The notes under the pieces were generated by a model. It worked only from the letters and a program-made list of their open reading frames with translations. It ran no database searches and was not told the DNA's origin. 64,000 bases of DNA from Asticcacaulis sp. MM231 (GTDB lineage: Bacteria > Pseudomonadota > Alphaproteobacteria > Caulobacterales > Caulobacteraceae). Each line of letters starts with the position of its first letter. Positions within the stretch are counted from its first letter, which is position 1. The position numbers were made by a program, and so were the translations under genes. This document shows positions 1-64,000 of this stretch, in pieces. Where the stretch lies: assembly GCF_964186625.1 (NCBI RefSeq), contig NZ_OZ075108.1, forward strand, positions 2,294,001 to 2,358,000, read 5' to 3'.

Positions 1-970
1 GCGGCCAATCAGGGTCAGGCGGCCCGGAATGCCTTCCGGATTGAGCGTATCGATCAGGCGCAACAGGTCATCGGGCTCGATAGTCGGGCCGGCCTTGACG
101 CCGATCGGGTTCTTGATGCCCTTCATGTAGTTGACATGGGCGCCATCAAGCTGACGGGTGCGTTCGCCGATCCACAGCATGTGGGCCGAGGTGTCGTACC
201 AGTCGCCACTGGTCGAATTCGACGCGGGTCATGGCCTGCTCGTAATTAAGCAGCAAAGCCTCGTGCGAGGTGAAGAAATCGACCTGGCGAATTTCCGGCT
301 GGCGATCGGGGGTAATGCCGATGGCCGACATGAAGCTCAGGGTTTCGGAAATCTTGTCGGCCAGGGCGCGGTAACGCTCCCCCTGCGGGGAACCCGACAC
401 AAAGCCCAGCGTCCATTTGTGGATATTGTACAGATCGGCATAACCGCCCTGCGCGAAGGCGCGCAGCAGGTTCAGCGTGGCCGAGGACTGGTGGTAAGCC
501 TTGATCAGGCGCTGCGGATCAGGGATGCGCGCCTCTTCGGTGAACTCCATGCCGTTGATGTTGTCACCGCGATACGACGGCAGGGTGACGCCATCGATGG
601 TCTCGATCGCCGATGAACGCGGCTTACCGAATTGACCGGCGATGCGGCCAACCTTGACCACCGGCTTACCGCCGGCAAAGGTCAGGATAACCGCCATTTG
701 CAGGATCAGGCGGAAGCTGTCACGAATATTGTCCGCCGAAAATTCCTTAAAAGATTCAGCGCAATCCCCGCCTTGCAACAGGAAGCCATTGCCTTCGGCC
801 ACCTTGCCGAGCGCACTCGTCAGGCGACGCGCCTCGCCGGCAAAGACCAGCGGCGGCAGGTGCGACAATTCGCTTTCTACAGCATCAAGGGCCTGCGTAT
901 CCGGGTAATCGTTCGGGATATGCAGGGCTGGCATGGAGCGCCAGTCTTTCGGGGACCAGATCTTTTTCAT
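1..970 (-). CDS. aroG: Class II DAHP synthase, 3' end outside the window, apparent frameshift
   Basis: 3-deoxy-D-arabino-heptulosonate-7-phosphate synthase condenses phosphoenolpyruvate and erythrose 4-phosphate, the first step of the shikimate pathway. The N-terminus ([15 protein letters not shown]) and the blocks [27 protein letters not shown] and [11 protein letters not shown] are typical of the plant-like class II family. The frame breaks at 215-220, where the plus strand reads GAATTC. Removing one base gives [16 protein letters not shown], the expected family sequence, and the frame then stays open to base 1 ([16 protein letters not shown], later LTLIGR). The break is most likely a sequencing error at a GANTC site, not a pseudogene. 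The C-terminal part lies beyond the left edge. The paralogue symbol is not certain; the enzyme class is. Confidence 0.9.
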
Positions 971-1066
971 AACGCTTTTTATACTTTCGCCCGGTCGAAC
1001 TCAACCGGAAACCCATTGAGACATATATAGGCGAAGAAATTCCCCTGTAAAGTCCGTGACTTGTAG

Positions 1067-2410
1067 TTAATTTCGTAACTTTATGCTCTGACGAGCGGCA
1101 CGAATGGCCAACACCATGGCGGTGACCGCGAAGGCGCCCAGGCAATAGACCCAGGCGCGCCACAGGCCATAGCTGACCGTGCCGATGATCAGGAAGGATG
1201 TTGCCTGAGCCATCAGATAGGGGCGGAAGCGGGTGACGAGACTTGCTTCAACGATTGGGCGCGGTGCTTCATCGAGCGAGCGTAGCACATCGGTTTGCGG
1301 CGCTTCGGCCTCCACCGTCGCCTTCATGCCCCAGAACAGGCAGAACCAGAAGGCCGCCAGCACAAGCAGGCCGGGGATCCCCAGTTCAAGCCAGGCTTGC
1401 AGGGCCATGTTGTGCGGATGGTTCGGAATGGTGGCACCGAAGTGCCGTGACAATTCGTAGCCCAGCCCCCATATCGGTGTTTCCAGCGCGCGCTCGACCG
1501 TGAAGGTCCAGATGTCGATCCGCGCCGCCCATGACGGCAGGATGTCGGTCTTGATCTTTTCGGCCAGACCGTTGCGCATAATGGCCACGATAAACAGCGG
1601 GAACAGCAGCATGGGGATCAGGCTGACAAAGGCCGCCAAGCGTTCGGGGGCCAGCGCTTTCAGCGCACGCGGCCAGAATTTCACCGCGAAAAACACGATG
1701 GTCGAAGCGACCAGCGCGATAAGCTGTGCGTTGTTGTCACTGGTCAGCGCACCGGCGATGATCGCCACGGCCATAAAGCCAACGGTAACAGGACGACCGC
1801 GTGCCATTTCCATAAGGGCGAACGGCCAGAACATCATCAGCAGCACGCAGTTGGTATTCGACATGCCGACGATCAGCATGTTGTCGCGGCTGTGGAAATA
1901 GGCCGCGCTCAGGCTGCGGCGCAGGCCGAACTGGCTGATGGCTTCAATGAATTGCACAGCTGTCAGGGCCAGCAAAGCATAGGCAAAAATATGGAAGACC
2001 TTGAGCGCCTGTTGGTCATCAAGCGAGCGTGCCGCGAAAATCATCGCCCAGGCCAGACACCAGATGATGGCCGGCACGACGATGGTCACCGGCCCGTCGA
2101 TGACAAGTTGTGAGCCAGCATAGGCCTTGGCCAGTGGCACGCCATGCGCCACCGCCTCAACGAAATCGGAGCGGAAAAAGGCGATCAGCAGGAGCAGTCC
2201 CGTGGTGATCGTAAACGGCGCGAACGCTTTCCAAGAACCTTTGGATAAAAACAGATGCCCCAGCAAAGGCGCGCCGATCAGTAACAGCAACGCCGGCAGA
2301 CCGGTGGCGGCCGCATACGACCATAGGCCCAGCAGGCTCAGGCCCAAGATCAGAACCCATACCGTATAATTGTCACGGACACGCTGCCACATAGTTTTGT
2401 CTTCGGTCAT
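1067..2410 (-). CDS. O-antigen ligase/polymerase-like membrane protein
   Basis: A 447-residue polytopic membrane protein with about ten hydrophobic segments. It carries the Wzy_C/O-antigen-ligase signature near residue 330 (NHPHNMALQAWLELGIPG), where the family has a conserved His in a periplasmic loop. Such proteins join or polymerise lipid-linked glycans at the periplasmic face of the inner membrane; the glycan here is unknown. The ATG at 2410 overlaps the gor stop (ATGA), which suggests translational coupling. A longer upstream extension in the same frame would run into gor and has no family resemblance, so I rejected it. Confidence 0.75.
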   Translation of the reverse strand: MTEDKTMWQRVRDNYTVWVLILGLSLLGLWSYAAATGLPALLLLIGAPLLGHLFLSKGSWKAFAPFTITTGLLLLIAFFRSDFVEAVAHGVPLAKAYAGSQLVIDGPVTIVVPAIIWCLAWAMIFAARSLDDQQALKVFHIFAYALLALTAVQFIEAISQFGLRRSLSAAYFHSRDNMLIVGMSNTNCVLLMMFWPFALMEMARGRPVTVGFMAVAIIAGALTSDNNAQLIALVASTIVFFAVKFWPRALKALAPERLAAFVSLIPMLLFPLFIVAIMRNGLAEKIKTDILPSWAARIDIWTFTVERALETPIWGLGYELSRHFGATIPNHPHNMALQAWLELGIPGLLVLAAFWFCLFWGMKATVEAEAPQTDVLRSLDEAPRPIVEASLVTRFRPYLMAQATSFLIIGTVSYGLWRAWVYCLGAFAVTAMVLAIRAARQSIKLRN

Positions 2411-3786
2411 ACGGCCCGCTTGTCTTTCAGGGTTACCAGCTCTTCCGCCGCGGTCGGGTGAACCGCGCAGGTGGCGTCCCATTGCGCCTTGGTCAACCTG
2501 GCCTTCACGGCCACACCGGCAATCTGGATGATCTCACCCGCCTCGCCGCCAACGATATGAACGCCTAGCACGACATCGCTTTTCTGATCGACGATCAATT
2601 TCATATATATTCGGCTTTCACCACCGATAAAGGCGGTTTTCATCGAGCGGAAGCGCGTCTGGTAAACATCGTAGGCGATGCCCTTTTCCGTAGCCTCCGC
2701 CTCGGTCAGGCCGACCGTACCGATCTGCGGCTGCGAGAAGACCGCCGTCGGTATGTTCTCGTAGTCATAGGCCGTGGCGTTATCCTTGAAGGCGGTTTCG
2801 ACAAAGGCGACCGCTTCGCGGATAGCGACCGGCGTCAGGTTCATACGGTTGGTGACGTCGCCGATGGCATAGATATGCTTGTGGCTGGTGCGCGAGAAAG
2901 CATCGACCGGAATGGCGCCGTGGACGTCGGGCATAATCCCTATGTCGTCGAGATTAAGTCCTTCGGTCTTCGGCTTGCGACCGGAGGCATATAGCACCTG
3001 ATCGGCCAGCATGGTGCTGCCGTCGTTCATGGTGATCAGCATGCCGTTGTCTGTTTTTTTCAAATGAACCGGATCGAGCTGGGTGCGGATCTTGATGCCG
3101 CGCAGGGCCATTTCGCTGGCCAGGTGATCGCGCACATCGTCATCGAAGCCGCGCAAGATTTTCTGGCCGCGGTAAAGTAGCGTTACGTCAACGCCCAGGC
3201 CATGCATGATACCGGCGAATTCGACCGCGATATAGCCGCCGCCGACAATGGCCAGCGATTTCGGCAGTTCCGGCAGATTGAACATGTCGTTGGAGGTCAG
3301 GCCGTGCTCGGCCACGCCGGGGCAGTGCTGCGGCAGGAAGGGCCAGCCGCCGACCGCGATCAGGATAGTTTTAGCCGAAACAACACGTTCCCCGCCCTGC
3401 TTCGTGGTAAGGATGAGGTGATGCTCATCCTTGAAAGCGGCGTGGGCGGCGATGACCTCGACGCCGGCCTTGACCAGATTGGCGGTATAGATCTGCGACA
3501 GGCGATCCAGTTCGGCATTGTTGGTGGTGCGGAAGCTGTTCCAGTCAAAGGCGCCGGTGGCGGCGTCTTTCCAGCCGAAGCCCTGCGCATAATGCACCTG
3601 TTCGGAGACTTCGGAGGCGTAGACCATGAACTTCTTAGGCACGCAGCCGCGCAGGACGCAGGTGCCGCCGGGACGGTCCTCTTCAGCAACCGCGACCTTG
3701 AGGCCGAGTTGCGCCGCCAGCCTAGCGGCGCGCACCCCGCCCGAACCCGCGCCGATAACAAACAGATCGTAGTCGTACTTATCCAT
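2407..3786 (-). CDS. gor: Glutathione-disulfide reductase
   Basis: NADPH-dependent flavoenzyme that reduces oxidised glutathione in the cytoplasm. The 459-residue protein opens with the FAD-binding motif VIGAGSGGVRAA, followed by the redox-active disulfide motif GGTCVLRGCVPKK, the NADPH-binding block IVGGGYIAVEFAG and, near the C-terminus, the interface motif with the catalytic His (CAVHPTAAEE). Length is normal. ATG at 3786 (MDKYDYDLFVIGAG) fits the family; the frame runs further upstream only because the intergenic palindromic repeat happens to be open. It lies downstream of rpiA and is coupled to the O-antigen-ligase-like gene. Confidence 0.95.
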   Translation of the reverse strand: MDKYDYDLFVIGAGSGGVRAARLAAQLGLKVAVAEEDRPGGTCVLRGCVPKKFMVYASEVSEQVHYAQGFGWKDAATGAFDWNSFRTTNNAELDRLSQIYTANLVKAGVEVIAAHAAFKDEHHLILTTKQGGERVVSAKTILIAVGGWPFLPQHCPGVAEHGLTSNDMFNLPELPKSLAIVGGGYIAVEFAGIMHGLGVDVTLLYRGQKILRGFDDDVRDHLASEMALRGIKIRTQLDPVHLKKTDNGMLITMNDGSTMLADQVLYASGRKPKTEGLNLDDIGIMPDVHGAIPVDAFSRTSHKHIYAIGDVTNRMNLTPVAIREAVAFVETAFKDNATAYDYENIPTAVFSQPQIGTVGLTEAEATEKGIAYDVYQTRFRSMKTAFIGGESRIYMKLIVDQKSDVVLGVHIVGGEAGEIIQIAGVAVKARLTKAQWDATCAVHPTAAEELVTLKDKRAV

Positions 3787-3820
3787 CTCAACCTTGTGCG
3801 CGTATCCACCGCGGTGCAGG

Positions 3821-3936
3821 CCCCTCATCCGGCCTATCGGCCACCTTCTCCCCGTAAACGGGGCGAAGGGGCAGATGTCCGATTTTACATGAAGCCCCCT
3901 CTCCCTGCTTGCGGGGAGAGGGTTGGGGTGAGGGGC
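3821..3936. repeat. Intergenic palindromic repeat element
   Basis: The segment has outer arms GCCCCTCATCC and GGGGTGAGGGGC, and at least two inner hairpins (TTCTCCCCG/CGGGGCGAA and CTCTCCC-TGCTTGC-GGGGAGAG). It sits between rpiA and gor and would fold strongly in RNA or DNA. It resembles the mosaic palindromic elements scattered between genes in alphaproteobacteria. It could act as an mRNA-stabilising or terminating structure within the glmU-rpiA-gor transcript. Confidence 0.7.
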
Positions 3937-3954
3937 CGCCCCGGCTCGAAACAA

Positions 3955-4647
3955 TTACGGATGCAGAACCTTCACGCCGTCCGGCCCACCGATCAGCGCA
4001 ATATCTGCCAGATCAAGGAACAGGCCGTGATCGACAACGCCGGTCAGGGATTTCAGCGCACTGGCCAAACCCGCCGGCTCATGGATTGCCCCGCACGCCA
4101 CGTCGAAGATAAGGTTGCCGCCATCGGTAATCCAGTAATCGTCGCCTTTTTTACGCGCCTTTGGCATCATGGTGATGTCGAACTCGATCAGAACGTCGGA
4201 AATCCGGTTGACCGTGCCCTTCCAGGCGAAGGGCTCGACCTCGATCGGCAGAGCGAACTTACCCAAAGTTGCCACATGCTTGGCGGCGTCGGCGATGACA
4301 ATGCACGAGTTCGCCTGCTCCCAGATCAGCTTCTCGCGCAGGAGGGCCGCGCCACCGCCCTTGATCAGCGCCAAACCCGGGCCGACTTCATCCGCACCAT
4401 CAACACACAGATCTAACATCCCGACATCGTTGATGTCCTTGATCACCAACCCCAGGCTTTGCGCCAGTTGCGTCGTCTGGATCGAGGTCGAGACGAGGGT
4501 CAGTTTCATGCCGGCCTTGACCTGTTCGGCCACCGCCTTGACAAACCATGCCGCCGTCGAGCCTGTGCCCAAGCCCACCTTCATACCGTCCTTGACATAG
4601 GCGACGGCAGCATCCCCCACCTGTTTCTTCTGTTCGTCAGCGGTCAT
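3955..4647 (-). CDS. rpiA: Ribose-5-phosphate isomerase A
   Basis: Interconverts ribose 5-phosphate and ribulose 5-phosphate in the pentose phosphate pathway. The 230-residue protein has the family motifs GLGTGSTAAWFV (phosphate-binding loop), LDLCVDGADEVG and IKGGGAALLREK, which contain the catalytic Asp, Glu and Lys. The ATG at 4647 shares its A with the glmU TGA (TGATG), so the pair is probably translationally coupled. A GTG one codon upstream is the alternative start. Length is standard. Confidence 0.95.
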   Translation of the reverse strand: MTADEQKKQVGDAAVAYVKDGMKVGLGTGSTAAWFVKAVAEQVKAGMKLTLVSTSIQTTQLAQSLGLVIKDINDVGMLDLCVDGADEVGPGLALIKGGGAALLREKLIWEQANSCIVIADAAKHVATLGKFALPIEVEPFAWKGTVNRISDVLIEFDITMMPKARKKGDDYWITDGGNLIFDVACGAIHEPAGLASALKSLTGVVDHGLFLDLADIALIGGPDGVKVLHP

Positions 4648-6011
4648 CACTTTTTACCTTTTTGGGCGGCCTTTTCAGCCGCCTTGCGTTCACGGAAGGC
4701 CGTTGACCAGCCCGCCTTTTCAATCTGTTGCGCGCGATCGAGGGCCAGAGCCCCCGGCGCCACGTCCTCGGTGATCACCGAACCGGAGCCGGTCATCGCG
4801 CCATCACCTACCGTCACCGGCGCCACCAGCGAGGTGTTGGAGCCGATAAAGGCGCGCTCACCAATGGTGGTCTTGTATTTGAAATAGCCATCGTAGTTGC
4901 AGAAGATGGTGCCGGCGCCAATATTAGAGCCCGCCCCCACGCTGCCATCGCCCAGATAGCTCAGATGATTAGCCTTGGCGCCCTCACCGATCGTCACGTT
5001 CTTCACCTCGACGAAATTGCCGATATGGGCGTCCCTGCCGATCACAGCCCCCGGCCGCAGACGGGCGTAGGGACCGATCAGCGCCCCCTCGCCGACCCTA
5101 GCACCTTCGAGATGCGAAAACGCCCGGATCACCGCGCCGGCCTCAACCGTTACGCCCTCGCCGAAGACCACATTCGGCTCAATGGTCACGCCCGCCGCGA
5201 TCTCGGTGTCATAGGAAAAGAAAACGGTTTCCGGCGCTAGCATATGCACGCCATTGCCCATAAAGGCGCGGCGCACGCCGTCCTGCCAGACCTTCTCGAT
5301 CACCGCCAGTTCGGCCTGTCCGTTGGCGCCCAGCACCTCGTTTTCCTCAGCCATGGTCACCCGCGGCTGCAAACCGCGTGCGCGTGCCAGCCCAACAATA
5401 TCGGTCAGGTAATATTCGCCCTTGGAATTCTCATTCTTCACTTCGGCCAGCAGCGAGAACAGCAAGGCGCGGTCACAGGCAATGACGCCCGAATTACAGG
5501 CCTTGATCTTGAGCTGTTCCGGCGTGCACTCACGCATCTCGACAATGGCGTTGAGCTTATCACCTTCCAGCACCAGACGGCCATAGGCGGCCGGATCGGC
5601 GGCCTCGAAGCCCAGCACCACCATATCGGCCTCAAGCGCGAACACCGGCTCCAGCACCTTGGCGGCCATAAGCGGGCTGTCTGCATAGGTGATAATGACC
5701 TTGCCATCGAAACCGGCCAAGGCTTCACGCGCCACATTAACCGCGTGCGCCGTGCCCATGGGCGGGTCCTGCGTCACGATATTCTCCGCGCCCACACGCC
5801 TGGTCGCCGTCTCGCGCACCGCCGGACTATGGTTGCCAACCACCACAATTACCCGTTCGCACCCGACCTCATAGGCTGCATCGATGGCCCGATCGAGCAT
5901 GGTGCGCCCGCCGATCCGGTGCAGCACCTTCGGCAGGGGCGACTTCATGCGCGTGCCCTGCCCCGCAGCCAGGAGAACAGCGGCGCGGCGGATGCTTGCG
6001 ATTTCAGCCAT
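4647..6011 (-). CDS. glmU: Bifunctional GlmU: GlcNAc-1-P uridyltransferase / GlcN-1-P acetyltransferase
   Basis: Makes UDP-N-acetylglucosamine for peptidoglycan and lipopolysaccharide. The N-terminal half is the nucleotidyltransferase ([16 protein letters not shown] near residues 14-29; [17 protein letters not shown]). From about residue 255 there is a left-handed beta-helix of hexapeptide repeats with the acetyltransferase signatures [17 protein letters not shown] and NHLSYLGD. The 454-residue length is normal. It is divergent from gph and overlaps rpiA by one base. Confidence 0.96.
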
Positions 6012-6112
6012 AGGACGACTCTTTTTTAATTTGCGGATCAGGCCGATTTAGCCCAAAGCGAACCAAAGCGGAATGACTATTCGACACGAACGGCCGGAGA
6101 CCTACGATAAAA

Positions 6113-6790
6113 ATGGATTTAAACGGTTATATTCTCGCCTTTGACCTGGACGGTACGCTGGTGGATACCGCACCGGACATCATCGACGCCCTGAACAAGG
6201 TTCTGGCCGAAGCCGGCATCAAGCCGTTTCACCTTGATGAGGCCCGCCCGATGATTGGCCGCGGATCCATGGAACTGCTGCGCCGCGCCTATGCCCTCGC
6301 CGGCCAGCCGCCGCTGTCGCAGGACGAGGAAAAGCCCCTGCTCCATCGCCTGCTGACACTTTATGAAGCGCATATCAACGACCATAGCCGCATTTATGAC
6401 GGCATGGTGACGGCGCTTGATACGCTTGAAGCCGCCGGCGCGCGGTTTGCCGTCTGCACCAACAAGCCCAACTATCTGGCGGTCAAGCTGCTCGAAACGC
6501 TAGGGCTTTCGCAACGTTTTGGCTCGATCAAGGGCGCAGACGTGGTGCGTCATAAAAAACCCGCCGCCGGTCACCTCAAGGCCTGTATCGACGAAATGGG
6601 CGGAGATATGCGCCACGTCATCATGATCGGCAACTCGGAAACCGACTTCCTGACCGCCAAGGCGGCTGATGTGCCATGCATCCTGTTCACGCACGGCTAT
6701 AGCGAGCGCCCTCTGGCCGAACTCAATGCCGACGCCCTGCTCGATCACTATCGTGATCTGCCGGCGGCGGTTATGAGGTGCATAAAATAG
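6113..6790 (+). CDS. gph: HAD-family phosphatase, phosphoglycolate phosphatase
   Basis: A 225-residue haloacid-dehalogenase-fold phosphatase. Motif I is AFDLDGTLVDTAPD (nucleophile and acid Asp), motif II is in FAVCTNKPN, motif III has the Lys in VVRHKKPAAGH, and motif IV is MIGNSETDFLTAK. These match Gph, which clears 2-phosphoglycolate formed by DNA repair or oxygenation reactions. Other small phosphate esters cannot be excluded. It is divergent from glmU across about 100 bp. Confidence 0.85.
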   Translation: MDLNGYILAFDLDGTLVDTAPDIIDALNKVLAEAGIKPFHLDEARPMIGRGSMELLRRAYALAGQPPLSQDEEKPLLHRLLTLYEAHINDHSRIYDGMVTALDTLEAAGARFAVCTNKPNYLAVKLLETLGLSQRFGSIKGADVVRHKKPAAGHLKACIDEMGGDMRHVIMIGNSETDFLTAKAADVPCILFTHGYSERPLAELNADALLDHYRDLPAAVMRCIK

Positions 6791-6872
6791 AAAAGGCTCT
6801 TGCGTGTCGCGTTTGCGCACGCTAAGACGCCGCTTCCTCGACAGCCGAAACGTTTTATCGGCCACCGGTCAT

Positions 6873-6947
6873 GGACGCGTAGCTCAGCGGGAGAGCATTC
6901 GCTTCACACGCGAAGGGTCGCAGGTTCAATCCCTGCCGCGTCCACCA
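6873..6947 (+). tRNA. tRNA-Val (anticodon CAC)
   Basis: The acceptor arm GGACGCG (6873-6879) pairs with CGCGTCC (6937-6943), followed by discriminator A and an encoded CCA (6945-6947). The anticodon stem TTCGC/GCGAA flanks the loop TTCACAC, giving anticodon CAC, which reads GTG. The D arm (GCTCAGCGGGAGAGC) and the T arm with GGTTCAATCC are complete. The gene is encoded between gph and the convergent Kef-type gene. Confidence 0.96.
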
Positions 6948-6969
6948 TCCCCTTTTATTCCCGAAGTCT

Positions 6970-8790
6970 TCAAGACTCCTGCTGGTCTTCCTTCAGGATG
7001 CCTTCCAGTTCCTCGCGGGACAGCTTGGCGAAGTTGATCATATCCGGCTCACTTTCGAAAAACTCGAACGAACGGCGCAGAGTCTGAATGTCGTGCGCGC
7101 GGAACTTCTTGGCCTTGCGTTCGATATCGGCCTTGGCATAGCCCATGGCGATCATGGCGTCGCGCGCCAGGGTGAGTGACGAATCGAGTGTTTCGCGGTG
7201 ATAATAGTCGACGCCGGCCTTGTGCAGTTCGTAGGCGTGACGGCGGTTTCTCGCCCGCGCATAGACCAGGAGCTTCGGGAAATGCAGCTTGCTCAGCTTG
7301 ACGATCTCGACTGCGCTTTCAGCGTCATCGACCGCCACCACCAGCATGCGCGCCTCCGCCAGACCGGCCGAACGCAACAGATCCAGGCGCGTGGCGTCAC
7401 CGAAATAGCCCTTGGAGCCAAAGCGGCGCAGCAATTCGACCTGATCGGGGTTCTTCTCCAGAACCGTCACCTTGAGCCCCTGCGACAGCATAAAACGACC
7501 GACGATCTGCCCGAAGCGGCCAAAGCCGGCGATGATCACCGGGTTATGCTCGTTGATGACATCGTAATCGCGCTCCGGCAGGGCGCTCATGAAACGCGGC
7601 AGGATAAACCTGGAGAACAAGGTGGTCAGGATCGGCGTGGCGGCGATGGAAAGCGCCACGACCAGCACAAGGAACTTTTGCGCGTGCGGATCGATGATCT
7701 TCAATCCGCCGATAAGTTGCAGAAGGACGAAGGCGAACTCCCCGCCCTGTGACAGACCGAGCGCCAGCCCCATGGCGGGCGCGCTGTCGAGCTTGAATAT
7801 CTGACCGAGGCCATACAGGATGACACCCTTGATCAGCATAAGCCCGATCACCGCGCCCACCAATCCGAGCGGGTGATGGGTAAATTCGGTGAAGTCCATC
7901 CCCATCCCGACCGAGATGAAGAACAGGCCAAGCAACAGCCCCTTGAAGGGTTCGATATCGGATTCGATGGTGCGGCGGTATTCGGAGTTGGCCAGCACAA
8001 CTCCGGCAATAAAGGCGCCGAGCGCCGGCGAGACGCCCACCAGTTCCATCAGGATGGTCACGCCGAACACCAGGGCCAGTGAAACCGCGGTGAAGACCTC
8101 GCGCAGATTGGCGCGGGCGATGGCCTGGAAGACATAGCGCGACAGATAATTGCCAGCCAGGATAACCGCGGCGATGACGGCGATGACGGCGATCGGCTGC
8201 AACCAGGCCGGCCAGTGGGCGATCAGGCTGGCGCTTTCCGCCCCCTCCACGACCGGCATAACCCCGAAATTGAGCGTGGTGGCCAGAATGGGGATGATGA
8301 GGAGGATAGGGATGACGGCGATGTCCTGAAACAACAGGATCGAGAAAGACGTTTCGCCGACCACCGAATGGGTCAGGTTCTTCTCGTTCAACATCTGCAT
8401 GACCAGCGCGGTCGAGGACAGCGCCAGTGCCATGCCGATGGCCAGCGAGGCCTGCCAGCCGTGGCCGAGCACGATGCCCACCACCATCAGGGCCAGCGCG
8501 GTCACCGTCACCTGCAGACCGCCTAAGCCCACGATCTGCCGGCGCAGGCGCCACAGAATGGCCGGCTCAAGCTCCATGCCGATCAGGAACATCATCATGA
8601 TGACACCGAATTCGGCGAAGTGCATCACCTTGTCAGCGTCGCCGATCAGGCCCAGCACGAAGGGGCCGATAATAACGCCGGCGATCAGGTAGCCCAACAC
8701 GGAACCGAGTTTGAAGCGCTGCGCCAGCGGCACGACGAGACAGCCCGCCAGCAGGAACACGAACACATTGAGTAAGAGATGAATGTCCAT
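6970..8790 (-). CDS. Kef-type CPA2 monovalent cation:proton antiporter with TrkA-N domain
   Basis: A 606-residue inner-membrane protein. Residues about 1-390 form a Na+/H+-exchanger-like domain of about twelve to thirteen helices (MMMFLIGMELEP; SPALGAFIAGVVLANSEYR). Residues about 408-530 form a cytosolic RCK/TrkA-N nucleotide-binding domain (VIIAGFGRFGQIVGRF). This architecture is that of KefB/KefC and of the wider K+ efflux CPA2 family. The ancillary oxidoreductase KefF/KefG is not next to it, so glutathione gating is not shown. I do not assign B or C. Confidence 0.85.
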   Translation of the reverse strand: MDIHLLLNVFVFLLAGCLVVPLAQRFKLGSVLGYLIAGVIIGPFVLGLIGDADKVMHFAEFGVIMMMFLIGMELEPAILWRLRRQIVGLGGLQVTVTALALMVVGIVLGHGWQASLAIGMALALSSTALVMQMLNEKNLTHSVVGETSFSILLFQDIAVIPILLIIPILATTLNFGVMPVVEGAESASLIAHWPAWLQPIAVIAVIAAVILAGNYLSRYVFQAIARANLREVFTAVSLALVFGVTILMELVGVSPALGAFIAGVVLANSEYRRTIESDIEPFKGLLLGLFFISVGMGMDFTEFTHHPLGLVGAVIGLMLIKGVILYGLGQIFKLDSAPAMGLALGLSQGGEFAFVLLQLIGGLKIIDPHAQKFLVLVVALSIAATPILTTLFSRFILPRFMSALPERDYDVINEHNPVIIAGFGRFGQIVGRFMLSQGLKVTVLEKNPDQVELLRRFGSKGYFGDATRLDLLRSAGLAEARMLVVAVDDAESAVEIVKLSKLHFPKLLVYARARNRRHAYELHKAGVDYYHRETLDSSLTLARDAMIAMGYAKADIERKAKKFRAHDIQTLRRSFEFFESEPDMINFAKLSREELEGILKEDQQES

Positions 8791-8915
8791 GATGCGCCCT
8801 CAGAATCTTCAAGAGACAGTATCTAGGTACGAAGCCCTACATGGCAAGGCAAGATATACCCTTTCGCAAAGGCGCCCTTGACCACGTCAGGATCGCGGCG
8901 CTTAATCAGCCCGTC

Positions 8916-9656
8916 ATGACCGACCATTTTTCCACCGTCGCCCGACAGTATGCCGAAGCCCGCCCGACCTATCCGGCGGCGCTTTTCGATTGGCTGGCCA
9001 CCCTGACACCGGCGTGCGACCAGGTCTGGGACGCCGGCGCCGGGTCGGGACAGGCGTCATTAGCCTTGGCGGAGCGTTTTCAGCGCGTGCAGGCCACCGA
9101 TATCAGCGCCGAACAACTCAACTCTGCTCCTCAGCATCCGCGCATCACCTATAGGGTTGACGACATGAGCGGCCTGGCCGATGCATCTGCCGATCTGGTG
9201 ACCGTGGCGCAGGCCCTGCATTGGTTCAATCTTGACGCCTTCTATGCCGAGGTCAAGCGCGTGCTCAAGCCGGAACGCGTCATCGCCGTCTGGAGCTATG
9301 GCCTGCTTACGACCGATGATGACGATCTCACCCAGGCGGTGGCGCATCTGCATAACGATATCGTTGGTCCCTACTGGCCGCCGCAACGCCACGACGTCGA
9401 GAATGGCTACACCAACCTGGCCTTCCCTTTCGTCGCCCTGCCCGTGCCCGACTTCGCCATGACCGCGCAATGGGATATGAAACGCCTGCTCGGCTATTTC
9501 CGTAGTTGGTCGGCCACGGTACGCATGGAAAAAGACGCCGGCGACAACCCGATCGATGGTTATGCGCCCGTACTGCAAGCGCTGTGGGGCGATCCGGAGC
9601 AACCGCGCACTCTTACCTGGCCACTGATGGTTAAGGCTGGCGAAGTCACGGCTTGA
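8916..9656 (+). CDS. Class I SAM-dependent methyltransferase
   Basis: A 246-residue protein with a SAM-binding glycine-rich motif I (VWDAGAGSGQASLALAE), motif II in ATDISAEQL and a motif IV-like segment DLVTVAQALHWFNLD. This is the UbiE/Methyltransf_11 type that includes TRM9-like and trans-aconitate methyltransferases; the substrate cannot be read from the sequence. ATG 8916 (MTDHFSTVARQYAEARPTYP) matches the usual N-terminus of the group. An in-frame ATG 25 codons upstream is unlikely to be used. Confidence 0.8.
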   Translation: MTDHFSTVARQYAEARPTYPAALFDWLATLTPACDQVWDAGAGSGQASLALAERFQRVQATDISAEQLNSAPQHPRITYRVDDMSGLADASADLVTVAQALHWFNLDAFYAEVKRVLKPERVIAVWSYGLLTTDDDDLTQAVAHLHNDIVGPYWPPQRHDVENGYTNLAFPFVALPVPDFAMTAQWDMKRLLGYFRSWSATVRMEKDAGDNPIDGYAPVLQALWGDPEQPRTLTWPLMVKAGEVTA

Positions 9657-9688
9657 CAGTTCGCGCCGGCATAGGTTCAACTGAAACC

Positions 9689-10501
9689 ATGCCCTCTGAC
9701 CATCAGACCACGGATCATCCCGTCTTTGCCTTTCACGAAGGCACGTCGCCGCTTGTCATCGCCGCGCCGCATGTCGGCACCTATATTCCGCCCGATATAG
9801 CCGCCAAGCTGAACGACACCGGCCGGGCCGTGCGCGAAACCGATTTCCACGTCCATCGCCTGTTCGATTTTGCCAAAGACCTAGGCGCCACGACGCTTTT
9901 CGCCACCCATTCGCGCTATGTCATCGACCTCAATCGCGATCCGGCTGGCAACAATCTCTATCCCGGCAAGTTCGAGACCGGCCTCTGCCCCATCAGCGAC
10001 TTCGACCAAAATCCGATCTATCCCGAAGGCCATAACCCTTGCGCTGCGGAGGTCGTCGATCGGCGCGAACACTACTGGCAGCCCTATCACGACCAGCTCA
10101 GAGCCGCCCTCGACGCCGCCGTTGCACGTCATGGCAAGGCGCTTCTGATCGACGCGCATTCGATCCGCGGCGTGATCCCCAGCCTGTTCGAGGGGCGCCT
10201 GCCCGATCTCAACTTCGGCACCAATTCCGGCCAGACCCTACGTGGCGACACCTTGAAGACGCTGGAGGATTGGCGAGCTAAAACAAATGCCTATAGTCAT
10301 ATCCTCGATGGTCGCTTCAAGGGCGGCTATACCACGCGGTACTACGGGGCCCTGTCACCACAGATTCAGGCCCTCCAGATTGAAATTGTTCAGGACACTT
10401 ATCTGGACTCCACCACGCCGCACCTGTATGACGCCCGCATCGCCGCCCCTTTGAGTCATACCCTGCGCCCGCTCGTTGAGGCGCTTGTGGCGGCCCTTTA
10501 A
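9689..10501 (+). CDS. N-formylglutamate amidohydrolase family protein
   Basis: A 270-residue member of the N-formylglutamate amidohydrolase (FGase) family, zinc-dependent amidases related to carboxypeptidases. Recognisable blocks are IAAPHVGTYIPPDI, ETDFHVHRLFD (metal Glu/His), RYVIDLNRDP and LLIDAHSIRG. In histidine catabolism HutG removes formate from N-formylglutamate, but no other hut genes are nearby, so the physiological role is open. The start ATG 9689 follows the methyltransferase stop by about 30 bp, and folD follows by 15 bp, suggesting co-transcription. Confidence 0.85.
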   Translation: MPSDHQTTDHPVFAFHEGTSPLVIAAPHVGTYIPPDIAAKLNDTGRAVRETDFHVHRLFDFAKDLGATTLFATHSRYVIDLNRDPAGNNLYPGKFETGLCPISDFDQNPIYPEGHNPCAAEVVDRREHYWQPYHDQLRAALDAAVARHGKALLIDAHSIRGVIPSLFEGRLPDLNFGTNSGQTLRGDTLKTLEDWRAKTNAYSHILDGRFKGGYTTRYYGALSPQIQALQIEIVQDTYLDSTTPHLYDARIAAPLSHTLRPLVEALVAAL

Positions 10502-10516
10502 ATTGCAGGTGTCCCG

Positions 10517-11443
10517 ATGAGTGCTCCCTTCCACCAGAAAACCGCCGAGCGCGGCAACATTATCGATGGTGCCGGTTACGCCAAGAGCCTGCGCGACCGT
10601 CTGGCCGTCCATGTCGCCAACCTGAAAGAGGCCCATGGCCTGACGCCATGCCTCGTCGTGGTCATCGTCGGTGACGATCCCGCCAGCCAGGTTTATGTCA
10701 AGTCAAAGGGCGAGATGACCCAGGCGATCGGCATGGAATCGCGCACCATCCGCCTGCCCGACACCACCTCCGAAGACGAACTGCTTCACCTGATCGATGA
10801 CCTGAACCGCGACAATGTCGTCAACGGCATTCTGGTGCAGCTTCCCCTGCCGAAGCATATGTCATCGCTTAAGGTGATCGACGCTATCAACCCTGATAAG
10901 GACGTCGACGGTTTCCATGTCATCAACGCTGGGAAGCTGGCCGTGGGCCTCGATGGCATCGTGCCCTGCACGCCGCTCGGTTCGCTGATGCTGCTGAAGG
11001 ACGCGGCGCTGGCCCATGGCGATACGCTGGCCGGCAAGAACGCCGTCATCGTAGGGCGCTCGAACATCGTCGGCAAGCCGATGGCGCAACTGCTGCTGGG
11101 GCAGGATTGCACCGTCACCATCGCCCACTCCAGGACGAAGGATCTGGCCGAAGTCTGCCGCGCCGCCGATATCCTGGTGGCCGCCGTCGGCCGTCCGAAG
11201 TTCATCACCGGTGACTGGGTGAAGGACGACGCCTACGTGATCGATGTCGGCATCAATCGCATTGAAGTGGATGGTAAGGGTAAGCTGGTCGGCGATGTCG
11301 ATTTCGATGGTGCGAGAGACCGTGCTCTGGCCATCACGCCGGTGCCGAAGGGCGTCGGTCCCATGACCATCGCCTGCCTGCTCAACAACACGATCAAGGC
11401 CTTCTGCCTGCAAAATCACTTCCCGGTGCCGGAAGGCGTCTAA
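10517..11443 (+). CDS. folD: Bifunctional methylene-THF dehydrogenase / methenyl-THF cyclohydrolase
   Basis: Interconverts 5,10-methylene- and 10-formyl-tetrahydrofolate with NADP. The 308-residue protein shows the catalytic YVKSKG (Tyr and Lys), [28 protein letters not shown], and the Rossmann motif [18 protein letters not shown] slightly extended N-terminus ([14 protein letters not shown] starts near residue 15) is the only unusual point. It lies just after the N-formylglutamate amidohydrolase gene, whose product releases formate, a one-carbon unit that can enter the folate pool through other enzymes. Confidence 0.96.
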
Positions 11444-11454
11444 TTAAGTAAGAT

Positions 11455-11591
11455 ACCCCACCACCAACGGGTAAGAACCCGTCGGTCCCCCTCCCCAACA
11501 AGTGGGGAGGATCAAGAAAAAATATTAAACCTTGTACCTCCCCGCTTGTCGGGGAGGGGGACCATCAAGCGAAGCGTAGATGGTGGTGGGG
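11455..11591. repeat. Large imperfect palindrome between folD and an oxidoreductase gene
   Basis: The outer arms ACCCCACCACCA and TGGTGGTGGGGT bracket inner arms GGTCCCCCTCCCC and GGGGAGGGGGACC, plus small hairpins with CAAGTGGGG and CCCCGCTTG. The whole segment folds on itself. It is a different sequence from the element at 3821-3936 but of the same general kind. It may serve as a terminator-like structure behind folD. Confidence 0.7.
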
Positions 11592-11616
11592 TTTCTTGCT
11601 TCTATTGAGAGAACAC

Positions 11617-12840
11617 ATGTCTCAAAGCGTTGTCATCATAGGCGCCGGTCACGCCGGCGGAGCGGCCGCCGGTTTTCTGCGCCAGTACGGTCACACCGGA
11701 CCGATCACCCTTATCGGCGCCGAGCCCTACCTGCCCTATCAGCGTCCGCCTTTGTCCAAGGCCTGGCTCAAGGGCGACGCCTCGCTCGATGATCTCTATC
11801 TGCGCGGCGATACCTTTTATGCCGATCAGGCCATGACCGTCCGCACGGATACGCAAGCCGTCGCCATCGATCCCGCCGGCAAGGCCATCACCCTGCTGAA
11901 CGGCGAACACATTTCCTATGACCACCTGATCATCGCCACCGGCTCCAAGGCTCGCCCCTTCGCCGTGCCCGGCGCCGATCGGGTGCCGCACCATTTGTTA
12001 CGCACGCTCGATGACGCAGAAGCGCTCAAAAACGCCCTGCGTCCGGGACACCGGATAGGCCTGATCGGTGCCGGCTATGTCGGGCTCGAAGTCGCCGCCT
12101 CCGCTCGCCATCTCGATTGCGAAGTCACCGTGTTCGAGCGCGAAAACCGCATCCTGGCGCGCGTCGCCTCGCAAGCCTTGTCGGACTTCTTCACCGATAT
12201 GCACAAGGGGCGCGGCGTCGGCATCATCACCGAGGCCAGCGTCACCGAACTGTGCCTCGGTCAGGGCGACCGTAAGGTGGTGCATCTGGCCGATGGCCGC
12301 ACCCACGAATTTGACCTGCTGCTGGTTGGCATCGGCGCATTGGCCAATGACGACCTGGCCACTCAGGCTGGCCTTGCCACCGCCAATGGGATTATTGTCG
12401 ACGAACAAGCCCGCACCAGCGACGCGCATATCTTTGCCATCGGTGACGTCACCTCGCGCACCCTGCCCATTTATGACGGCCGCTTCCGACTGGAGAGCGT
12501 GCCCAATGCGCTGGAACAGGCCAAACAGGCCGCCGCCGCGATCACCGGCTACAAGCCGCCGATTCTGGAGACTCCATGGTTCTGGTCGGATCAATATGAG
12601 TTCAAGCTGCAAATCGCCGGTCTGCTGCGCCAGGATTGCCGCGCTCTGGTTCGCGGCGATCCGGCCAGTGGCGCCTTCAGCGTCTTCCATCTTGACGGCG
12701 ATGGCCACATGATGACCGCCGAGTGCGTCAGCAGGCCGGCCGATTTCATGGCCGCCAAGCTTTTGATCGCCAAGGGCGTCGCACTGGACGACACCATCGC
12801 CGATCCGGAGGTTTCACTGAAACCTTTCTTGCAGAAATAG
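11617..12840 (+). CDS. Ferredoxin/rubredoxin reductase-like FAD oxidoreductase
   Basis: A 407-residue flavoprotein of the BphA4/rhodocoxin-reductase group. It has an N-terminal FAD motif (VVIIGAGHAGGAAAGFLRQ), the block LPYQRPPLSKAWL typical of the family, an NAD motif (IGLIGAGYVGLEVAASA) and a second FAD segment (IFAIGDVTSR). These enzymes pass electrons from NADH to a ferredoxin that feeds an oxygenase or P450. No ferredoxin or oxygenase gene is adjacent, so the partner is unknown. ATG 11617 was chosen because the family homology starts there; an in-frame codon seven residues upstream is less likely. Confidence 0.85.
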   Translation: MSQSVVIIGAGHAGGAAAGFLRQYGHTGPITLIGAEPYLPYQRPPLSKAWLKGDASLDDLYLRGDTFYADQAMTVRTDTQAVAIDPAGKAITLLNGEHISYDHLIIATGSKARPFAVPGADRVPHHLLRTLDDAEALKNALRPGHRIGLIGAGYVGLEVAASARHLDCEVTVFERENRILARVASQALSDFFTDMHKGRGVGIITEASVTELCLGQGDRKVVHLADGRTHEFDLLLVGIGALANDDLATQAGLATANGIIVDEQARTSDAHIFAIGDVTSRTLPIYDGRFRLESVPNALEQAKQAAAAITGYKPPILETPWFWSDQYEFKLQIAGLLRQDCRALVRGDPASGAFSVFHLDGDGHMMTAECVSRPADFMAAKLLIAKGVALDDTIADPEVSLKPFLQK

Positions 12841-12953
12841 TTGGGCATAAATAACACCAGCGCCAGACTGTCGCACTGCACAAAATTGAGGTGACATTAC
12901 CCGCAGTTTGCGCTTAGGTCAGAGGCAGAAACAACCCTCAGCCAGAGGATTCC

Positions 12954-13700
12954 ATGCCCAGTTCCCCCAAAGTCTTCCCCGACGCCAAAACCGCCCTCGA
13001 AGGTTTAGCCTTCGACGGCATGACCGTCATGTCCGGCGGCTTCGGCCTGTGCGGCATCCCGGAAAACCTGATCGCCGCCCTGCGCGATTCCGGCGTCAGC
13101 GGTCTGACCGTTATCTCCAACAATGCCGGCGTTGATGGCTTCGGCCTTGGCCAGTTGCTGACCACGCACCAGATCAAAAAAATGATCAGTTCTTACGTCG
13201 GTGAAAACAAGGAATTCGAGCGGCAATATCTCGCCGGCGAACTTGAACTGGAATTCAATCCGCAAGGGACGCTGGCTGAGCGCATACGCGCCGGCGGCGC
13301 GGGCATCCCCGGCTTCTATACCGCTACCGGCGTCGGCACGATCGTCGCCGAAGGCAAGGAGATCAAGCGCTTCGGTGATCGTGATTACGTGCTGGAAACC
13401 GGCCTGACTGCTGATCTGTCCATCATCAAGGCGTGGAAGGGCGATGCCCGCGGCAATCTGGTCTACCGCAAGACAGCGCGCAATTTCAACCCGATGATGG
13501 CGACGGCCGGCAAGGTCTGCATCGCCGAGGTCGAGGAAATCGTGCCGGTCGGCGCGCTCGATCCCGACAATATCCATACCCCAGGCATCTATGTCGATCG
13601 CATCGTGCAGGGCACGTTTGAAAAGCGCATTGAGCAACGCACCGTGCGCTCAAGCAGCGAAGCGATAGCGCAAAATAAAACTGCCAAAGAGGAGGCATAA
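12954..13700 (+). CDS. scoA: 3-oxoacid CoA-transferase subunit A
   Basis: The alpha subunit of succinyl-CoA:3-ketoacid CoA-transferase, which activates acetoacetate for ketone-body or PHB breakdown. The 248-residue protein carries the CoA-transferase family I signature (SGGFGLCGIPENLI), then NNAGVDGFGLG, GAGIPGFYTATGVGT and ARNFNPMMATAG. The stop at 13700 is directly followed by the subunit B start at 13701. The pair forms a two-gene operon. Confidence 0.92.
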   Translation: MPSSPKVFPDAKTALEGLAFDGMTVMSGGFGLCGIPENLIAALRDSGVSGLTVISNNAGVDGFGLGQLLTTHQIKKMISSYVGENKEFERQYLAGELELEFNPQGTLAERIRAGGAGIPGFYTATGVGTIVAEGKEIKRFGDRDYVLETGLTADLSIIKAWKGDARGNLVYRKTARNFNPMMATAGKVCIAEVEEIVPVGALDPDNIHTPGIYVDRIVQGTFEKRIEQRTVRSSSEAIAQNKTAKEEA

Positions 13701-14343
13701 ATGCCCTGGACAAGAGACCAACTGGCTGAACGCGCAGCAAAAGAACTGAAGGACGGTTTTTACGTCAATCTCGGCATTGGTATTCCAACTCTGGTGGCCA
13801 ACCATATTCCCGCCGGCATGACCGTCACCCTGCAATCGGAAAACGGCATGCTCGGCATGGGCCCCTTCCCAACCGAGGATGAGATCGACGCCGACCTGGT
13901 CAATGCCGGCAAGCAGACCATCACCGAACTGGATGAGACGAGCTATTTCTCTTCTGCGGAACTCGTTCGCCATGATCCGCGGTGGCCACATCAACCTGAC
14001 CATCCTGGGCGCCATGGAAGTGGCCGAAAACGGCGACATCGCCAACTGGATGATTCCCGGCAAGCTCGTCAAGGGGATGGGCGGGGCCATGGATCTGGTG
14101 GCCGGCGTCAAGCGCGTGGTCGTCGTCATGGACCACGCCAACAAGCTCGGTGAATCCAAGGTATTGAAAAAGTGCGACCTGCCGTTGACCGGCACAGGCG
14201 TGGTCAATCTGATCATCACCACGCTTGGAGTTTTCGAGGTCAAGCCCGACCGCTCAGGCCTGAAGCTGATCGAGCTGGCGCCGGACGTGACGTTGGAAGA
14301 GATCGCCGAAAAGACCGAGGCGGCTTATGAGGTGGCTTTGTAG
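13701..14343 (+). CDS. scoB: 3-oxoacid CoA-transferase subunit B, apparent frameshift
   Basis: The beta subunit, with the catalytic Glu in the motif [10 protein letters not shown]. The frame breaks at 13959-13964 (GAACTC). Deleting one A gives [16 protein letters not shown], the conserved sequence, and the frame then runs to the TAG at 14341-14343 (213 residues, normal length). The downstream half has the family blocks [17 protein letters not shown] and [10 protein letters not shown]. Because the repair also recreates a GANTC site, I treat the break as a read error, not a real pseudogene. Confidence 0.9.
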
Positions 14344-14391
14344 AGAAAAGGTTTATTCAAGGATAAGTCAGATAAGCACAGATAAAGAATT

Positions 14392-14413
14392 GGCGGCCTA
14401 AAGGCCGCCTTTT
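14392..14413 (+). terminator. Rho-independent terminator of the scoAB operon
   Basis: Stem GGCGGCC / GGCCGCC with loop TAAA, followed by TTTT. It lies 50 bp after the scoB stop. Confidence 0.8.
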
Positions 14414-14418
14414 CCATT

Positions 14419-14525
14419 TTAGAGCGCTTTCCGAAAAGTGTGACGCACTTTTCGGATAAAAAAGCGCGTCAAAACAAAAAATTAGAGCGCCGATCTGATC
14501 CAGTCAGATCGGAACACGCTCTAAT
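14419..14525. repeat. Dispersed repeat, copy 1 (double palindrome)
   Basis: One palindrome is built on CCGAAAAGTG / CACTTTTCGG, then an A/T-rich spacer with GCGCGTC, then a second palindrome CCGATCTGA-TCCAG-TCAGATCGG between AGAGCG and CGCTCT ends. A second copy in opposite orientation lies at 32524-32622 with only scattered differences. The repeat has no ORF. Confidence 0.85.
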
Positions 14526-14596
14526 TCATGCTCTCTGCAAACGATAACGCGCACATATCATCTGTGCTTATCTGGCTCATCTATGGATAAACTTTC

Positions 14597-15286
14597 TTAA
14601 AGTCCTTCGACCTTCTGGCCCGGGGTCGCCGGCACATTCGGCGCCAGAGGCTGAGCGGCGACAAAAGGCGCCAGCGTTGTTTCGCTGAAATCAATCAGCC
14701 CCGCCACGACCTGCGTCGTCGCCTGATTATAACCATCGGCCATCAAACTCATATCGTTACGGCGCACGGCGACATCGGCGCTGATGAATTTCTGCCCCAC
14801 GACGACGCGATCGGAAATGCGGATCAGGCGAGCGTCGAGTGCAATCGATACGGTCGGCTTGTTGCGCGTATAGCTGGTCTCGAACTTGCGCACACTGATG
14901 TCGATCCGATAGTTGGCCGCTGTGGGCACGCGCGGCTCCAGCGTCACCGTCTTAGCCGTGCGGGCAAATCCGGTCGTGACAGCATCACTAAACAGGCTGG
15001 AGGCGCCGGTGGTCCAGCGCGCCTCAGCCACGTAGGCGGCCTGCGCGCCATCGACCGTCAGGATCTGATCTCCGGCACTATCCTTCGGGAAGGTAATCCC
15101 GCCAAAGATGAGGCCAAGCGGCGGCTTGTTCGGCATAACCGCCGTCTGCGCCTTTTGCTCTACCAATTCCGGCTCATAGCCAAAGCGATAAAGCTGCGCT
15201 GGCTTGGTCTTGGGCAGCAGCGTGACGCAACCGCTCAGGCTGATCGCCAGACCCGCGACCATCAGGGTTTTTACGAGCTTTTTCAT
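14597..15286 (-). CDS. ABC-type transport auxiliary lipoprotein of the Mla/MCE system
   Basis: A 229-residue lipoprotein with signal peptide and lipobox LSGC (Cys near residue 20). The rest resembles the ABC-type transport auxiliary lipoprotein (PqiC/DUF330) family, seen in LPKTKPAQLYRFGYEP at the start of the mature part. It is the last gene of the four-gene lipid transport operon and overlaps the MCE gene by ATGA. It probably bridges the periplasmic MCE assembly to the outer membrane. Confidence 0.82.
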   Translation of the reverse strand: MKKLVKTLMVAGLAISLSGCVTLLPKTKPAQLYRFGYEPELVEQKAQTAVMPNKPPLGLIFGGITFPKDSAGDQILTVDGAQAAYVAEARWTTGASSLFSDAVTTGFARTAKTVTLEPRVPTAANYRIDISVRKFETSYTRNKPTVSIALDARLIRISDRVVVGQKFISADVAVRRNDMSLMADGYNQATTQVVAGLIDFSETTLAPFVAAQPLAPNVPATPGQKVEGL

Positions 15287-16219
15287 TGGCTCACCTTTCT
15301 TTCCTTGGCGACCGGCTTGTTGACCAGGCCCCGCGGGCTGGCCTGCACGCTGTCGACCAGCGAGCGCACCGAAGACGAGGCTTCATTGAGATTGCGCAGG
15401 GATTCCTGCAATTCCGGCAGCGTCTGCGTGTTGAGTTGATCGGCCGGGGCCTTCATCGAGTTCAGCTAGGGCGCTGACGTGATCGGCGGCATCGGCCAGT
15501 TTTTTGGTCGCCGCATTGATCTGGTCCATGGTTTCCGGCAGTTTCTCAGAGGCCACGCCGTTGGTCGAATTGGCCAGCTTGGTCACCGCATCGGCGGCCT
15601 GACCGGCGCTGATAATGGCTTCGTGAGTGTCATCGATCAGTTGTTCACGGCCCTTCAGCATGGCCGTGATGTCCTTCAGGTTGGTCAGGCTGTCAGAGAA
15701 GGTCTTGATATTTTGATCGGAAAGCAGCCGGTTGACGCGGTTGAGACTTTCATAGGTGTTCTCGATCACAGAACCCGACCCTGAGAGCAGCTTTGATAGC
15801 GCGCTTTCCTCGGAATGGATAAGCGGCGGCGGCGCGTTAGGCTCATGCTTGAGCAGAGGCGCATTGGCCGAACCCGGCGATATCTGCATGTAATAGAGAC
15901 CAGTGATGCCTTGTGGCTCCAGCGAAGCCACCAAATCGACACGCACCGGCGTGCCTTCATCAAGCTGCACGGTCGCGATCACCTGGTGGGTGTTGGCATT
16001 GCCGAGGCGCAGGCTCGTCACCTCGCCGACCTTGATACCGTTAAAGTGGACCTCGGCGCCCTTGGTCAGACCATCGACCGGCGTGTTGAACTCGACCTCA
16101 TAGGTGCCGAAATTCTTATTGAAATCGAACTGGATAAACCAGAAGGCAAAGACGAGCAACACCAGCGCCAGAGCGAAGGTGGCCAGACCGACGAGAGCAT
16201 AATGGGCTTGACGTTCCAT
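15283..16219 (-). CDS. mlaD: MCE-domain periplasmic lipid-binding protein (MlaD-type), apparent frameshift
   Basis: The substrate-binding component of an MCE phospholipid transporter. It has one N-terminal membrane helix (residues about 8-28) and an MCE domain (YEVEFNTPVDGLTKGAEVHFNGIKVG, here at about 40-65 and onward, cited in part), then a long alpha-helical tail. The frame breaks at 15458-15463 (plus strand GAGTTC). Deleting one base gives ALADSMKAPADQLNTQTL and an open frame to the TGA at 15283-15285, so the intact protein has 311 residues. ATG 16219 (MERQAHYALVG) matches the family start. Confidence 0.88.
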
Positions 16220-16223
16220 AACC

Positions 16224-17012
16224 TTAAGCCTTGAGTTTACCTCTGGGGCCATGAAAATACTCATGAATCCAGGGATGGGTTGATTTTTCCAGCACCTCGA
16301 CAGGGCCCTTTTCCACCACGTGCCGTTCCGCCAGAACGGCGATTTCGTCACAGATAGCATAGAGACTATCAAGATCGTGCGTGATCATGAAGACGGTGAG
16401 ATCGAGACTGTCCGCAAGTTCACGGATCAGGGTATCAAAAGCGGCCGCGCCGATCGGGTCCAGCCCGGCGGTGGGTTCATCGAGAAACAAAAGCTGCGCA
16501 TCGAGCGCCAGCGCCCGTGCCAAAGCGGTGCGCTTGATCATACCACCCGAAAGCTCCGAGGGCGCCAGTTCCGCGGCCCGCAACGGCAATCCCGCCAGTG
16601 ACATCTTCATCAGGGCGATGGCGCGGGCCTCCGTCCGGCTGAGACGGGTAAATTCCATGATGGGGGTCATGATGTTCTCGACCACGCTCAAGGTCGAGAA
16701 CAGAGCGCCGCTCTGGAACAGCACACCGGTCTTGGCTTTTATCTGTCGCGTCCGCTCTTCGCTGCCCTCATAGAGCTTGTGGCCGAAAATGCGGATATCG
16801 CCCGACTTCGGCTTTTGCAGGCCAAGGATCGAATTGAGCAGCACGGTCTTGCCGGAGCCAGAGCCGCCGACAATGCCCAGGATCTGCCCACGCTTGACGG
16901 TGAGGTCGAGATTTTCGTGGATCACATTGGTGCCGAAGCTGTTGTTCAGACCGGTGATGACGATGGGATCGTCACTTTCGTTATCCAGCGGTGCGAGGTT
17001 CTTTCTCTTCAT
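16224..17012 (-). CDS. mlaF: ABC transporter ATPase of the Mla-type system
   Basis: A 262-residue ATPase with Walker A GGSGSGKT, Q-loop (VLFQSGALF), signature LSGGM, Walker B LLFLDEPTAGLDP and the switch His in MITHDLDSLY. It powers lipid movement by MlaE. The ATG shares a base with the MlaE stop (TGATG), and the gene ends 4 bp before the MCE gene, so the operon is tightly coupled. Confidence 0.93.
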   Translation of the reverse strand: MKRKNLAPLDNESDDPIVITGLNNSFGTNVIHENLDLTVKRGQILGIVGGSGSGKTVLLNSILGLQKPKSGDIRIFGHKLYEGSEERTRQIKAKTGVLFQSGALFSTLSVVENIMTPIMEFTRLSRTEARAIALMKMSLAGLPLRAAELAPSELSGGMIKRTALARALALDAQLLFLDEPTAGLDPIGAAAFDTLIRELADSLDLTVFMITHDLDSLYAICDEIAVLAERHVVEKGPVEVLEKSTHPWIHEYFHGPRGKLKA

Positions 17013-18191
17013 CAGAATACAAATCCGTTAAAGAGCATGGCGAAAATAGCGTCGATCATGAAGACGAGGAAAATCGACTGCACAACCGCCGTGGTCACCT
17101 GACGACCGAGCGAAATGACATCGTCCTTCACGGTCATGCCCATGCGGCAGCCGACGACAGCGATGGTGATGGCGAGAAACGGCGTCTTGATCATGCCGAC
17201 GAACAGATTGACCGCCGGCACATAATCATACATGCGCTGCACAAAGAACGCCGGACCATTACCGAGTGAGCCCCAGATGGCCAGGGCACCGCCCAGCATG
17301 CCGGCGAACATGCCGACAAAGGTAATCAGCGGCATCATGATGACCAGAGCAATGACGCGCGGCAGCACCAGCGCCTCGTAAGGATCGATACCCATCACAC
17401 GCATGGCATCGATTTCCTGATTGATCTTCATCGAACCGATTTCGGCAGCGAAGGCCGAGGCGCTGCGACCGCTGATCAGGACGGCGGCGATCAGCGGACC
17501 AAATTCGCGCAACACGCCGATAGCGACCATATCGACCGCAAAAACGGCAGCGCCAAACTGTTTCAATGTCAGCACCAACAGAAAGGCCAGGGTCGCACCG
17601 ACGAACATATTGGTGAAGAAGATAATCGGCAGGGATTCAAGCCCGGCACGCTGCATGATGTTGAACAACGCCGCCCAGCGGAACTCGTGACGGCCGCACG
17701 ATCGACAGCATCCATAGGGTGATGACGTGGCCCATAAAGACGGACTGATTGATAAAGCCGCGTCCGAAAGCCGACATGATCCGGCCCAGGTGTTCCAGCA
17801 CATAATAGACAGGATGCAGCCAGAACTTTTGTTTTGACGGGTTGTCCTGCTCATAGGCATCGACATCGCCCTTGCAGGTCGTCACCAGAGCATAGATGCG
17901 GGCGTAGTTTTCATTGTCGGTAAAAATGTCGCCGTCAAGCTTGTCCGCCACCGCCTGTCGCAAGGTAAAGGCGCCAGCAGTATCCAGGGCCTCAAGCCCC
18001 TCACCTGTAATGCGCACCTTGTCATGCTTTTTAAGCGCTGACACCAACCGTGACGACAGACCTGCGAGACGAGTGACGATCCATTGCCCGGTTAGGTTCA
18101 GAACAGGGATAAAATCGCCCTTTGCGCCGCCCTTTTTAGGCAACGTGAGGTTAAAATCAGCCTTGATAACGGGTGGTGGCGCCTTGGGCAT
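17012..18191 (-). CDS. mlaE: STAS-MlaE fusion, ABC lipid transporter permease, apparent frameshift
   Basis: The permease of the MCE system. Residues about 1-115 contain a STAS-like domain (VRITGEGLEALDTAGAFTL) as in MlaB; the rest is the MlaE permease fold (FGPLIAAVLISGRSASAFAAEIGSMK is the conserved core, split here only by my citation limit). The frame breaks at 17681-17686 (GAACTC). Removing one A gives VRPSRVRWAALFNIMQRAG and an intact 392-residue protein. ATG 18191 is used. An ATG at 18216 would be possible if GAATTC at 18193-18198 also holds an extra base. Confidence 0.87.
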
Positions 18192-18358
18192 GGAATTCGG
18201 CAAAGGTCACAGACATTAATAACGTATCGGTTGCCGGATCATAGAGGCTTCATATTGATAAAATGGCAATAGTGAACATAAAAAAACTGTACGGAAGTGT
18301 TCACTTTTTACCACAGGCGGTAACAGATAAGAACTTACGATCTCTGCCGCCTGTGAGA

Positions 18359-18607
18359 TCAGGCCTTTTGCGGCAGACGTACGCGATAGACGCCCTTAAA
18401 GCCTTCCGGCTCAATCGGCTTGCCTTTGCGCAGAACTTCCAGCTTGCCCTGACGCGCCAGGCCGATGATCACGCCGCGCACCTTGGGCAGTTCTCGGCGC
18501 CACTGTTCGGCATTAACCGCCTTGGCGACATCGTTGGGGCTTATGGACTCTCCGTCTCGCACCTGCGATAAGAGCCCCAAAAGCGTCTCTTCGATAAGCT
18601 GAGACAT
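18359..18607 (-). CDS. DUF3253 domain protein
   Basis: An 82-residue protein matching the small winged-helix-like DUF3253 family: SISPNDVAKAVNAEQWR, then VRGVIIGLARQGKLEVLRKG and GVYRVRLP. The function of the family is unknown; the fold suggests nucleic-acid binding. It is divergent from the thioesterase gene, with only about 24 bp between starts, so the two must share promoter space. Confidence 0.75.
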   Translation of the reverse strand: MSQLIEETLLGLLSQVRDGESISPNDVAKAVNAEQWRRELPKVRGVIIGLARQGKLEVLRKGKPIEPEGFKGVYRVRLPQKA

Positions 18608-18631
18608 GTGTGATTACTCCGGAGTTGCAAG

Positions 18632-19084
18632 ATGAGTGAGCGTGAGCTGATAAAGGTGACCGAAGGCGATTTCGCGGGTTGGGTGCTGTCGCCCGAAGGC
18701 GAAAACTTCAACGGCCTTGTTGGGCCCTATTACTACCAGTCCGATGATCCCGCCAACGTCAAAGTGGCCTTCAAGGCGGAAAAGCGCCATTTAAACGGCG
18801 GCGGCACGGTGCACGGCGGCTGTCTGCTCACCCTGGCCGACACATCTTTATTCGTTTTCGCCCTGCCCCATCTGGGCGATGGGGGCGCGGTCACCCTGCA
18901 ACTTGACTCGCAGTTTCAGAGCCCCGGCCGCGAAGGCGACATCATCGTGGCGACCGGCGAGATCACCCGCGCCGGCAAGTCGGTCGTCTTTGGCCGCGGC
19001 CAACTGACCTGTGGCGACCGCATCCTGCTGAGCTATTCGGGCATCATGGCGCGCATCGCCTCCAAGCCTTCGGGCGATGCTTAA
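18632..19084 (+). CDS. PaaI-family hotdog thioesterase
   Basis: A 150-residue protein of the PaaI/4HBT hotdog thioesterase fold. The key segment is GGGTVHGGCLLTLADTSLF, which carries the HGG turn and the Asp used in catalysis in PaaI enzymes. The later part (LDSQFQSPGREGDIIVATGE) is also typical. It probably hydrolyses an acyl- or aryl-CoA of unknown identity. It converges with and overlaps the nucleoside transporter by 4 bp. Confidence 0.83.
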   Translation: MSERELIKVTEGDFAGWVLSPEGENFNGLVGPYYYQSDDPANVKVAFKAEKRHLNGGGTVHGGCLLTLADTSLFVFALPHLGDGGAVTLQLDSQFQSPGREGDIIVATGEITRAGKSVVFGRGQLTCGDRILLSYSGIMARIASKPSGDA

Positions 19085-20367
19085 AGCCCATACACCGCAT
19101 TCGGCAGGGCGCCGACGATTGCCGCCGACAGGCAGGTCGCCAGGAACGCCGCCGCCAGCGCTTTCCAGATCAGGGTCATGATCTCTGGCCGACGATCCGG
19201 CATAAGTGCGCCAAAGCCCGCAACCGTAATGCCGACCGAGCCGATATTGGCGAAGCCGCAGGTGGCGTAAGTCAGCAGGATACGCGTGCGCGGCGTCATC
19301 TCGACCACGGGAATCGCCGCCAGCTTGAGGAAGGCGACAAACTCGGTCAGCACCATCTTGATGCCGAGTATTTCGCCGCCCTTGGCCGCTTCGTTCCACG
19401 GCACGCCAATCAGCCAGGCCAGCGGCGTGAAGGCGACACCGAGCGCGCGCTCGATGGTCACCGGCTGACCGCCAATCGGCGGAATCACGCTCAGGATCAT
19501 GTTGGTGAGCGCCGCCAAGGCTACCATGACGATCAGAATGGCGGCGATATTGACCGCCACCATCATGCCGTCGACCGTGCCTTTCGACACGGCGTCGATG
19601 GCGGAATCATATTTCAGCGCACTGTCGTAATCGAGCTTCTCGACCTTGTGGTTCATCAGGTCGGGCACAATGATGCGCGCCAGCAGCACGCCCGCCGGCG
19701 CGGAGACGATGGCCGCCGCCAGTATATGCCCCGCCGCATTGGGCAGGACGTGTTGCAGGATCAGGACATAGGCCACCATGGTGGAGCCGGCGACATTGGC
19801 CATGCCGACCACGACCAGCACGAACAGTTCGGAGCGGGTGAGTTTGTCGAGATAACCCTTGATGATGATCAGGCTCTCGACATTGCCGACGAAGATGCCG
19901 GAAGCGACGCCAAGCGACGTGGCGCCGCCGAGCCCGATCAGCTTTTCAAAAGCATAGCCGAAGCCACGAATGATGATTTTAAGCACACCAATATGCCACA
20001 ACAGGGCCGACAGTGCCGAAATGACGAGGATTAGCGGCAAAACCCGAAGGGCGAAGACGAACAACGCGCCTTCATTGACCACCTGATAGGGCTGCGCGCC
20101 GCCGCCCATATAACCAAAGACGAACTGCATACCCTGATCGGTGGCGGCTGAGAGGGACGTCATGCCGTTGGCTATGCCCCCAAGCATCACGTGCGATTGC
20201 GGGATAGCGAACAGGGCCAGGATCAGAACGACCTGAAGGCCGATGGCGCCAATGGCCAGGAAAACGGGAAACTTGCGCTTGTTCTCGGATAGTCCCCAGC
20301 AGATCAGCAGGATGACCACGATCCCCAGCAGGCTCTGCGCGTTTTCAAGACCATAATGGATGGGCAC
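19081..20367 (-). CDS. Concentrative nucleoside transporter (NupC/CNT family)
   Basis: A 428-residue inner-membrane cation:nucleoside symporter. CNT motifs are GGGAQPYQVVNEGALF region, VASGIFVGNVESLI, MANVAGSTMVAYV and, near the C-terminus, YATCGFANIGSVGI. Length and spacing fit bacterial NupC. A salvage role is likely; specificity cannot be told from sequence. Confidence 0.88.
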   Translation of the reverse strand: MPIHYGLENAQSLLGIVVILLICWGLSENKRKFPVFLAIGAIGLQVVLILALFAIPQSHVMLGGIANGMTSLSAATDQGMQFVFGYMGGGAQPYQVVNEGALFVFALRVLPLILVISALSALLWHIGVLKIIIRGFGYAFEKLIGLGGATSLGVASGIFVGNVESLIIIKGYLDKLTRSELFVLVVVGMANVAGSTMVAYVLILQHVLPNAAGHILAAAIVSAPAGVLLARIIVPDLMNHKVEKLDYDSALKYDSAIDAVSKGTVDGMMVAVNIAAILIVMVALAALTNMILSVIPPIGGQPVTIERALGVAFTPLAWLIGVPWNEAAKGGEILGIKMVLTEFVAFLKLAAIPVVEMTPRTRILLTYATCGFANIGSVGITVAGFGALMPDRRPEIMTLIWKALAAAFLATCLSAAIVGALPNAVYGL

Positions 20368-20450
20368 GTAGCTACTCCTGAGCCGGCAACAAACAAAAAG
20401 CTATAGTGATGGCATGTGCAGGATTTGTGACAGCCGCATGTCTATGCAGA

Positions 20451-20477
20451 AAGGCGGGCTCCGCCAAGGAACCCGCC
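20451..20477 (-). terminator. Probable terminator of the TonB receptor gene
   Basis: On the minus strand the stem GGCGGGTTCC pairs with GGAGCCCGCC (one G-U), loop TTGGC, followed by TTTC. It lies 26 bp downstream of the receptor stop. Confidence 0.6.
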
Positions 20478-20502
20478 TCCCTATCATACGTGTGTAACGA
20501 GA

Positions 20503-23079
20503 CTAGAACGACGAACCGAGGCGCACCCCGAAGGTTTGCGGTGTATTCGGCACGATATAGGTGCGCTGATAACAGATGCTGCACTGAACATAGCGTGACA
20601 ACTCGGCGCGCTCATTAAAGGCATTGCGCAGGTAAGCCTCCAGCGTCCATGTGTCCCACTCGACGCCAACGGCCAGATTGACGACCTTGAAGCCTCGCAG
20701 GCGACCAAGCGCCTCGGCCTGGGCGACACGAATATCGGTCGAGGCGCCGGATTGATAGGTGGCGTCGATCTGCCAGTACGGGCTGTACTTGCCGACATCC
20801 CAGCTATAGCGGACGTTGGCGGCCAGCTTGACCTGCGGCGTGATCGGCAGACGGGTGCCGATCGGGGCTGCGATCGAATCCTCGTGATCAGTGTAGACAT
20901 CGGTGGCGACACCGCCCGGATACTGGGTTTCGTGGGTCGTGATGATGCCGGAGCAATCCTCGTTCGGATCCCCCTCAAAGGCGCAGAGATTGCTGGTGGT
21001 CTTGGCGCTGGTCAGAGCGCCGCTGGCGCCAATGGTCAGCCCCTGCATCGGCACCCAGGCCAGATCCATTTCCAGCCCCTTAATATCGGCGTCCGGACCA
21101 TTGTGGATTTCGGTAAAGCTGTTCTGACCGAGGAAGGCGAACTGGAAGCTCTCCCACTTCTGATCATAGAGCGCGCCGTTGAGGTGGACCGTCTTGTTGA
21201 ACAGGGTGGCTTTCCAGCCGAGTTCGAAATTGCTCAGATAGTCCGGCGCGTAGTTCGGCACGCTGGCGCGGCGGTTGATGCCACCGGGGCGGAAGCCCTT
21301 GGAATAGGTGCCGTAGAGCATGAGACCCGGTGTGGCCTTCCACGAAAGGTTGATCTTGGGCGAGAAACCGCTGCCCTTGGCGTGCTTGGGCGAGACGGAG
21401 CCGTCGGCGTTTTGGACGCCGAGATCGGTACAGGGCGTGCCTTCAACACCTCCCTTGGTGATCAGTGTGCCGGTCGGATCCTTGGGGTTGTCTACGCCAT
21501 AGGTATCGGTGGTAAAGCAGCGACGGACGCCGGAAGAGCCATAGGTAGCGTTCGGCGCATCTGTACCGGCCAGGAAGCCTTGGCTGCGACCAAAGCCGAA
21601 GAAGCCGATCAGCGAATTGTCATAGGTGAAGGAGCGACCGCCGGCGGTCAGGGTCAGTTTCGGCGTGATATCGAAGCTGACTTCGCCGAAGATGGCGGCG
21701 TCGCGGTCGATACGGCTTTGCTTGGTCAGCCAGAGCGTACCTTCCCAGCCATTGACCGACATGGCTGCTGACAGGTTGGGCACCTGATAGTCCTGTAGGA
21801 TGTCGTGCGTCTGGTATTGATAGAAGGCCCCGGCGACGAAGCGCAGGCGGTCGGTGGTTGGCGAGGCGATGCGGAACTCGTGGCTCTGCTTGGTGAACTT
21901 GTCCGTTCCGAAGATGGTCTGACGCGAATCGATGGTGTCACCGGCTTCGTTGGTGAAGTACTGATAGTTGGCGACCCCGCCGTAGGAAGCGTAGAGCGCG
22001 TCGTAAGCCTCAGCGTAGTCAGTGTAATCTGACTGCGTATTGACCTTGCGTTCCATATAGGCGCCGGCATAGGTCAGGTCGAAATTGCCGATCTTGCCCT
22101 GAACGGTAAGCGCGGCCTGAGCGAAGCGGTCATGGCCACTTTCCGGGAAGAAGCGCTGAACCTGCAGATCATCCAGCGAGGTATCGTAGGCATAGGTGCC
22201 GTGGCTCTTGGTGTCCTGCGCGATGATCGTCGCCGTCGTCGTCCAGTTGTCGTCAAGGTCGACCTTCAGAGCTGCGCGGCCTCCGACGATATCCGTGTCG
22301 TTATAGTCCTTCTTGACGAACTGATCATTGTTGACCGTGATGCCGGGCAGGTAACCACCATCCCCATCTGATGCGCCGAGAAAGGTGCGCGTGCCAGGAA
22401 TATTATCGATATAGCCGGCGTCGTGTTCGTACCAGCCGACCAGGCGCAAGGCGGCCTTACTGCCGATCGGGGTGTTGAACATGCCCTCCAGCTGGCCGCC
22501 CATTCCGCCATCGGTAACCTTGTTCACTTCGCTATCGAAGCGGCCATAGGTGCCGGTCATATCCGGCTTGTTGGTGATGATGCGCAGGGTGCCAGCTTCC
22601 GATGAAGCGCCGTACAGTGTGCCCTGCGGACCGGCCAGCGATTCAATGCGGGCGATGTCATAGACGTGGACATCAAGCGCACCGTCGATCGTGGTGACCG
22701 GCTGTTCGTCGAGATAGATGCCGACGCTGGGGAGCGAGCCGGAGTGATTGCCGTCACCGCCCGAGGCAACGCCGCGGAAATAGACTTTGGTCGAGCCGGG
22801 CGAACTGGTCTGGAACGAGACGCTGGGGAGCTGGGCGGCGAAGTCGTTGAAATTAGAGATGTTGAGTTCATCCAGCTTCTTGGTGCCGAGCACCTGAATG
22901 CTGATCGGTACGTCTTGCAGGCGTTGCGAGCGTTTCTGTGCCGTGACGATGACCTCGATGCCATCGGAGTCCGCACCCGCGGCGACCGTGGCGGGCGTAC
23001 TTTGAGCAAAAGCAAAGGCTGGCAGTGTAGCGAGCATGGTGCTCGTCAGAAGGGTGGTGGTTAAGCGACGCGCATTCAT
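20503..23079 (-). CDS. TonB-dependent outer-membrane receptor
   Basis: An 858-residue receptor. It has a signal peptide (about residues 1-25, cut after AFAFA), a TonB-box-like start with IEVIVTAQKRSQRLQDVP, a plug domain to about residue 170 (RIESLAGPQGTLYGASSEAGTL) and a beta-barrel ending in GVRLGSSF with the terminal Phe. The VTAQKR...QDVPI type is the large sphingomonad/caulobacter group for organic substrates rather than classic siderophore receptors, but substrate is not deducible. It lies just upstream of the gene for a TPR-sulfotransferase read in the same direction. Confidence 0.92.
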   Translation of the reverse strand: MNARRLTTTLLTSTMLATLPAFAFAQSTPATVAAGADSDGIEVIVTAQKRSQRLQDVPISIQVLGTKKLDELNISNFNDFAAQLPSVSFQTSSPGSTKVYFRGVASGGDGNHSGSLPSVGIYLDEQPVTTIDGALDVHVYDIARIESLAGPQGTLYGASSEAGTLRIITNKPDMTGTYGRFDSEVNKVTDGGMGGQLEGMFNTPIGSKAALRLVGWYEHDAGYIDNIPGTRTFLGASDGDGGYLPGITVNNDQFVKKDYNDTDIVGGRAALKVDLDDNWTTTATIIAQDTKSHGTYAYDTSLDDLQVQRFFPESGHDRFAQAALTVQGKIGNFDLTYAGAYMERKVNTQSDYTDYAEAYDALYASYGGVANYQYFTNEAGDTIDSRQTIFGTDKFTKQSHEFRIASPTTDRLRFVAGAFYQYQTHDILQDYQVPNLSAAMSVNGWEGTLWLTKQSRIDRDAAIFGEVSFDITPKLTLTAGGRSFTYDNSLIGFFGFGRSQGFLAGTDAPNATYGSSGVRRCFTTDTYGVDNPKDPTGTLITKGGVEGTPCTDLGVQNADGSVSPKHAKGSGFSPKINLSWKATPGLMLYGTYSKGFRPGGINRRASVPNYAPDYLSNFELGWKATLFNKTVHLNGALYDQKWESFQFAFLGQNSFTEIHNGPDADIKGLEMDLAWVPMQGLTIGASGALTSAKTTSNLCAFEGDPNEDCSGIITTHETQYPGGVATDVYTDHEDSIAAPIGTRLPITPQVKLAANVRYSWDVGKYSPYWQIDATYQSGASTDIRVAQAEALGRLRGFKVVNLAVGVEWDTWTLEAYLRNAFNERAELSRYVQCSICYQRTYIVPNTPQTFGVRLGSSF

Positions 23080-23285
23080 GGATAGCCCCCGTATGTCGGT
23101 TTAAGGCTTCGAGACTGTGCTTCGCTTTTAAAAGCGTCAATGGTCATCTGTTGCGGCGCAAAATTGAGATCACAAATGTGTCGCAATTGCCGCACTTTTT
23201 GCCACAAACACCCGAGCAGAATGTCAGTTTTGCAAGCAAATTACAGGGATACCGCATATTTCCGCAAGGTTGACCCTAGGTTATG

Positions 23286-24920
23286 TTATCTCGCATGTGC
23301 GAAATGAGGCGCATTGGGATAGGCCTCCAGTACCGAGCCGAGGGCCGCCTTCAACGGCTCTAGCCACGGCTCGAAACCCTGCCAGCCTTCGGTGCCTTCG
23401 CGAAAAATCGGCTTACGCACCTGTTCGGATGAGGCCGTGCGCACCGCACGCTCGGTTTCGTGAAAACGCAGGGTCGCCGCCTCAAATTCCAGTCCGCAGG
23501 CGGCCAGCAGGGCGCGCACTTCCGTCTCGGTATCATCCACCATGCGCTCATAGAAGACCCGATGCACCCGCCCTGGCAGGACGTCATCGACATGCTTCAT
23601 CAGGCGCACATAGTCGGCGTAATAGCGGCCGAGATCGTCCAGACTGTAAGAAAAGGCCTGACCTTTGGCGAAATGCTGCTTGAAGTTCGAGAAACAGCAG
23701 CCGAGCGGATGGCGGCGTGCATCGATGATGATGGCATTGGGCAGGATCAGGTGGACGAAGGGCACATGCGCCCAGTTGTTCGGCAACTTGTCGATGAACA
23801 AAGGACGGCCGGTCTTGCGCTGGATTCGAGTACGCGCCAGATAGCTTTCGCCGAGGTCTCGCAGGCGTTCCGGTGTCAAATCAGCAATCGGGTTGGGATA
23901 ATCCTTAGACGTGCGCGCCAGGGCCGGAATATCCGGCAGTTCCGAGGTGCCTTCGATCTGGCTGTGGCTGGAGAGGATCTGCTCGACCAGGGTGGAGCCG
24001 GCACGCGGCATGCCCAGAATAAAGATCGGATCGCGGGCATCGCAGCCCTGCCCTTCGCGCGCCTGGAAAAATTCCGGCGTAAACAGGGCCACGCTGCGAT
24101 CAACAAAGGCCGTGGTGTCTTCGGCGCTATAGTCGACCGTCTCCCGCCGAAGCGTGTTGCCAGACTCATAATGGCGGAAAGCTTGCGCGTAGGCCTTCTG
24201 GTCTTCATAAGCCTTGCCGAGCGCGAAATCGAGGTGGAAGCGGTCCTCATCGCGCAAGGTGTCGCGGGCGAGCGCGCTTTCCATCGCCGCCACGTCGTCC
24301 GGCGTGAAGCGTACCGTCTTGAGATTGGCCAGGCTCCACCATACCTCGCCAAGCGTCGGGGTCAGCTCAAGCGCCGTGCGATAGGCGGCGATCCCATCCT
24401 CCTGCCGCCCCACCGTCTTGAGCATATGGCCGAGGCTCATCCATACCTTCGGCTGGTTCGGCGCTTTGGCTACCACGTCCTGATAAAGCTGGATGGCCTC
24501 ATCGAAACCGCCAATCTTGCTGAGCGCCGCCGCCTTCAGATTGCTGAGACCGATATTTTCCGACTCGCCATCAAGCAGACTATCGAGTTCGGCGATGGCT
24601 TCCGGCGCGCGGTTTTGTTTGTAGAGCACCGAGGCCAGATTGGCGCGGGCCGCGCCAAAGGTCGGCGCCAGTTCCAGAGCGCGGCGCAGCAGGTTTTCCG
24701 AGTCACGATAGCGCCCGATGCGCGCCGCCACCTCGGCCAGCATGCGGATGGCGGCCACATCGAACGGATCGTTTTTGAGATGCTGGCGCAGAAGCGGCTC
24801 GGCGACCTCCAGGCGGTTATCGTAAAGCGCCAGCGCCGCGTTCATGACGTCGGCGTTCTGCATACCCTGACGGATGGCGATCTGTTCGGGCGTCTCGGGG
24901 CTATCAAAAGAAGGGGACAT
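23286..24920 (-). CDS. TPR-repeat sulfotransferase family protein
   Basis: A 544-residue protein. Residues about 30-270 are TPR-like helices (AALALYDNRLEVAEPLLRQ, AEAP-type repeats), and the C-terminal half is a sulfotransferase with the 5'-PSB loop FILGMPRAGSTLVEQIL for PAPS binding and a second motif around IIDARRHPLGCCFSNF. Start ATG 24920 (MSPSFDS). Proteins with this architecture often sit next to TonB receptors in Caulobacterales and sphingomonads; their substrate is unknown. It is transcribed before the TonB receptor, with about 200 bp between them, so co-transcription is possible. Confidence 0.87.
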   Translation of the reverse strand: MSPSFDSPETPEQIAIRQGMQNADVMNAALALYDNRLEVAEPLLRQHLKNDPFDVAAIRMLAEVAARIGRYRDSENLLRRALELAPTFGAARANLASVLYKQNRAPEAIAELDSLLDGESENIGLSNLKAAALSKIGGFDEAIQLYQDVVAKAPNQPKVWMSLGHMLKTVGRQEDGIAAYRTALELTPTLGEVWWSLANLKTVRFTPDDVAAMESALARDTLRDEDRFHLDFALGKAYEDQKAYAQAFRHYESGNTLRRETVDYSAEDTTAFVDRSVALFTPEFFQAREGQGCDARDPIFILGMPRAGSTLVEQILSSHSQIEGTSELPDIPALARTSKDYPNPIADLTPERLRDLGESYLARTRIQRKTGRPLFIDKLPNNWAHVPFVHLILPNAIIIDARRHPLGCCFSNFKQHFAKGQAFSYSLDDLGRYYADYVRLMKHVDDVLPGRVHRVFYERMVDDTETEVRALLAACGLEFEAATLRFHETERAVRTASSEQVRKPIFREGTEGWQGFEPWLEPLKAALGSVLEAYPNAPHFAHAR

Positions 24921-25091
24921 ACCGATTATGTTCAATAGAAACCCGGCATTGTAAACTGAAATTGTTTCATCCACCGGACAGGCGCCATCAAGCGACGGAT
25001 CAGGACTTTACAAAATTAAAGGAATAGTGATCAGTCAGGCTTTACATATCTGTTTAGAGCCGTCGTAAAGACCCACAGAAAGAACACTGAA

Positions 25092-25793
25092 ATGAGCCTG
25101 GCCACAGGGCAGAACGATGCAACCACCCGCCACCTGCTTGTGGTTGACGACGATGACCGCATCCGCACCCTGCTGAAAGAGTTCCTGTCACGGCAGGGTT
25201 TCCGCGTCACTGCCGCGGCCCATGCCGACGCCGCCAAGCGGATGCTGCAACTGCTCGATTTCGATTTGCTGATCGTCGACGTCATGATGCCGGGCGAGGA
25301 TGGTTTCTCGCTGTCGAAATGGGTGCGCGCCAATTCCAATGTACCGATCCTGATCCTGACGGCGCGCGGCCTGCCCGATGACCGCATCATGGGGCTTTCA
25401 ATCGGCGCAGATGATTACCTGTCAAAACCCTTCGAGCCGCAGGAACTGCTTTTGCGCATCGAGGCCATCCTGCGCCGTACCGGCGTCAAGCCCGCCCTGC
25501 CCAAGGCCATCACTATGGGGCCGTTCAGTTTCGATCTCGAACGCTCCGAACTGAGCAAGAGCGGCACCCTTGTGCGCCTGACAGAAGCAGAATCGCAACT
25601 GCTGAAATATCTCGCGGAACGCGCCAATGTGCCGGTCGATCGTATGGATCTGGCCAAGGACAGCGTCGATACCACCGGCCGCGCCGTCGATGTCCAGGTC
25701 ACCCGCCTGCGGCGCAAGATCGAGCAGGACCCGAAGAACCCGCGCTATCTGCAAACCGTGCGTGGCAAGGGCTACATGCTGGCACCGGATTAA
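25092..25793 (+). CDS. OmpR-family response regulator
   Basis: A 233-residue regulator. The receiver domain has acidic residues in LLVVDDDDRIR, the phosphoacceptor Asp near residue 62 (LLIVDVMMPGEDG), Thr in ILTARG and Lys in LSKPFEPQEL. A winged-helix DNA-binding domain follows (VDVQVTRLRRKIEQDP, LQTVRGKGYML). It shares the A of TAATG with the kinase gene, so the two form a cognate pair. Targets are unknown; an OmpR/EnvZ-like envelope role is a guess. Confidence 0.93.
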   Translation: MSLATGQNDATTRHLLVVDDDDRIRTLLKEFLSRQGFRVTAAAHADAAKRMLQLLDFDLLIVDVMMPGEDGFSLSKWVRANSNVPILILTARGLPDDRIMGLSIGADDYLSKPFEPQELLLRIEAILRRTGVKPALPKAITMGPFSFDLERSELSKSGTLVRLTEAESQLLKYLAERANVPVDRMDLAKDSVDTTGRAVDVQVTRLRRKIEQDPKNPRYLQTVRGKGYMLAPD

Positions 25794-27169
25794 TGGCTTC
25801 CGGCACACGGCGTAAACTGCCGAAAATCAAGTTCTGGCCGGCCGTGCTGAAACGCAAGTTCCCGCGCACCCTGATGGCGCGTGTGCTGCTTATCATCGTC
25901 CTGCCGATCGCAGTGATGCAACTGGCGATCACCTGGGTGTTTTTCGATCTGCACTGGCAGACCGTCACAGCCAAGCTTTCCGAAGGGCTGGCCGGCGACA
26001 TCGCGTGGGCGGTGCAGGCCTATAAGGAAGATCCCGTCGACGCCAATCTGAACAAGATCAGGCTCCAGGCCGAGCAATCGATGCAGCTTTCGATCACCCT
26101 GAAAAAGGGCGAAAAACTGCCGACCACCCTGCGCCCGTCGATTTTCGTGGCGCTTAACCGCACCATCGACAAGGCGCTGGGCGACCAACTCCAGGAAACC
26201 TACTGGTTCGATACCACGCGCTATCCCGGCTTTGTCGATATCCGCGTCCAGACGGCGCAGGGCGTTCTGCGCTTTATCGCACCGAAGGACCGCGCCTTCG
26301 CCACCACCGGCTATATCTTCATCTTCTGGATGCTAGGCGCCACCTGTATCCTCACCGCCGTCGCCATGCTGTTTATCCGCAATCAGGTGCGCGCCATCGA
26401 GCGGCTATCACAGGCCGCTGAGAAATTTGGGCGCAATGAGGAAGACCCCGGCTTCAAACCCTATGGCGCTTCCGAAGTTCGTGCTGCCGCCGAAGCCTTC
26501 CTGAAGATGAAGGCGCGCATCCAGCGCCAGATCGAACAGCGCACCACCCTGCTCGCCTCGGTCAGCCATGACCTGCGCACGCCCCTTACGCGCCTCAAGC
26601 TCGAACTGGCCATGTCAGAGCAGGACGAGGCCAACACACGCATGAAGCAGGACGTCTCGGAAATGGCCTACATGATCGACGAATACCTGGCCTTCGCGCG
26701 CGGGGAAATGTCCGAAAATACCGACAGCGTATCGGTGCGGGCGCTGATGGACACCATCACCGATAATGTGGCGCGCGCCGGCCACAAGCTGCAAACCGAA
26801 CGCCTGCCGGAAGATCTGCGTGTCAATATTCGCGAACTGGCCGTCCAGCGCGCCATTATCAACCTGATCATGAATGGCTTCCATTACGGCAAGCATGTCC
26901 GCTTCCATGCCGAGGTCGATCGCGCCAGCGCCATCTTGCGACTGTTCATCGATGATGATGGTCCGGGCATTGCACCCGAGCGCCGCGAGGAGGCTTTCAA
27001 ACCGTTCTCGCGCCTTGATGAATCACGTAACCAGAACATCAAGGGCGTGGGGCTTGGCCTCGCCATCGCACGCGATATTATTCGGGGCCATGGCGGCGAA
27101 CTCGTGCTCGACACCAGCCCGCAAGGCGGCCTGCGCGCCTGTATGAGCTTGCCGATCGCGCAGGCTTAA
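25793..27169 (+). CDS. EnvZ-like sensor histidine kinase
   Basis: A 458-residue kinase. One helix at about residues 29-50, a periplasmic sensor of about 120 residues, a second helix near 172-195, HAMP, then the H-box with the phosphorylated His near residue 258 (ASVSHDLRTPLTRLKLE), and an HATPase_c domain with N box (INLIMNGFHYGK), G1 (IDDDGPGIAP) and G2 (GVGLGLAIARDII). The layout is that of EnvZ. The start codon overlaps the response regulator stop. Confidence 0.93.
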   Translation: MASGTRRKLPKIKFWPAVLKRKFPRTLMARVLLIIVLPIAVMQLAITWVFFDLHWQTVTAKLSEGLAGDIAWAVQAYKEDPVDANLNKIRLQAEQSMQLSITLKKGEKLPTTLRPSIFVALNRTIDKALGDQLQETYWFDTTRYPGFVDIRVQTAQGVLRFIAPKDRAFATTGYIFIFWMLGATCILTAVAMLFIRNQVRAIERLSQAAEKFGRNEEDPGFKPYGASEVRAAAEAFLKMKARIQRQIEQRTTLLASVSHDLRTPLTRLKLELAMSEQDEANTRMKQDVSEMAYMIDEYLAFARGEMSENTDSVSVRALMDTITDNVARAGHKLQTERLPEDLRVNIRELAVQRAIINLIMNGFHYGKHVRFHAEVDRASAILRLFIDDDGPGIAPERREEAFKPFSRLDESRNQNIKGVGLGLAIARDIIRGHGGELVLDTSPQGGLRACMSLPIAQA

Positions 27170-27253
27170 CGATGCCGAAAGTCCGTAACAAGCTGTCGCT
27201 TCTATAGGCAGTTGGGCAAGTTGCACCTTAGGCGCAACTTGCCCACGCTGTCA

Positions 27254-28942
27254 TCAGGCGGCGCGCACCGTGGTCAGGAACTTATCCATTTCATGATGAA
27301 GGCGCTCGGCCTGTTCCGCCAGTTCGCCGGAAGAAGCCAGCACTTGCGATGCGGCGTCTCCGGTCTGTTCGGCCGCCATCGCCACCCCTGTGATGTTGGA
27401 GGTGACTTCCGAGGTGCCCATGGACGCCTGATTGACGGCCTGAACGATTTCCTGCGTGGCTGCCGTTTGCTGTTCTACGGCCGAAGCGATGGCCGTAGAA
27501 GTATGGTTTATGTTCTGGATTGTGCCGGTGATGGTCTGCATCGCCTGAGCGGCGCGGCTGGTCGCTTCCTGAATTTGCGCGATCTTGCTGGAGATTTCGG
27601 TCGTGGCGCGCGCCGTCTGGCCCGCCAGCGCCTTGACCTCGGAGGCCACCACGGCGAACCCCCTGCCCGCTTCACCGGCGCGTGCCGATTTAATGGTCGC
27701 GTTGAGGGCCAAAAGATTGGTTTGTGAAGCAAGGCCCGCAATCATATCCACCACGCCGCCGATGGAACTGGCAACCTCGTTCAACTCGGCCACAATACTC
27801 GTGGCCTTATCGGCTTCAAGAACCGCTTCGGAAGAAATCTGCGCCGAGGTCGCGACCTGGCGTCCGATCTCGTTGACGGAGGCCCCCAGCTCTTCTGCCG
27901 ACGAAGCTACTGACGTAACATTGGCGCCTGCCTCCTCAGCAGCTGCAGAAACGGCCACTGACTGAGCCGAAGCTTCCTGCGCCGTGGAACTCAGTTGCGC
28001 CGCAGCGGCCTGCATCTCGGTGGCTGCAGAGGACACGAGACTGACAATACCGCCCACGGACTTTTCAAAATTATCAGCCAGTTGCAGCATCGCCGCCCGG
28101 CGCTCCTGTTCGGAAACGGCCTTCTGCTTTTCGGCGTTGGCGCGCAATGTCTCTGCTTCTGCCAGGCCCTCACGAAAAACCTCCGCCGTGCGCGACATGG
28201 CGCCGATTTCATCCTTACGCTCCTGGCCGGGAATCGACACGGTCAGATTGCCCTTAGACATCTGGGCCATCAGGTCGTTAAGGCGCACGATCGGGCCGGA
28301 TATGCCCGAGCGCGTCAGCCAGATGCCAATCGCGCCAGCACTCAGCAAGCCCACAATGCCCACTATGTTAGCGTTGCGCATATTGTCGGAACTTTGCTTT
28401 TCCAGCCTGGCGGCCAGTTCGGTATTCTCAGCCACGCCCTTATCCACGAAGGTTGCAATTTTGGTCATGACATCGAGAAGCTCAGGGCCGCAACCGCCAT
28501 CCATTGACGTTACCGCCTGCTCGCGCTGACCAGAGCGCGCCAGCGCTATCACCTCGGCACAAGACCCTGACAAGGCGCTCTCATAGGCCTTGCGAATCGC
28601 CTTGACCTCTTCCGCCTTTGCGGGGAAAAACTGAACGGCGGCCTCATTTTCTTCGTTAAACTTCTTGTGCCCGACCTCCAGGTCGTCCAGCGCCTTGGCC
28701 AGCTTCGTCTCGTCGCTGGACAGAACTGCCTTCAGGATAGAGCGCGACGTCCAGGCAGCGTGGCGCCCCTGACGGGCCATGGCGACCGTGCCCGGCGCCG
28801 GCCCATTCACCATCTCATTGTATTGTTTTATATTATTACCAAGACTTGTATCAATAAACAGAACGGACCCAATACCGATCACGGCCACAAGGGCCAAGAG
28901 AAAAATCACCTTAAGCTGCATCGAAAGATTGTTGAACATCAT
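27254..28942 (-). CDS. Methyl-accepting chemotaxis protein
   Basis: A 562-residue transmembrane chemoreceptor. Helix 1 lies near residues 9-30, a four-helix-bundle-type periplasmic domain follows (with Cys residues in SALSGSCAEV and DGGCGPEL), helix 2 near 190-210, HAMP, and a signalling domain whose hairpin tip is GLASQTNLLALNATIKSARAGEAGRGFAVVA (cited in parts). The tip has IKSARAGE where most receptors read IEAARAGE. ATG at 28942 or the next ATG can serve. No che genes are nearby. The ligand is unknown. Confidence 0.92.
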   Translation of the reverse strand: MMFNNLSMQLKVIFLLALVAVIGIGSVLFIDTSLGNNIKQYNEMVNGPAPGTVAMARQGRHAAWTSRSILKAVLSSDETKLAKALDDLEVGHKKFNEENEAAVQFFPAKAEEVKAIRKAYESALSGSCAEVIALARSGQREQAVTSMDGGCGPELLDVMTKIATFVDKGVAENTELAARLEKQSSDNMRNANIVGIVGLLSAGAIGIWLTRSGISGPIVRLNDLMAQMSKGNLTVSIPGQERKDEIGAMSRTAEVFREGLAEAETLRANAEKQKAVSEQERRAAMLQLADNFEKSVGGIVSLVSSAATEMQAAAAQLSSTAQEASAQSVAVSAAAEEAGANVTSVASSAEELGASVNEIGRQVATSAQISSEAVLEADKATSIVAELNEVASSIGGVVDMIAGLASQTNLLALNATIKSARAGEAGRGFAVVASEVKALAGQTARATTEISSKIAQIQEATSRAAQAMQTITGTIQNINHTSTAIASAVEQQTAATQEIVQAVNQASMGTSEVTSNITGVAMAAEQTGDAASQVLASSGELAEQAERLHHEMDKFLTTVRAA

Positions 28943-29253
28943 CTTCTACCCCTAGTTCCTATTAATCCATGGCAAAAAAATTGTGAATCCATGGCGACAT
29001 ATCCGAACAGTTGCCAATAGAGACTCTCTGGATGGTAGGTGGTGTATGGTTAATTTTCCATAAACTACAATTTTTCGATGCAGATTTCAGAAAATTAATT
29101 TATAAATCAATGTATTATTTACAGCCACTTACATTTTCAAGGACCACAAGAACGGTATAATGATGATTATAACTTATGTCATCCGCGCAATAAAATGCGG
29201 CAATATAATACTTTTTTTGCACTTATTAATTGTAACCACAAACACATCAAAAA
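28943..29253. other. AT-rich intergenic region upstream of the chemoreceptor
   Basis: About 310 bp without a credible gene, much richer in A/T than its surroundings. It should hold the chemoreceptor promoter (minus strand). A TTAA-N7-TAAA at 29050-29064 resembles a CtrA box with one mismatch, which is too weak to call. Confidence 0.5.
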
Positions 29254-29275
29254 GGCGCCTCCGGATGGAGACGCC
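29254..29275 (-). terminator. Rho-independent terminator of the TonB receptor gene
   Basis: On the minus strand the stem GGCGTCTCC / GGAGGCGCC with loop ATCC is followed by TTTTT. It lies 20 bp downstream of the receptor stop at 29296. Confidence 0.8.
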
Positions 29276-29295
29276 TCCTCTTGATGTTATGTATC

Positions 29296-32131
29296 CTAAT
29301 AGCTGTAGGCGAAGCGCAGGATGAAGTTGCGGCCCGGCTCCATATAGTCTTTCTGATACGACGGGCTCTTGCCCTTGGTGGTGTAATAGCGGTGACCATC
29401 GAGGATGTTCTGCACGTCGAAATCGACGCTCAGGCCCGAATGGATGTTATAGCGGGTGTGCAGGTCGAGCGATTTGTTCGGCTGCACCCACTTGTCGACC
29501 GCGTTATCGCGCAGGTCTTCGATGTACTTGCCCTGATACTGATAGCTCAGCTTGGCCTCGAAACCGTATTTCTGGTAGGTCAGCGAGGTGTTATAGATCA
29601 GGTTTGGCGCCTGAATAAAGGTGATCGGATCGCCCTTACGGTAGTCAAGGCCAGTCTCGGCTTCTGAGGTCTGCACCGTGATGTTGGCCTCGACGCCGAA
29701 GCCGTCAAACGGGGCGGCCAGGCCTTCAAACGACTTGATCAGGTTTAGTTCGACACCGGAAATCTTGGCGTCCTCGCCGTTCTTGGTTTCGATGATCTCA
29801 ACCGTGCCCTCCTGGGTGTTGGCATTGACCGAGGAGCCGTTGGTGAAGATGAAGTTCTTGATCGCCTTGTGGAACAGGCCGATCGACACGACGCTGGAAC
29901 GATCGGGGTAGTATTCCGCCGACAGGTCGAAGTTGAGCGCCTCAGCCGGCTTCAGATCGGGATTACCACGCTCGATGCGGGTGATCTCCTTGGTGATCTT
30001 GTCGCGTGTGATCGATTCGCCGCGGGTGATGTTTTCATATTCCGGACGCGAGAAGCTGGTCCAGATGGCGCCGCGATAGACCACATTGTCGCTGTGACGA
30101 TAGACGGCGGTGACGCTCGGCAGAAAATTGGAATAATCGGCCTTGGTGTTGGCGAAGTGCGAAACGCCGCCATTTTCGGTGTCTTCGTTGATCCAGCTTG
30201 TGTTGTCGACCTGGGTGTTCTCGAAGCGCGCACCGGCCACCACTTCCCAGTTACCGGACTTCATATTGGCCAGGGCGTAGGCCGCATAGATGGTTTCCGA
30301 ACCGTGCTTGTCGTCACCGTTCTGGTCGGCTTCCGAATAGGTGACCGGTGTTGCCTTCATCGCCGCGTCGATGGCAGACGTCACCTTGTCACGGCTCAGG
30401 ATAGCGCCGTAATAGTAGCGGCCGCCCAGGAAGCTATCGAGGCTGCGTTCGATCAGGCCCGATTGCTCCAGATTGCCGGTGTTGGCGATATCCCCATCCC
30501 ACAGTTTCGTCTTGTCATATTTGCGCTCGGATTTGGAGTACTTGACGCCTGCCTTGACGTAATCGACAAAGCCACCCAGATCATAACGCGCATCCAGCTT
30601 CAGCGCGGTACGGGCATCCGACTGCTCGTATTTTTCCAGCGACGCGCCGTCATATTGCAGCAGGCTGGCATCGGACTGGACCGTGCTGGCGAAAGCCGGC
30701 AGTTGCGGCAGAGGGAAGCGCGGATCGAAGGACGACCATAGCACACCGGTCGAGTTGAAGATCGGACCGCAATCCGCGTCTGCGTCGAGGTTCTTGCCAT
30801 CGCAATTGTAGCTAATGAAGTAATCGCCGTCGCTGCCCTTTTCACCATAGGAATAGCTGGCATCGTATTCGAGCGTCAGGGCATCCTTATGGGTTATGCC
30901 GCCGGCGTTGATCGTCGCCAGGCTGGATTTTTGATCCTGGGTCTGGAAGCTGCGGGCGAACTGCATCGCCTTCGGGTCCCATACGCCGGACCGGCCGGCC
31001 AGCGACCAGTAGGAGCTTTCGGTCGCGTCGGCATCGGTGATGATGCCATCGTCATCGGCATCGACGATCTGCGAGGTGGTGTAGCCATAGATATTGCCTT
31101 TGACCGGATCGGTGCCGGTGATCATACTTTCCGGCGCGCTGAGGCTGGTGTCGTCGATATTAGCCTGAGCCAGCCGTTTAGTCGGACGGCTGCGGAAATC
31201 GGTATAGTCATTAGTGCCGGTGCGATCGAGTTTGGCGAACTGTCCGCGCAGGTAAAGCTGAAGTCTCGTCGCCATGATAATCGAGCGAAAAATTGCCACC
31301 GTAACGCTCCTGCTCACCACGGCGGAAGTCGAGGTCGATACCTGGCAGGTACATAGAGCGTGAGTTGATGGCCTCCTCCGAATCCTTACGCCAGTGATAG
31401 GGCTCCCACTCACCGTCGTTCTCGGTTTCCTCGTTGGAATAGGCGGACTTGCCATAATACGCCGAGGCGAAGATGCCGAAACGGTTGGATTCACCGAACT
31501 TGCGGGCGAGATCGACCTGAAGCTGGCCACCATCGGCGCCCTCGCCGTTATCGGTGGCACGGTCGTTATGGGTAAACGCGCCGAATACACGCACCGTCGG
31601 CTTCTTGAAATCAAAGGCCGTGGGCGTGACGAAATTTACCGCACCGCCGATGGCGTCGCCATCAAGATCAGGCGTCAGGGTTTTGGATACCGAGATCGAC
31701 TTCAGGCCATTGGGCGGCAGGACCGTCATCGACATCTTACGGCTGGCGCTGTCGGTCAGGGCGACGCGAACACCATTGATCGAATAGGCGTTAAACGTGC
31801 CGGCCATGCCGCGCACCGAGACGTATTCGCCTTCACCGGTTTCCTGATTAACTACCACATTGACACCGGGAATGCGCGCCAGGGCGTCAGCCACGTTGGC
31901 ATCCGGCAGTTTGCCCAGATCGTCGGCCGAGATGACATTCACAACGCCGGTGGCTTTCTTCTGAGCGCCGATCGAGTTGGCGTTTGAGAGGCGCTGACCG
32001 GTCACAACGACCGTCGTCGGTTCTTCAGTGGTCTGCGCCGAATCCTGAGCAAAGGCACTGAGCGGCAAGGCACAGATCAGGGCCGCGACACTGGCCCCCA
32101 TAAATTTTGATTGAGAGGTTTGCGATGACAT
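29296..32131 (-). CDS. Large TonB-dependent receptor with GntR operator upstream, apparent frameshift
   Basis: An outer-membrane receptor of 944 residues once one base is removed. It has a signal peptide (MSSQTSQSKFMGASVAAL to SAFAQ), TTVVVTGQRLSNA, a plug domain with IPGVNVVVNQETGEGEYVSV-type sequence, and a barrel ending in NFILRFAYSY. The frame breaks at 31260-31265 (GAAGTC); taking out one A gives DYHGDETQLYLRGQFAKLD. The type is the TIGR01782-like family for oligosaccharides and organic compounds. A palindrome identical in design to the two in the phosphonate island lies 222 bp upstream, which suggests it imports a phosphonate- or phospholipid-related substrate. Substrate is inferred only. 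Confidence 0.88.
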
Positions 32132-32523
32132 GGGTGTTCTCCAACGGGTCCATAAGCCTGATAACGACGCTTCCTCTGACCACACGCCCGATAGGCGCGC
32201 CGGATCGTCACCCCATCCCGCTCCTGCCCCCCGCATGTCGTACAGGCGCAAGGGTTCGCACCTTCTGACACAGGACAGAATTCGATATGGACAGATGATG
32301 CCCAGGTCATGATTGTTAACAAGAAGCCGTTACTTCATGTCGCAAAATAAATCTGGTGTAAACCAGTTTATATAGATTTAAAAACATTATTTAATAACAA
32401 CAATTTATTTATAAAAATGTCACATTATAATGCTTTTCTGTAAGGCCGACCTTTGAGGCACGGCACCTCACGCAGCCGCCCCATAACGACTACTTGTTCT
32501 GAAAAATTCTATATTTTCAACCA
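32132..32523. other. Leader/promoter region of the TonB receptor
   Basis: About 390 bp with no credible gene. The part from 32300 to 32450 is very A/T-rich and holds the operator-like palindrome at 32353-32366. The rest shows no other feature I can support. A ribosome-binding site (GGAGAAC) precedes the receptor ATG at 32131. Confidence 0.55.
32353..32366. promoter_or_regulatory. GntR/HutC-type operator, copy 1 (CTGGTGTAAACCAG)
   Basis: Palindrome CTGGT-GTAA-ACCAG with the core GTnTAnAC known for HutC-subfamily GntR regulators. The same arms occur at 34079 and 34169. It lies upstream of the TonB receptor, within an A/T-rich stretch suitable for a promoter. Confidence 0.7.
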
Positions 32524-32622
32524 CTAGAGCGTATTCCGATCTGATTGGATCAGATCGGCGCTCTATTTTTTTGACGCGCTTTTTTATCCGAAAAATGCGT
32601 CACCCTTTTCGGAAAACGCTCT
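32524..32622. repeat. Dispersed repeat, copy 2, reaching into the GntR gene
   Basis: An inverted copy of the element at 14419-14525. It has TTCCGATCTGA-TTGGA-TCAGATCGG between AGAGCG and CGCTCT, then GACGCGCTTTTTTATCCGAAAAATGCGTC and the second palindrome half ending in CGGAAAACGCTCT (parts cited). The last about 23 bp encode the final codons of the GntR-family regulator on the minus strand. Confidence 0.85.
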
Positions 32623-33388
32623 CGCCGACGCGAATATCAACGCTGACCTTAAGCGCATCGTGACGCCAGTATTCCTGATCGTATTCGACCACGCGGCCTT
32701 GCGCATCGTAACTGATGCGCGTTACCAGCAGCCCCGGCAGGCCGGACTTGACGCGAAGAGCGGCGGCTTCCGCCTGCGTCAGCGCGCAGGGCTGCATATC
32801 GATGCGATTGCGTGCGACATCGACAACATATTCCCGTTTTAGCACCTGGGTGAGCGAGCCGTCGAGATCATGATCAAGCAGGCCAGGCGCCAGACGCGGA
32901 TCGACGTAGATGGTTTCAACCAGCACAGCGCGGTCATCGACATAACGGCGGCGGCGCAGTTCATAAAGCGTCGCGCCGGCATCAACGCCAAAGATGTCCG
33001 CCAAAGCCACCGTGGCCTGCACCTCACTGGTGCCGAGAAGTTCAGTCTTGGGATCACGTCCCTGCGCCTTCACATAGGACATGAAGCCTTCCCAGCGCGT
33101 CGGATCATAGACGATCGGCGCCGGCGACACATACCAGCCGCTACGCTCCTTGCGATAGATCAGCCCCTCGGCCTCAAGCTGGAACAGGGCGGCTCGCACG
33201 GTGCCGCGTGCCGCACCCGTGCCGCTCTGCAACTGGCGCTCGGATGGCAGGCAGGCGTTATGCCCCAGATCACCGTTTTCGATATGGGCGGCTATACTGT
33301 CACGCACCCCCAGATAATGGCGTGTATCGGCGCCATCAGGCAGATCCATCCACCAGTCTGGCCGGGCAAGCGATTTCTTCAGGGTCAT
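32600..33388 (-). CDS. GntR-family (HutC subfamily, UTRA) regulator of the phosphonate island
   Basis: A 262-residue regulator. Residues about 25-95 form a winged-helix domain (LPSERQLQSGTGAARGTVRAAL cited in part; GLIYRKERSGWYVS), followed by a UTRA ligand-binding domain (RRRRYVDDRAVLVETIYVD, LLVTRISYDAQGRVVEYDQE). UTRA proteins sense small metabolites, here plausibly a phosphonate. The three CTGGT-N4-ACCAG palindromes nearby fit the HutC consensus, so they are its likely sites. The last seven residues and the stop (ESVFRKG) are encoded by a dispersed repeat. The gene follows the HD oxygenase gene by 59 bp. Confidence 0.88.
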   Translation of the reverse strand: MTLKKSLARPDWWMDLPDGADTRHYLGVRDSIAAHIENGDLGHNACLPSERQLQSGTGAARGTVRAALFQLEAEGLIYRKERSGWYVSPAPIVYDPTRWEGFMSYVKAQGRDPKTELLGTSEVQATVALADIFGVDAGATLYELRRRRYVDDRAVLVETIYVDPRLAPGLLDHDLDGSLTQVLKREYVVDVARNRIDMQPCALTQAEAAALRVKSGLPGLLVTRISYDAQGRVVEYDQEYWRHDALKVSVDIRVGESVFRKG

Positions 33389-33447
33389 GCAGGTCGAGTT
33401 CCGGCGGTCAGTTCAAGGCACCACCTGCATACGCGACTCGCGGCAGC

Positions 33448-34044
33448 TTACCTAGCCTTCTCATCGAGCAGTGACCGGATCATCGGCGCATAGCTGGCGA
33501 AGGCCGGCATATCGGCGCCGACCACCTTGCCCAGTTCGTCATATTTCCGCAATTGCATGGCCGCGTCATGCCAGGGATCAGCCAGAAAGGCGTCGACCTC
33601 GTCCGGATCCATGATACCGCCCTGCAGCACGAAGCTTTGCAGGGAGGCTTCACTCAACCCTTCGATATAAGAAGGGTTCGTCGTCGCCAGATAACGCTTG
33701 GCGCTGACGTGCAGCGCTATCGGCGCGGTCACACTCGGCGGCAGGATGCGCGCCAGCCAACCTGAGCCAATGCGCTCATGTCGCGTGTCGATACCACGGT
33801 CGGCGGCATCTTCGCCGAACTTATGCAACAGGTGGCCGATGTCATGCAGCAGGGCCGCAATAATCAAAGCGTCATCAGCGCCGTCTATATGGGCGTGATA
33901 GGCGCATTGCTCGGCATGTTCGCGCTGACTGATGTCCTCGCCGTAGTGATCGTCGCCGCGTGTTGCGTAGAGGTGGAGGATATTATCAACACTATCGGAG
34001 GCAGCGGCAGGCTCAGGCGACAGGGCAAGGTCAGGCAGGGACAT
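33448..34044 (-). CDS. PhnZ-like HD-domain phosphonate oxygenase
   Basis: A 198-residue HD-domain protein of the group found in phosphonate degradation operons (TIGR03276-like), related to the mixed-valent di-iron oxygenase PhnZ. Visible are DDHYGEDISQREHAEQCA (with the Tyr/Glu and first His), the metal motif ALLHDIGHLLHKFG, RHERIG and the HVSAKRYLATTNPSYIEGLS block with substrate-contacting Lys/Arg. PhnZ cleaves the C-P bond of alpha-hydroxylated phosphonates. No 2-oxoglutarate hydroxylase (PhnY/TmpA) is present in the window, so it may use a naturally hydroxylated phosphonate. It is read before the GntR gene and has an operator 35 bp upstream. Confidence 0.82.
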   Translation of the reverse strand: MSLPDLALSPEPAAASDSVDNILHLYATRGDDHYGEDISQREHAEQCAYHAHIDGADDALIIAALLHDIGHLLHKFGEDAADRGIDTRHERIGSGWLARILPPSVTAPIALHVSAKRYLATTNPSYIEGLSEASLQSFVLQGGIMDPDEVDAFLADPWHDAAMQLRKYDELGKVVGADMPAFASYAPMIRSLLDEKAR

Positions 34045-34078
34045 TAAGACTTACTCGGTTTGAAAGGCATCAGCTTAT

Positions 34079-34092
34079 CTGGTCTATACCAG
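34079..34092. promoter_or_regulatory. GntR/HutC-type operator, copy 2 (CTGGTCTATACCAG)
   Basis: Arms CTGGT and ACCAG with a CTAT spacer, matching the GTnTAnAC core of HutC-type sites. It is placed 35 bp upstream of the HD oxygenase start and 90 bp from copy 3, in the divergent intergenic region. Confidence 0.8.
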
Positions 34093-34168
34093 AGAGATTG
34101 TCCAAGAACAAACGCCAAATGGCCGCAGTTAAAAATGTCACAAAAATTTAAAACTACGCCTCCCGTCA

Positions 34169-34182
34169 CTGGTCTATACCAG
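34169..34182. promoter_or_regulatory. GntR/HutC-type operator, copy 3 (CTGGTCTATACCAG)
   Basis: Identical to copy 2. It ends 27 bp before the phospholipase C start, where binding would block RNA polymerase or its passage. This supports repression of the plus-strand operon by the local GntR regulator. Confidence 0.8.
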
Positions 34183-34209
34183 ATCAAATTCCGCTGAAGG
34201 GGCCTGATC

Positions 34210-36375
34210 ATGACCAAGACACCTGCATTCGACGCCAGCCGCCGCCAGCTTCTGCAAATGGCCGGTGCGGGCATAAGCCTGGCTTCGCTTGCCTCGCTGC
34301 AAAAAGCGATGGCCACGCCGGCGCATAATGTCAGCGGCACCCTCATGGATGTCGAACACGTCGTTATCTTCATGCAGGAAAACCGGGCCTTCGATCATTA
34401 TTTCGGCACCTTCCCCGGTGTCCGTGGTCAGGGCGATCCGCGCCCCTTGCGCCTGCGCAACGGCCATAGTGTCTGGCGTCAACCGAGCGACCAGCACCCC
34501 GACGGTTTCGTGCTGCCTTACTGGGCGGATTCCAAAACCGCCAATGCCTATGTCGTCGATGGGGCCGATCAGGGCCATGACGCCGCCACCATCATCGTCA
34601 ATGGCGGCCACTACGATCAGTGGGGCGTATCAAAGCAACTGCAAAACCGCGTGACGCACTACAAGGCGTCAGACCTGCCGTTTTACCATGCGCTGGCCGC
34701 CAACTTCACCATCTGCGACGCCTACCACTGCTCGACCCTGACCCAGACCTACCCGAACCGTCTGCATCTTTGGACGGGCTGCAATGGCGCGGGCGCGGTC
34801 GGCGGCGAGCCGGTGCTTTCCAACTACGGCGAAGACGAAACGCCATCGGCCGACATGGCCGAGGACCGGCCGATCAAGGCCTATGAATGGACCACCTATG
34901 CCGAGCGCCTGGAAAAGGCCGGCATCAACTGGAAGGTCTATCAGGAATACGACAATTTCGGCGACAACATCCTGTCGGTTTTCAAGCCCTTCCGCCCGTG
35001 CGACAAGACCTCGAACCTTTATAAGCGTGGCCGCTCATGGGTTTCGGAAACCAAACCGGCGCCCGACCGCACCCGCTCGGATGGCCAGCAACTGGTCGAG
35101 GCTTTCCGTGCCGATATCGCTAACGGCAAACTGCCGCAGGTGTCTTGGATCGTCACCGCCGCCGCGCTTTCCGAGCATCCCAGTTGGACACCGGCCGACG
35201 GCGAGAACGTCTGCGCCAAGCTGATCGAGGCCCTGACCGATCATCCGGAGGTTTTCGCCAAGACCGCCTTCATCATCAATTACGATGAGGCCGGCGGACT
35301 ATATGACCACATGCTGCCGCCGATGCCGCCCGCCGACGAGACACAAGGCTATAGCGGTGTCAACGTCGCCGGAGAGTTCAAGGACTACGGTCACGAAGCG
35401 GGCAAACCCAATCAGGGGCTGCAACCGCTCGGACTCGGCATACGCATTCCGGCCATGGTCATCTCGCCTTGGAGCCGTGGCGGCTTCGTCTGCTCCGAAG
35501 TCTTCGATCACGTCTCTACCATCAAGTTCATGGAAAAGCGCTTTGGCGTGATGGAACCGAATATCAGCGCGTGGCGTCGCGCCATCAGCGGTGATCTGAC
35601 CTCGGCCTTCGATTTCAAAACACCCAACCGGGACTTAAGCCAGCTCAACCTGCCCTCGACAGACGATTACAAGGCGCGCCTGCTCCACGCCAGTCAGCAG
35701 CCTTCTCTGAAGATTCCCGACGTACAGGCCGCTGGCGGCCAGCCGGCGCAGCAGCGTCCGGCGCGGCCGCTCCCCTATGCCGTCAGCGCCAATATGCGTC
35801 AGGTCGAGCGCAACCTTCTGATCGATCTCATCAACAGCGGCAGCAAGGCCGCCGTCTTCACCATCCACGATTACGGCCCCTATGCGGTCAATGGCCCGTG
35901 GCGTTATACGCTCGATGCCGGTCAGAGCCATACCGCCGGCCACTGGAATAACAATGATCGCGAAGTCTACGATCTGGCCCTACATGGCCCGAACGGCTTC
36001 TATCGCCATTTCGTTGGTCGCCTGCGTGACGATGACAAGCTCACACCCGATCCGGTCTCCGTTACCCTGCGCGAAGACAACGCCATGGGCGAACTGGTCG
36101 TCACCCTGCAAAACGCTGGCGGCAAGCAGGCCATGCTTAGCTTAGCCTTTGATCCGCGTTATGCCCGTGGCAATCTTCTGCCTGCCCACCGCGACATCGT
36201 GCTGGCATCGGGTGAGACGCAAACCCTGCGCTTCAATCTCAGCCCGGCCGATCACTGGTATGATCTCAGCCTGACCCTGGCCGACACCCCCGGCTGGCTG
36301 CGTCGTTACGCCGGTCATATCGAAACCGGCAAGGCCAGCCGTACCGATCCCGGCATCGGCGCGATGGTTATCTGA
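34210..36375 (+). CDS. Tat-exported non-haemolytic-type phospholipase C
   Basis: A 721-residue phosphoesterase (PF04185-type, PlcN/PlcH-like). The N-terminus has a twin-arginine signal (SRRQLLQMAGAG, then a hydrophobic run to AMA). The catalytic domain begins with VEHVVIFMQENRAFDHYFGTFPG, cited in part, and continues with AYHCSTLTQTYPNR and INYDEAGGLYDH. Two C-terminal beta domains (about 520-710; NGPWRYTLDAGQSHTAGHW) are those usual in bacterial PLCs. It should act in the periplasm or outside, cutting between glycerol and the phosphorus of lipid head groups. It overlaps the FAD oxidase gene (TGATG), which couples it to phosphonate breakdown. Confidence 0.9.
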   Translation: MTKTPAFDASRRQLLQMAGAGISLASLASLQKAMATPAHNVSGTLMDVEHVVIFMQENRAFDHYFGTFPGVRGQGDPRPLRLRNGHSVWRQPSDQHPDGFVLPYWADSKTANAYVVDGADQGHDAATIIVNGGHYDQWGVSKQLQNRVTHYKASDLPFYHALAANFTICDAYHCSTLTQTYPNRLHLWTGCNGAGAVGGEPVLSNYGEDETPSADMAEDRPIKAYEWTTYAERLEKAGINWKVYQEYDNFGDNILSVFKPFRPCDKTSNLYKRGRSWVSETKPAPDRTRSDGQQLVEAFRADIANGKLPQVSWIVTAAALSEHPSWTPADGENVCAKLIEALTDHPEVFAKTAFIINYDEAGGLYDHMLPPMPPADETQGYSGVNVAGEFKDYGHEAGKPNQGLQPLGLGIRIPAMVISPWSRGGFVCSEVFDHVSTIKFMEKRFGVMEPNISAWRRAISGDLTSAFDFKTPNRDLSQLNLPSTDDYKARLLHASQQPSLKIPDVQAAGGQPAQQRPARPLPYAVSANMRQVERNLLIDLINSGSKAAVFTIHDYGPYAVNGPWRYTLDAGQSHTAGHWNNNDREVYDLALHGPNGFYRHFVGRLRDDDKLTPDPVSVTLREDNAMGELVVTLQNAGGKQAMLSLAFDPRYARGNLLPAHRDIVLASGETQTLRFNLSPADHWYDLSLTLADTPGWLRRYAGHIETGKASRTDPGIGAMVI

Positions 36376-37466
36376 TGAACGCGTCTTACGATGTGGCGAT
36401 TGTCGGCGGCGGCATCGTCGGACTGGCTCACGCCTATGCCGCCATCAAATCCGGCCTGAAGGTGGCGCTGTTCGAGCGTCACCCGCAGGCGCTTGGCGCC
36501 TCGATCCGCAATTTCGGCTTTGTCACCGTTACCGGGCAACAGTGCGGCGAGTTTCATGCGCTGGCCATGCGGGCGCGTGATCTCTGGCTGGAAGTCGCGC
36601 CGCAGGCCGGCATCGCCGTCGAGCAGCGCGGTCTCTATGTCAGCGCGCGCTATGCCGAATCGGAAGCGGTGTTGCGCGCCTTTATTGATACCGAAATGGG
36701 CGAAGGCTGCCGCCTGATGGCGCCTGCCGAAGCGCCTTTCCTGGCCGATGGCCAGCGGCTCGTCCTGCACTCACCTCACGATATCCGCGTTGAATCGCGC
36801 ACCGCCATTCCGAAGCTCAGCGCCTGGCTCGGCGAACGCGCCGCGCTGCATTACGGCGTATCGGTTACCGGCATCGACAGTGGCAGGCTGGAAACCTCGA
36901 TCGGCACGATTCTGGCCGAACGCATCATTGTTTGCCCCGGTGATGACCTTAATGGCCTGTTCGCCGATCGCATCAGGGCCGCACACATCTCACGCTGCCA
37001 GTTGCAGATGCTGCGCCTGGCCGATCCCGGCTTTCGACTGCCCGGCGCGGTCATGTCCGATCTCAGCCTGATCCGCTATCTCGGCTATGCCGACCTGCCC
37101 GAAGCCGCCGCGCTGAAAGCCCGCCTGCACGCCGACCACGCCGAACATCTGGCGCAAGGCGTCCACCTGATCGTGGTTCAGAGCGCCGATGGCTCGCTCG
37201 TGGTCGGCGACAGCCATGTCTACGGCGACGGCCCTCTGCCTTTCGCCTCCGAGGCCACCGACCGGCTTATCCTTGATGAATATCACGCCGTTCTGGGCGC
37301 GCCCCCGCCGATCATTGAGCGCTGGACCGGCACCTATGCCGTGGCGCCCGACCGTCTCTATCTCATCGATACCCCCATGCCGGATGTCCGGCTGGCCATC
37401 GTCACCTGCGGCGCGGGCGCGTCTACCGCCTTCGCCATCGCTGAAAAAACCTTCTCCACCTTCTGA
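36375..37466 (+). CDS. FAD-dependent oxidoreductase of phosphonate clusters (TIGR03364-like)
   Basis: A 363-residue DAO-fold flavoprotein with the dinucleotide motif VAIVGGGIVGLAHAYAA, the block GASIRNFGFVTVTGQ and a C-terminal FAD segment RLAIVTCGAGASTAFAIAE. This group is found beside phosphonate genes and resembles glycine-oxidase-type amine oxidases. The likely reaction is oxidation of 2-aminoethylphosphonate or an N-methyl derivative to phosphonoacetaldehyde, the substrate of the next gene's enzyme. That is inferred from context and fold. It replaces the transaminase PhnW, which is absent here. Confidence 0.8.
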   Translation: MNASYDVAIVGGGIVGLAHAYAAIKSGLKVALFERHPQALGASIRNFGFVTVTGQQCGEFHALAMRARDLWLEVAPQAGIAVEQRGLYVSARYAESEAVLRAFIDTEMGEGCRLMAPAEAPFLADGQRLVLHSPHDIRVESRTAIPKLSAWLGERAALHYGVSVTGIDSGRLETSIGTILAERIIVCPGDDLNGLFADRIRAAHISRCQLQMLRLADPGFRLPGAVMSDLSLIRYLGYADLPEAAALKARLHADHAEHLAQGVHLIVVQSADGSLVVGDSHVYGDGPLPFASEATDRLILDEYHAVLGAPPPIIERWTGTYAVAPDRLYLIDTPMPDVRLAIVTCGAGASTAFAIAEKTFSTF

Positions 37467-37473
37467 GGCACTC

Positions 37474-38307
37474 ATGACTTCTCCCATCAAGGCGTTCGTA
37501 TTCGACTGGGCCGGCACCATGGTCGATTTCGGCAGCATGGCGCCGGTGCGCGCCCTGCAATCGGTCTTCGCTCTGGAAGGCATCGACCTGTCCGCCGCCG
37601 AGGCCCGCGCGGACATGGGCATGGCCAAACGCGCCCACATCACCGCCATACTCGGCCGCGAACCGATGCGCACGGCCTGGCGTGAATTGAAAGGCGCAGA
37701 GGCCGCCCCCGCCGATATCGACCACCTGTTCGAGGCTATCGGCCCCTTGATGGAACAGGCCGCCACCGAATGCGCCGTCATCATCCCCGGCGCGGTCGAT
37801 CTGGTGACCCTGCTGCGCTCCAAAGGCGTCCGCATCGGCTCCGGCACCGGCTACAGCCGCGAGATGATGCGCGGCATCCTGCCCAATGCGGCGGCGCAGG
37901 GCTATGCGCCCGATCTGGTCGTCTGCGCCGGGGAAACCGCCGAGGGACGTCCCTCGCCGCTGATGACGTGGAAGGCGATGGTAGATCTTGGCGTCTGGCC
38001 GGCGCGCGCCTGCGTCAAGGTTGATGATGCCACGGTCGGCATTAGCGAAGGCCGCGAAGCCGGCGTCTGGACCATAGGCGTGGCGGCCAGCGGCAATGGC
38101 GTCGGACTCGATTTCGCCGACTTCAATGCCCTGTCACACGATGATCGCATAAGCCGTGTAGCGGCATCTGCGGATGCCTTGCAGGCGGCCGGTGCGGATT
38201 ACGTTGTGAACAGCGTCGCCGATATCGCGCGCCTGCTGCCTGAAATCGAAGAACGTATTGCCTCCGGTGAACGTCCCGGCGTCCAAACCGACCCTATCCG
38301 GCCTTAG
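37474..38307 (+). CDS. phnX: Phosphonoacetaldehyde hydrolase
   Basis: Phosphonatase of the HAD superfamily, which splits phosphonoacetaldehyde into phosphate and acetaldehyde. The 277-residue protein has the nucleophile motif AFVFDWAGTMVDFGS, the Schiff-base Lys in the cap (MGMAKRAHI), SGTGYSREMM and KVDDATVGISEG. ATG at 37474 is 8 bp after the FAD oxidase stop. It gives the biochemical anchor of the whole island. Confidence 0.93.
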   Translation: MTSPIKAFVFDWAGTMVDFGSMAPVRALQSVFALEGIDLSAAEARADMGMAKRAHITAILGREPMRTAWRELKGAEAAPADIDHLFEAIGPLMEQAATECAVIIPGAVDLVTLLRSKGVRIGSGTGYSREMMRGILPNAAAQGYAPDLVVCAGETAEGRPSPLMTWKAMVDLGVWPARACVKVDDATVGISEGREAGVWTIGVAASGNGVGLDFADFNALSHDDRISRVAASADALQAAGADYVVNSVADIARLLPEIEERIASGERPGVQTDPIRP

Positions 38308-38316
38308 GAGCCTTAC

Positions 38317-39621
38317 ATGAGCAGCATCGACGCCCCCCTGACCACGTCGGGTAAACTCTCCGGTTTTCAGGGATGGCTGGCCAAGGCACCGCCGGCGGTC
38401 TTTGCCCTCTATGGCGGACTGATGGCGTTCGGCGCCTATTTCGCCATGTACGCCTATCGCAAGCCTTTCGCCGTGGCAAGCTTCGCCGATGTGGCCGGGT
38501 TCATCGTCGATTACAAAATCGCTCTGGTCATCTCGCAGGTCTTTGGCTACGCGCTCTCCAAGGTCATCGGCGTCAAGGTCATCTCCGAACTGCCGGGGCG
38601 TTACCGCGCCATCGCCATCCTGCTGCTGATCGGCTTTGCTGAGCTGATGCTGGTGGCCTTCGCAGCTGTGCCCGCGCCCTACAACATCGCCGCCCTGTTC
38701 TTCAATGGCCTGTCGCTCGGTCTGATCTGGGGGCTGGTATTCGGTTTTTTAGAAGGCCGCCGCGTCTCGGAAATTCTCGGCTCCATCCTGTGCGCCAGCT
38801 TCATTGTCTCGTCGGGCGTCGTTAAATCGGTCGGCAAATGGGTTATGCTGCAAGGCATCGCCGGCGAATTCTGGATGCCGGCGGTCACGGGTCTGATCTT
38901 CGCCCCGCTTCTGCTGATCTGCGTGCTCGGCCTGTCGCAACTGCCGCCCCCCTCACCCGAAGACGAAGCCGCCCGTATCGTGCGTGCGCCCATGAACAAG
39001 GCTGCGCGCAAGGCCGCCTTTTCCGCCTTCGCGCCCGGCCTGATCGCCCTCGTCGTGATCTATGTTGGTCTGACAGCCCTGCGCGATTTTCGTGACAACT
39101 TCGCTGCTGAAATCTGGACCGATCTCGGCTTCAAGGACAGCGCCAGCATCTTCACGGTATCTGAACTGCCGATCGGTATCGTCGTGCTCTGCGCCATGGC
39201 GCTGCTCACCGTTTTCCGTAACAACCGTATGGCCTTCCTGGCCAATCTCGTCATGATCGGTATTGGCCTGGTGTTAGCGGGCGCGTCCACCTTGGCTTAT
39301 CAGGCCCATTTGCTCGGTCCGGTAACGTGGATGGTGCTGCTCGGCGGCGGTCTCTATCTCGCCTATACGCCGTTCAACGGCCTGTTGTTCGACCGCTTCT
39401 TTGCCGCCAGCGGCATGGTCGGTACGGCCGGCTTCCTGATCTATGTCGCCGACGCCAGCGGCTATCTCGGCTCGACAGCCTTGCTTCTGTTCAAGAATTT
39501 CAGCGGCCTGACCCTGCCGTGGACGCAATTCCTCATGGGTGCGGCCTACGGCACGGCCGGTTTGGGCTTGATCCTGCTGGTCTGGAGCAGCGTCTATTTC
39601 AGTCGCCGCCTCAAGGCCTAG
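38317..39621 (+). CDS. DUF5690-type MFS transporter
   Basis: A 434-residue inner-membrane protein with about twelve helices. The sequence near residue 30 (LYGGLMAFGAYFAMYAYRKPF) and GYALSKVIGVKVISEL resemble DUF5690, a branch of the major facilitator superfamily. As the last gene of the phospholipase-FAD-phnX operon (10 bp gap) it is a good candidate for uptake of the phosphonate across the inner membrane, in place of an ABC transporter. Substrate is inferred from context only. Confidence 0.78.
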   Translation: MSSIDAPLTTSGKLSGFQGWLAKAPPAVFALYGGLMAFGAYFAMYAYRKPFAVASFADVAGFIVDYKIALVISQVFGYALSKVIGVKVISELPGRYRAIAILLLIGFAELMLVAFAAVPAPYNIAALFFNGLSLGLIWGLVFGFLEGRRVSEILGSILCASFIVSSGVVKSVGKWVMLQGIAGEFWMPAVTGLIFAPLLLICVLGLSQLPPPSPEDEAARIVRAPMNKAARKAAFSAFAPGLIALVVIYVGLTALRDFRDNFAAEIWTDLGFKDSASIFTVSELPIGIVVLCAMALLTVFRNNRMAFLANLVMIGIGLVLAGASTLAYQAHLLGPVTWMVLLGGGLYLAYTPFNGLLFDRFFAASGMVGTAGFLIYVADASGYLGSTALLLFKNFSGLTLPWTQFLMGAAYGTAGLGLILLVWSSVYFSRRLKA

Positions 39622-39638
39622 CAGGATCACTTGAGACA

Positions 39639-40697
39639 TTAAGACGCCGAGGGCTGATAGACCGGCTTGCCCTTGGCGACGATGGCGGACCATTGCCCGC
39701 GCACCATCGATTTCACCGTCTCCGGCATCGGCACGTAATCCAGTTCGGAAGCATTGCCATCGCCCTTGGCATAGGCCCAGTCGAAGAATTTCAGCACCGC
39801 TGCCCCCTTGCCGGCATCGGCCTGCTCCTTGTGGATCAGGATGAAGGTGGCACCGGTGATCGGCCATGTGCCTTCGCCCGGCTGATCGAGCAGCAGAAGA
39901 TAGTTGCCCTTGGCGCTAGTCCAGTCGGCGCTCGCCGCGGCAGCCGCAAACGACGCGCCGCCGGGTGCGGGGAACTGACCGGCCTTGTTGCGCAGAACCG
40001 CATAGGCGCCACCGGTTTTCTTGGCATAGGCGTATTCGACGTAGCCGATGGAACCTTCGGTTTGCTTGACGAAGGCCGCGACACCATCATTGCCCTTGCC
40101 GCCAAGGCCCACCGGCCACTCCACCGTATCAGAGCCGCCGACCTTTGACTGCCATTCCGGCGATTGCGACGACAGGTAGGTGGTAAACAGGAAGGATGTG
40201 CCAGAACCATCGGAGCGGTGGACGACCGTGATCGGCGTGGCCGGCAGTTTGACGTCAGGGTTCAGGGCAGCGATGGCGGCATCATTCCACTTGGTGACCT
40301 TGCCGAGGAAAATGTCGGCCAGCAGTGCACCGGTCAGCTTGAGTTTACCAGGCTCAACACCCGTCAGGTTGACGATGGGCACGATGCCCCCCATGACCGT
40401 GGGGAACTGGTAAAGCCCGGCCTTGTCGAGTTCTTCCGGCTTCAAGGGCTTGTCGGTGGCGCCAAAATCAACGGTATTGGCCTCGATCTGCTTGATGCCG
40501 CCGCCGGAACCAATGGCCTGATAGTTCAACTCAGCGCCGCCCGTCGTCTTATATTGTCCTGCCCATGCCGTATAAAGCGGTGCGGGGAAGGTAGCGCCGG
40601 CGCCTGAGATCTTGGCTGCCGATTGCGCCGGCTTGTCCGGATTGCTACACGCGGCCAGCGACATCATAAAGGCCAGGGCGAGGACTTTTTTCAACAC
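39639..40697 (-). CDS. pstS: PstS-like phosphate-binding lipoprotein
   Basis: A 352-residue periplasmic phosphate-binding protein with a lipobox (LAACS). Family motifs are ISGAGATFPAPLYTAW, YQAIGSGGGIKQI, VDFGATDKPL, HRSDGSGTSFLFT and GSIGYVEYAYA, whose Ser/Thr/Asp/Arg residues bind phosphate. GTG start 40697 with GGAGAG six bases upstream. pstCAB are not beside it. It converges with the DUF5690 gene, so the phosphonate island ends in a high-affinity phosphate capture gene. A possible half Pho box (CTGTCAC) near 40758 is weak. Confidence 0.9.
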   Translation of the reverse strand: MLKKVLALAFMMSLAACSNPDKPAQSAAKISGAGATFPAPLYTAWAGQYKTTGGAELNYQAIGSGGGIKQIEANTVDFGATDKPLKPEELDKAGLYQFPTVMGGIVPIVNLTGVEPGKLKLTGALLADIFLGKVTKWNDAAIAALNPDVKLPATPITVVHRSDGSGTSFLFTTYLSSQSPEWQSKVGGSDTVEWPVGLGGKGNDGVAAFVKQTEGSIGYVEYAYAKKTGGAYAVLRNKAGQFPAPGGASFAAAAASADWTSAKGNYLLLLDQPGEGTWPITGATFILIHKEQADAGKGAAVLKFFDWAYAKGDGNASELDYVPMPETVKSMVRGQWSAIVAKGKPVYQPSAS

Positions 40698-40836
40698 GAG
40701 AGACTCTCCATTATTGAGGGATCGATCTACAGACTTACGCCGATGTTTGCGACGTTACTGTCACAAGCCCATAAGGATGAACCAAGGATCAGGCAACCCT
40801 TATGTAAGGTCACTATAAGGGACGCGGGCAGCCGCT

Positions 40837-41626
40837 TTAAGCCAGCATGTTGCGCTTGTGCGCCGGAAGCTTGCCACGCGGCTTCGGCGCGGGTGGTGGC
40901 GGTGTCGGGTCTGGCGTTGGATCTGGCACCGGTTCAGGGGTGATTACAGGTGCGGTTCCTGCCGAGTCGGCATCTTTGAGCGCACCGGCCACGGCGGCCT
41001 CGATCGTCTTTGACGCGGACTTCAGGCTTTTTCAGCAGCGGCTTGATCTCTTTACGCGGCTTACGTTCCAGTTCGTCCTGCGCCGCGATAATCATGGCCA
41101 TGATCTTCGGCTTGTCGCTCCAGTAGGTGTTGAGCGCCTGCAGAGCCTTCCAGACTTCGAGGTAATGGGCATCGGTCGGCAGGGCCACCTTGACCTTGGC
41201 CGGCGCCGGTCCCGGGGCTGGCCCTATCGCCTTGCCCTCCAGCGCCTTGTCGAGCGATTGGATGATCTTGCCAGGCTTGTTGGTCAGTGCCAGCACATAA
41301 CCGAGACGCGCCTCGAGTAAATCGCCAACCTCGCGGCCACGCTCCAGAATCACGCCACCGGATGATTTCAGCGCGCGATCGAGATAATAGCGCACACTGG
41401 CGTATATGGCCTCCGCCGAAGCCAGCCGATCGGCTGCCAGACGGCGCAGGCCACGCTGACGACCGGCATAGAGGCCACCGGCGCAGATCGCCATGACCAC
41501 GCCCAGTACGACACCGATCAGGACGAGCACCCACAGGTCGATATGCGGCCCGTAATAGGTCGGGTCGATATCCGGCGCATCAAACGGTTCTTCAAAACCC
41601 CTGTCGATTCCCTGAGCCAGCAGCAT
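40837..41626 (-). CDS. Hypothetical single-helix membrane protein, paralogue of its neighbour, apparent frameshift
   Basis: 262 residues after removal of one base at 41018-41023 (GACTTC to GACTC). The repair changes the C-terminus to KKPESASKTIEAAVAG followed by a Pro-rich linker (PVPDPTPDPTPPPP) and a basic tail ending NMLA. The N-terminus has one membrane helix at about 30-55 (LWVLVLIGVVLGVVMAICAG). Two segments match the neighbouring gene: DKALEGK and VWKALQALNTYW with AAQDEL. No known family is recognised. ATG overlaps the stop of the next gene upstream. Confidence 0.75.
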
Positions 41627-42345
41627 CAGTCGGCCCTCGGCTTCTGGAAGGGGCTGCGATCGTCATCACGCGGATCGATCCAGCGCTCGGAAAACATAAG
41701 CTGCTGCTGCGCCGCACGGAAGGCTGCCGTCACCACATTGAGATTTTTCCAGTAGCTGAAAAGCTTCTGAACCGCCTTCCACAGCGATTCGCTCTTTTCT
41801 TCCGGGCTCATCATATCCGGTTCACCCACGGCATGAGGCGGCGCATGGACTGGCGGGGCACTATGTCCCCCGGCATCACCGGCCGTGGCTGTGCCGTTAT
41901 TGACCGCGATATTGATCACCGTGCCGCCCGCCATGACGGGACCGCCGCCGTTGCCGGCATGAGGCGCATCCTTCTCGACCGTGCCTTCGAGCGCCTTGTT
42001 GAGTTTATCGACCACCTTATTCAGGTCAGCGCTGAGCTTTAGCGTCTGGCCGAAATTCTCGGCAATGGCGTCACTGGCCGCTTGCGCCTGCGCCACCTGC
42101 TCGTCCTGACGGGCGCGCGCCGCATGGGACAGCGCCTTCAGCACCACCTTGGCGCGGCCATCGATAGCATCGCCCAAACCGTTGCGCACGCGACGCTCAA
42201 ATTCCTTGAAAAAAACGGTTAGGACACAGGCGAGAACGATCAGGCCCAGAGTGACCAAGGCCCAGAACAACAGGTCATGTTGCACGATCGGATCGGCCGG
42301 AAAGTCGCTGGGGGCTTGCGTCGGCGCATCAAAATCATCGTGCAT
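41626..42345 (-). CDS. Hypothetical single-helix membrane protein, paralogue of its neighbour
   Basis: A 239-residue protein with one helix at about residues 22-45 (LLFWALVTLGLIVLACVLTVFF, cited in part), a coiled-coil-like Ala/Gln-rich middle (DEQVAQAQAASDAIAENF), LNKALEG, a Gly/His/Pro-rich linker with NIAVNNGTATAG, and a C-terminal block LWKAVQKLFSYW with AAQQQL. The order of helix, KALEG and WKA-Q-L-YW-AAQ-L is the same as in the downstream gene. Start ATG 42345 (MHDDFD). The function is unknown; both are probably parts of one envelope complex. Confidence 0.72.
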   Translation of the reverse strand: MHDDFDAPTQAPSDFPADPIVQHDLLFWALVTLGLIVLACVLTVFFKEFERRVRNGLGDAIDGRAKVVLKALSHAARARQDEQVAQAQAASDAIAENFGQTLKLSADLNKVVDKLNKALEGTVEKDAPHAGNGGGPVMAGGTVINIAVNNGTATAGDAGGHSAPPVHAPPHAVGEPDMMSPEEKSESLWKAVQKLFSYWKNLNVVTAAFRAAQQQLMFSERWIDPRDDDRSPFQKPRAD

Positions 42346-42447
42346 GTCGAACCCTCCCCTCAACGCGCTGCAACTCTGATACTAAGGGTTAACAGATTGC
42401 CAAAGGGGAAGCCAGTACACAACGCCTAATTTGCGAAGCCCGTGGTT

Positions 42448-42909
42448 TTACGCCTCGGCGCCAGCCTGGGCCTTAAGTGCGGAATCCTCGATCCGGCGCA
42501 GCAACCGCTTCATGATGGCGACCTCTTCCGATGAAAATTCGGCCAGCATCAGCTTTTCGTACTCAACCGCCGCAGGCGCCACATCGGCAAACAAACGCTC
42601 GCCCTCGCTGGTCAGGATCAGATGGTGCGAGCGCCCGTCATGCTCATGCGGCGCGCGGGTGATCAGTCGGCGCTTGGCCAGGGCTTGCGCGGCGCGCGAA
42701 ATCGTCACCTTGTCCATGCCGGCGCGCTTGACCAGTGCCTGCTGCGTCGACGGACCATCCTCGCGCAGAACCACGATCAGCCGCCATTCCGGTATCTTGA
42801 GACCGTAAAGGCTGTCATAAAGGGTGGAAATCAGTGTGCTGACCGCGCTCGACGCAACGGCAAGGCGATAGGGTACATACTCATCCAGAATCAAAGCATC
42901 TTGAGACAT
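42448..42909 (-). CDS. MarR-family transcriptional regulator
   Basis: A 153-residue winged-helix regulator. The recognition helix region is MDKVTISRAAQALAKRRLI followed by a wing with HEHDGRSHHLILTSEG. It is divergent from the YqaA gene across about 200 bp and may regulate it, itself, or remote genes; no operator stands out. Ligand is unknown. Confidence 0.87.
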   Translation of the reverse strand: MSQDALILDEYVPYRLAVASSAVSTLISTLYDSLYGLKIPEWRLIVVLREDGPSTQQALVKRAGMDKVTISRAAQALAKRRLITRAPHEHDGRSHHLILTSEGERLFADVAPAAVEYEKLMLAEFSSEEVAIMKRLLRRIEDSALKAQAGAEA

Positions 42910-43108
42910 TAAACGGTTCCTTCGTAGGGAAATTACTCTTTGCCCTGACGGAAGGCCAATTACAAATCAGTTATTGTTAAGATAGCCTCTACCACAGCTA
43001 ACGCGGAACGCTGTGATTTGATTTTTTAGCCTCTGAGGGCTGCGTGCAGGCGACAAGCCGGCGAACTACTGGTAAGGGTTTGGGCTGTTCGTATTTTCAG
43101 GAGCTTAC

Positions 43109-43690
43109 GTGCTTAAACGACTTTACAACTGGCTATTGAAACTGGCCGGCACACAACACGCCGAAAAAGTTCTGGCCGTCGTCTCTTTCGCCGAAGCGTC
43201 CTTTTTTCCCATCCCTCCCGATGCCATGCTGATCCCTATGGTGCTGGCCAAACCGGAGCGCGCCTGGCGCACCGCCGCGATCTGCTCCATCGCCTCGGTG
43301 CTCGGCGGTTTTCTGGGCTACGCCATCGGCTACTATGCCCAACCGCTCGGTCAATGGCTGCTGGCCCTGTTCGGCCATGCCGATGGTCTTGCCGAATTTC
43401 ATACCTGGTTCGCCAAATGGGGCGTTGGCCTGATCTTTATGAAGGGCCTGACGCCTATTCCCTACAAACTGGTGACGATCGCCGCTGGTCTGGCACAGTT
43501 TAGCCTCCTGTGGTTTTTTATCGCTTCGACCCTGACGCGTTCGATCCGCTTCTTTGCGGTGGCCGCGCTGGTGAAGAAATTCGGTCCTGAAATCACAGAA
43601 TTGATGGAAAAGCGTTTCTATCTTGTCGGGACTATTGCCGTGGCCGTGCTCGTGCTAGGGATTCTCGCCATCAAATTCATTCCGCACTGA
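43109..43690 (+). CDS. YqaA-family (DedA/VTT-like) membrane protein
   Basis: A 193-residue membrane protein with four to five helices and the VTT/SNARE-assoc-like features SFAEASFFPIPPDAML and GVGLIFMKGLTPIPYKLVTIAAG, cited in part. The PIPP and TPIPYK loops are diagnostic of the YqaA branch. DedA relatives take part in lipid scrambling or envelope homeostasis. It starts a run with dsbB (5 bp gap) and coq7. Confidence 0.83.
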   Translation: MLKRLYNWLLKLAGTQHAEKVLAVVSFAEASFFPIPPDAMLIPMVLAKPERAWRTAAICSIASVLGGFLGYAIGYYAQPLGQWLLALFGHADGLAEFHTWFAKWGVGLIFMKGLTPIPYKLVTIAAGLAQFSLLWFFIASTLTRSIRFFAVAALVKKFGPEITELMEKRFYLVGTIAVAVLVLGILAIKFIPH

Positions 43691-43695
43691 GACCC

Positions 43696-44247
43696 ATGAA
43701 CGCCCCCAAATCGAACAAGTTCGGTAAACGTCTGGCCCTCGCCTTCAGCCGCTGGTGGAGCATCACGGCGCTCGTCCTGTCGCTAGCTATGCTGGCCACA
43801 GCGTGGTCGTTTCAATTGTTCGCCCACCTGAGCCCTTGTCACCTGTGCCTGAAACAGCGCGATGTCTACTGGATCGCCGTCGGCGTCTCTCTGGTGGCCA
43901 GCGTCTGGGCGCTTTTCACCGGCGCCAAGGGGCCGCCGCGCGTTTTCTCTTTCGTGCTGTTCGCCATTTTCACCACCGGCGCGGCCATCGCCCTTTTCCA
44001 TGCCGGCGTCGAACTGAAATGGTGGACCGGCCCGCAAAGCTGCACCGCTTCGGGCGCCGAAATCAGTCTTGACCAGATGGCGGCCTTCCTCGCCGGCGCC
44101 ACCACCAAGGCACCTATGTGCGATGTGGCGCAATGGCGCATGTTCGGCATCAGCATGGCGGGCTATAACGCCATAGTTTCAGCCATTCTGGCCCTGCTCA
44201 GCCTGATCGCTTCTCTGCGTTTCCGGCCAAAGCGCAAGATTTACTAA
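43696..44247 (+). CDS. dsbB: DsbB-type disulfide bond formation protein
   Basis: Reoxidises periplasmic DsbA and passes electrons to quinone. The 183-residue protein has four helices, the first redox pair in PCHLCLKQRDVYW (CxxC) and the second pair in QSCTASG and APMCDVAQW. The neighbouring coq7 gene serves quinone synthesis, which is consistent. It lies 5 bp after the YqaA gene. Confidence 0.88.
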   Translation: MNAPKSNKFGKRLALAFSRWWSITALVLSLAMLATAWSFQLFAHLSPCHLCLKQRDVYWIAVGVSLVASVWALFTGAKGPPRVFSFVLFAIFTTGAAIALFHAGVELKWWTGPQSCTASGAEISLDQMAAFLAGATTKAPMCDVAQWRMFGISMAGYNAIVSAILALLSLIASLRFRPKRKIY

Positions 44248-44260
44248 AAAGGCGCGTTCC

Positions 44261-44827
44261 ATGTCCGATGCCGCAAAAACGCTTCCCCCCCGCCCCGGTC
44301 ATGGCGCCTCACGCCGACGCCTTGAGGAAATTCTGCGCGTCGATCATGCTGGCGAACTGGCGGCCGTCCATATTTACAAAGGCCAGAGCATGGTCTTCTC
44401 CGATACGCCGAAGCGGGCCTTGAGCCAACAGTTCGAGCATATGCAGGGCGAGGAACAGGTTCATCTCGATGCTTTCGAAGGGCTGATGCGCGAAAAGAAT
44501 GTTCGCCCCACGGCCATGTCGCCGGTCTGGCGTCTGGCGGCGCTGGGCCTTGGCGTCGGCACAGCCCTGCTCGGCGAAAAGGCCGCGCACGCGTGTACAG
44601 AGGCGGTGGAAAGCGTCATCGCTGATCATTATGCCGAGCAGATCGCTGAACTGGAACCGTCCGACCCGGCGCTGGCGGCGCGTCTGACGCAGTTCCGCGA
44701 AGATGAGATCGGCCACCACGATCGCGCCGTCGATCAGGGCGCGCGCGAGGCAACAGCCTATCCCCTGCTGTCGGCCCTTATCAAAACCGGATGCCGCGTC
44801 GCCATCAAGATCAGCGAAAAAATATAA
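44261..44827 (+). CDS. coq7: Demethoxyubiquinone hydroxylase (Coq7/UbiF type)
   Basis: Di-iron hydroxylase for the penultimate step of ubiquinone synthesis. The 188-residue protein has the ligand helices VDHAGELAAVHIYKGQ, MQGEEQVHLDAF, ADHYAEQIAEL and REDEIGHHDRA, i.e. the two ExxH motifs plus Glu partners of Coq7. Length matches the bacterial form. It follows dsbB by 13 bp. Confidence 0.93.
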   Translation: MSDAAKTLPPRPGHGASRRRLEEILRVDHAGELAAVHIYKGQSMVFSDTPKRALSQQFEHMQGEEQVHLDAFEGLMREKNVRPTAMSPVWRLAALGLGVGTALLGEKAAHACTEAVESVIADHYAEQIAELEPSDPALAARLTQFREDEIGHHDRAVDQGAREATAYPLLSALIKTGCRVAIKISEKI

Positions 44828-44872
44828 ACAAATCCGCATAGACTGTGCATCGCTTTGGGAATCTAAGTCGCC

Positions 44873-46162
44873 ATGCCCGTCATCGAACTGCCAGACGCCA
44901 AGCCCGAAAAAGAAAAGCCCAAGGGCTTGAAAGCGCTGTGGAACTTGCTCGGGCCAGGCCTGATCACCGGCGCCAGCGATGATGACCCTTCCGGCATCGC
45001 CACCTACAGCCAGGCCGGCGCGCAATATGGTCTGACGACACTATGGACAGCGCTGATCACCTTCCCGCTGATGGCCGCCGTGCAGGAAATGTGCGCGCGC
45101 ATCGGCGTGGTGACGGCGCAAGGTCTGACCGGCATCCTGCGCAAAAACTACCCCAAGCCGATCCTGTGGTTGATGGTGCTGTTCAGCTTTCCCGCCATCA
45201 TTCTCAATATCGGCGCGGATATCGCCGGCATGGGCGCGGTGGCCAATCTGATCTTTCCGACCGTCCATCCTATCATCTTCAGCGTGGTTTTCACGGCACT
45301 GCTGCTGGTCGCCATCATCGCCCTGCCCTATTCCAAATTCGCGGCCGTGCTGAAATGGCTGTGCGCCATCCTGCTTGTCTATCTGGTCGTGCCGTTTCTG
45401 GTCAAAACCGATTGGGTAAGCGTAGCCAGGCATACCTTCATCCCTGCGATACAGTTCAATAAGGACTATATTAGCGTTCTGGTGGCGATCCTCGGCACGA
45501 CGATTTCACCCTACCTGTTCTTCTGGCAGGCCACCATGGAGGTGGAAACCGTCAAGCATGACAAGCGCATCGTGGTCAATAAGCGCTACATCGAAGACGT
45601 CGGCTTCGATGTCGATATGGGCATGCTGTTCTCCAACATCGTCATGTATTTCATCATCCTGACCACCGGCACCGTGCTGTTCAACGCCGGCATCCACCAG
45701 ATTGACACGGTCGAGCAGGCCGCCAAGGCACTGGAGCCGATCGCAGGCGCCGGCGCCTATTATCTTTTCGCCATTGGCATCATCGGCACAGGTTTCCTGG
45801 CTATTCCTGTGCTGAGCGGCTCACTGTCCTACATTATTTCCGAGACCTTCGGCTGGGAAGAAGGCCTCGACAAACGTCTGCACGAAGCGCCCGCTTTTTA
45901 TGCCGTCATCATTCTGTCTCTGCTGGTTGGGCTTGGCATCAACTATGTCGGGATCAGCCCGATTCAGGCGCTGATCTGGTCGGCCATCCTCTATGGCGTC
46001 ACCTCGCCGGTGATCATCGCCATTGTGCTGCACATTTCCAACAATAAGAAGGTGATGGGCAAGTACACCAACGGCGGCTGGTCGAACCTGTTCGGTGGCA
46101 TGGCTCTGCTGCTCATGACCGCGGCCGCCGGCTTTATGTTCTACTTCACGTTTACTGGCTAG
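44873..46162 (+). CDS. Nramp-superfamily metal-ion transporter, non-canonical metal site
   Basis: A 429-residue membrane protein of the Nramp superfamily with about eleven helices. The first helix reads LITGASDDDPSGIATYSQ, where classical MntH has DPGN, and the sixth-helix region reads TTISPYLFFWQAT, where classical proteins have the Met-Pro-His motif. The Met that favours Mn and Fe over Ca and Mg is therefore missing. This puts it in the Nramp-related branch, some members of which carry Mg2+. Ion specificity is inferred. Confidence 0.82.
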   Translation: MPVIELPDAKPEKEKPKGLKALWNLLGPGLITGASDDDPSGIATYSQAGAQYGLTTLWTALITFPLMAAVQEMCARIGVVTAQGLTGILRKNYPKPILWLMVLFSFPAIILNIGADIAGMGAVANLIFPTVHPIIFSVVFTALLLVAIIALPYSKFAAVLKWLCAILLVYLVVPFLVKTDWVSVARHTFIPAIQFNKDYISVLVAILGTTISPYLFFWQATMEVETVKHDKRIVVNKRYIEDVGFDVDMGMLFSNIVMYFIILTTGTVLFNAGIHQIDTVEQAAKALEPIAGAGAYYLFAIGIIGTGFLAIPVLSGSLSYIISETFGWEEGLDKRLHEAPAFYAVIILSLLVGLGINYVGISPIQALIWSAILYGVTSPVIIAIVLHISNNKKVMGKYTNGGWSNLFGGMALLLMTAAAGFMFYFTFTG

Positions 46163-46510
46163 GTTCCGGTTCGGGTTCGGCTTTCAGACCGAAATGCCCG
46201 GCTACGGCGCGCAGGGCCACGATTACGGTCAGCCCCCCGAACAGAACCATAGCCCTGGGTGTGCGGTGCCACGCCTCGATCTTGAAAATATAGGAACAGA
46301 CGCCCAGATCATCCAGCCGGCGAAAATCCACGACATGACAAATCGGAAAATCCCGGCGCCGACGCGATAAGCGATATCCATCAGCATCCACGCGTGATGG
46401 GTGATCATGTGGTACATGCTGGCTACCACCGGCCAGGCGCAGAAGGCGATGAAAAGACACAACAGCGGCCCGAAACCCGTCAGGCGGCGTAAGATCGACA
46501 GAGCATCCAT
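46152..46510 (-). CDS. Small hypothetical membrane protein, apparent frameshift
   Basis: Two overlapping frames join into one 119-residue protein if one base is missing at 46278-46281 (GATC, restored to GANTC). The first part has helices at about 10-32 and 40-70 (MDALSILRRLTGFG; WIFAGWMIWASVPIFSR), the second continues EAWHRTPRAMVLFGG with a further helix and an acidic tail (AEPEPEPSQ). The restored length is an exact number of codons. No family recognised. It converges with the Nramp-like gene by 11 bp. Confidence 0.6.
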
Positions 46511-46514
46511 ACTT

Positions 46515-46844
46515 TCAGCCGGCTTCAAAATCATGGCTCTGGCGGATGTGCTCCAGGATGATTTCGCGCACATCGTCATCGACCGCGCCGAGATCGATCT
46601 GGGCGTCGCCGCTATCCTGCAAACGTAGTTTCACGCGCTCGCCCATATACATAAAGCTGAGGATCTTTGGGCCGAACAGGCGTTCGCGCTTGATCTCGAA
46701 CCGCACGCCAAGCGTCGCCTCGAGTGCACCCTGCAACGGCTCCAGCGGGATACGCGTTCGCCCCTTGGGCCGCGGAAACGACACAAGTCCGAAGCGGCGT
46801 TCATCGAGGATGAACCGCACAGGTGATGGTGTCTCAGACGACAT
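46515..46844 (-). CDS. Hypothetical protein, 109 residues
   Basis: A soluble protein with alternating beta-rich sequence (RFILDERRFGLVSFPRPKG, MYMGERVKLRLQDSG). It is read together with the small membrane protein gene that starts 4 bp after its stop. I do not recognise the family. Codon use and the close packing suggest it is real. Confidence 0.6.
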   Translation of the reverse strand: MSSETPSPVRFILDERRFGLVSFPRPKGRTRIPLEPLQGALEATLGVRFEIKRERLFGPKILSFMYMGERVKLRLQDSGDAQIDLGAVDDDVREIILEHIRQSHDFEAG

Positions 46845-46878
46845 CTATACCCAGCCCCATTCGCCATGTGAAAGACGA

Positions 46879-47439
46879 TCAGCCTTCCAGTAGCGTATCC
46901 CAGTACAGGTAGTCTATCCAACTTTCGTGAAGATAGTTAGGGGGAAAACGCCGCCCCAGTTCCTGAAGCTGATACATTGTCGGGCGGTGTGGATTTTTTG
47001 TCGGCATCATGCGTGCTTGCTGGGGAGTTTTTCCCCCTTTACGCAAGTTGCATGGGGCACAGGCCGTGAGGATATTGGTCCAACTCGACTTGCCGCCCTG
47101 CGATACGGGCACGACATGATCGAAGGTTAGATCTTCATCAATGCCGCAGTACTGACAGGAGAACTGATCGCGCAGGAACACATTGTAGCGCGTAAAAGCC
47201 GGCGGACGGTTCTGATCGATGTAGGTCTTCAGCGACACTACGCTCGGCAGCCTCATCTTCATCGACGGCGAGTGGATTTCGATATCGTAGGTTGACACCA
47301 CATCGACCCGGCCTTCAAAAACGGCCTTCACAACCTCCTGCCACGGCTTGGTCGACAGGGGATAATAGGACAGAGGACGGAAATCGGCATTGAGCACAAG
47401 GGCGCGCCAATCCGAAGGGGGGCTTTTCAGAACCTGCAT
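46879..47439 (-). CDS. HNH endonuclease
   Basis: A 186-residue protein with an HNH domain: zinc knuckle CQYCG and CAPCN around the His in LTFDHVVPVSQGGKSSWTN. The N-terminal part (WRALVLNADFRPLSYYPLS) is shared by a family of lone HNH proteins common in alphaproteobacteria. The ATG at 47439 was preferred over one at 47466 because AGGAGA stands eight bases before it. No restriction-modification partner is close, so it is probably not a restriction enzyme of a pair. Confidence 0.83.
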   Translation of the reverse strand: MQVLKSPPSDWRALVLNADFRPLSYYPLSTKPWQEVVKAVFEGRVDVVSTYDIEIHSPSMKMRLPSVVSLKTYIDQNRPPAFTRYNVFLRDQFSCQYCGIDEDLTFDHVVPVSQGGKSSWTNILTACAPCNLRKGGKTPQQARMMPTKNPHRPTMYQLQELGRRFPPNYLHESWIDYLYWDTLLEG

Positions 47440-47620
47440 GACGATCTCCTGCTCAGGAGACAGCACGAAGGGCGAAGCACTCTACAGGTATCAAAATGTT
47501 TGAAGACGTATCCTCCTTATGACAAGCAGGTAGCGACTGTGGATAGTTTGGGCCCGATTCCACAGAAAAGAAACTGGTATTTTTTATGAATTTTTTGCGG
47601 CGCTTCATTATGATGCCCCT

Positions 47621-48412
47621 ATGTTGACACGCTTCGCGCCCTCCCCCACCGGATACCTGCATCTTGGTCATGCCTATAGCGCCCTGACCGCTTTCGATAT
47701 GGCGCTGGCTAAGGGCGGCGGCTTTATCCTGCGTATCGAGGATATCGACCATACGCGCTGCCGTCCGCCCTATGAATGGGCGATCTATGAGGATCTGGCT
47801 TGGCTGGGATTGGAATGGCCGACACCGGTCTTACGTCAAAGTGAACACCTGCCGGATTATGCCGTGGCGCTCGAACGCCTGCGATCCATGGGCGTGCTCT
47901 ATGCCGACCACAAGACCCGCAAGGGCGAGGCCGAAGCGGCTCTGAGCGCGCCACAAGGCGAGAGCGTGACCAATAGCGCCGATGCCAATCCGGCCTGGCG
48001 GTTATCGCTTGAGGCGGCGCGGGACGTGCTGGGCAGCCGTTACGATACCCTGAGTTTTATGGAAAAGGGCGAGGTGCGGAAAACCGATCCGGCGATTAAT
48101 GGCGATGTCATTCTCGGCCGCAAGGATATCGGCGTCGCCTACCATCTGTGCGTGGTCATCGACGATGCACGTCAGGGCATCAGCCATGTCGTGCGCGGTC
48201 ACGATCTCTATGATGCCACCCACACGCAGGTGCTGTTGCAGGCCCTGCTCGACCTGCCGACACCGGCTTATCACCATCATGCCCTGCTGCTCGATGCCGA
48301 GGGGCGCCGCCTCGCCAAACGCAAGGGTTCAAAGTCTCTGCGCGATTATCGAGAAGAAGGCCTGAGCCCGTCTGATATTAAGGCCAGACTGGCGGCAATG
48401 GCAAAGGGCTAA
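47621..48412 (+). CDS. gluQ: Glutamyl-Q tRNA(Asp) synthetase
   Basis: A 263-residue paralogue of the glutamyl-tRNA synthetase catalytic domain that lacks the anticodon-binding part. It charges glutamate onto queuosine of tRNA-Asp. HIGH-type motif is TRFAPSPTGYLHLGHA, then LRIEDIDHTRC and GHDLYDATHTQ, and the KMSKS-like motif is LAKRKGSKSL. The short length separates it from GltX. The Cys zinc site of some GluQ proteins is not evident. Confidence 0.92.
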   Translation: MLTRFAPSPTGYLHLGHAYSALTAFDMALAKGGGFILRIEDIDHTRCRPPYEWAIYEDLAWLGLEWPTPVLRQSEHLPDYAVALERLRSMGVLYADHKTRKGEAEAALSAPQGESVTNSADANPAWRLSLEAARDVLGSRYDTLSFMEKGEVRKTDPAINGDVILGRKDIGVAYHLCVVIDDARQGISHVVRGHDLYDATHTQVLLQALLDLPTPAYHHHALLLDAEGRRLAKRKGSKSLRDYREEGLSPSDIKARLAAMAKG

Positions 48413-48422
48413 GCGAGATTAC

Positions 48423-48460
48423 AAAAAAGCGCAGACCGCGTGACGCCGCCTGCGCTTTTC
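48423..48460. terminator. Bidirectional terminator between gluQ and cspA
   Basis: Stem AGCGCAG / CTGCGCT with a GC-rich 15-base loop, flanked by six A on the left and four T on the right, so it can stop transcription from both convergent genes. Confidence 0.75.
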
Positions 48461-48483
48461 TATCTCAGATATAGATGGGTCTC

Positions 48484-48687
48484 TTACAGAAGCTGGATAT
48501 CGACCGCGGCGGTCTTGCCACGTTCGCTTTGCAGTTCGTAGGAAACCTTCTGGCCATCGGCGAGGCCTTGCAGGCCTGCGCGCTGAACCGCCGAGATATG
48601 AACGAAGACGTCGTTGCCGCCTTCTGCGGGCTGGATGAAACCAAAGCCCTTTGTGGTGTTAAACCATTTTACCGTACCTTCGGCCAT
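48484..48687 (-). CDS. cspA: Cold-shock domain protein
   Basis: A 67-residue OB-fold RNA/ssDNA-binding protein. RNP1 KGFGFI and RNP2 VFVHIS are present (GTVKWFNTTKGFGFIQP, cited in part). ATG at 48687 was chosen because AAGGAG lies six bases upstream and MAEGTVKWF is the usual start. It acts as an RNA chaperone; whether it responds to cold is not shown. Confidence 0.95.
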   Translation of the reverse strand: MAEGTVKWFNTTKGFGFIQPAEGGNDVFVHISAVQRAGLQGLADGQKVSYELQSERGKTAAVDIQLL

Positions 48688-49058
48688 GTCGCTCTCCTTG
48701 GATCTCGAAGCTGTTACGAGGCGTGAGGCTTTCACCCCTCACAAGACAATCGTGTAGCTCGGTAGCAGCGGGCGAGATTCAAAGGACCGGCGCGAAGCCG
48801 AAACCCTTAAAATCCCTTAAGCATAGGCAGCAAGACTAACGGATTGTGCCGATATTAAGACGCAGGTTTTTGAGATGGTCAAACAAAAATGCACCTGATT
48901 TGGCGCAAATCTCTCGCGCATTTTACCGACGATCTTGCCAAAATGTCCCACTTTTGGGCCTCTTGCGGGATTTCTGCCCGTCAGACGCCTGAAATTGAGC
49001 GTTTTGACGAGGGTTGAATAGTGCTAAACTCAAGTCCTGCACTTCCCTTTGAGGCCTT
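48688..49058. other. Intergenic region between cspA and the lipase-fold gene
   Basis: About 370 bp with no credible gene. It must contain the cspA leader and promoter on the minus strand and the promoter of the plus-strand hydrolase-like gene. I see no clear hairpin or motif. Confidence 0.5.
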
Positions 49059-50190
49059 ATGCCCACCTTTGCGAACACCTGGAACACGTCCGGACTGAAC
49101 ACCTGGCTGCTGAAAAAAGCGCTTAGCCTGCCCGCGCCGGTGTTACGCGGCCTTTCAGGCGGTGGCGTCGTTTATAGCCAGGGTCGCACGCTTGATCCGC
49201 AGATCCAGTTTTTGTGGCGCAGCCTGTTCACCCCGCCGTCTGGACGCACAGGCCTCAGCCTCACCAACCGCAGTCTGGAGAGTGCACGTCAGGCCTGGCA
49301 GGACGCTGCCAGCCTTTTCGGTCTGCCCGATAATCTCCGGGTCAGGTACGAACAGATCGGCGCCGACGCGGCGGGCCCAACCTTTGGCGGCGTAGCGCCG
49401 ATCAGCGGACTGCTGATCCGCCCCGCGCGTATTTCCGAGGATGCGCCCTTACTGGTCTTTTTCCACCAGGGCGGCGGTGTGCTTGGCGGCCATGGTCTCA
49501 GCAAGGCCTTCTGCGCCCTGCTCGCTCAGGAGGCGCGCTGCCCGATTTTTCTGCCGGATTATCGCCTGGCTCCCGCCAGCCGCTTTCCCGCCGCGCTCGA
49601 TGATGCCCGAATAGCGTTCGAGTGGGCGCAAAGCAACGCTTTCCGGTTGGGCGCCAAGTCCGGTCGCGTGGCGGTCGGCGGCGCATTGATGGGCGCCAAT
49701 CTGGCCCTGCGGCTATCGCTCGACCTGCGCCGCGATTTCAAGCCCATGCCCGCCGGTCAACTGTTGATTACGCCGCTGGTCGATCTTTCCGATACCCAGA
49801 TCAAGACAGGTGCCTCGTTAGGCATGTGGCCGCTCACCACGGGCGATCTTGATACCATGATCAGCCACTATGCCGGCGCCGGCACCAACCTCGACGATCC
49901 GCGCATTTCGCCGGCGCTGGAGCCCCTGATCAATGGCCAGCCGAAGACCTTCGTCGTCTCGGCCGGGCTTGATCCCTTGGCGGCGCAGGGCGAGGTTCTG
50001 GTCAAGCGCCTGAGTGCCGCGCGCACCCAGAACTCTCTATCGAAGATACGACACCCTGCCGCTGGGTTTCGACCTGTTCGCCGCCGTGGTCGATGAGGTG
50101 CGCGCCGCCACGCTCGATATGGCTGAAAACTGGGTCGATCTGTTACGATCCGGCACAACAGAAGCCGACGCCGAACAGGCCGTGGCGTAA
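49059..50190 (+). CDS. Alpha/beta-hydrolase (hormone-sensitive lipase type), probably catalytically dead, apparent frameshift
   Basis: 376 residues once one A is removed from GAACTC at 50030-50035, giving TQTLYRRYDTLPLGFDLF. The oxyanion-hole motif is present as FFHQGGGVLGG, and the usual Asp block is GLDPLAAQ. The nucleophile elbow, however, reads VAVGGALMGANLA where the family has GDSAGG, so the catalytic Ser is replaced by Leu. The His position reads LPLGF in place of the usual HGF. It may be a binding or regulatory protein. It is coupled to the DUF1285 gene (TAATG). Confidence 0.75.
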
Positions 50191-50717
50191 TGGACCTGAC
50201 GCGCCTCTATGCCGATGCGCAGGCCCAAGGACCATTGCCACCGGTCGAGCGCTGGCATCCGCCCTTTTGCGGCGATATAGATATGCATATCGCCTCTGAT
50301 GGCACGTGGTTCTACAACGGCACCCCCATTGAGCGGCCCGCCATGGTGCAGTTGTTCGCCCGCATTCTGCGTAAAGAAGAGGACGCCTATTTTCTGGTCA
50401 CGCCAGTCGAGAAGGTCGGCATCACCGTGGAGGATGTGCCTTTTATCGCCGTGGAGATGACCGCCAGCGATGGTGCCCTCACCTTTCGCACGAGTGTTGG
50501 CGATGTAGTGACGGCGGGTGCAGACCATCCCTTGCGTTTTGAAAATGGCGAGGATGGCTTCAGGCCCTATATCGAGGTGCGTCATGGCCTTGAAGCCCGC
50601 ATGAGTTGCGGGCTGGCGCAGGATATCGCTGCCCTGGGCATGGTGGTTGACGGCTGGTTTGGCGTCAGATCGTCCGGCGTTTTTTACGCCATAGCCCTTG
50701 AGGATAAGGTCTTTTAG
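50190..50717 (+). CDS. DUF1285 domain protein
   Basis: A 175-residue protein matching the DUF1285 family (PPVERWHPPFCGDIDMHIASDGTW cited in part; NGTPIERPAMVQLFARILRKEED cited in part; YFLVTPVEKVGI). The family is widespread in proteobacteria and its function is not known. Its start overlaps the stop of the lipase-fold gene, so the two are co-translated, a pairing worth noting since that neighbour has lost its catalytic residues. Confidence 0.8.
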   Translation: MDLTRLYADAQAQGPLPPVERWHPPFCGDIDMHIASDGTWFYNGTPIERPAMVQLFARILRKEEDAYFLVTPVEKVGITVEDVPFIAVEMTASDGALTFRTSVGDVVTAGADHPLRFENGEDGFRPYIEVRHGLEARMSCGLAQDIAALGMVVDGWFGVRSSGVFYAIALEDKVF

Positions 50718-50810
50718 AAAGATGAACAAACTTAACCACAATGTTCATGCCGGGTTCAGGTGACAAAGCTTAGTGTGAGCTCAATGGGGCAACACACAAA
50801 GGAGATCGCC

Positions 50811-51239
50811 ATGAAACGCCTTCTTACATCCACGGCCTTAGCTGTCCTCGCCGGTACACTTGCTTTCGGCGGCGCCGCCTCGGCCGAACCACGCCACGAC
50901 CACGACCGGTATGAACGCGGCTATGACCGCCATGATCGCGGCGACCGATACGATCGTTATGACCGTCACGATCGATATGACCGTTACGACCGGTATGAAC
51001 GCCGCGACGACCGCCGCGACTACAATCGCGGTTACCGCTCCGGCTGGCGCGACCGTTCCGACTGGCGCCGCGGCGGCTACGTGTCATACCATGACTGGAA
51101 TCGCGGTTATTACGTAGACTATCGCCATCACCACCTTCGCCAGCCGCCACGCGGTTACGAATGGCGCCGGGTTGATGACAACTATGTCCTGGCCGCTGTG
51201 GCCGGCGGCCTGATTGCTTCGATCATCTTGTCCAACTAA
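50811..51239 (+). CDS. RcnB-like periplasmic protein with Asp-Arg-Tyr repeats
   Basis: A 142-residue exported protein. It has a signal peptide ([15 protein letters not shown] to AASA), a low-complexity stretch of DRYDR/DRHDR units at about 27-75, and the RcnB-type C-terminus with [24 protein letters not shown], cited in part. RcnB proteins affect Ni/Co homeostasis, but this group is broad. ATG 50811 follows AAGGAG by seven bases. The acidic/basic repeat could bind metal or polyanions; that is speculation. Confidence 0.75.
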
Positions 51240-51243
51240 ACTG

Positions 51244-51271
51244 AAAAGGCGCTTCAAACGAAGCGCCTTTT
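51244..51271. terminator. Bidirectional terminator between RcnB-like gene and dxs
   Basis: Perfect stem AAAAGGCGCTTC / GAAGCGCCTTTT with loop AAAC. The flanking A and T runs allow function on both strands, serving the two convergent genes. Confidence 0.85.
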
Positions 51272-51272
51272 C

Positions 51273-53189
51273 TTAAACTTTCAAAGCTTTCAGGCTCTGA
51301 ACGTCTTCGAGCCCCAGAGCTTTAAGCGCTGTCAGCGTAATGCCCGCGGCATCCAGTCCTGCCTGCGCATACTGGTTGGCCTGCGAATCCTGATCCTGAT
51401 AGATGTCCGGCAGGGTCAGGGTGCGGATCTTGAGACCGGCGTCAAGCGCGCCCTCGCCCGCCAGATAGTGCAGAACGAATGCGCCGAAACCGCCGACAGC
51501 GCCTTCTTCGACCGTGATCAGACATTCGTGGTGACGCGCCAGTTGCAGCACCAGATCCTTGTCTAGCGGCTTGGCGAAACGGGCATCCGCCACGGTGGTC
51601 GAGAGACCGCGCGCCGCCAGCATGTCCGCTGCCTTGAGCGCATCGCCGAGGCGCGTGCCCAGCGACAGGATGGCGACCTTTGAGCCTTCGCGTAAGATTC
51701 GGCCCTTGCCGATGACCAAAGGTGACGCCATTTCCGGGATGGTGATGCCAGTCGCCTCGCCGCGCGGATAGCGGAAGGCGGAGGGGCCGTCGTCATAGGC
51801 CGTGGCTGTGGCGATCATCGCCGCCAGTTCGGCCTCATCGGCCGCCGCCATGATCATCATGTTCGGCAAGGCGCCGAGATAACCGATATCGAAGGTGCCT
51901 GCGTGGGTAGCACCATCAGCCCCAACCAGACCGGCGCGATCGATAGCGAAGCGCACCGGCAGGTTCTGCAAGGTGACATCGTGCGCCACCTGATCATACC
52001 CGCGCTGCAGGAAGGTCGAATAGAGGGCGCAGAACGGCTTCATGCCGTCCGCCGCCAGACCGGCCGCGAAGGTGACGGCGTGCTGTTCGGCGATCCCGAC
52101 ATCATAGGTGCGCGCCGGGAAAACCTCGGCGAAACGGTCAAGCCCCGTGCCCGATGGCATGGCGGCGGTGATGGCGACGATCTTCGGATCGATACGCGCC
52201 TGCTTGATCAGCTCGGAGGCGAAGACATCGGTATAGCTCGGCGCGTTGGCTTTCGGTTTGGCCTGCTCGCCGGTAATGACATCGAACTTGGCGACGCCAT
52301 GATACTTGTCAGGCGAGGTTTCGGCCGGGCCATACCCCTTGCCCTTTTGCGTCACCACATGGACCAGCACCGGGCGGTCGTTGATGTCCTTGACGCGCTT
52401 CAAAACGGTCAGGAGGTGCTCCATATTGTGACCGTCGATCGGGCCCACATAGTAGAAGCCAAGTTCCTCAAAGAAGGTGCCGCCGGTCACCCAAGTGCGC
52501 GACAGTTCTTCGGACTTACGCACCATCTCGAATAACGGACGTGGGAGGCGTTCAGCCACCGACTTGCCCCAGCGGCGTAAAGATTGATAGGCTCCGCCGG
52601 ACACCAGATTGGCCAGATAGGCGCTCATACCGCCCACCGGCGGGGCGATCGACATGTCGTTGTCGTTGAGGATGACGGTTAAATTCTTGGTCGTCTCAGC
52701 GGCGTTGTTCATCGCCTCGTAGGCCATACCGGCGCTCATCGAACCGTCGCCGATCACCGCGATGACCTTGTTGCTTTCGCCCTTCTGGTCACGCGCCGCG
52801 CAGAAGCCGAGTGCCGCCGAAATGGAGGTGGCGGCATGGGCCGCGCCGAAGGGGTCGTAGACGCTTTCAGAACGCTTGGTAAAGCCGGACAGCCCGCCGC
52901 CCTGGCGCAGGGTGCGGATGCGGTCACGGCGGCCGGTCAGGATCTTGTGCGGATAGCACTGATGTCCGACATCCCAGATCAGGATATCTTTAGGCGTATC
53001 GAACACATGGTGGATAGCCACGGTCAGTTCGACCACGCCCAGCGCCGAACCGAGATGGCCACCGATCTTTGATACCACGTCGATGGTCTCGGCGCGGACT
53101 TCCTCGGCCAGCAGCTTGACCTGCGGCACCGACAGATCCCGGATGGCTTCGGGCTGTTCGAGAGTATCGAGAATGGGGGTCTCAGGCAT
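51273..53189 (-). CDS. dxs: 1-deoxy-D-xylulose-5-phosphate synthase
   Basis: Thiamine-diphosphate enzyme joining pyruvate and glyceraldehyde 3-phosphate, the entry step of the MEP isoprenoid pathway. The 638-residue protein has [28 protein letters not shown] (diphosphate/Mg site), [10 protein letters not shown], the catalytic Glu in [15 protein letters not shown], and RYPRGEATG. Length is standard. It follows ispA in the same direction, a usual arrangement in this group. Confidence 0.96.
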
Positions 53190-53230
53190 TCAAACGCAAC
53201 CCGTTGCTGGCGTAACAGTAGACATGAAAC

Positions 53231-54094
53231 TCAGTTGCGCCGATTAAGAACGAAGTCAACACTATCGCGCAAGTATCGTGCGTTTGCGCCGAAAATATCC
53301 AGGCGTGACTTGGCCTGTTCCGCCAAGATCTGTACGCGGGCCTTCGCCTCCTCAAGCCCCAGCAGGGTGACAAAGTTGGTCTTGCCCTTGGCCGCATCCT
53401 TGCCGCCCGAAGCCTTGCCGAGCAGATCGGGATCGCCTTCGACATCAAGCACATCATCGGCGATCTGGTAGGCCAGACCCAGGTCCTGCGCAAAATGCAT
53501 GATGGCCATGCCGTCCTTTTCAGGCGCATCGGCGATAATCAGCGGAATCTGGAAGGCATAGACGATAAGCGCGCCGGTTTTCAGCCGCTGCATCCGCGCC
53601 ACGCCGCCGAGATCGTCGGATACGCCGATCAGGTCGATCATCTGGCCACCAGCCATGCCTTGCGCACCGGAAGCCACGGCCAGCATGCGGATGAGTTCGA
53701 CGCGCACCTGCGCATCTTCGTGAGTATCTTCGTGCGAAAGGATTTCAAACGCGACGCTTTGCAGGGCATCACCGGCCAGAACGGCGGTGGCTTCATCATA
53801 GGCGCGGTGGACGGTCAGTTGGCCGCGGCGGATATCGTCATCATCCATGCACGGCAGATCGTCATGGATCAAAGAATAGGCGTGGATACATTCGAGCGCG
53901 CAGGCCGCGCGCAGTACGGAGTTCTCGTCAGCATCGAACAGGCGGGCCGCTTCCAGCGCGAAAAACGGCCGCAGGCGCTTGCCTGGCCCCAGCGCGGCAT
54001 AGCGCATGGCTTCGGTCAGGCGCGTTTCCGGCCCCTCCCCGCGCGGCAAAAGCTGATCGAGCGCCATCGTCACCAGATCGGCCGTTTCCGCCAT
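53231..54094 (-). CDS. ispA: Polyprenyl (farnesyl/geranylgeranyl) diphosphate synthase
   Basis: Trans-prenyltransferase that extends isoprenoid diphosphates made from the DXP pathway. Two Asp-rich motifs are visible: [13 protein letters not shown] and [13 protein letters not shown], along with GPGKRLRP and the GQMIDLIG block. ATG 54094 gives 287 residues and starts at [12 protein letters not shown] at 54190 in the same frame would add 32 residues without family similarity. Chain length of the product cannot be told with certainty. Confidence 0.93.
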
Positions 54095-54215
54095 GCGGAT
54101 TTGTAGCGGCGGCAGATCTGAATTGGCGGCGATGGGGGGCAAAATGGCTTGGCTCCGTAATCCATTGTTGTCATCTCCGGATTGTCTCAATCCGGCAAAG
54201 CGTGCTTAATCGACC

Positions 54216-54452
54216 TTAAGAAAAATCGGCCGGGGCCACACCTTCAACGGCGCCGGTCTTGGACAGAGAAATCTTTTCGACCTGCAGGCGCGCCGCTTCC
54301 AGGCGATCCTCGCAAAGCTTCTTAAGACGCGCACCTTCTTCGTAAAGAGCCAATGACTTTTCAAGCGGAGCCTGACCGGATTCCAGTTCGCTGACGATCT
54401 TTTCGAGTTGTTTCAGGGCCTCTTCAAAGGACAGTTCGGCTGTTTCGCTCAT
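54216..54452 (-). CDS. xseB: Exodeoxyribonuclease VII small subunit
   Basis: A 78-residue helical protein typical of XseB: LSFEEALKQLEKIVSELESG, cited in part, and LEKSLALYEEGARLKKLCE. It pairs with XseA in the nuclease that degrades single-stranded DNA. It overlaps the histidine phosphatase gene by 4 bp (ATGA) and precedes ispA. Confidence 0.93.
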   Translation of the reverse strand: MSETAELSFEEALKQLEKIVSELESGQAPLEKSLALYEEGARLKKLCEDRLEAARLQVEKISLSKTGAVEGVAPADFS

Positions 54453-55081
54453 GGCTTTTTCCTTAGTTCGTAACGGCGGCAGCCCCAGTATTTAAAGCCC
54501 TGCTCCAGGGTCTTTATATAGCCCATTTTTTTCAGTTCAATACTGATCATCAGATTGAAAAAACCGTGCGCCAGAACCAATACGTCGCCGCCTTCGCTGG
54601 CTTTTTCATAGAGGAATTGGGCCATCTTGCGGGCGCGTATCTTGGCTGGTTCGCGGCCTTCTGTATCGCCGTGGATATTGAGATACCACCAGCACACCCG
54701 CGCCCAGAACCCCCATGAGTAAGAGTTGGGCGTCAGCTTGATAAAGGACGGCAGATGCGGTGGCGGCAGCGGCGCTTCGATCAGTTCCGGCAGCGAGGTG
54801 AAAGCGCGGTCGCCGCAGATGGCCTGAGCGGTCTCAATCGAGCGTCTCAGGGTCGAGGAATAGATATAGCGGGCGTCGCGGGCATAGTCGTGCAGCAAAG
54901 CCGGCGGTGTCTGGCCTTCGAGCAGGCCGGCCTCATCGTACTTCTTCCACCATTCGACATAGCCGCGCCAATCCAGCTTGACGCGACGCGACAACGCCGG
55001 TTCGCCATGGCGCACAAGGGTGATCGCTCCCGGCCTGACCGTGGATGCTTTAGCTTGCTCGATGTGATGTGCGTCGTGCAA
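54449..55081 (-). CDS. Histidine phosphatase (phosphoglycerate-mutase-like)
   Basis: A 210-residue member of the histidine phosphatase superfamily: catalytic RHG motif in TLVRHGEPAL, an Arg in SSTLRRSIETA, and the second His in LVLAHGFFNLM. The unusual insert WARVCWWYLNIHGDTEG has several Trp residues. The substrate is unknown. It heads the run to xseB, ispA and dxs. Confidence 0.82.
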   Translation of the reverse strand: MHDAHHIEQAKASTVRPGAITLVRHGEPALSRRVKLDWRGYVEWWKKYDEAGLLEGQTPPALLHDYARDARYIYSSTLRRSIETAQAICGDRAFTSLPELIEAPLPPPHLPSFIKLTPNSYSWGFWARVCWWYLNIHGDTEGREPAKIRARKMAQFLYEKASEGGDVLVLAHGFFNLMISIELKKMGYIKTLEQGFKYWGCRRYELRKKP

Positions 55082-55235
55082 CGAACCCCCAAACCGGCGA
55101 AAACGCGAAACGCGGATTCGCCGTTGGCCATTTAACAGAGGCCGTTGGTAACGTCCTTACAGGAGGCGGGCAAGGCATTTTTTGCTCAGAGGCTGCAGGG
55201 CTTGCGCAAAAGTGCGCGGCGGGCGCTTGCCCTTG

Positions 55236-55254
55236 CCGAGGCGAAATGCCTCGG
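55236..55254. other. Strong hairpin downstream of cfa
   Basis: Perfect inverted repeat CCGAGGC-GAAAT-GCCTCGG 17 bp after the cfa stop. No T-run follows on either strand, so it may be a weak or Rho-assisted terminator or an mRNA 3' stem. Confidence 0.5.
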
Positions 55255-55270
55255 AGATATGAGCTATGAC

Positions 55271-56491
55271 CTAATCCGCGCGTTGTAGTTCCAAGTGCAC
55301 CACATTGGTGCGCTGGGCGCGGAAGCCGGCCTCGCAATAGGCCAGATAGAACAGCCACAGCTTGCGGAAGTGCGCGTCAAACCCCTGAATTCGCCCCTCC
55401 TTCCACGCCTCCTCGAAACGCTGGCCCCATTGTTTCAGGGTTTCGGCATAATCCAGTCCGAACTTGAAGGAGGAAATCGCCTTGAGGCCAGCATTTTGCG
55501 TCTGCTCCAGCAACTTTTGCGCCGAAGGGAGCATGCCGCCGGGGAAAACGTATTTCTGGATGAAATCGGCGCGTGACTTGTAATCCTCGAACATATCGTC
55601 GGCGATGGTAATGATCTGCAAACCGGCCTTACCGCCTTTTTTAAGCACCTCATGCAGTTTGTTGAAATAGGTGCCCCAGTAGCTTTCACCGACCGCCTCG
55701 AACATCTCGATCGACACCACCGCGTCATACTTGCCAGTGATATCGCGGTAATCCATCATCACGATCTCGACCTTATCGGACAGGCCAAGGCGCTTCATGC
55801 GCTCAACGGCGAAATCGTGTTGGGCCTGAGAGATGGTGACGCCGGTCACGCGGGCGCCGATCACCTCGGCGGCATATTGCGCGAAACCGCCCCAGCCGCA
55901 GCCGATTTCCAGCACGTGCTGACCAGCTTTGAGATCGACCATCTCGGCCAGCTTGGCATATTTTGCGGTCTGGGCGGCGCTGAGATCCTTGTGGTCCTTG
56001 GAGAAAAGCGCCGACGAATAGGTCATGGTCTGATCGAGCCACTGATCATAGAAGCTGTTGCCCAGGTCATAGTGCTCGAAGATGTTGCGCTTCGAGCCTT
56101 GCCTGGTGTTCTTGCGGAAATGATGGAGCAGATTGTTGATCGTCTGCGTGATGATGTTACCGGTAAAAAGCTGGCCAAGCTTTTCCGAATTCAGGCTAAG
56201 CACCGTCAGGAGCGTGGCGAGGTCCGGGCTGTCCCACTCCCCCTCCTTGTAGCCATCGCAAAAGCCGATATCGCCGGAATTCAGCACCCGCTTCATGAAG
56301 TTGAAGTCCTTGACCAGCAAGGTGGCGGCCGGTCCCGGCTGCTTGCCGGTCAGAGTCATCTGACGCCCACCAGGGAAGACCACCGCCATCGTGCCATACT
56401 CCCAGACCTTTTGCAGCGTCTCTACGCCCTTGCGCACGGCAAACGGCTGATCCTTCAGGTCGTAGGCAGCAACGGCGGTTTGGGTGGTCAT
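55271..56491 (-). CDS. cfa: Cyclopropane-fatty-acyl-phospholipid synthase
   Basis: SAM-dependent enzyme that adds a methylene to double bonds of membrane lipid acyl chains. The 406-residue protein has the CFA/mycolic synthase motifs FEHYDLGNSFYDQWLD, YSSALF, the SAM-binding VLEIGCGWGGFAQYAA, SIEMFEAVGE and QKYVFPGGMLP. Start ATG 56491 (MTTQTAV). A longer reading frame upstream lacks family similarity. Confidence 0.92.
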   Translation of the reverse strand: MTTQTAVAAYDLKDQPFAVRKGVETLQKVWEYGTMAVVFPGGRQMTLTGKQPGPAATLLVKDFNFMKRVLNSGDIGFCDGYKEGEWDSPDLATLLTVLSLNSEKLGQLFTGNIITQTINNLLHHFRKNTRQGSKRNIFEHYDLGNSFYDQWLDQTMTYSSALFSKDHKDLSAAQTAKYAKLAEMVDLKAGQHVLEIGCGWGGFAQYAAEVIGARVTGVTISQAQHDFAVERMKRLGLSDKVEIVMMDYRDITGKYDAVVSIEMFEAVGESYWGTYFNKLHEVLKKGGKAGLQIITIADDMFEDYKSRADFIQKYVFPGGMLPSAQKLLEQTQNAGLKAISSFKFGLDYAETLKQWGQRFEEAWKEGRIQGFDAHFRKLWLFYLAYCEAGFRAQRTNVVHLELQRAD

Positions 56492-56669
56492 GAACGGTGG
56501 CCTTTCCTCGGAATGGGTTAACGCTCTTATACGGTGCGCCCCGTCCTTCTGGATGACGACGGCGCGATACATATCCCCATATGTCATAAGATTAACAGAA
56601 AATGCGGCGGACACAAAAAGGCCCGGTGCAATGACCGGGTCTTTTCACGCAGAGTTTATATAAAACGTT

Positions 56670-59546
56670 TTAGCGTTTCACGACGACTGCCGCGCCCGTA
56701 TAGGCCACATCCTTGTCGAAGGCGTCATAGGCCGTGCTGGCCACGCCCGCCTTGACGAAGCGGACGCGGAAGGTGCGATGGGTGACCATGCCCTTGTAGC
56801 TGCCGCTACGCGCGCCAATGGTCAGCTCACCGGTCTTGTCGTTATAGGTCAGCGGGATACGCGAGAACTCGCCGCGGACATAGCCATTCGACACGCCGTC
56901 ATCTTCGTAGAAGCTGAAGCTGCCGTCAGCGCCGGTATAGACGTTGAGCGTGATCGGGCCGTCGAGCTTTTCATCGACATACTGGGTCACCGGACCGACC
57001 GGCACCACCGAGCCCGCCTTGACGAACAGCGGTATCTGATCAAGCGGCGCCTTGACCGTGATCGATGCGCCACCGTCAAAGCGTTCGCCGGTGTAGTAGT
57101 TATACCAGCCCGCCCCCGCCGGCAGGTAGACGTCACGCGAACGCGCCTCATAGGTGGTCACGGGCGCCACCAGGAAGGATTTGCCGAACATATATTCGTC
57201 ATTGACGTTCTTGGCCTTGGCGTCGTTCGGGAAGTCCATGGCGAAACCGCGCATGATTGTGCCCGAATTGTAGTAGATGTCCGAGGCCGTGGCGTAGATG
57301 TAAGGCATCAGGCGATAGCGCAGCTCGAGATAGCTGACCATGTTGGCGCGCATATCGGAACCGGCCGGCGAAATCTCGCTGATCTCGCGCTTGACGCCTT
57401 CGCCGTGCGAGCGGAACAACGGCGAGAAAGCGCCAAACTGGAACCAGCGCTGGTTCAACTCACGCCATTCCTTCAGGTCCGCTGCCGTGCCGGTGCCACC
57501 CGCCGCACGGTTTTCCTGCAAGCCCCCGACGTCCGAGCCCTGGAAGCGCGTTTCCTGAGCATAGCCGCCGATATCGTGCGTCCAGTTGGGGATACCGGAC
57601 ATCGACATCTGCACGCCGGCCGAAATCTGGTCGTGGAAATTGGCCCAGGTACCGACGATGTCGCCCGACCACACGGCCGAGGCATTGCGCTGCACACCGG
57701 CGAAACCGGAGCGCGTCAGGATGAACTGACGCGTATCGGGCTGATCGACCTTGAGGCCGTCATACATGGCCTTGGTGTTCATCAGGGCATAGGCGTTGTG
57801 GACGATGGCGCCCGGCCCCATCTGTGTCGGGGTGATCAGCTTGGCGAAGTCCTCGATGCGCTCGTTGGAATTGACGTCCGGCTCGGTGTTGTCCATCCAC
57901 CAGGCGTCGATACCGAGCGGGATAAGCTTGTCCTTGAGCTGGCGATAATAGATGTCGCGGGCTTCCTGATTGTAGGGCGAATAGTGGCTGTTGAGATAGC
58001 CAGGCCCCACCCAGTCGCGCGTGCCGTTTTTGACGTTCTGGGTCCACATGTAGCCCTTTTTCTCGAACTCCTTGTAGTTGTCCGTATTGGCGTAGAACTT
58101 GCCCCAGATCGAGAACATGACGTGGGCGTGGTTCTTGTGGACCTCATCGACCATGCCCTTCGGATCAGGGAAGCGCTTGGGGTCAAAATCATGGCTGCCC
58201 CACTGGTCTTCCGGCCAGTAGAACCAGTCCTGCACGATGTTGTCGATCGGCCACTTGTTGTCACGGTAAGTCTTGAGAACCCCCAAAAGCTGATCCTGCG
58301 TTTCATAGCGCTGACGCGACTGCCAGAAGCCGTAGGCCCATTTCGGCATCATCGGCGCCTGGCCGGTCAGGTGACGATAGCCGCCGATCACGCCATCCAG
58401 GCTGTCGGAGGCGATGAAATAGTAGTTCAGGGCGGTGCCGGCTTCCGAGGTCAGGCTGAGCGAATGCTTGTCGGCTTCGGTTTGCGGATTGTTGTGGTGC
58501 ATGGAGATCATGCCACCCGCTGGCTTCCACTCGACATGCAGCTTGACCGGTTTACCCTTGGTGAAGCTGGTCTCAAAATTATGGTACCAGGGGTTCCAGC
58601 CCTGACGCCAGATGTTGTCGAAGATCGTCTTGTCACCGACCTTGAGCGTGGCGTAGTCCGAGGAATACATGCGCAGTTTGTGCACGCCGTCCAGATCCGA
58701 GGTCATGGCGCCATCCCAGACGACCTTGACCGACTTGCCCTGCGTGGCCGCCTTGCTGAGCGCAGCATCCTTCGGCCAGTATTCGGCGACGTCCTTCAGG
58801 TACTGATAGTTGATGTCGGTCTCGACGCGAGTCAGGATCAGCTTGCCGTCGACATAGTATTTCGCCGTCAGGCCGGGCTTACCATCTTCTGTCGTCAGCT
58901 TGAGATCACGGCTGAGCAGGCCATAGCGCGTCGGATTGCCGAAGCGGGTCACCGAATTGTTGTCCCACAGTACGCCGTAATTCATGTCCGACAGAACGAA
59001 CGGCACGCCGACATCCATATTGTGCTGACGCAATTCGACGTCTTCGCCATTGAGATTCATCTGGGCGTTCTGATGCTGGCCGAGGCCGTAGAAGGCTTCT
59101 TTCGTTCCTGTATTGAACTGGGCGCGCGTGGCCACGAAGGATTGGCCCTCGATGGTGACGGGTGTGATGGCCGCCTGCTTCTCGGTCAGGACAGGCTTGC
59201 CGGCGGCGTTGTAAAAGGTAACGAGGCCGGTCTCAAGCGACACGACGGCCGAGGCCTTTCCGGCCTTCAGGGTGACGTCCTTGCTGGTTTGCGAGACGGT
59301 GAAAGCGCCTTCGGGCGTGGCCACGGTCATCAGCGACGGCATCTGCTGGCGCGCCGGATCATCGACCGCCAGAACGTGGATGATCGAATCGCTCATGACC
59401 TCAAGGCGGACTTCCTTCGCCGCCCCTGTGTCAGGCTTGACCACGATGCCGGTGGCGGTTTTCTCAAAGGAACCGGCCAGTGCGGCGCCGGCGGACATCA
59501 CCATGGCCAGGACGGATACCGAAGCCAGAATTTTTGCTGCTCTCAT
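56670..59546 (-). CDS. Secreted GH31 alpha-xylosidase/alpha-glucosidase with PA14-like insert
   Basis: A 958-residue glycoside hydrolase with a signal peptide (to about residue 24, AALAG). It has a GH31 N-terminal beta domain interrupted by a PA14-like module at about 245-370 (KLRMYSSDYATLKVG), a TIM barrel with the nucleophile Asp near 553 (WWMDNTEPD) and acid/base Asp near 626 (AVWSGDIVGTW), and a DUF5110 C-terminus. GH31 with PA14 insert is the pattern of xyloglucan alpha-xylosidases. It follows the GH35 gene by about 25 bp, likely the same operon. Xyloglucan as substrate is inferred. Confidence 0.88.
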   Translation of the reverse strand: MRAAKILASVSVLAMVMSAGAALAGSFEKTATGIVVKPDTGAAKEVRLEVMSDSIIHVLAVDDPARQQMPSLMTVATPEGAFTVSQTSKDVTLKAGKASAVVSLETGLVTFYNAAGKPVLTEKQAAITPVTIEGQSFVATRAQFNTGTKEAFYGLGQHQNAQMNLNGEDVELRQHNMDVGVPFVLSDMNYGVLWDNNSVTRFGNPTRYGLLSRDLKLTTEDGKPGLTAKYYVDGKLILTRVETDINYQYLKDVAEYWPKDAALSKAATQGKSVKVVWDGAMTSDLDGVHKLRMYSSDYATLKVGDKTIFDNIWRQGWNPWYHNFETSFTKGKPVKLHVEWKPAGGMISMHHNNPQTEADKHSLSLTSEAGTALNYYFIASDSLDGVIGGYRHLTGQAPMMPKWAYGFWQSRQRYETQDQLLGVLKTYRDNKWPIDNIVQDWFYWPEDQWGSHDFDPKRFPDPKGMVDEVHKNHAHVMFSIWGKFYANTDNYKEFEKKGYMWTQNVKNGTRDWVGPGYLNSHYSPYNQEARDIYYRQLKDKLIPLGIDAWWMDNTEPDVNSNERIEDFAKLITPTQMGPGAIVHNAYALMNTKAMYDGLKVDQPDTRQFILTRSGFAGVQRNASAVWSGDIVGTWANFHDQISAGVQMSMSGIPNWTHDIGGYAQETRFQGSDVGGLQENRAAGGTGTAADLKEWRELNQRWFQFGAFSPLFRSHGEGVKREISEISPAGSDMRANMVSYLELRYRLMPYIYATASDIYYNSGTIMRGFAMDFPNDAKAKNVNDEYMFGKSFLVAPVTTYEARSRDVYLPAGAGWYNYYTGERFDGGASITVKAPLDQIPLFVKAGSVVPVGPVTQYVDEKLDGPITLNVYTGADGSFSFYEDDGVSNGYVRGEFSRIPLTYNDKTGELTIGARSGSYKGMVTHRTFRVRFVKAGVASTAYDAFDKDVAYTGAAVVVKR

Positions 59547-59571
59547 CTCAAGTCTCCCAAGTTCGTTTTTA

Positions 59572-61249
59572 TTATTGTTCATAGGTTGCCAGACGGACCT
59601 TCAATAGCACAGGCTCGCCGGTAAAGTTCAGACCATAATCGGTCTGGTCGCCATTCCAGACGCGCGACATAACCCACTTGCCGTCTGCGTAGTGACCTTC
59701 CTCGACACGGTCGAGCAACATGCCCTTCTTAGCATTGGCTTCACCGGCGCCGAAGGTGATGCGCGCGTTCAGACCCGCCACCAGGAATTCATTGTCGCTC
59801 AGCTTCGCCACGGCGATACCGCCGCTCGGTGTATCAGAGCCTTCCGGGAAACCGTTCCTGTTCTCCGGGTCCCACTTGCGCAGGCCAAACTGCCATTCGC
59901 GGTAGCTGACCGTGGCGTTCCATTTGGCGCCAAGATCAAGTTTTTGATCCGTGTGGTCGTCCGGCTCGGACACACCCCACACCTGCGATTTCAAAGCTCA
60001 GCTTCGCCCACTCCCGGTCCATCCCGCCGAATAGCTTGTAGACCGTGGCAAAGGGCTTCACCATCTCGATGCCGGTCTTGGTCGTGCCGAGCGGATAGTT
60101 GGAATAGCCGGTGTAATCGAAGCCGAACGGATCGAACCCGATGGCCTGGCGCCCGAGGGCTGAGAAGATGTAGCGGGCATAGACCGGACGGTTGCCGCTT
60201 TCGGCGACGTAGAGCGCGTTGTCCTTGCGAGCATAAAGCTCCAGTGTCTTTTCGTAGCTTTGCGAGGTCGGCGTATAGAGATCGGGCGCCAACAGTTCAA
60301 TGTGCGGCGCGGCCGCCTTCCAGACGTCGATCACGCTATAGACCGGGCCACCGGAGGCATAGGAGCCGGCCGGTTGAGCGGGATTGAGCGGGTCTTTCAG
60401 CGCAGCGTTGACATAGGTCGGCAGCGGATAGATGGCATCGCCCGCCACCACGATGTCGTCGATATAGGAGGCGATCGACCAGGCGTGAAAATACTCGTCG
60501 GCATCCTTGCCGAAGACTGTGTTCCAATCGCCAGACTTTTTATTGTATTTCTTGAGCAAGGCCGCCGGCACCGGTCTGGCCATCAGGGCGTCGGCCTTCT
60601 TGGAATAATCGCGCGCCGGGCCATAGACACCGACCTCGTTTTCCGGCTGGAGCATGATAACCGTGTGCTGCTCGCCATCGATTGCCTTGATGTGCTTGAC
60701 CAGTTCGACATAGGCCTTTTTGTCGGCCTCGCGCGTGGTGTCATACAGCGGTGACAGCGCATAGGAGGTCGTGCCGTCCTTATTGGTCAGGCGTGGGAAG
60801 CGCTTGTTATCGGTCTTGACCCAGGTCGGGGCATAGGACGGGCCGGTGTTCTTCCAGGTGGCGAACCACAGGATCACAAGCCGGACATTGTTTTCGCGCG
60901 CCTGAGTCACCAGCGCATCGACGAAGCTGAAATCGAACTTGCCCTCAACTGGCTCAATCTGCTCCCACGCCACCGGCATGGCCAGGGTGTTGGCGTGCAT
61001 ATCCTTGATGGCCGGCCACACCTTGGGCAGGGCGCCTTCATAGTTACTGGAATTGTTGGCCTGACCGCCGAGGATCAGGAACGGCGCGCCATCGACCATC
61101 AGGGCGAACTTGCCGTTCTTCTGGACGAGTTCGGGGATCGGCTTGGCGGTCTGCGCCTGAACCGAAGCTGAGCCTCCGAGCAGCGCGGCGCCCAATGATA
61201 GCGCTAACAAAAGCCCCTGCTTTTGGGAGGATAACCCTAAACGTCTCAT
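59572..61249 (-). CDS. GH35-type beta-galactosidase-like enzyme, DUF5597 C-terminus, apparent frameshift
   Basis: 558 residues after one base is removed at 59987-59992 (plus strand GATTTC, restored to GATTC), which gives LSFESQVWGVSEPDDH. A signal peptide spans about 1-33 (ASVQAQ). The TIM barrel starts with FLILGGQANNSSNYEG and has the acid/base Glu in LQPENEVGVYG and the probable nucleophile in YVAESGNRP. The C-terminal beta domain is DUF5597-like. It should remove terminal beta-galactosyl units. ATG 61249 (MRRLGLSS). It is divergent from a GntR/FadR gene. Confidence 0.83.
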
Positions 61250-61319
61250 ATCTGTTCCCTCTGACCATGCTGCCATACTTATCATCGCAAAGTTTTTACC
61301 TGCGAACGGACAGTTAACC

Positions 61320-61332
61320 TGTAAAATTTACA
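61320..61332. promoter_or_regulatory. Candidate operator TGTAAAATTTACA
   Basis: Perfect palindrome with one central base, 70 bp upstream of the GH35 start and in the intergenic region divergent to the FCD-type regulator. Such short palindromes fit FadR-type sites, but base composition here is A/T-rich, so chance is possible. Confidence 0.4.
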
Positions 61333-61500
61333 TACAATGTGACCGCTATCAACGGCAAGCGTCAAATCACGAATCCTGTTTTAAAATAGTATTTTTTCTG
61401 TAAGCATTGAAATGCCACGTGCCGAATCCTTAAAATGGCTAAGCGCCGCGGCGTGATGCGGGGATTTAATAAACTATCGTAAGACCAGAAAGCAGATTTC

Positions 61501-62217
61501 ATGCGCTCCGAACTCGGCGTCAGCCTCGCCTACGGGCTTCTCGCCTCGCTTGGCCAGTCCATCGTTACCGGCGAATTTGAAAAGACTGGCTTCCCCACAG
61601 AGGCGGAGCTGTGCACCAAGTTCGGCGCCAGCCGCACCGTCATGCGCGAAGCCGTCAAGATGCTGTCCGCCAAGGGGCTCATCAGCTCGCGCCAGCGTCA
61701 GGGCACGCGCGTCGAGCCGGTCGAAAACTGGAACCTGCTGGACCCGGACGTGCTGCGCTGGCTGATGGAGCGCCCCTACTCCAACAAAATCTTCCTTGAA
61801 TTCACGCAGATGCGCCTGGCGATTGAGCCGACCGCGGCCTTTCTGGCGGCGGAGTTACAGGACAGGCTGGCCATAGCTGGCATCCGCGAAGGCTACGAGG
61901 CGATGGTGCTGCACGGTGGCGCCACGGCCGGCGGCGGCGACAAGGATCTGGCTCTGCAGGCCGATATTGATTTCCACGTCGCCATCCTCAAGGCCTCTGG
62001 CAATCCCTTCTTCTGGCGCCTCAAGCCGCTGATCACCAATGCGCTGAACCTGTCGATTCAACTCACCAACAAGATTGCGGGCCATATGGCCGATCTCGCT
62101 TCGCATGAAGCTATTCTCATCGCCATCGAAAAGGGCGACGCGGCCGCTGCGAAGAATGCCTCAGAGGCTATTCTGTTGGAGTCGTTGACCTTTATTGAAA
62201 CGGCCAAGGCGGTTTAG
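61501..62217 (+). CDS. GntR-family regulator, FadR/FCD type
   Basis: A 238-residue regulator. The N-terminal winged helix reads FPTEAELCTKFGASRTVMREAVKML, cited in part, and LISSRQRQGTRVEP. The C-terminal FCD all-helical domain has the metal/ligand residues in ADIDFHVAILKASGN and SHEAILIAIEKGD. It is divergent from the GH35-GH31 operon and is its most likely regulator, with a sugar or sugar acid as ligand. Confidence 0.9.
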   Translation: MRSELGVSLAYGLLASLGQSIVTGEFEKTGFPTEAELCTKFGASRTVMREAVKMLSAKGLISSRQRQGTRVEPVENWNLLDPDVLRWLMERPYSNKIFLEFTQMRLAIEPTAAFLAAELQDRLAIAGIREGYEAMVLHGGATAGGGDKDLALQADIDFHVAILKASGNPFFWRLKPLITNALNLSIQLTNKIAGHMADLASHEAILIAIEKGDAAAAKNASEAILLESLTFIETAKAV

Positions 62218-62273
62218 CTTCCTCAACGCGCTTAAGGTAAGTGTGAGGCAAAGCTGCGTTCTCATAGAAAAAA

Positions 62274-62295
62274 TGCCCCGCACGATGGCGGGGCA
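62274..62295 (-). terminator. Rho-independent terminator of the right-end TonB receptor gene
   Basis: Stem TGCCCCGC / GCGGGGCA, loop of six bases, with a run of A on the left that reads as T on the minus strand. It lies 34 bp downstream of the receptor stop and between two convergent genes. Confidence 0.8.
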
Positions 62296-62328
62296 AGTCT
62301 GCACAGGGAAAGTGTTTAAGAACGCCAT

Positions 62329-64000
62329 CTAGAACTTGGCCGAAACGCCAACGCGCCAGGTACGGCCATAGGCTTCGTTCTCGACCAGTTGGCTTTTGTT
62401 GCCAACGTAACGCTGCCAGTCGGCCTCGGTCAGGTTCTTGCCTTCGACGTAAAGCTGCCAGTTCGGCGTCACGGCGTAACCGATCTTGAGATCAACCTTG
62501 CCATTGGCGGCGGTATAGACGTCGGTGTCCTTGCTGTCGGTCAGGGTATCGAGATACGCCGAGCGGTAGGTATAGGCGACGCGGGCCGACCAGTTGGCCT
62601 TTTCGTAGGTCAGTTCGGCGGTACCGGTCAGGTCAGATGTATAGATCAGCGCCACCTTGTCGGAACGGCCGGGTGCGCCATCCGTGCTCGAATCCTGCGC
62701 TGTCACGTTAAACGAGGTGCCAAGGCCGTCGAAAGGCGCCGGCAGGCTGTCGAACTGCATGATGAAGTTGAATTCGACGCCGGACACCTTGGCCGATTTC
62801 AGGTTTTGCGACTGCGTGATCTTGGCGCCGTCATAGACCGTGCCGTTGATCGTCTCGTTATCGGCTTCACGTTCGGTGACGAAGATCGGGTTGTCGATTG
62901 ACTTATAGAAGGCGGCGACCGAGATCATACCCTTCTTGCCGAAGTAGTGCTCGTAGCCCGCGTCGAGATTGACCGAGGTCAGCGGATCAAGGTCCGGATT
63001 GCCGACTTCCAGTTCCAGATCGTCCTCATCGTGGTTGATGGCGACGCGCGGCGCCAGATCAACATAGTTCGGACGGCCGATCGAGGTGGTGGCGGCGAAG
63101 CGCACCAGCGAATTACCGTCGAAATCATAGCGACCAACCAGCGAGGGGAAGAGATCGGTATAGGACTTCTTGCCGAAGCTGTTAAAGACGCCAGCGGCTT
63201 CCAGATCGGCCTCAGTCTCGATGTCGTCGGTGTCGAACTGGATCGCCTTGTACTCTGCATCCGTTTGCTCAACGCGCAGGCCGGGGATCAGTGTCAGGTT
63301 GCCGGTGTGGATGGTGGCCTGGACATAGGCGGCCGCCACCTTTTCGCGCACATCGTAATCGCCGCCCAGCTCGTCAGCAATGCTTTCGCCAACATTGACT
63401 TTCAGGAGGCCCTTAGCTTCGGCATCATCGAGCGATTTGAGGAAATCGACGGTCGGTCCAAACTTCGTGGCGTACAGATCACCAGCGTCATAGGACAGGT
63501 AGTTCGACAGCACCAGACCGCTGACATCATAGTAGCGATAATCGACAGCACTGCGCTTGTGGCGCTCGGAGTATTTGACGCCCATCTTGAAGGTGGTATC
63601 GCCACCAAAGGCCGAGGTCGGCAGGGTGTAATCGGCCGAGGCCTGGTTCAAGGTTTCGCGGGCGTGGTCGGCTTCCAGTTCGGCGCTCTTGGATTTCCAC
63701 TTGGTGGCGTCATAGGCGGCAGCACTGGGTGTTAAGCTAAGCAGTTCGCCCGAAAAATCGTAAGCGCCAGTGACGTCCTTTTTGCCGCTGGCGTAGGCGA
63801 AATTGTAGCGGGGATCATCGTCTTTGATGGCGGTCGAACTGGTGGCATCCACTTTCAGCTTGCCGGCGCCAAGCGTGAATTCACCGCCCAGATTGACGGT
63901 GGAGATATGCTCGTCCTCGAAGCGATACTTGGCGTTGCGGCTACCGGCCTTGTTGGTGGTGAAGGTACCCGTGTCGGTGCCGGTGAAGCCCGCCCCCGCC
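62329..64000 (-). CDS. TonB-dependent receptor, 5' end outside the window
   Basis: The C-terminal 556 codons of an outer-membrane receptor beta-barrel. The frame is open to the right edge (GEFTLGAGKL near the edge). Sequence blocks FPSLVGRYDFDGNSLVRFAATTSIGRPN, cited in part, ISVAAFYKSIDNPIFVTE and WRVGVSAKF at the end are those of the TIGR01782-like group, the same as the receptor at 29,296. It is next to the GH31/GH35 locus and may import oligosaccharides. Confidence 0.88.
   Translation of the reverse strand, partial: AGAGFTGTDTGTFTTNKAGSRNAKYRFEDEHISTVNLGGEFTLGAGKLKVDATSSTAIKDDDPRYNFAYASGKKDVTGAYDFSGELLSLTPSAAAYDATKWKSKSAELEADHARETLNQASADYTLPTSAFGGDTTFKMGVKYSERHKRSAVDYRYYDVSGLVLSNYLSYDAGDLYATKFGPTVDFLKSLDDAEAKGLLKVNVGESIADELGGDYDVREKVAAAYVQATIHTGNLTLIPGLRVEQTDAEYKAIQFDTDDIETEADLEAAGVFNSFGKKSYTDLFPSLVGRYDFDGNSLVRFAATTSIGRPNYVDLAPRVAINHDEDDLELEVGNPDLDPLTSVNLDAGYEHYFGKKGMISVAAFYKSIDNPIFVTEREADNETINGTVYDGAKITQSQNLKSAKVSGVEFNFIMQFDSLPAPFDGLGTSFNVTAQDSSTDGAPGRSDKVALIYTSDLTGTAELTYEKANWSARVAYTYRSAYLDTLTDSKDTDVYTAANGKVDLKIGYAVTPNWQLYVEGKNLTEADWQRYVGNKSQLVENEAYGRTWRVGVSAKF

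Follow-up and report, generated by a model that had tools for sequence, protein, structure and literature searches.

The island described here lies in a 64,000-nucleotide stretch of the Asticcacaulis sp. MM231 genome (the window), and all genes named in a preliminary description of this DNA were found where it had placed them, with corrections to the PhnX start and to the receptor frames (Table 1). The plus-strand genes are closely packed, with a 1-base overlap between phospholipase and FAD oxidase and gaps of 7 bp between oxidase and PhnX and 9 bp between PhnX and the DUF5690 carrier. The mechanically called PhnX reading frame opens at 37189, and the ATG at 37474 fits both the gap and the family match. 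The receptor gene consists of two overlapping frames, one for the signal peptide and plug (31211-32251) and one for the barrel (29296-31614). Since the homolog in A. benevestitus (L038) is a single intact 997-aa frame, the window copy is frameshifted or reflects an assembly error; the receptor reported earlier is therefore present, but not as one intact gene. The split receptor gene, the regulatory palindrome and the altered phospholipase residues had gone unnoticed in that description.

Table 1 Genes and candidate operator sites of the island (positions within the window)
Feature	Position	Strand	Basis
TonB-dependent receptor gene, split in two frames	29296..32251	-	Pfam Plug + TonB_dep_Rec; TIGR01782 halves
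Candidate operator CTGGTGTAAACCAG, upstream of TonB receptor	32353..32366	.	1 of 3 genome-wide sites, all in island
GntR/UTRA regulator, PhnR-like	32600..33388	-	Pfam GntR + UTRA; TIGR03337 251.1 bits
HD-domain di-iron oxygenase, PhnZ/TmpB kind	33448..34044	-	TIGR03276 205.5 bits; aligned to TmpB 6npa, PhnZ 4mlm
Candidate operator CTGGTCTATACCAG, 34 bp before HD oxygenase start	34079..34092	.	Pattern search
Candidate operator CTGGTCTATACCAG, 27 bp before phospholipase start	34169..34182	.	Pattern search
Phospholipase C, distinct clade; predicted phosphonolipid phospholipase C	34210..36375	+	TIGR03396 711.9 bits (curated cut-off 580.25); clade residues; PlcN/PlcH-type fold
FAD oxidase, TIGR03364/PbfD type; predicted 2-aminoethylphosphonate (AEP) to phosphonoacetaldehyde	36375..37466	+	375.5 bits, cut-off 285.1
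PhnX, phosphonoacetaldehyde hydrolase	37474..38307	+	TIGR01422 321.7 bits, equivalog cut-off 220
DUF5690 carrier, major-facilitator fold; presumed AEP importer	38317..39621	+	PF18943 507 bits
PstS	39639-40697	-	Adjoins island

PhnX had been named as the anchor for phosphonate catabolism, which is borne out by its score above the family cut-off and by the DWAGT motif and a lysine, presumably catalytic, that are retained when it is aligned to solved PhnX structures. The FAD oxidase also exceeds its family cut-off, and the same TIGR03364 annotation is carried by PbfD1 of A. baumannii (PMC10590968). The further suggestion that this oxidase stands in for PhnW, a replacement already published elsewhere (PMC10574752), agrees with the 16 island genomes, none of which encodes a PhnW over the TIGR03301 cut-off (weaker matches occur in six); MM231 itself had no PhnW match at E 1e-20. 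The family nearest to the HD oxygenase is TIGR03276, whose cut-off (214.6) it does not reach, and it also falls under the TmpB cut-off (300). Candidate metal-ligand His/Asp residues are kept in all 20 island HD sequences (H43, H67, D68 and H112 were counted and the remaining positions read by eye), and we take the aligned positions to be the metal ligands of PhnZ and TmpB. A loop glutamate is missing in the HD oxygenases of L134-L136. A PhnY-type partner for this enzyme was considered and rejected, as none of the three PhyH proteins of MM231 is near the island; one is ectoine hydroxylase-like, far below cut-off, and the other two have no NCBIfam match at E 1e-5. Across the 16 genomes searched, no PhyH match fell inside an island, and six genomes had no PhyH match at all.

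The phospholipase scores above the curated cut-off for phosphocholine-specific phospholipase C, has an N-terminus that reads by eye as twin-arginine-like (SRRQLLQ), and was modeled with a fold matching PlcN and PlcH, in which loop 361-366 has a pLDDT below 50. Of the three phospholipase C paralogs in the genome, only the one with altered residues sits in the island. All 21 aligned members of its clade carry Q121, H123, Q179, Y181, A361 and G362, and 19 carry V130, where all 61 ordinary enzymes have H121, an aromatic residue at 123, W130, N361 and D362. E57, N58, T180, D359 and E360 are unchanged in all 82 aligned phospholipases, so that the predicted catalytic residues are retained in the clade and residues beside them are swapped clade-wide. 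Ordinary enzymes with in-frame stops or on a short contig (L143, L175, L178 and L179) or shorter than 600 aa (L144 and L147) were excluded from the alignments, as were the split copy of G176 and L034 (same record as L112) from the clade, and 2 of 120 homologs (650 aa or shorter) from the homolog set. Because the clade lacks the H121/W130/N361/D362 set invariant in ordinary TIGR03396 enzymes, the label "phosphocholine-specific" is doubtful for it. Members of the clade occur in no fewer than four families of Alphaproteobacteria (f1, f3, f9 and the Sphingomonas family) and are scored by the phosphocholine-specific model.

One fold-search match, 8yk5, is a family relative titled glycerophosphoethanolamine phosphodiesterase, which indicates that the fold can accept a head group resembling ethanolamine; AEP is the phosphonate analog of such a group. 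PlcH is also reported to be active on PE and PG (PMC8634861). We considered the replaced residues as a lost choline cage and dropped this idea, since 8yk5, an ethanolamine-type enzyme, retains the ordinary H-x-W, W and D-G pattern and the replaced residues therefore cannot be called choline-specific. As read from the alignment, the replacement shows what is probably a shifted pocket, but not which way the shift goes. G362 is also found in the aligned row of NPC4, a non-specific plant enzyme, and is common to at least 118 homolog clusters.

Among the transport genes, the same TonB receptor (54-97% identity) adjoins the phospholipase in relatives, and a large TIGR01782-type receptor accompanies it at 11 of the 15 Caulobacterales places where the clade was found. 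The DUF5690 protein was modeled (pLDDT 83) with a major-facilitator fold whose best matches are the SLC37/G6PT organophosphate transporters, with other families of that superfamily scoring nearly alike. It had been proposed as taking the place of the usual ABC importer, and a search limited to PhnU2-type ABC permeases found none over cut-off in the 16 island genomes. No paper on DUF5690 was found in our literature search. PstS, which had been described as closing the island, was rejected as a member: among 72 loci it adjoins the island only in the window strain and A. benevestitus, two near-identical Asticcacaulis, and no palindrome site lies beside it within the window. It looks like a bystander.

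The 4.65-Mb genome contains exactly three copies of a 14-base palindrome, CTGGTNTANACCAG, all of them inside the island: one ahead of the TonB receptor and two between the HD oxygenase and the phospholipase. In A. benevestitus and in A. taihuensis three of three strict sites are likewise in the island, and the pattern read backwards as a control gave 0, 1 and 0 sites in MM231, A. benevestitus and A. taihuensis. By whole-genome pattern search, 11 of the 16 island genomes lack the strict palindrome, and one strict site of G318 lies away from the phospholipase islands of that genome. A looser pattern, TGGTNTANACCA, gave 28 sites in 13 of 15 island loci with a PhnR-type regulator and none in 8 island loci without PhnR. 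The 48 oxidase loci that lack the clade phospholipase yielded 5 sites, confined to three loci with a PhnR 62-68% identical, and the 65 loci of ordinary phospholipases, 1.21 Mb in total, yielded none. Among these loci, the palindrome was confined to those with a close relative of the island GntR regulator gene. The best family for this regulator is TIGR03337, at a score below the cut-off of 296.75, and the protein is presumed to bind the palindrome; mycobacterial PhnF reportedly binds a similar one. Our literature search found no printed operator sequence for PhnF or PhnR, and inspection of three promoters by eye revealed no convincing PhoB box. Each of the 15 Caulobacterales places with the clade phospholipase has a regulator that is either PhnR-like or an AEP-type LysR protein.

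These 15 places were found in 13 of 398 Caulobacterales genomes searched, and all 13 are among the 37 genomes with a TIGR03364 oxidase over cut-off. At 13 of the 15 clade places the surrounding 9 kb or so contain an HD oxygenase gene, compared with 2 of the 56 places with an ordinary phospholipase C (G211 and G300). Flanks covered about 9 kb, or less where the contig ended sooner, except that the flank of L179 (G300) was 7 kb, with the island HD gene 6.9 kb away and counted as near. The 56 ordinary places comprise 54 fetched regions plus G191 and G211, both reached from the oxidase side; G229:C145, G317:C259, G346, G215 and G006 are outside the count. The G176 place, split over two contigs, counts as one, and the clade survey scored two candidates per genome, so that extra copies could be missed. 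The FAD oxidase is absent nearby at 5 of the 15 clade places. In an out-of-sample family, three of three later-found clade members directly adjoin an HD oxygenase; there the clade contrast is less clean, because PhnX is also found within 11 kb in 6 of the 11 regions with an ordinary phospholipase. In the second test group, the family of G720 (five genomes), no clade phospholipase was found. Co-occurrence of the phospholipase with phnX in relatives, on which the preliminary description had let its case depend, was upheld in that the enzyme is conserved with the phosphonate unit. Of the phosphorus-scavenging island proposed there, the phosphonate-catabolic unit and the phospholipase kept with it stand, and PstS does not belong. 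Both the conservation and the operator tests are far off random expectation, and it is strongly supported that most island genes form one unit in which the phospholipase is coupled to the phosphonate genes. The phospholipase is accompanied by the HD oxygenase no less constantly than by PhnX, a pattern not noticed before.

We propose, with a probability of about 0.5, that the island works as one regulon that obtains phosphorus (and nitrogen) from lipids with AEP or 1-hydroxy-2-aminoethylphosphonate (HAEP) head groups, probably under the PhnR-like GntR regulator. An exported phospholipase C would cut the lipid and free the aminophosphonate head group, AEP and probably HAEP. The TonB receptor would carry the lipid fragment or head group across the outer membrane, and the DUF5690 carrier would bring AEP or HAEP into the cytoplasm. 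There, the FAD oxidase is predicted to convert AEP to phosphonoacetaldehyde, which PhnX would split into acetaldehyde and phosphate, and the HD oxygenase, which has no PhyH-type hydroxylase partner in the island, may convert HAEP to glycine and phosphate. Lipids of Bdellovibrio reportedly contain HAEP, and R-HAEP is reported not to be properly processed by PhnW-PhnX (PMC8154272). More tentatively, and at somewhat less than an even chance, the clade may be a new kind of phospholipase C, an aminophosphonate-lipid phosphonolipase, forming with the TonB receptor and HD oxygenase a dedicated phosphonolipid-eating system that includes HAEP lipids and needs no hydroxylase.

The same genes might instead serve as a general organic-phosphorus kit, in which the phospholipase would cut ordinary phospholipids (PE to phosphoethanolamine) under aminophosphonate-sensing control, since both phosphorus sources occur together. 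The enzyme belongs to a phospholipase family, its relative 8yk5 accepts glycerophosphoethanolamine, its G362 matches non-specific NPC4, and PstS is adjacent in two species; some islands (L107 and L134) also hold ordinary phosphatases, PhoD-like and metallophosphatase, which fit a general phosphate-ester role. We nevertheless consider this unlikely, though a serious contender, because only the altered-residue paralog of the three in MM231 lies in the island, just 2 of the 56 ordinary Caulobacterales copies are close to the oxidase, and no phosphoethanolamine-consuming enzyme was recognized by eye among the recurring island genes. That phospholipase and receptor merely adjoin an AEP operon by chance could be argued from the gene order, which differs between genera, but the set persists despite these changes, the operator is shared and island-only in three Asticcacaulis genomes, and the HD partner was again present in the three previously unseen cases, so that we give this explanation almost no weight.

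The prevalence of the large TonB receptor could also be explained by import of phosphonate oligosaccharides or lipophosphonoglycan, as in Acanthamoeba, with the enzyme as a phosphonodiesterase trimming AEP or HAEP sugar esters. R-HAEP was reportedly first isolated from Acanthamoeba polysaccharide (PMC8154272), and altered residues need not imply a lipid head group. No glycosidase was recognized by eye among recurring genes of 23 loci, however, and the enzyme family is known for lipids, which makes this reading improbable.

The proposed phosphonolipid regulon resembles phnWX AEP phosphonatase clusters with Pbf enzymes or PhnZ homologs in its PhnX, its PbfD-kind FAD oxidase and its GntR or LysR regulator, but it lacks PhnW and adds a phospholipase C and a TonB receptor. 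PhnZ homologs have been reported in 15 of 1,186 phnWX clusters (PMC8154272), and the terms "phospholipase" and "TonB" are absent from the main text of the Pbf papers searched. With the PhnY*/PhnZ and TmpA/TmpB oxidative pathways it shares an HD di-iron oxygenase with conserved ligands, yet has no PhyH-type hydroxylase. Like AepP, the GlpT-related AEP permease of Pseudomonas putida BIRD-1 (PMC8316502), the DUF5690 protein is a major-facilitator carrier beside phosphonate genes, but it is a separate Pfam family and AEP is its presumed substrate. The phospholipase differs from the phosphocholine-specific enzymes (PlcN 9gy2 and PlcH 9gye) in forming a separate clade with fixed replacements tied to phosphonate genes, and from the Streptomyces sanglieri glycerophosphoethanolamine ethanolaminephosphodiesterase (8yk5), which keeps the residues replaced in the clade. 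An independent case in favor of the proposal is L202, where a phospholipase C follows PhnU2, PhnX and PbfA (R-HAEP lyase) within an AEP/HAEP operon; that locus has an ABC permease and PbfA in place of DUF5690 and the HD oxygenase, and its phospholipase residues are ordinary. Our literature search turned up no report that connects a phospholipase C with phosphonate clusters and, as had been stated earlier, no described operon with this exact gene set.

Phosphonolipids are said to be abundant products of soil protists (PMC9311074). Much work has been done on AEP catabolism, but bacterial freeing of AEP from lipids seems little addressed, as "phospholipase" is absent from the main text of the phosphonate papers searched by term. 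If correct, the proposed regulon would account for the use of an overlooked store of phosphonolipid phosphorus by soil and water bacteria, and would supply PhnZ-type oxygenases that lack a PhnY partner with HAEP from outside. The island supplies an enzyme clade, a receptor, a carrier and a candidate regulator site, each open to experiment. The doubt about the specificity label extends to those of the G362-sharing homolog clusters that may carry it.

The island is a real, conserved and co-regulated phosphonate unit in which the phospholipase and the outer-membrane receptor are integral parts, and it is a variant of known catabolic clusters for 2-aminoethylphosphonate (AEP). It sits on contig C1 of a 4.65-Mb Asticcacaulis genome (G000); among named records L038, from A. 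benevestitus, comes closest, its proteins being 91-100% identical. All genes named in the preliminary description were present as given. The TonB receptor gene was among them, but a frameshift between 31211 and 31614 breaks it into two frames; its homologue in A. benevestitus is an intact 997-aa frame. Membership of PstS did not hold up, as it adjoins the island only in the window and L038 among 72 loci.

Features of the phosphonate island in the window
Feature	Coordinates	Orientation or position
Four-gene operon: phospholipase C, FAD oxidase, PhnX, DUF5690		plus strand
HD oxygenase and GntR regulator		divergent from the four-gene operon
TonB receptor (two frames)	29296-32251	beyond the GntR regulator
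PstS	39639-40697	far end of the island, convergent with the operon
CTGGTNTANACCAG palindrome, one site		5' of the TonB receptor
CTGGTNTANACCAG palindrome, two sites		between HD oxygenase and phospholipase

We searched 398 Caulobacterales genomes with the window phospholipase and the TIGR03364 oxidase profile. Between 61 and 100% identity the phospholipase returned 15 places, spread over 13 genomes, and the next matches fell to 46% or less; the 15 form a distinct group (the clade phospholipase) that probably merits its own name. All 13 genomes fall within the 37 carrying a TIGR03364 oxidase over cut-off (hypergeometric 4e-15), as do all five island genera within the 13 of 59 genera of TIGR03364 type (P ~3e-4), values that are guides rather than exact probabilities because the genomes are related. 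Within about 9 kb of the 15 places we found the HD oxygenase at 13, DUF5690 at 11, the same TonB receptor at 11 (including one partial copy and the broken window copy), and the FAD oxidase and PhnX at 10, which bears out the co-occurrence of phospholipase and phnX that had been proposed as a check. A PhnR-like GntR regulator was present at 10 places, and the remaining five had a LysR regulator of AEP type; for the latter TIGR03339 was the best family, below cut-off in both scanned loci, and the label at the other three rests on clustering with a scanned one. Gene order and strand vary between Asticcacaulis, genera g2, g4 and g6, and genus g13 of another family, and also in two Sphingomonas (L044, L047). 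That the set is largely kept while order and strand shift is the pattern expected under selection for joint function.

Ordinary phospholipase C genes lay near an FAD oxidase at 2 of 56 places (G191 and G211; Fisher 4e-7 versus the clade) and near an HD gene at 2 of 56 (G211 and G300; Fisher 2e-10), the HD gene in G300 being the clade island's own, 6.9 kb off. The ordinary copy in that genome (L179, G300:C1:1358219-1360027) has one in-frame stop. G000 itself encodes two more ordinary-type paralogues (G000:C1:1313819-1315828 and G000:C2:285624-287693), with no island genes found within about 9 kb of either. In a further family (96 genomes), three new clade members each had an HD oxygenase gene directly downstream, with no oxidase, PhnX or same TonB receptor nearby. 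PhnX lay within 11 kb of 6 of 11 ordinary phospholipase regions in this family, which counts against a clean contrast between clade and ordinary copies. At loci L202-L204 PhnX is 1.5-2.5 kb from an ordinary phospholipase C; the scanned L202 reads PhnU2 permease (607.9 bits, cut-off 593.25), PhnX, PbfA (624.7, cut-off 525) and ordinary phospholipase, and looks like a separate recruitment of phospholipase C into an operon for AEP or its 1-hydroxy derivative (HAEP). The loci in G191 (L080) and G211 (L092), where an ordinary-type phospholipase C is close to FAD oxidase, PhnX and DUF5690, are a third kind of phospholipase-phosphonate gene neighbourhood.

The promoters of PhnR-bearing islands hold a common palindrome, as seen in the promoter comparison among the matches listed. 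Its strict form, CTGGTNTANACCAG, occurs three times in the window and in none of 100 shuffles, and the three sites, every one inside the island, are the only ones in the whole genome. A. benevestitus and A. taihuensis each have 3 of 3 sites inside the island, S. azotifigens has a single site within it, the only site in G318 lies outside its phospholipase islands, and the remaining 11 of 16 island genomes have none. The looser TGGTNTANACCA gave 28 sites across 13 of 15 PhnR-type loci (L047 and L098 lacking it), none in eight island loci without PhnR and none in 65 ordinary phospholipase loci. In 48 oxidase loci lacking the clade phospholipase it gave five, every one at the three loci with a close PhnR. 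Because palindrome and PhnR co-occur, the PhnR-like protein is the probable binder. In genus g2 the phospholipase/PhnR promoter and the FAD/DUF5690 promoter each carry one site, and the element is therefore common to both island halves.

TIGR03364 oxidases include PbfD, which is reported to convert AEP and N-methyl-AEP to phosphonoacetaldehyde and is thought to stand in for PhnW (accessible parts of PMC10574752 and PMC10590968). The earlier suggestion that the FAD oxidase replaces PhnW agrees with this precedent and with the lack of PhnW over cut-off in all 16 island genomes; G000 had no PhnW match at E 1e-20. DUF5690 was modelled as a major-facilitator carrier (predicted structure, pLDDT 83) with SLC37A4 as the closest solved fold and other MFS families no more than 2 Z units behind, and we found no mention of it in the literature searched, mostly outside subscription journals.

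Alignment of the HD oxygenase to TmpB and PhnZ shows that its metal ligands are retained. PhnZ acts on R-HAEP and is usually partnered by PhnY*, a PhyH-type protein. In the 16 genomes searched no PhyH match fell inside an island, and six of these genomes had none at all at E 1e-5. The accessible part of PMC8154272 states that PhnW-PhnX do not properly handle R-HAEP, that an Acanthamoeba polysaccharide is a known source of it, and that HAEP is reported in Bdellovibrio lipids. The clade phospholipase, whose predicted substrate is most likely a phosphonolipid, may set HAEP free and so provide an outside supply for the HD oxygenase, which would explain why the latter is its steadiest neighbour. 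Among the matches listed, mostly outside subscription journals, no paper linked phospholipase C to phosphonatase genes or to the breakdown of phosphonolipids by bacteria. In the accessible parts of two of the four papers mentioning phospholipase C and phosphonoacetaldehyde hydrolase together, the phospholipase appeared in one as a citation about lipid remodelling and in the other as the marker gene plcP.

Some loci differ in composition. At L107 and L108 an extra gene separates the clade phospholipase from the FAD oxidase; the L107 copy of this gene is a Metallophos (PF00149) match, and PhoD and TetR genes are close by. L134, L135 and L136 form a second island type comprising LysR regulator, TonB receptor, HD oxygenase (without the loop glutamate) and clade phospholipase but neither oxidase nor PhnX, and L134 additionally carries a PhoD-like protein. 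A DeoR/GlpR-like regulator, assigned by scan in L194 and by clustering or by eye elsewhere, recurs beside the clusters at L085, L090, L096 and L194-L196.
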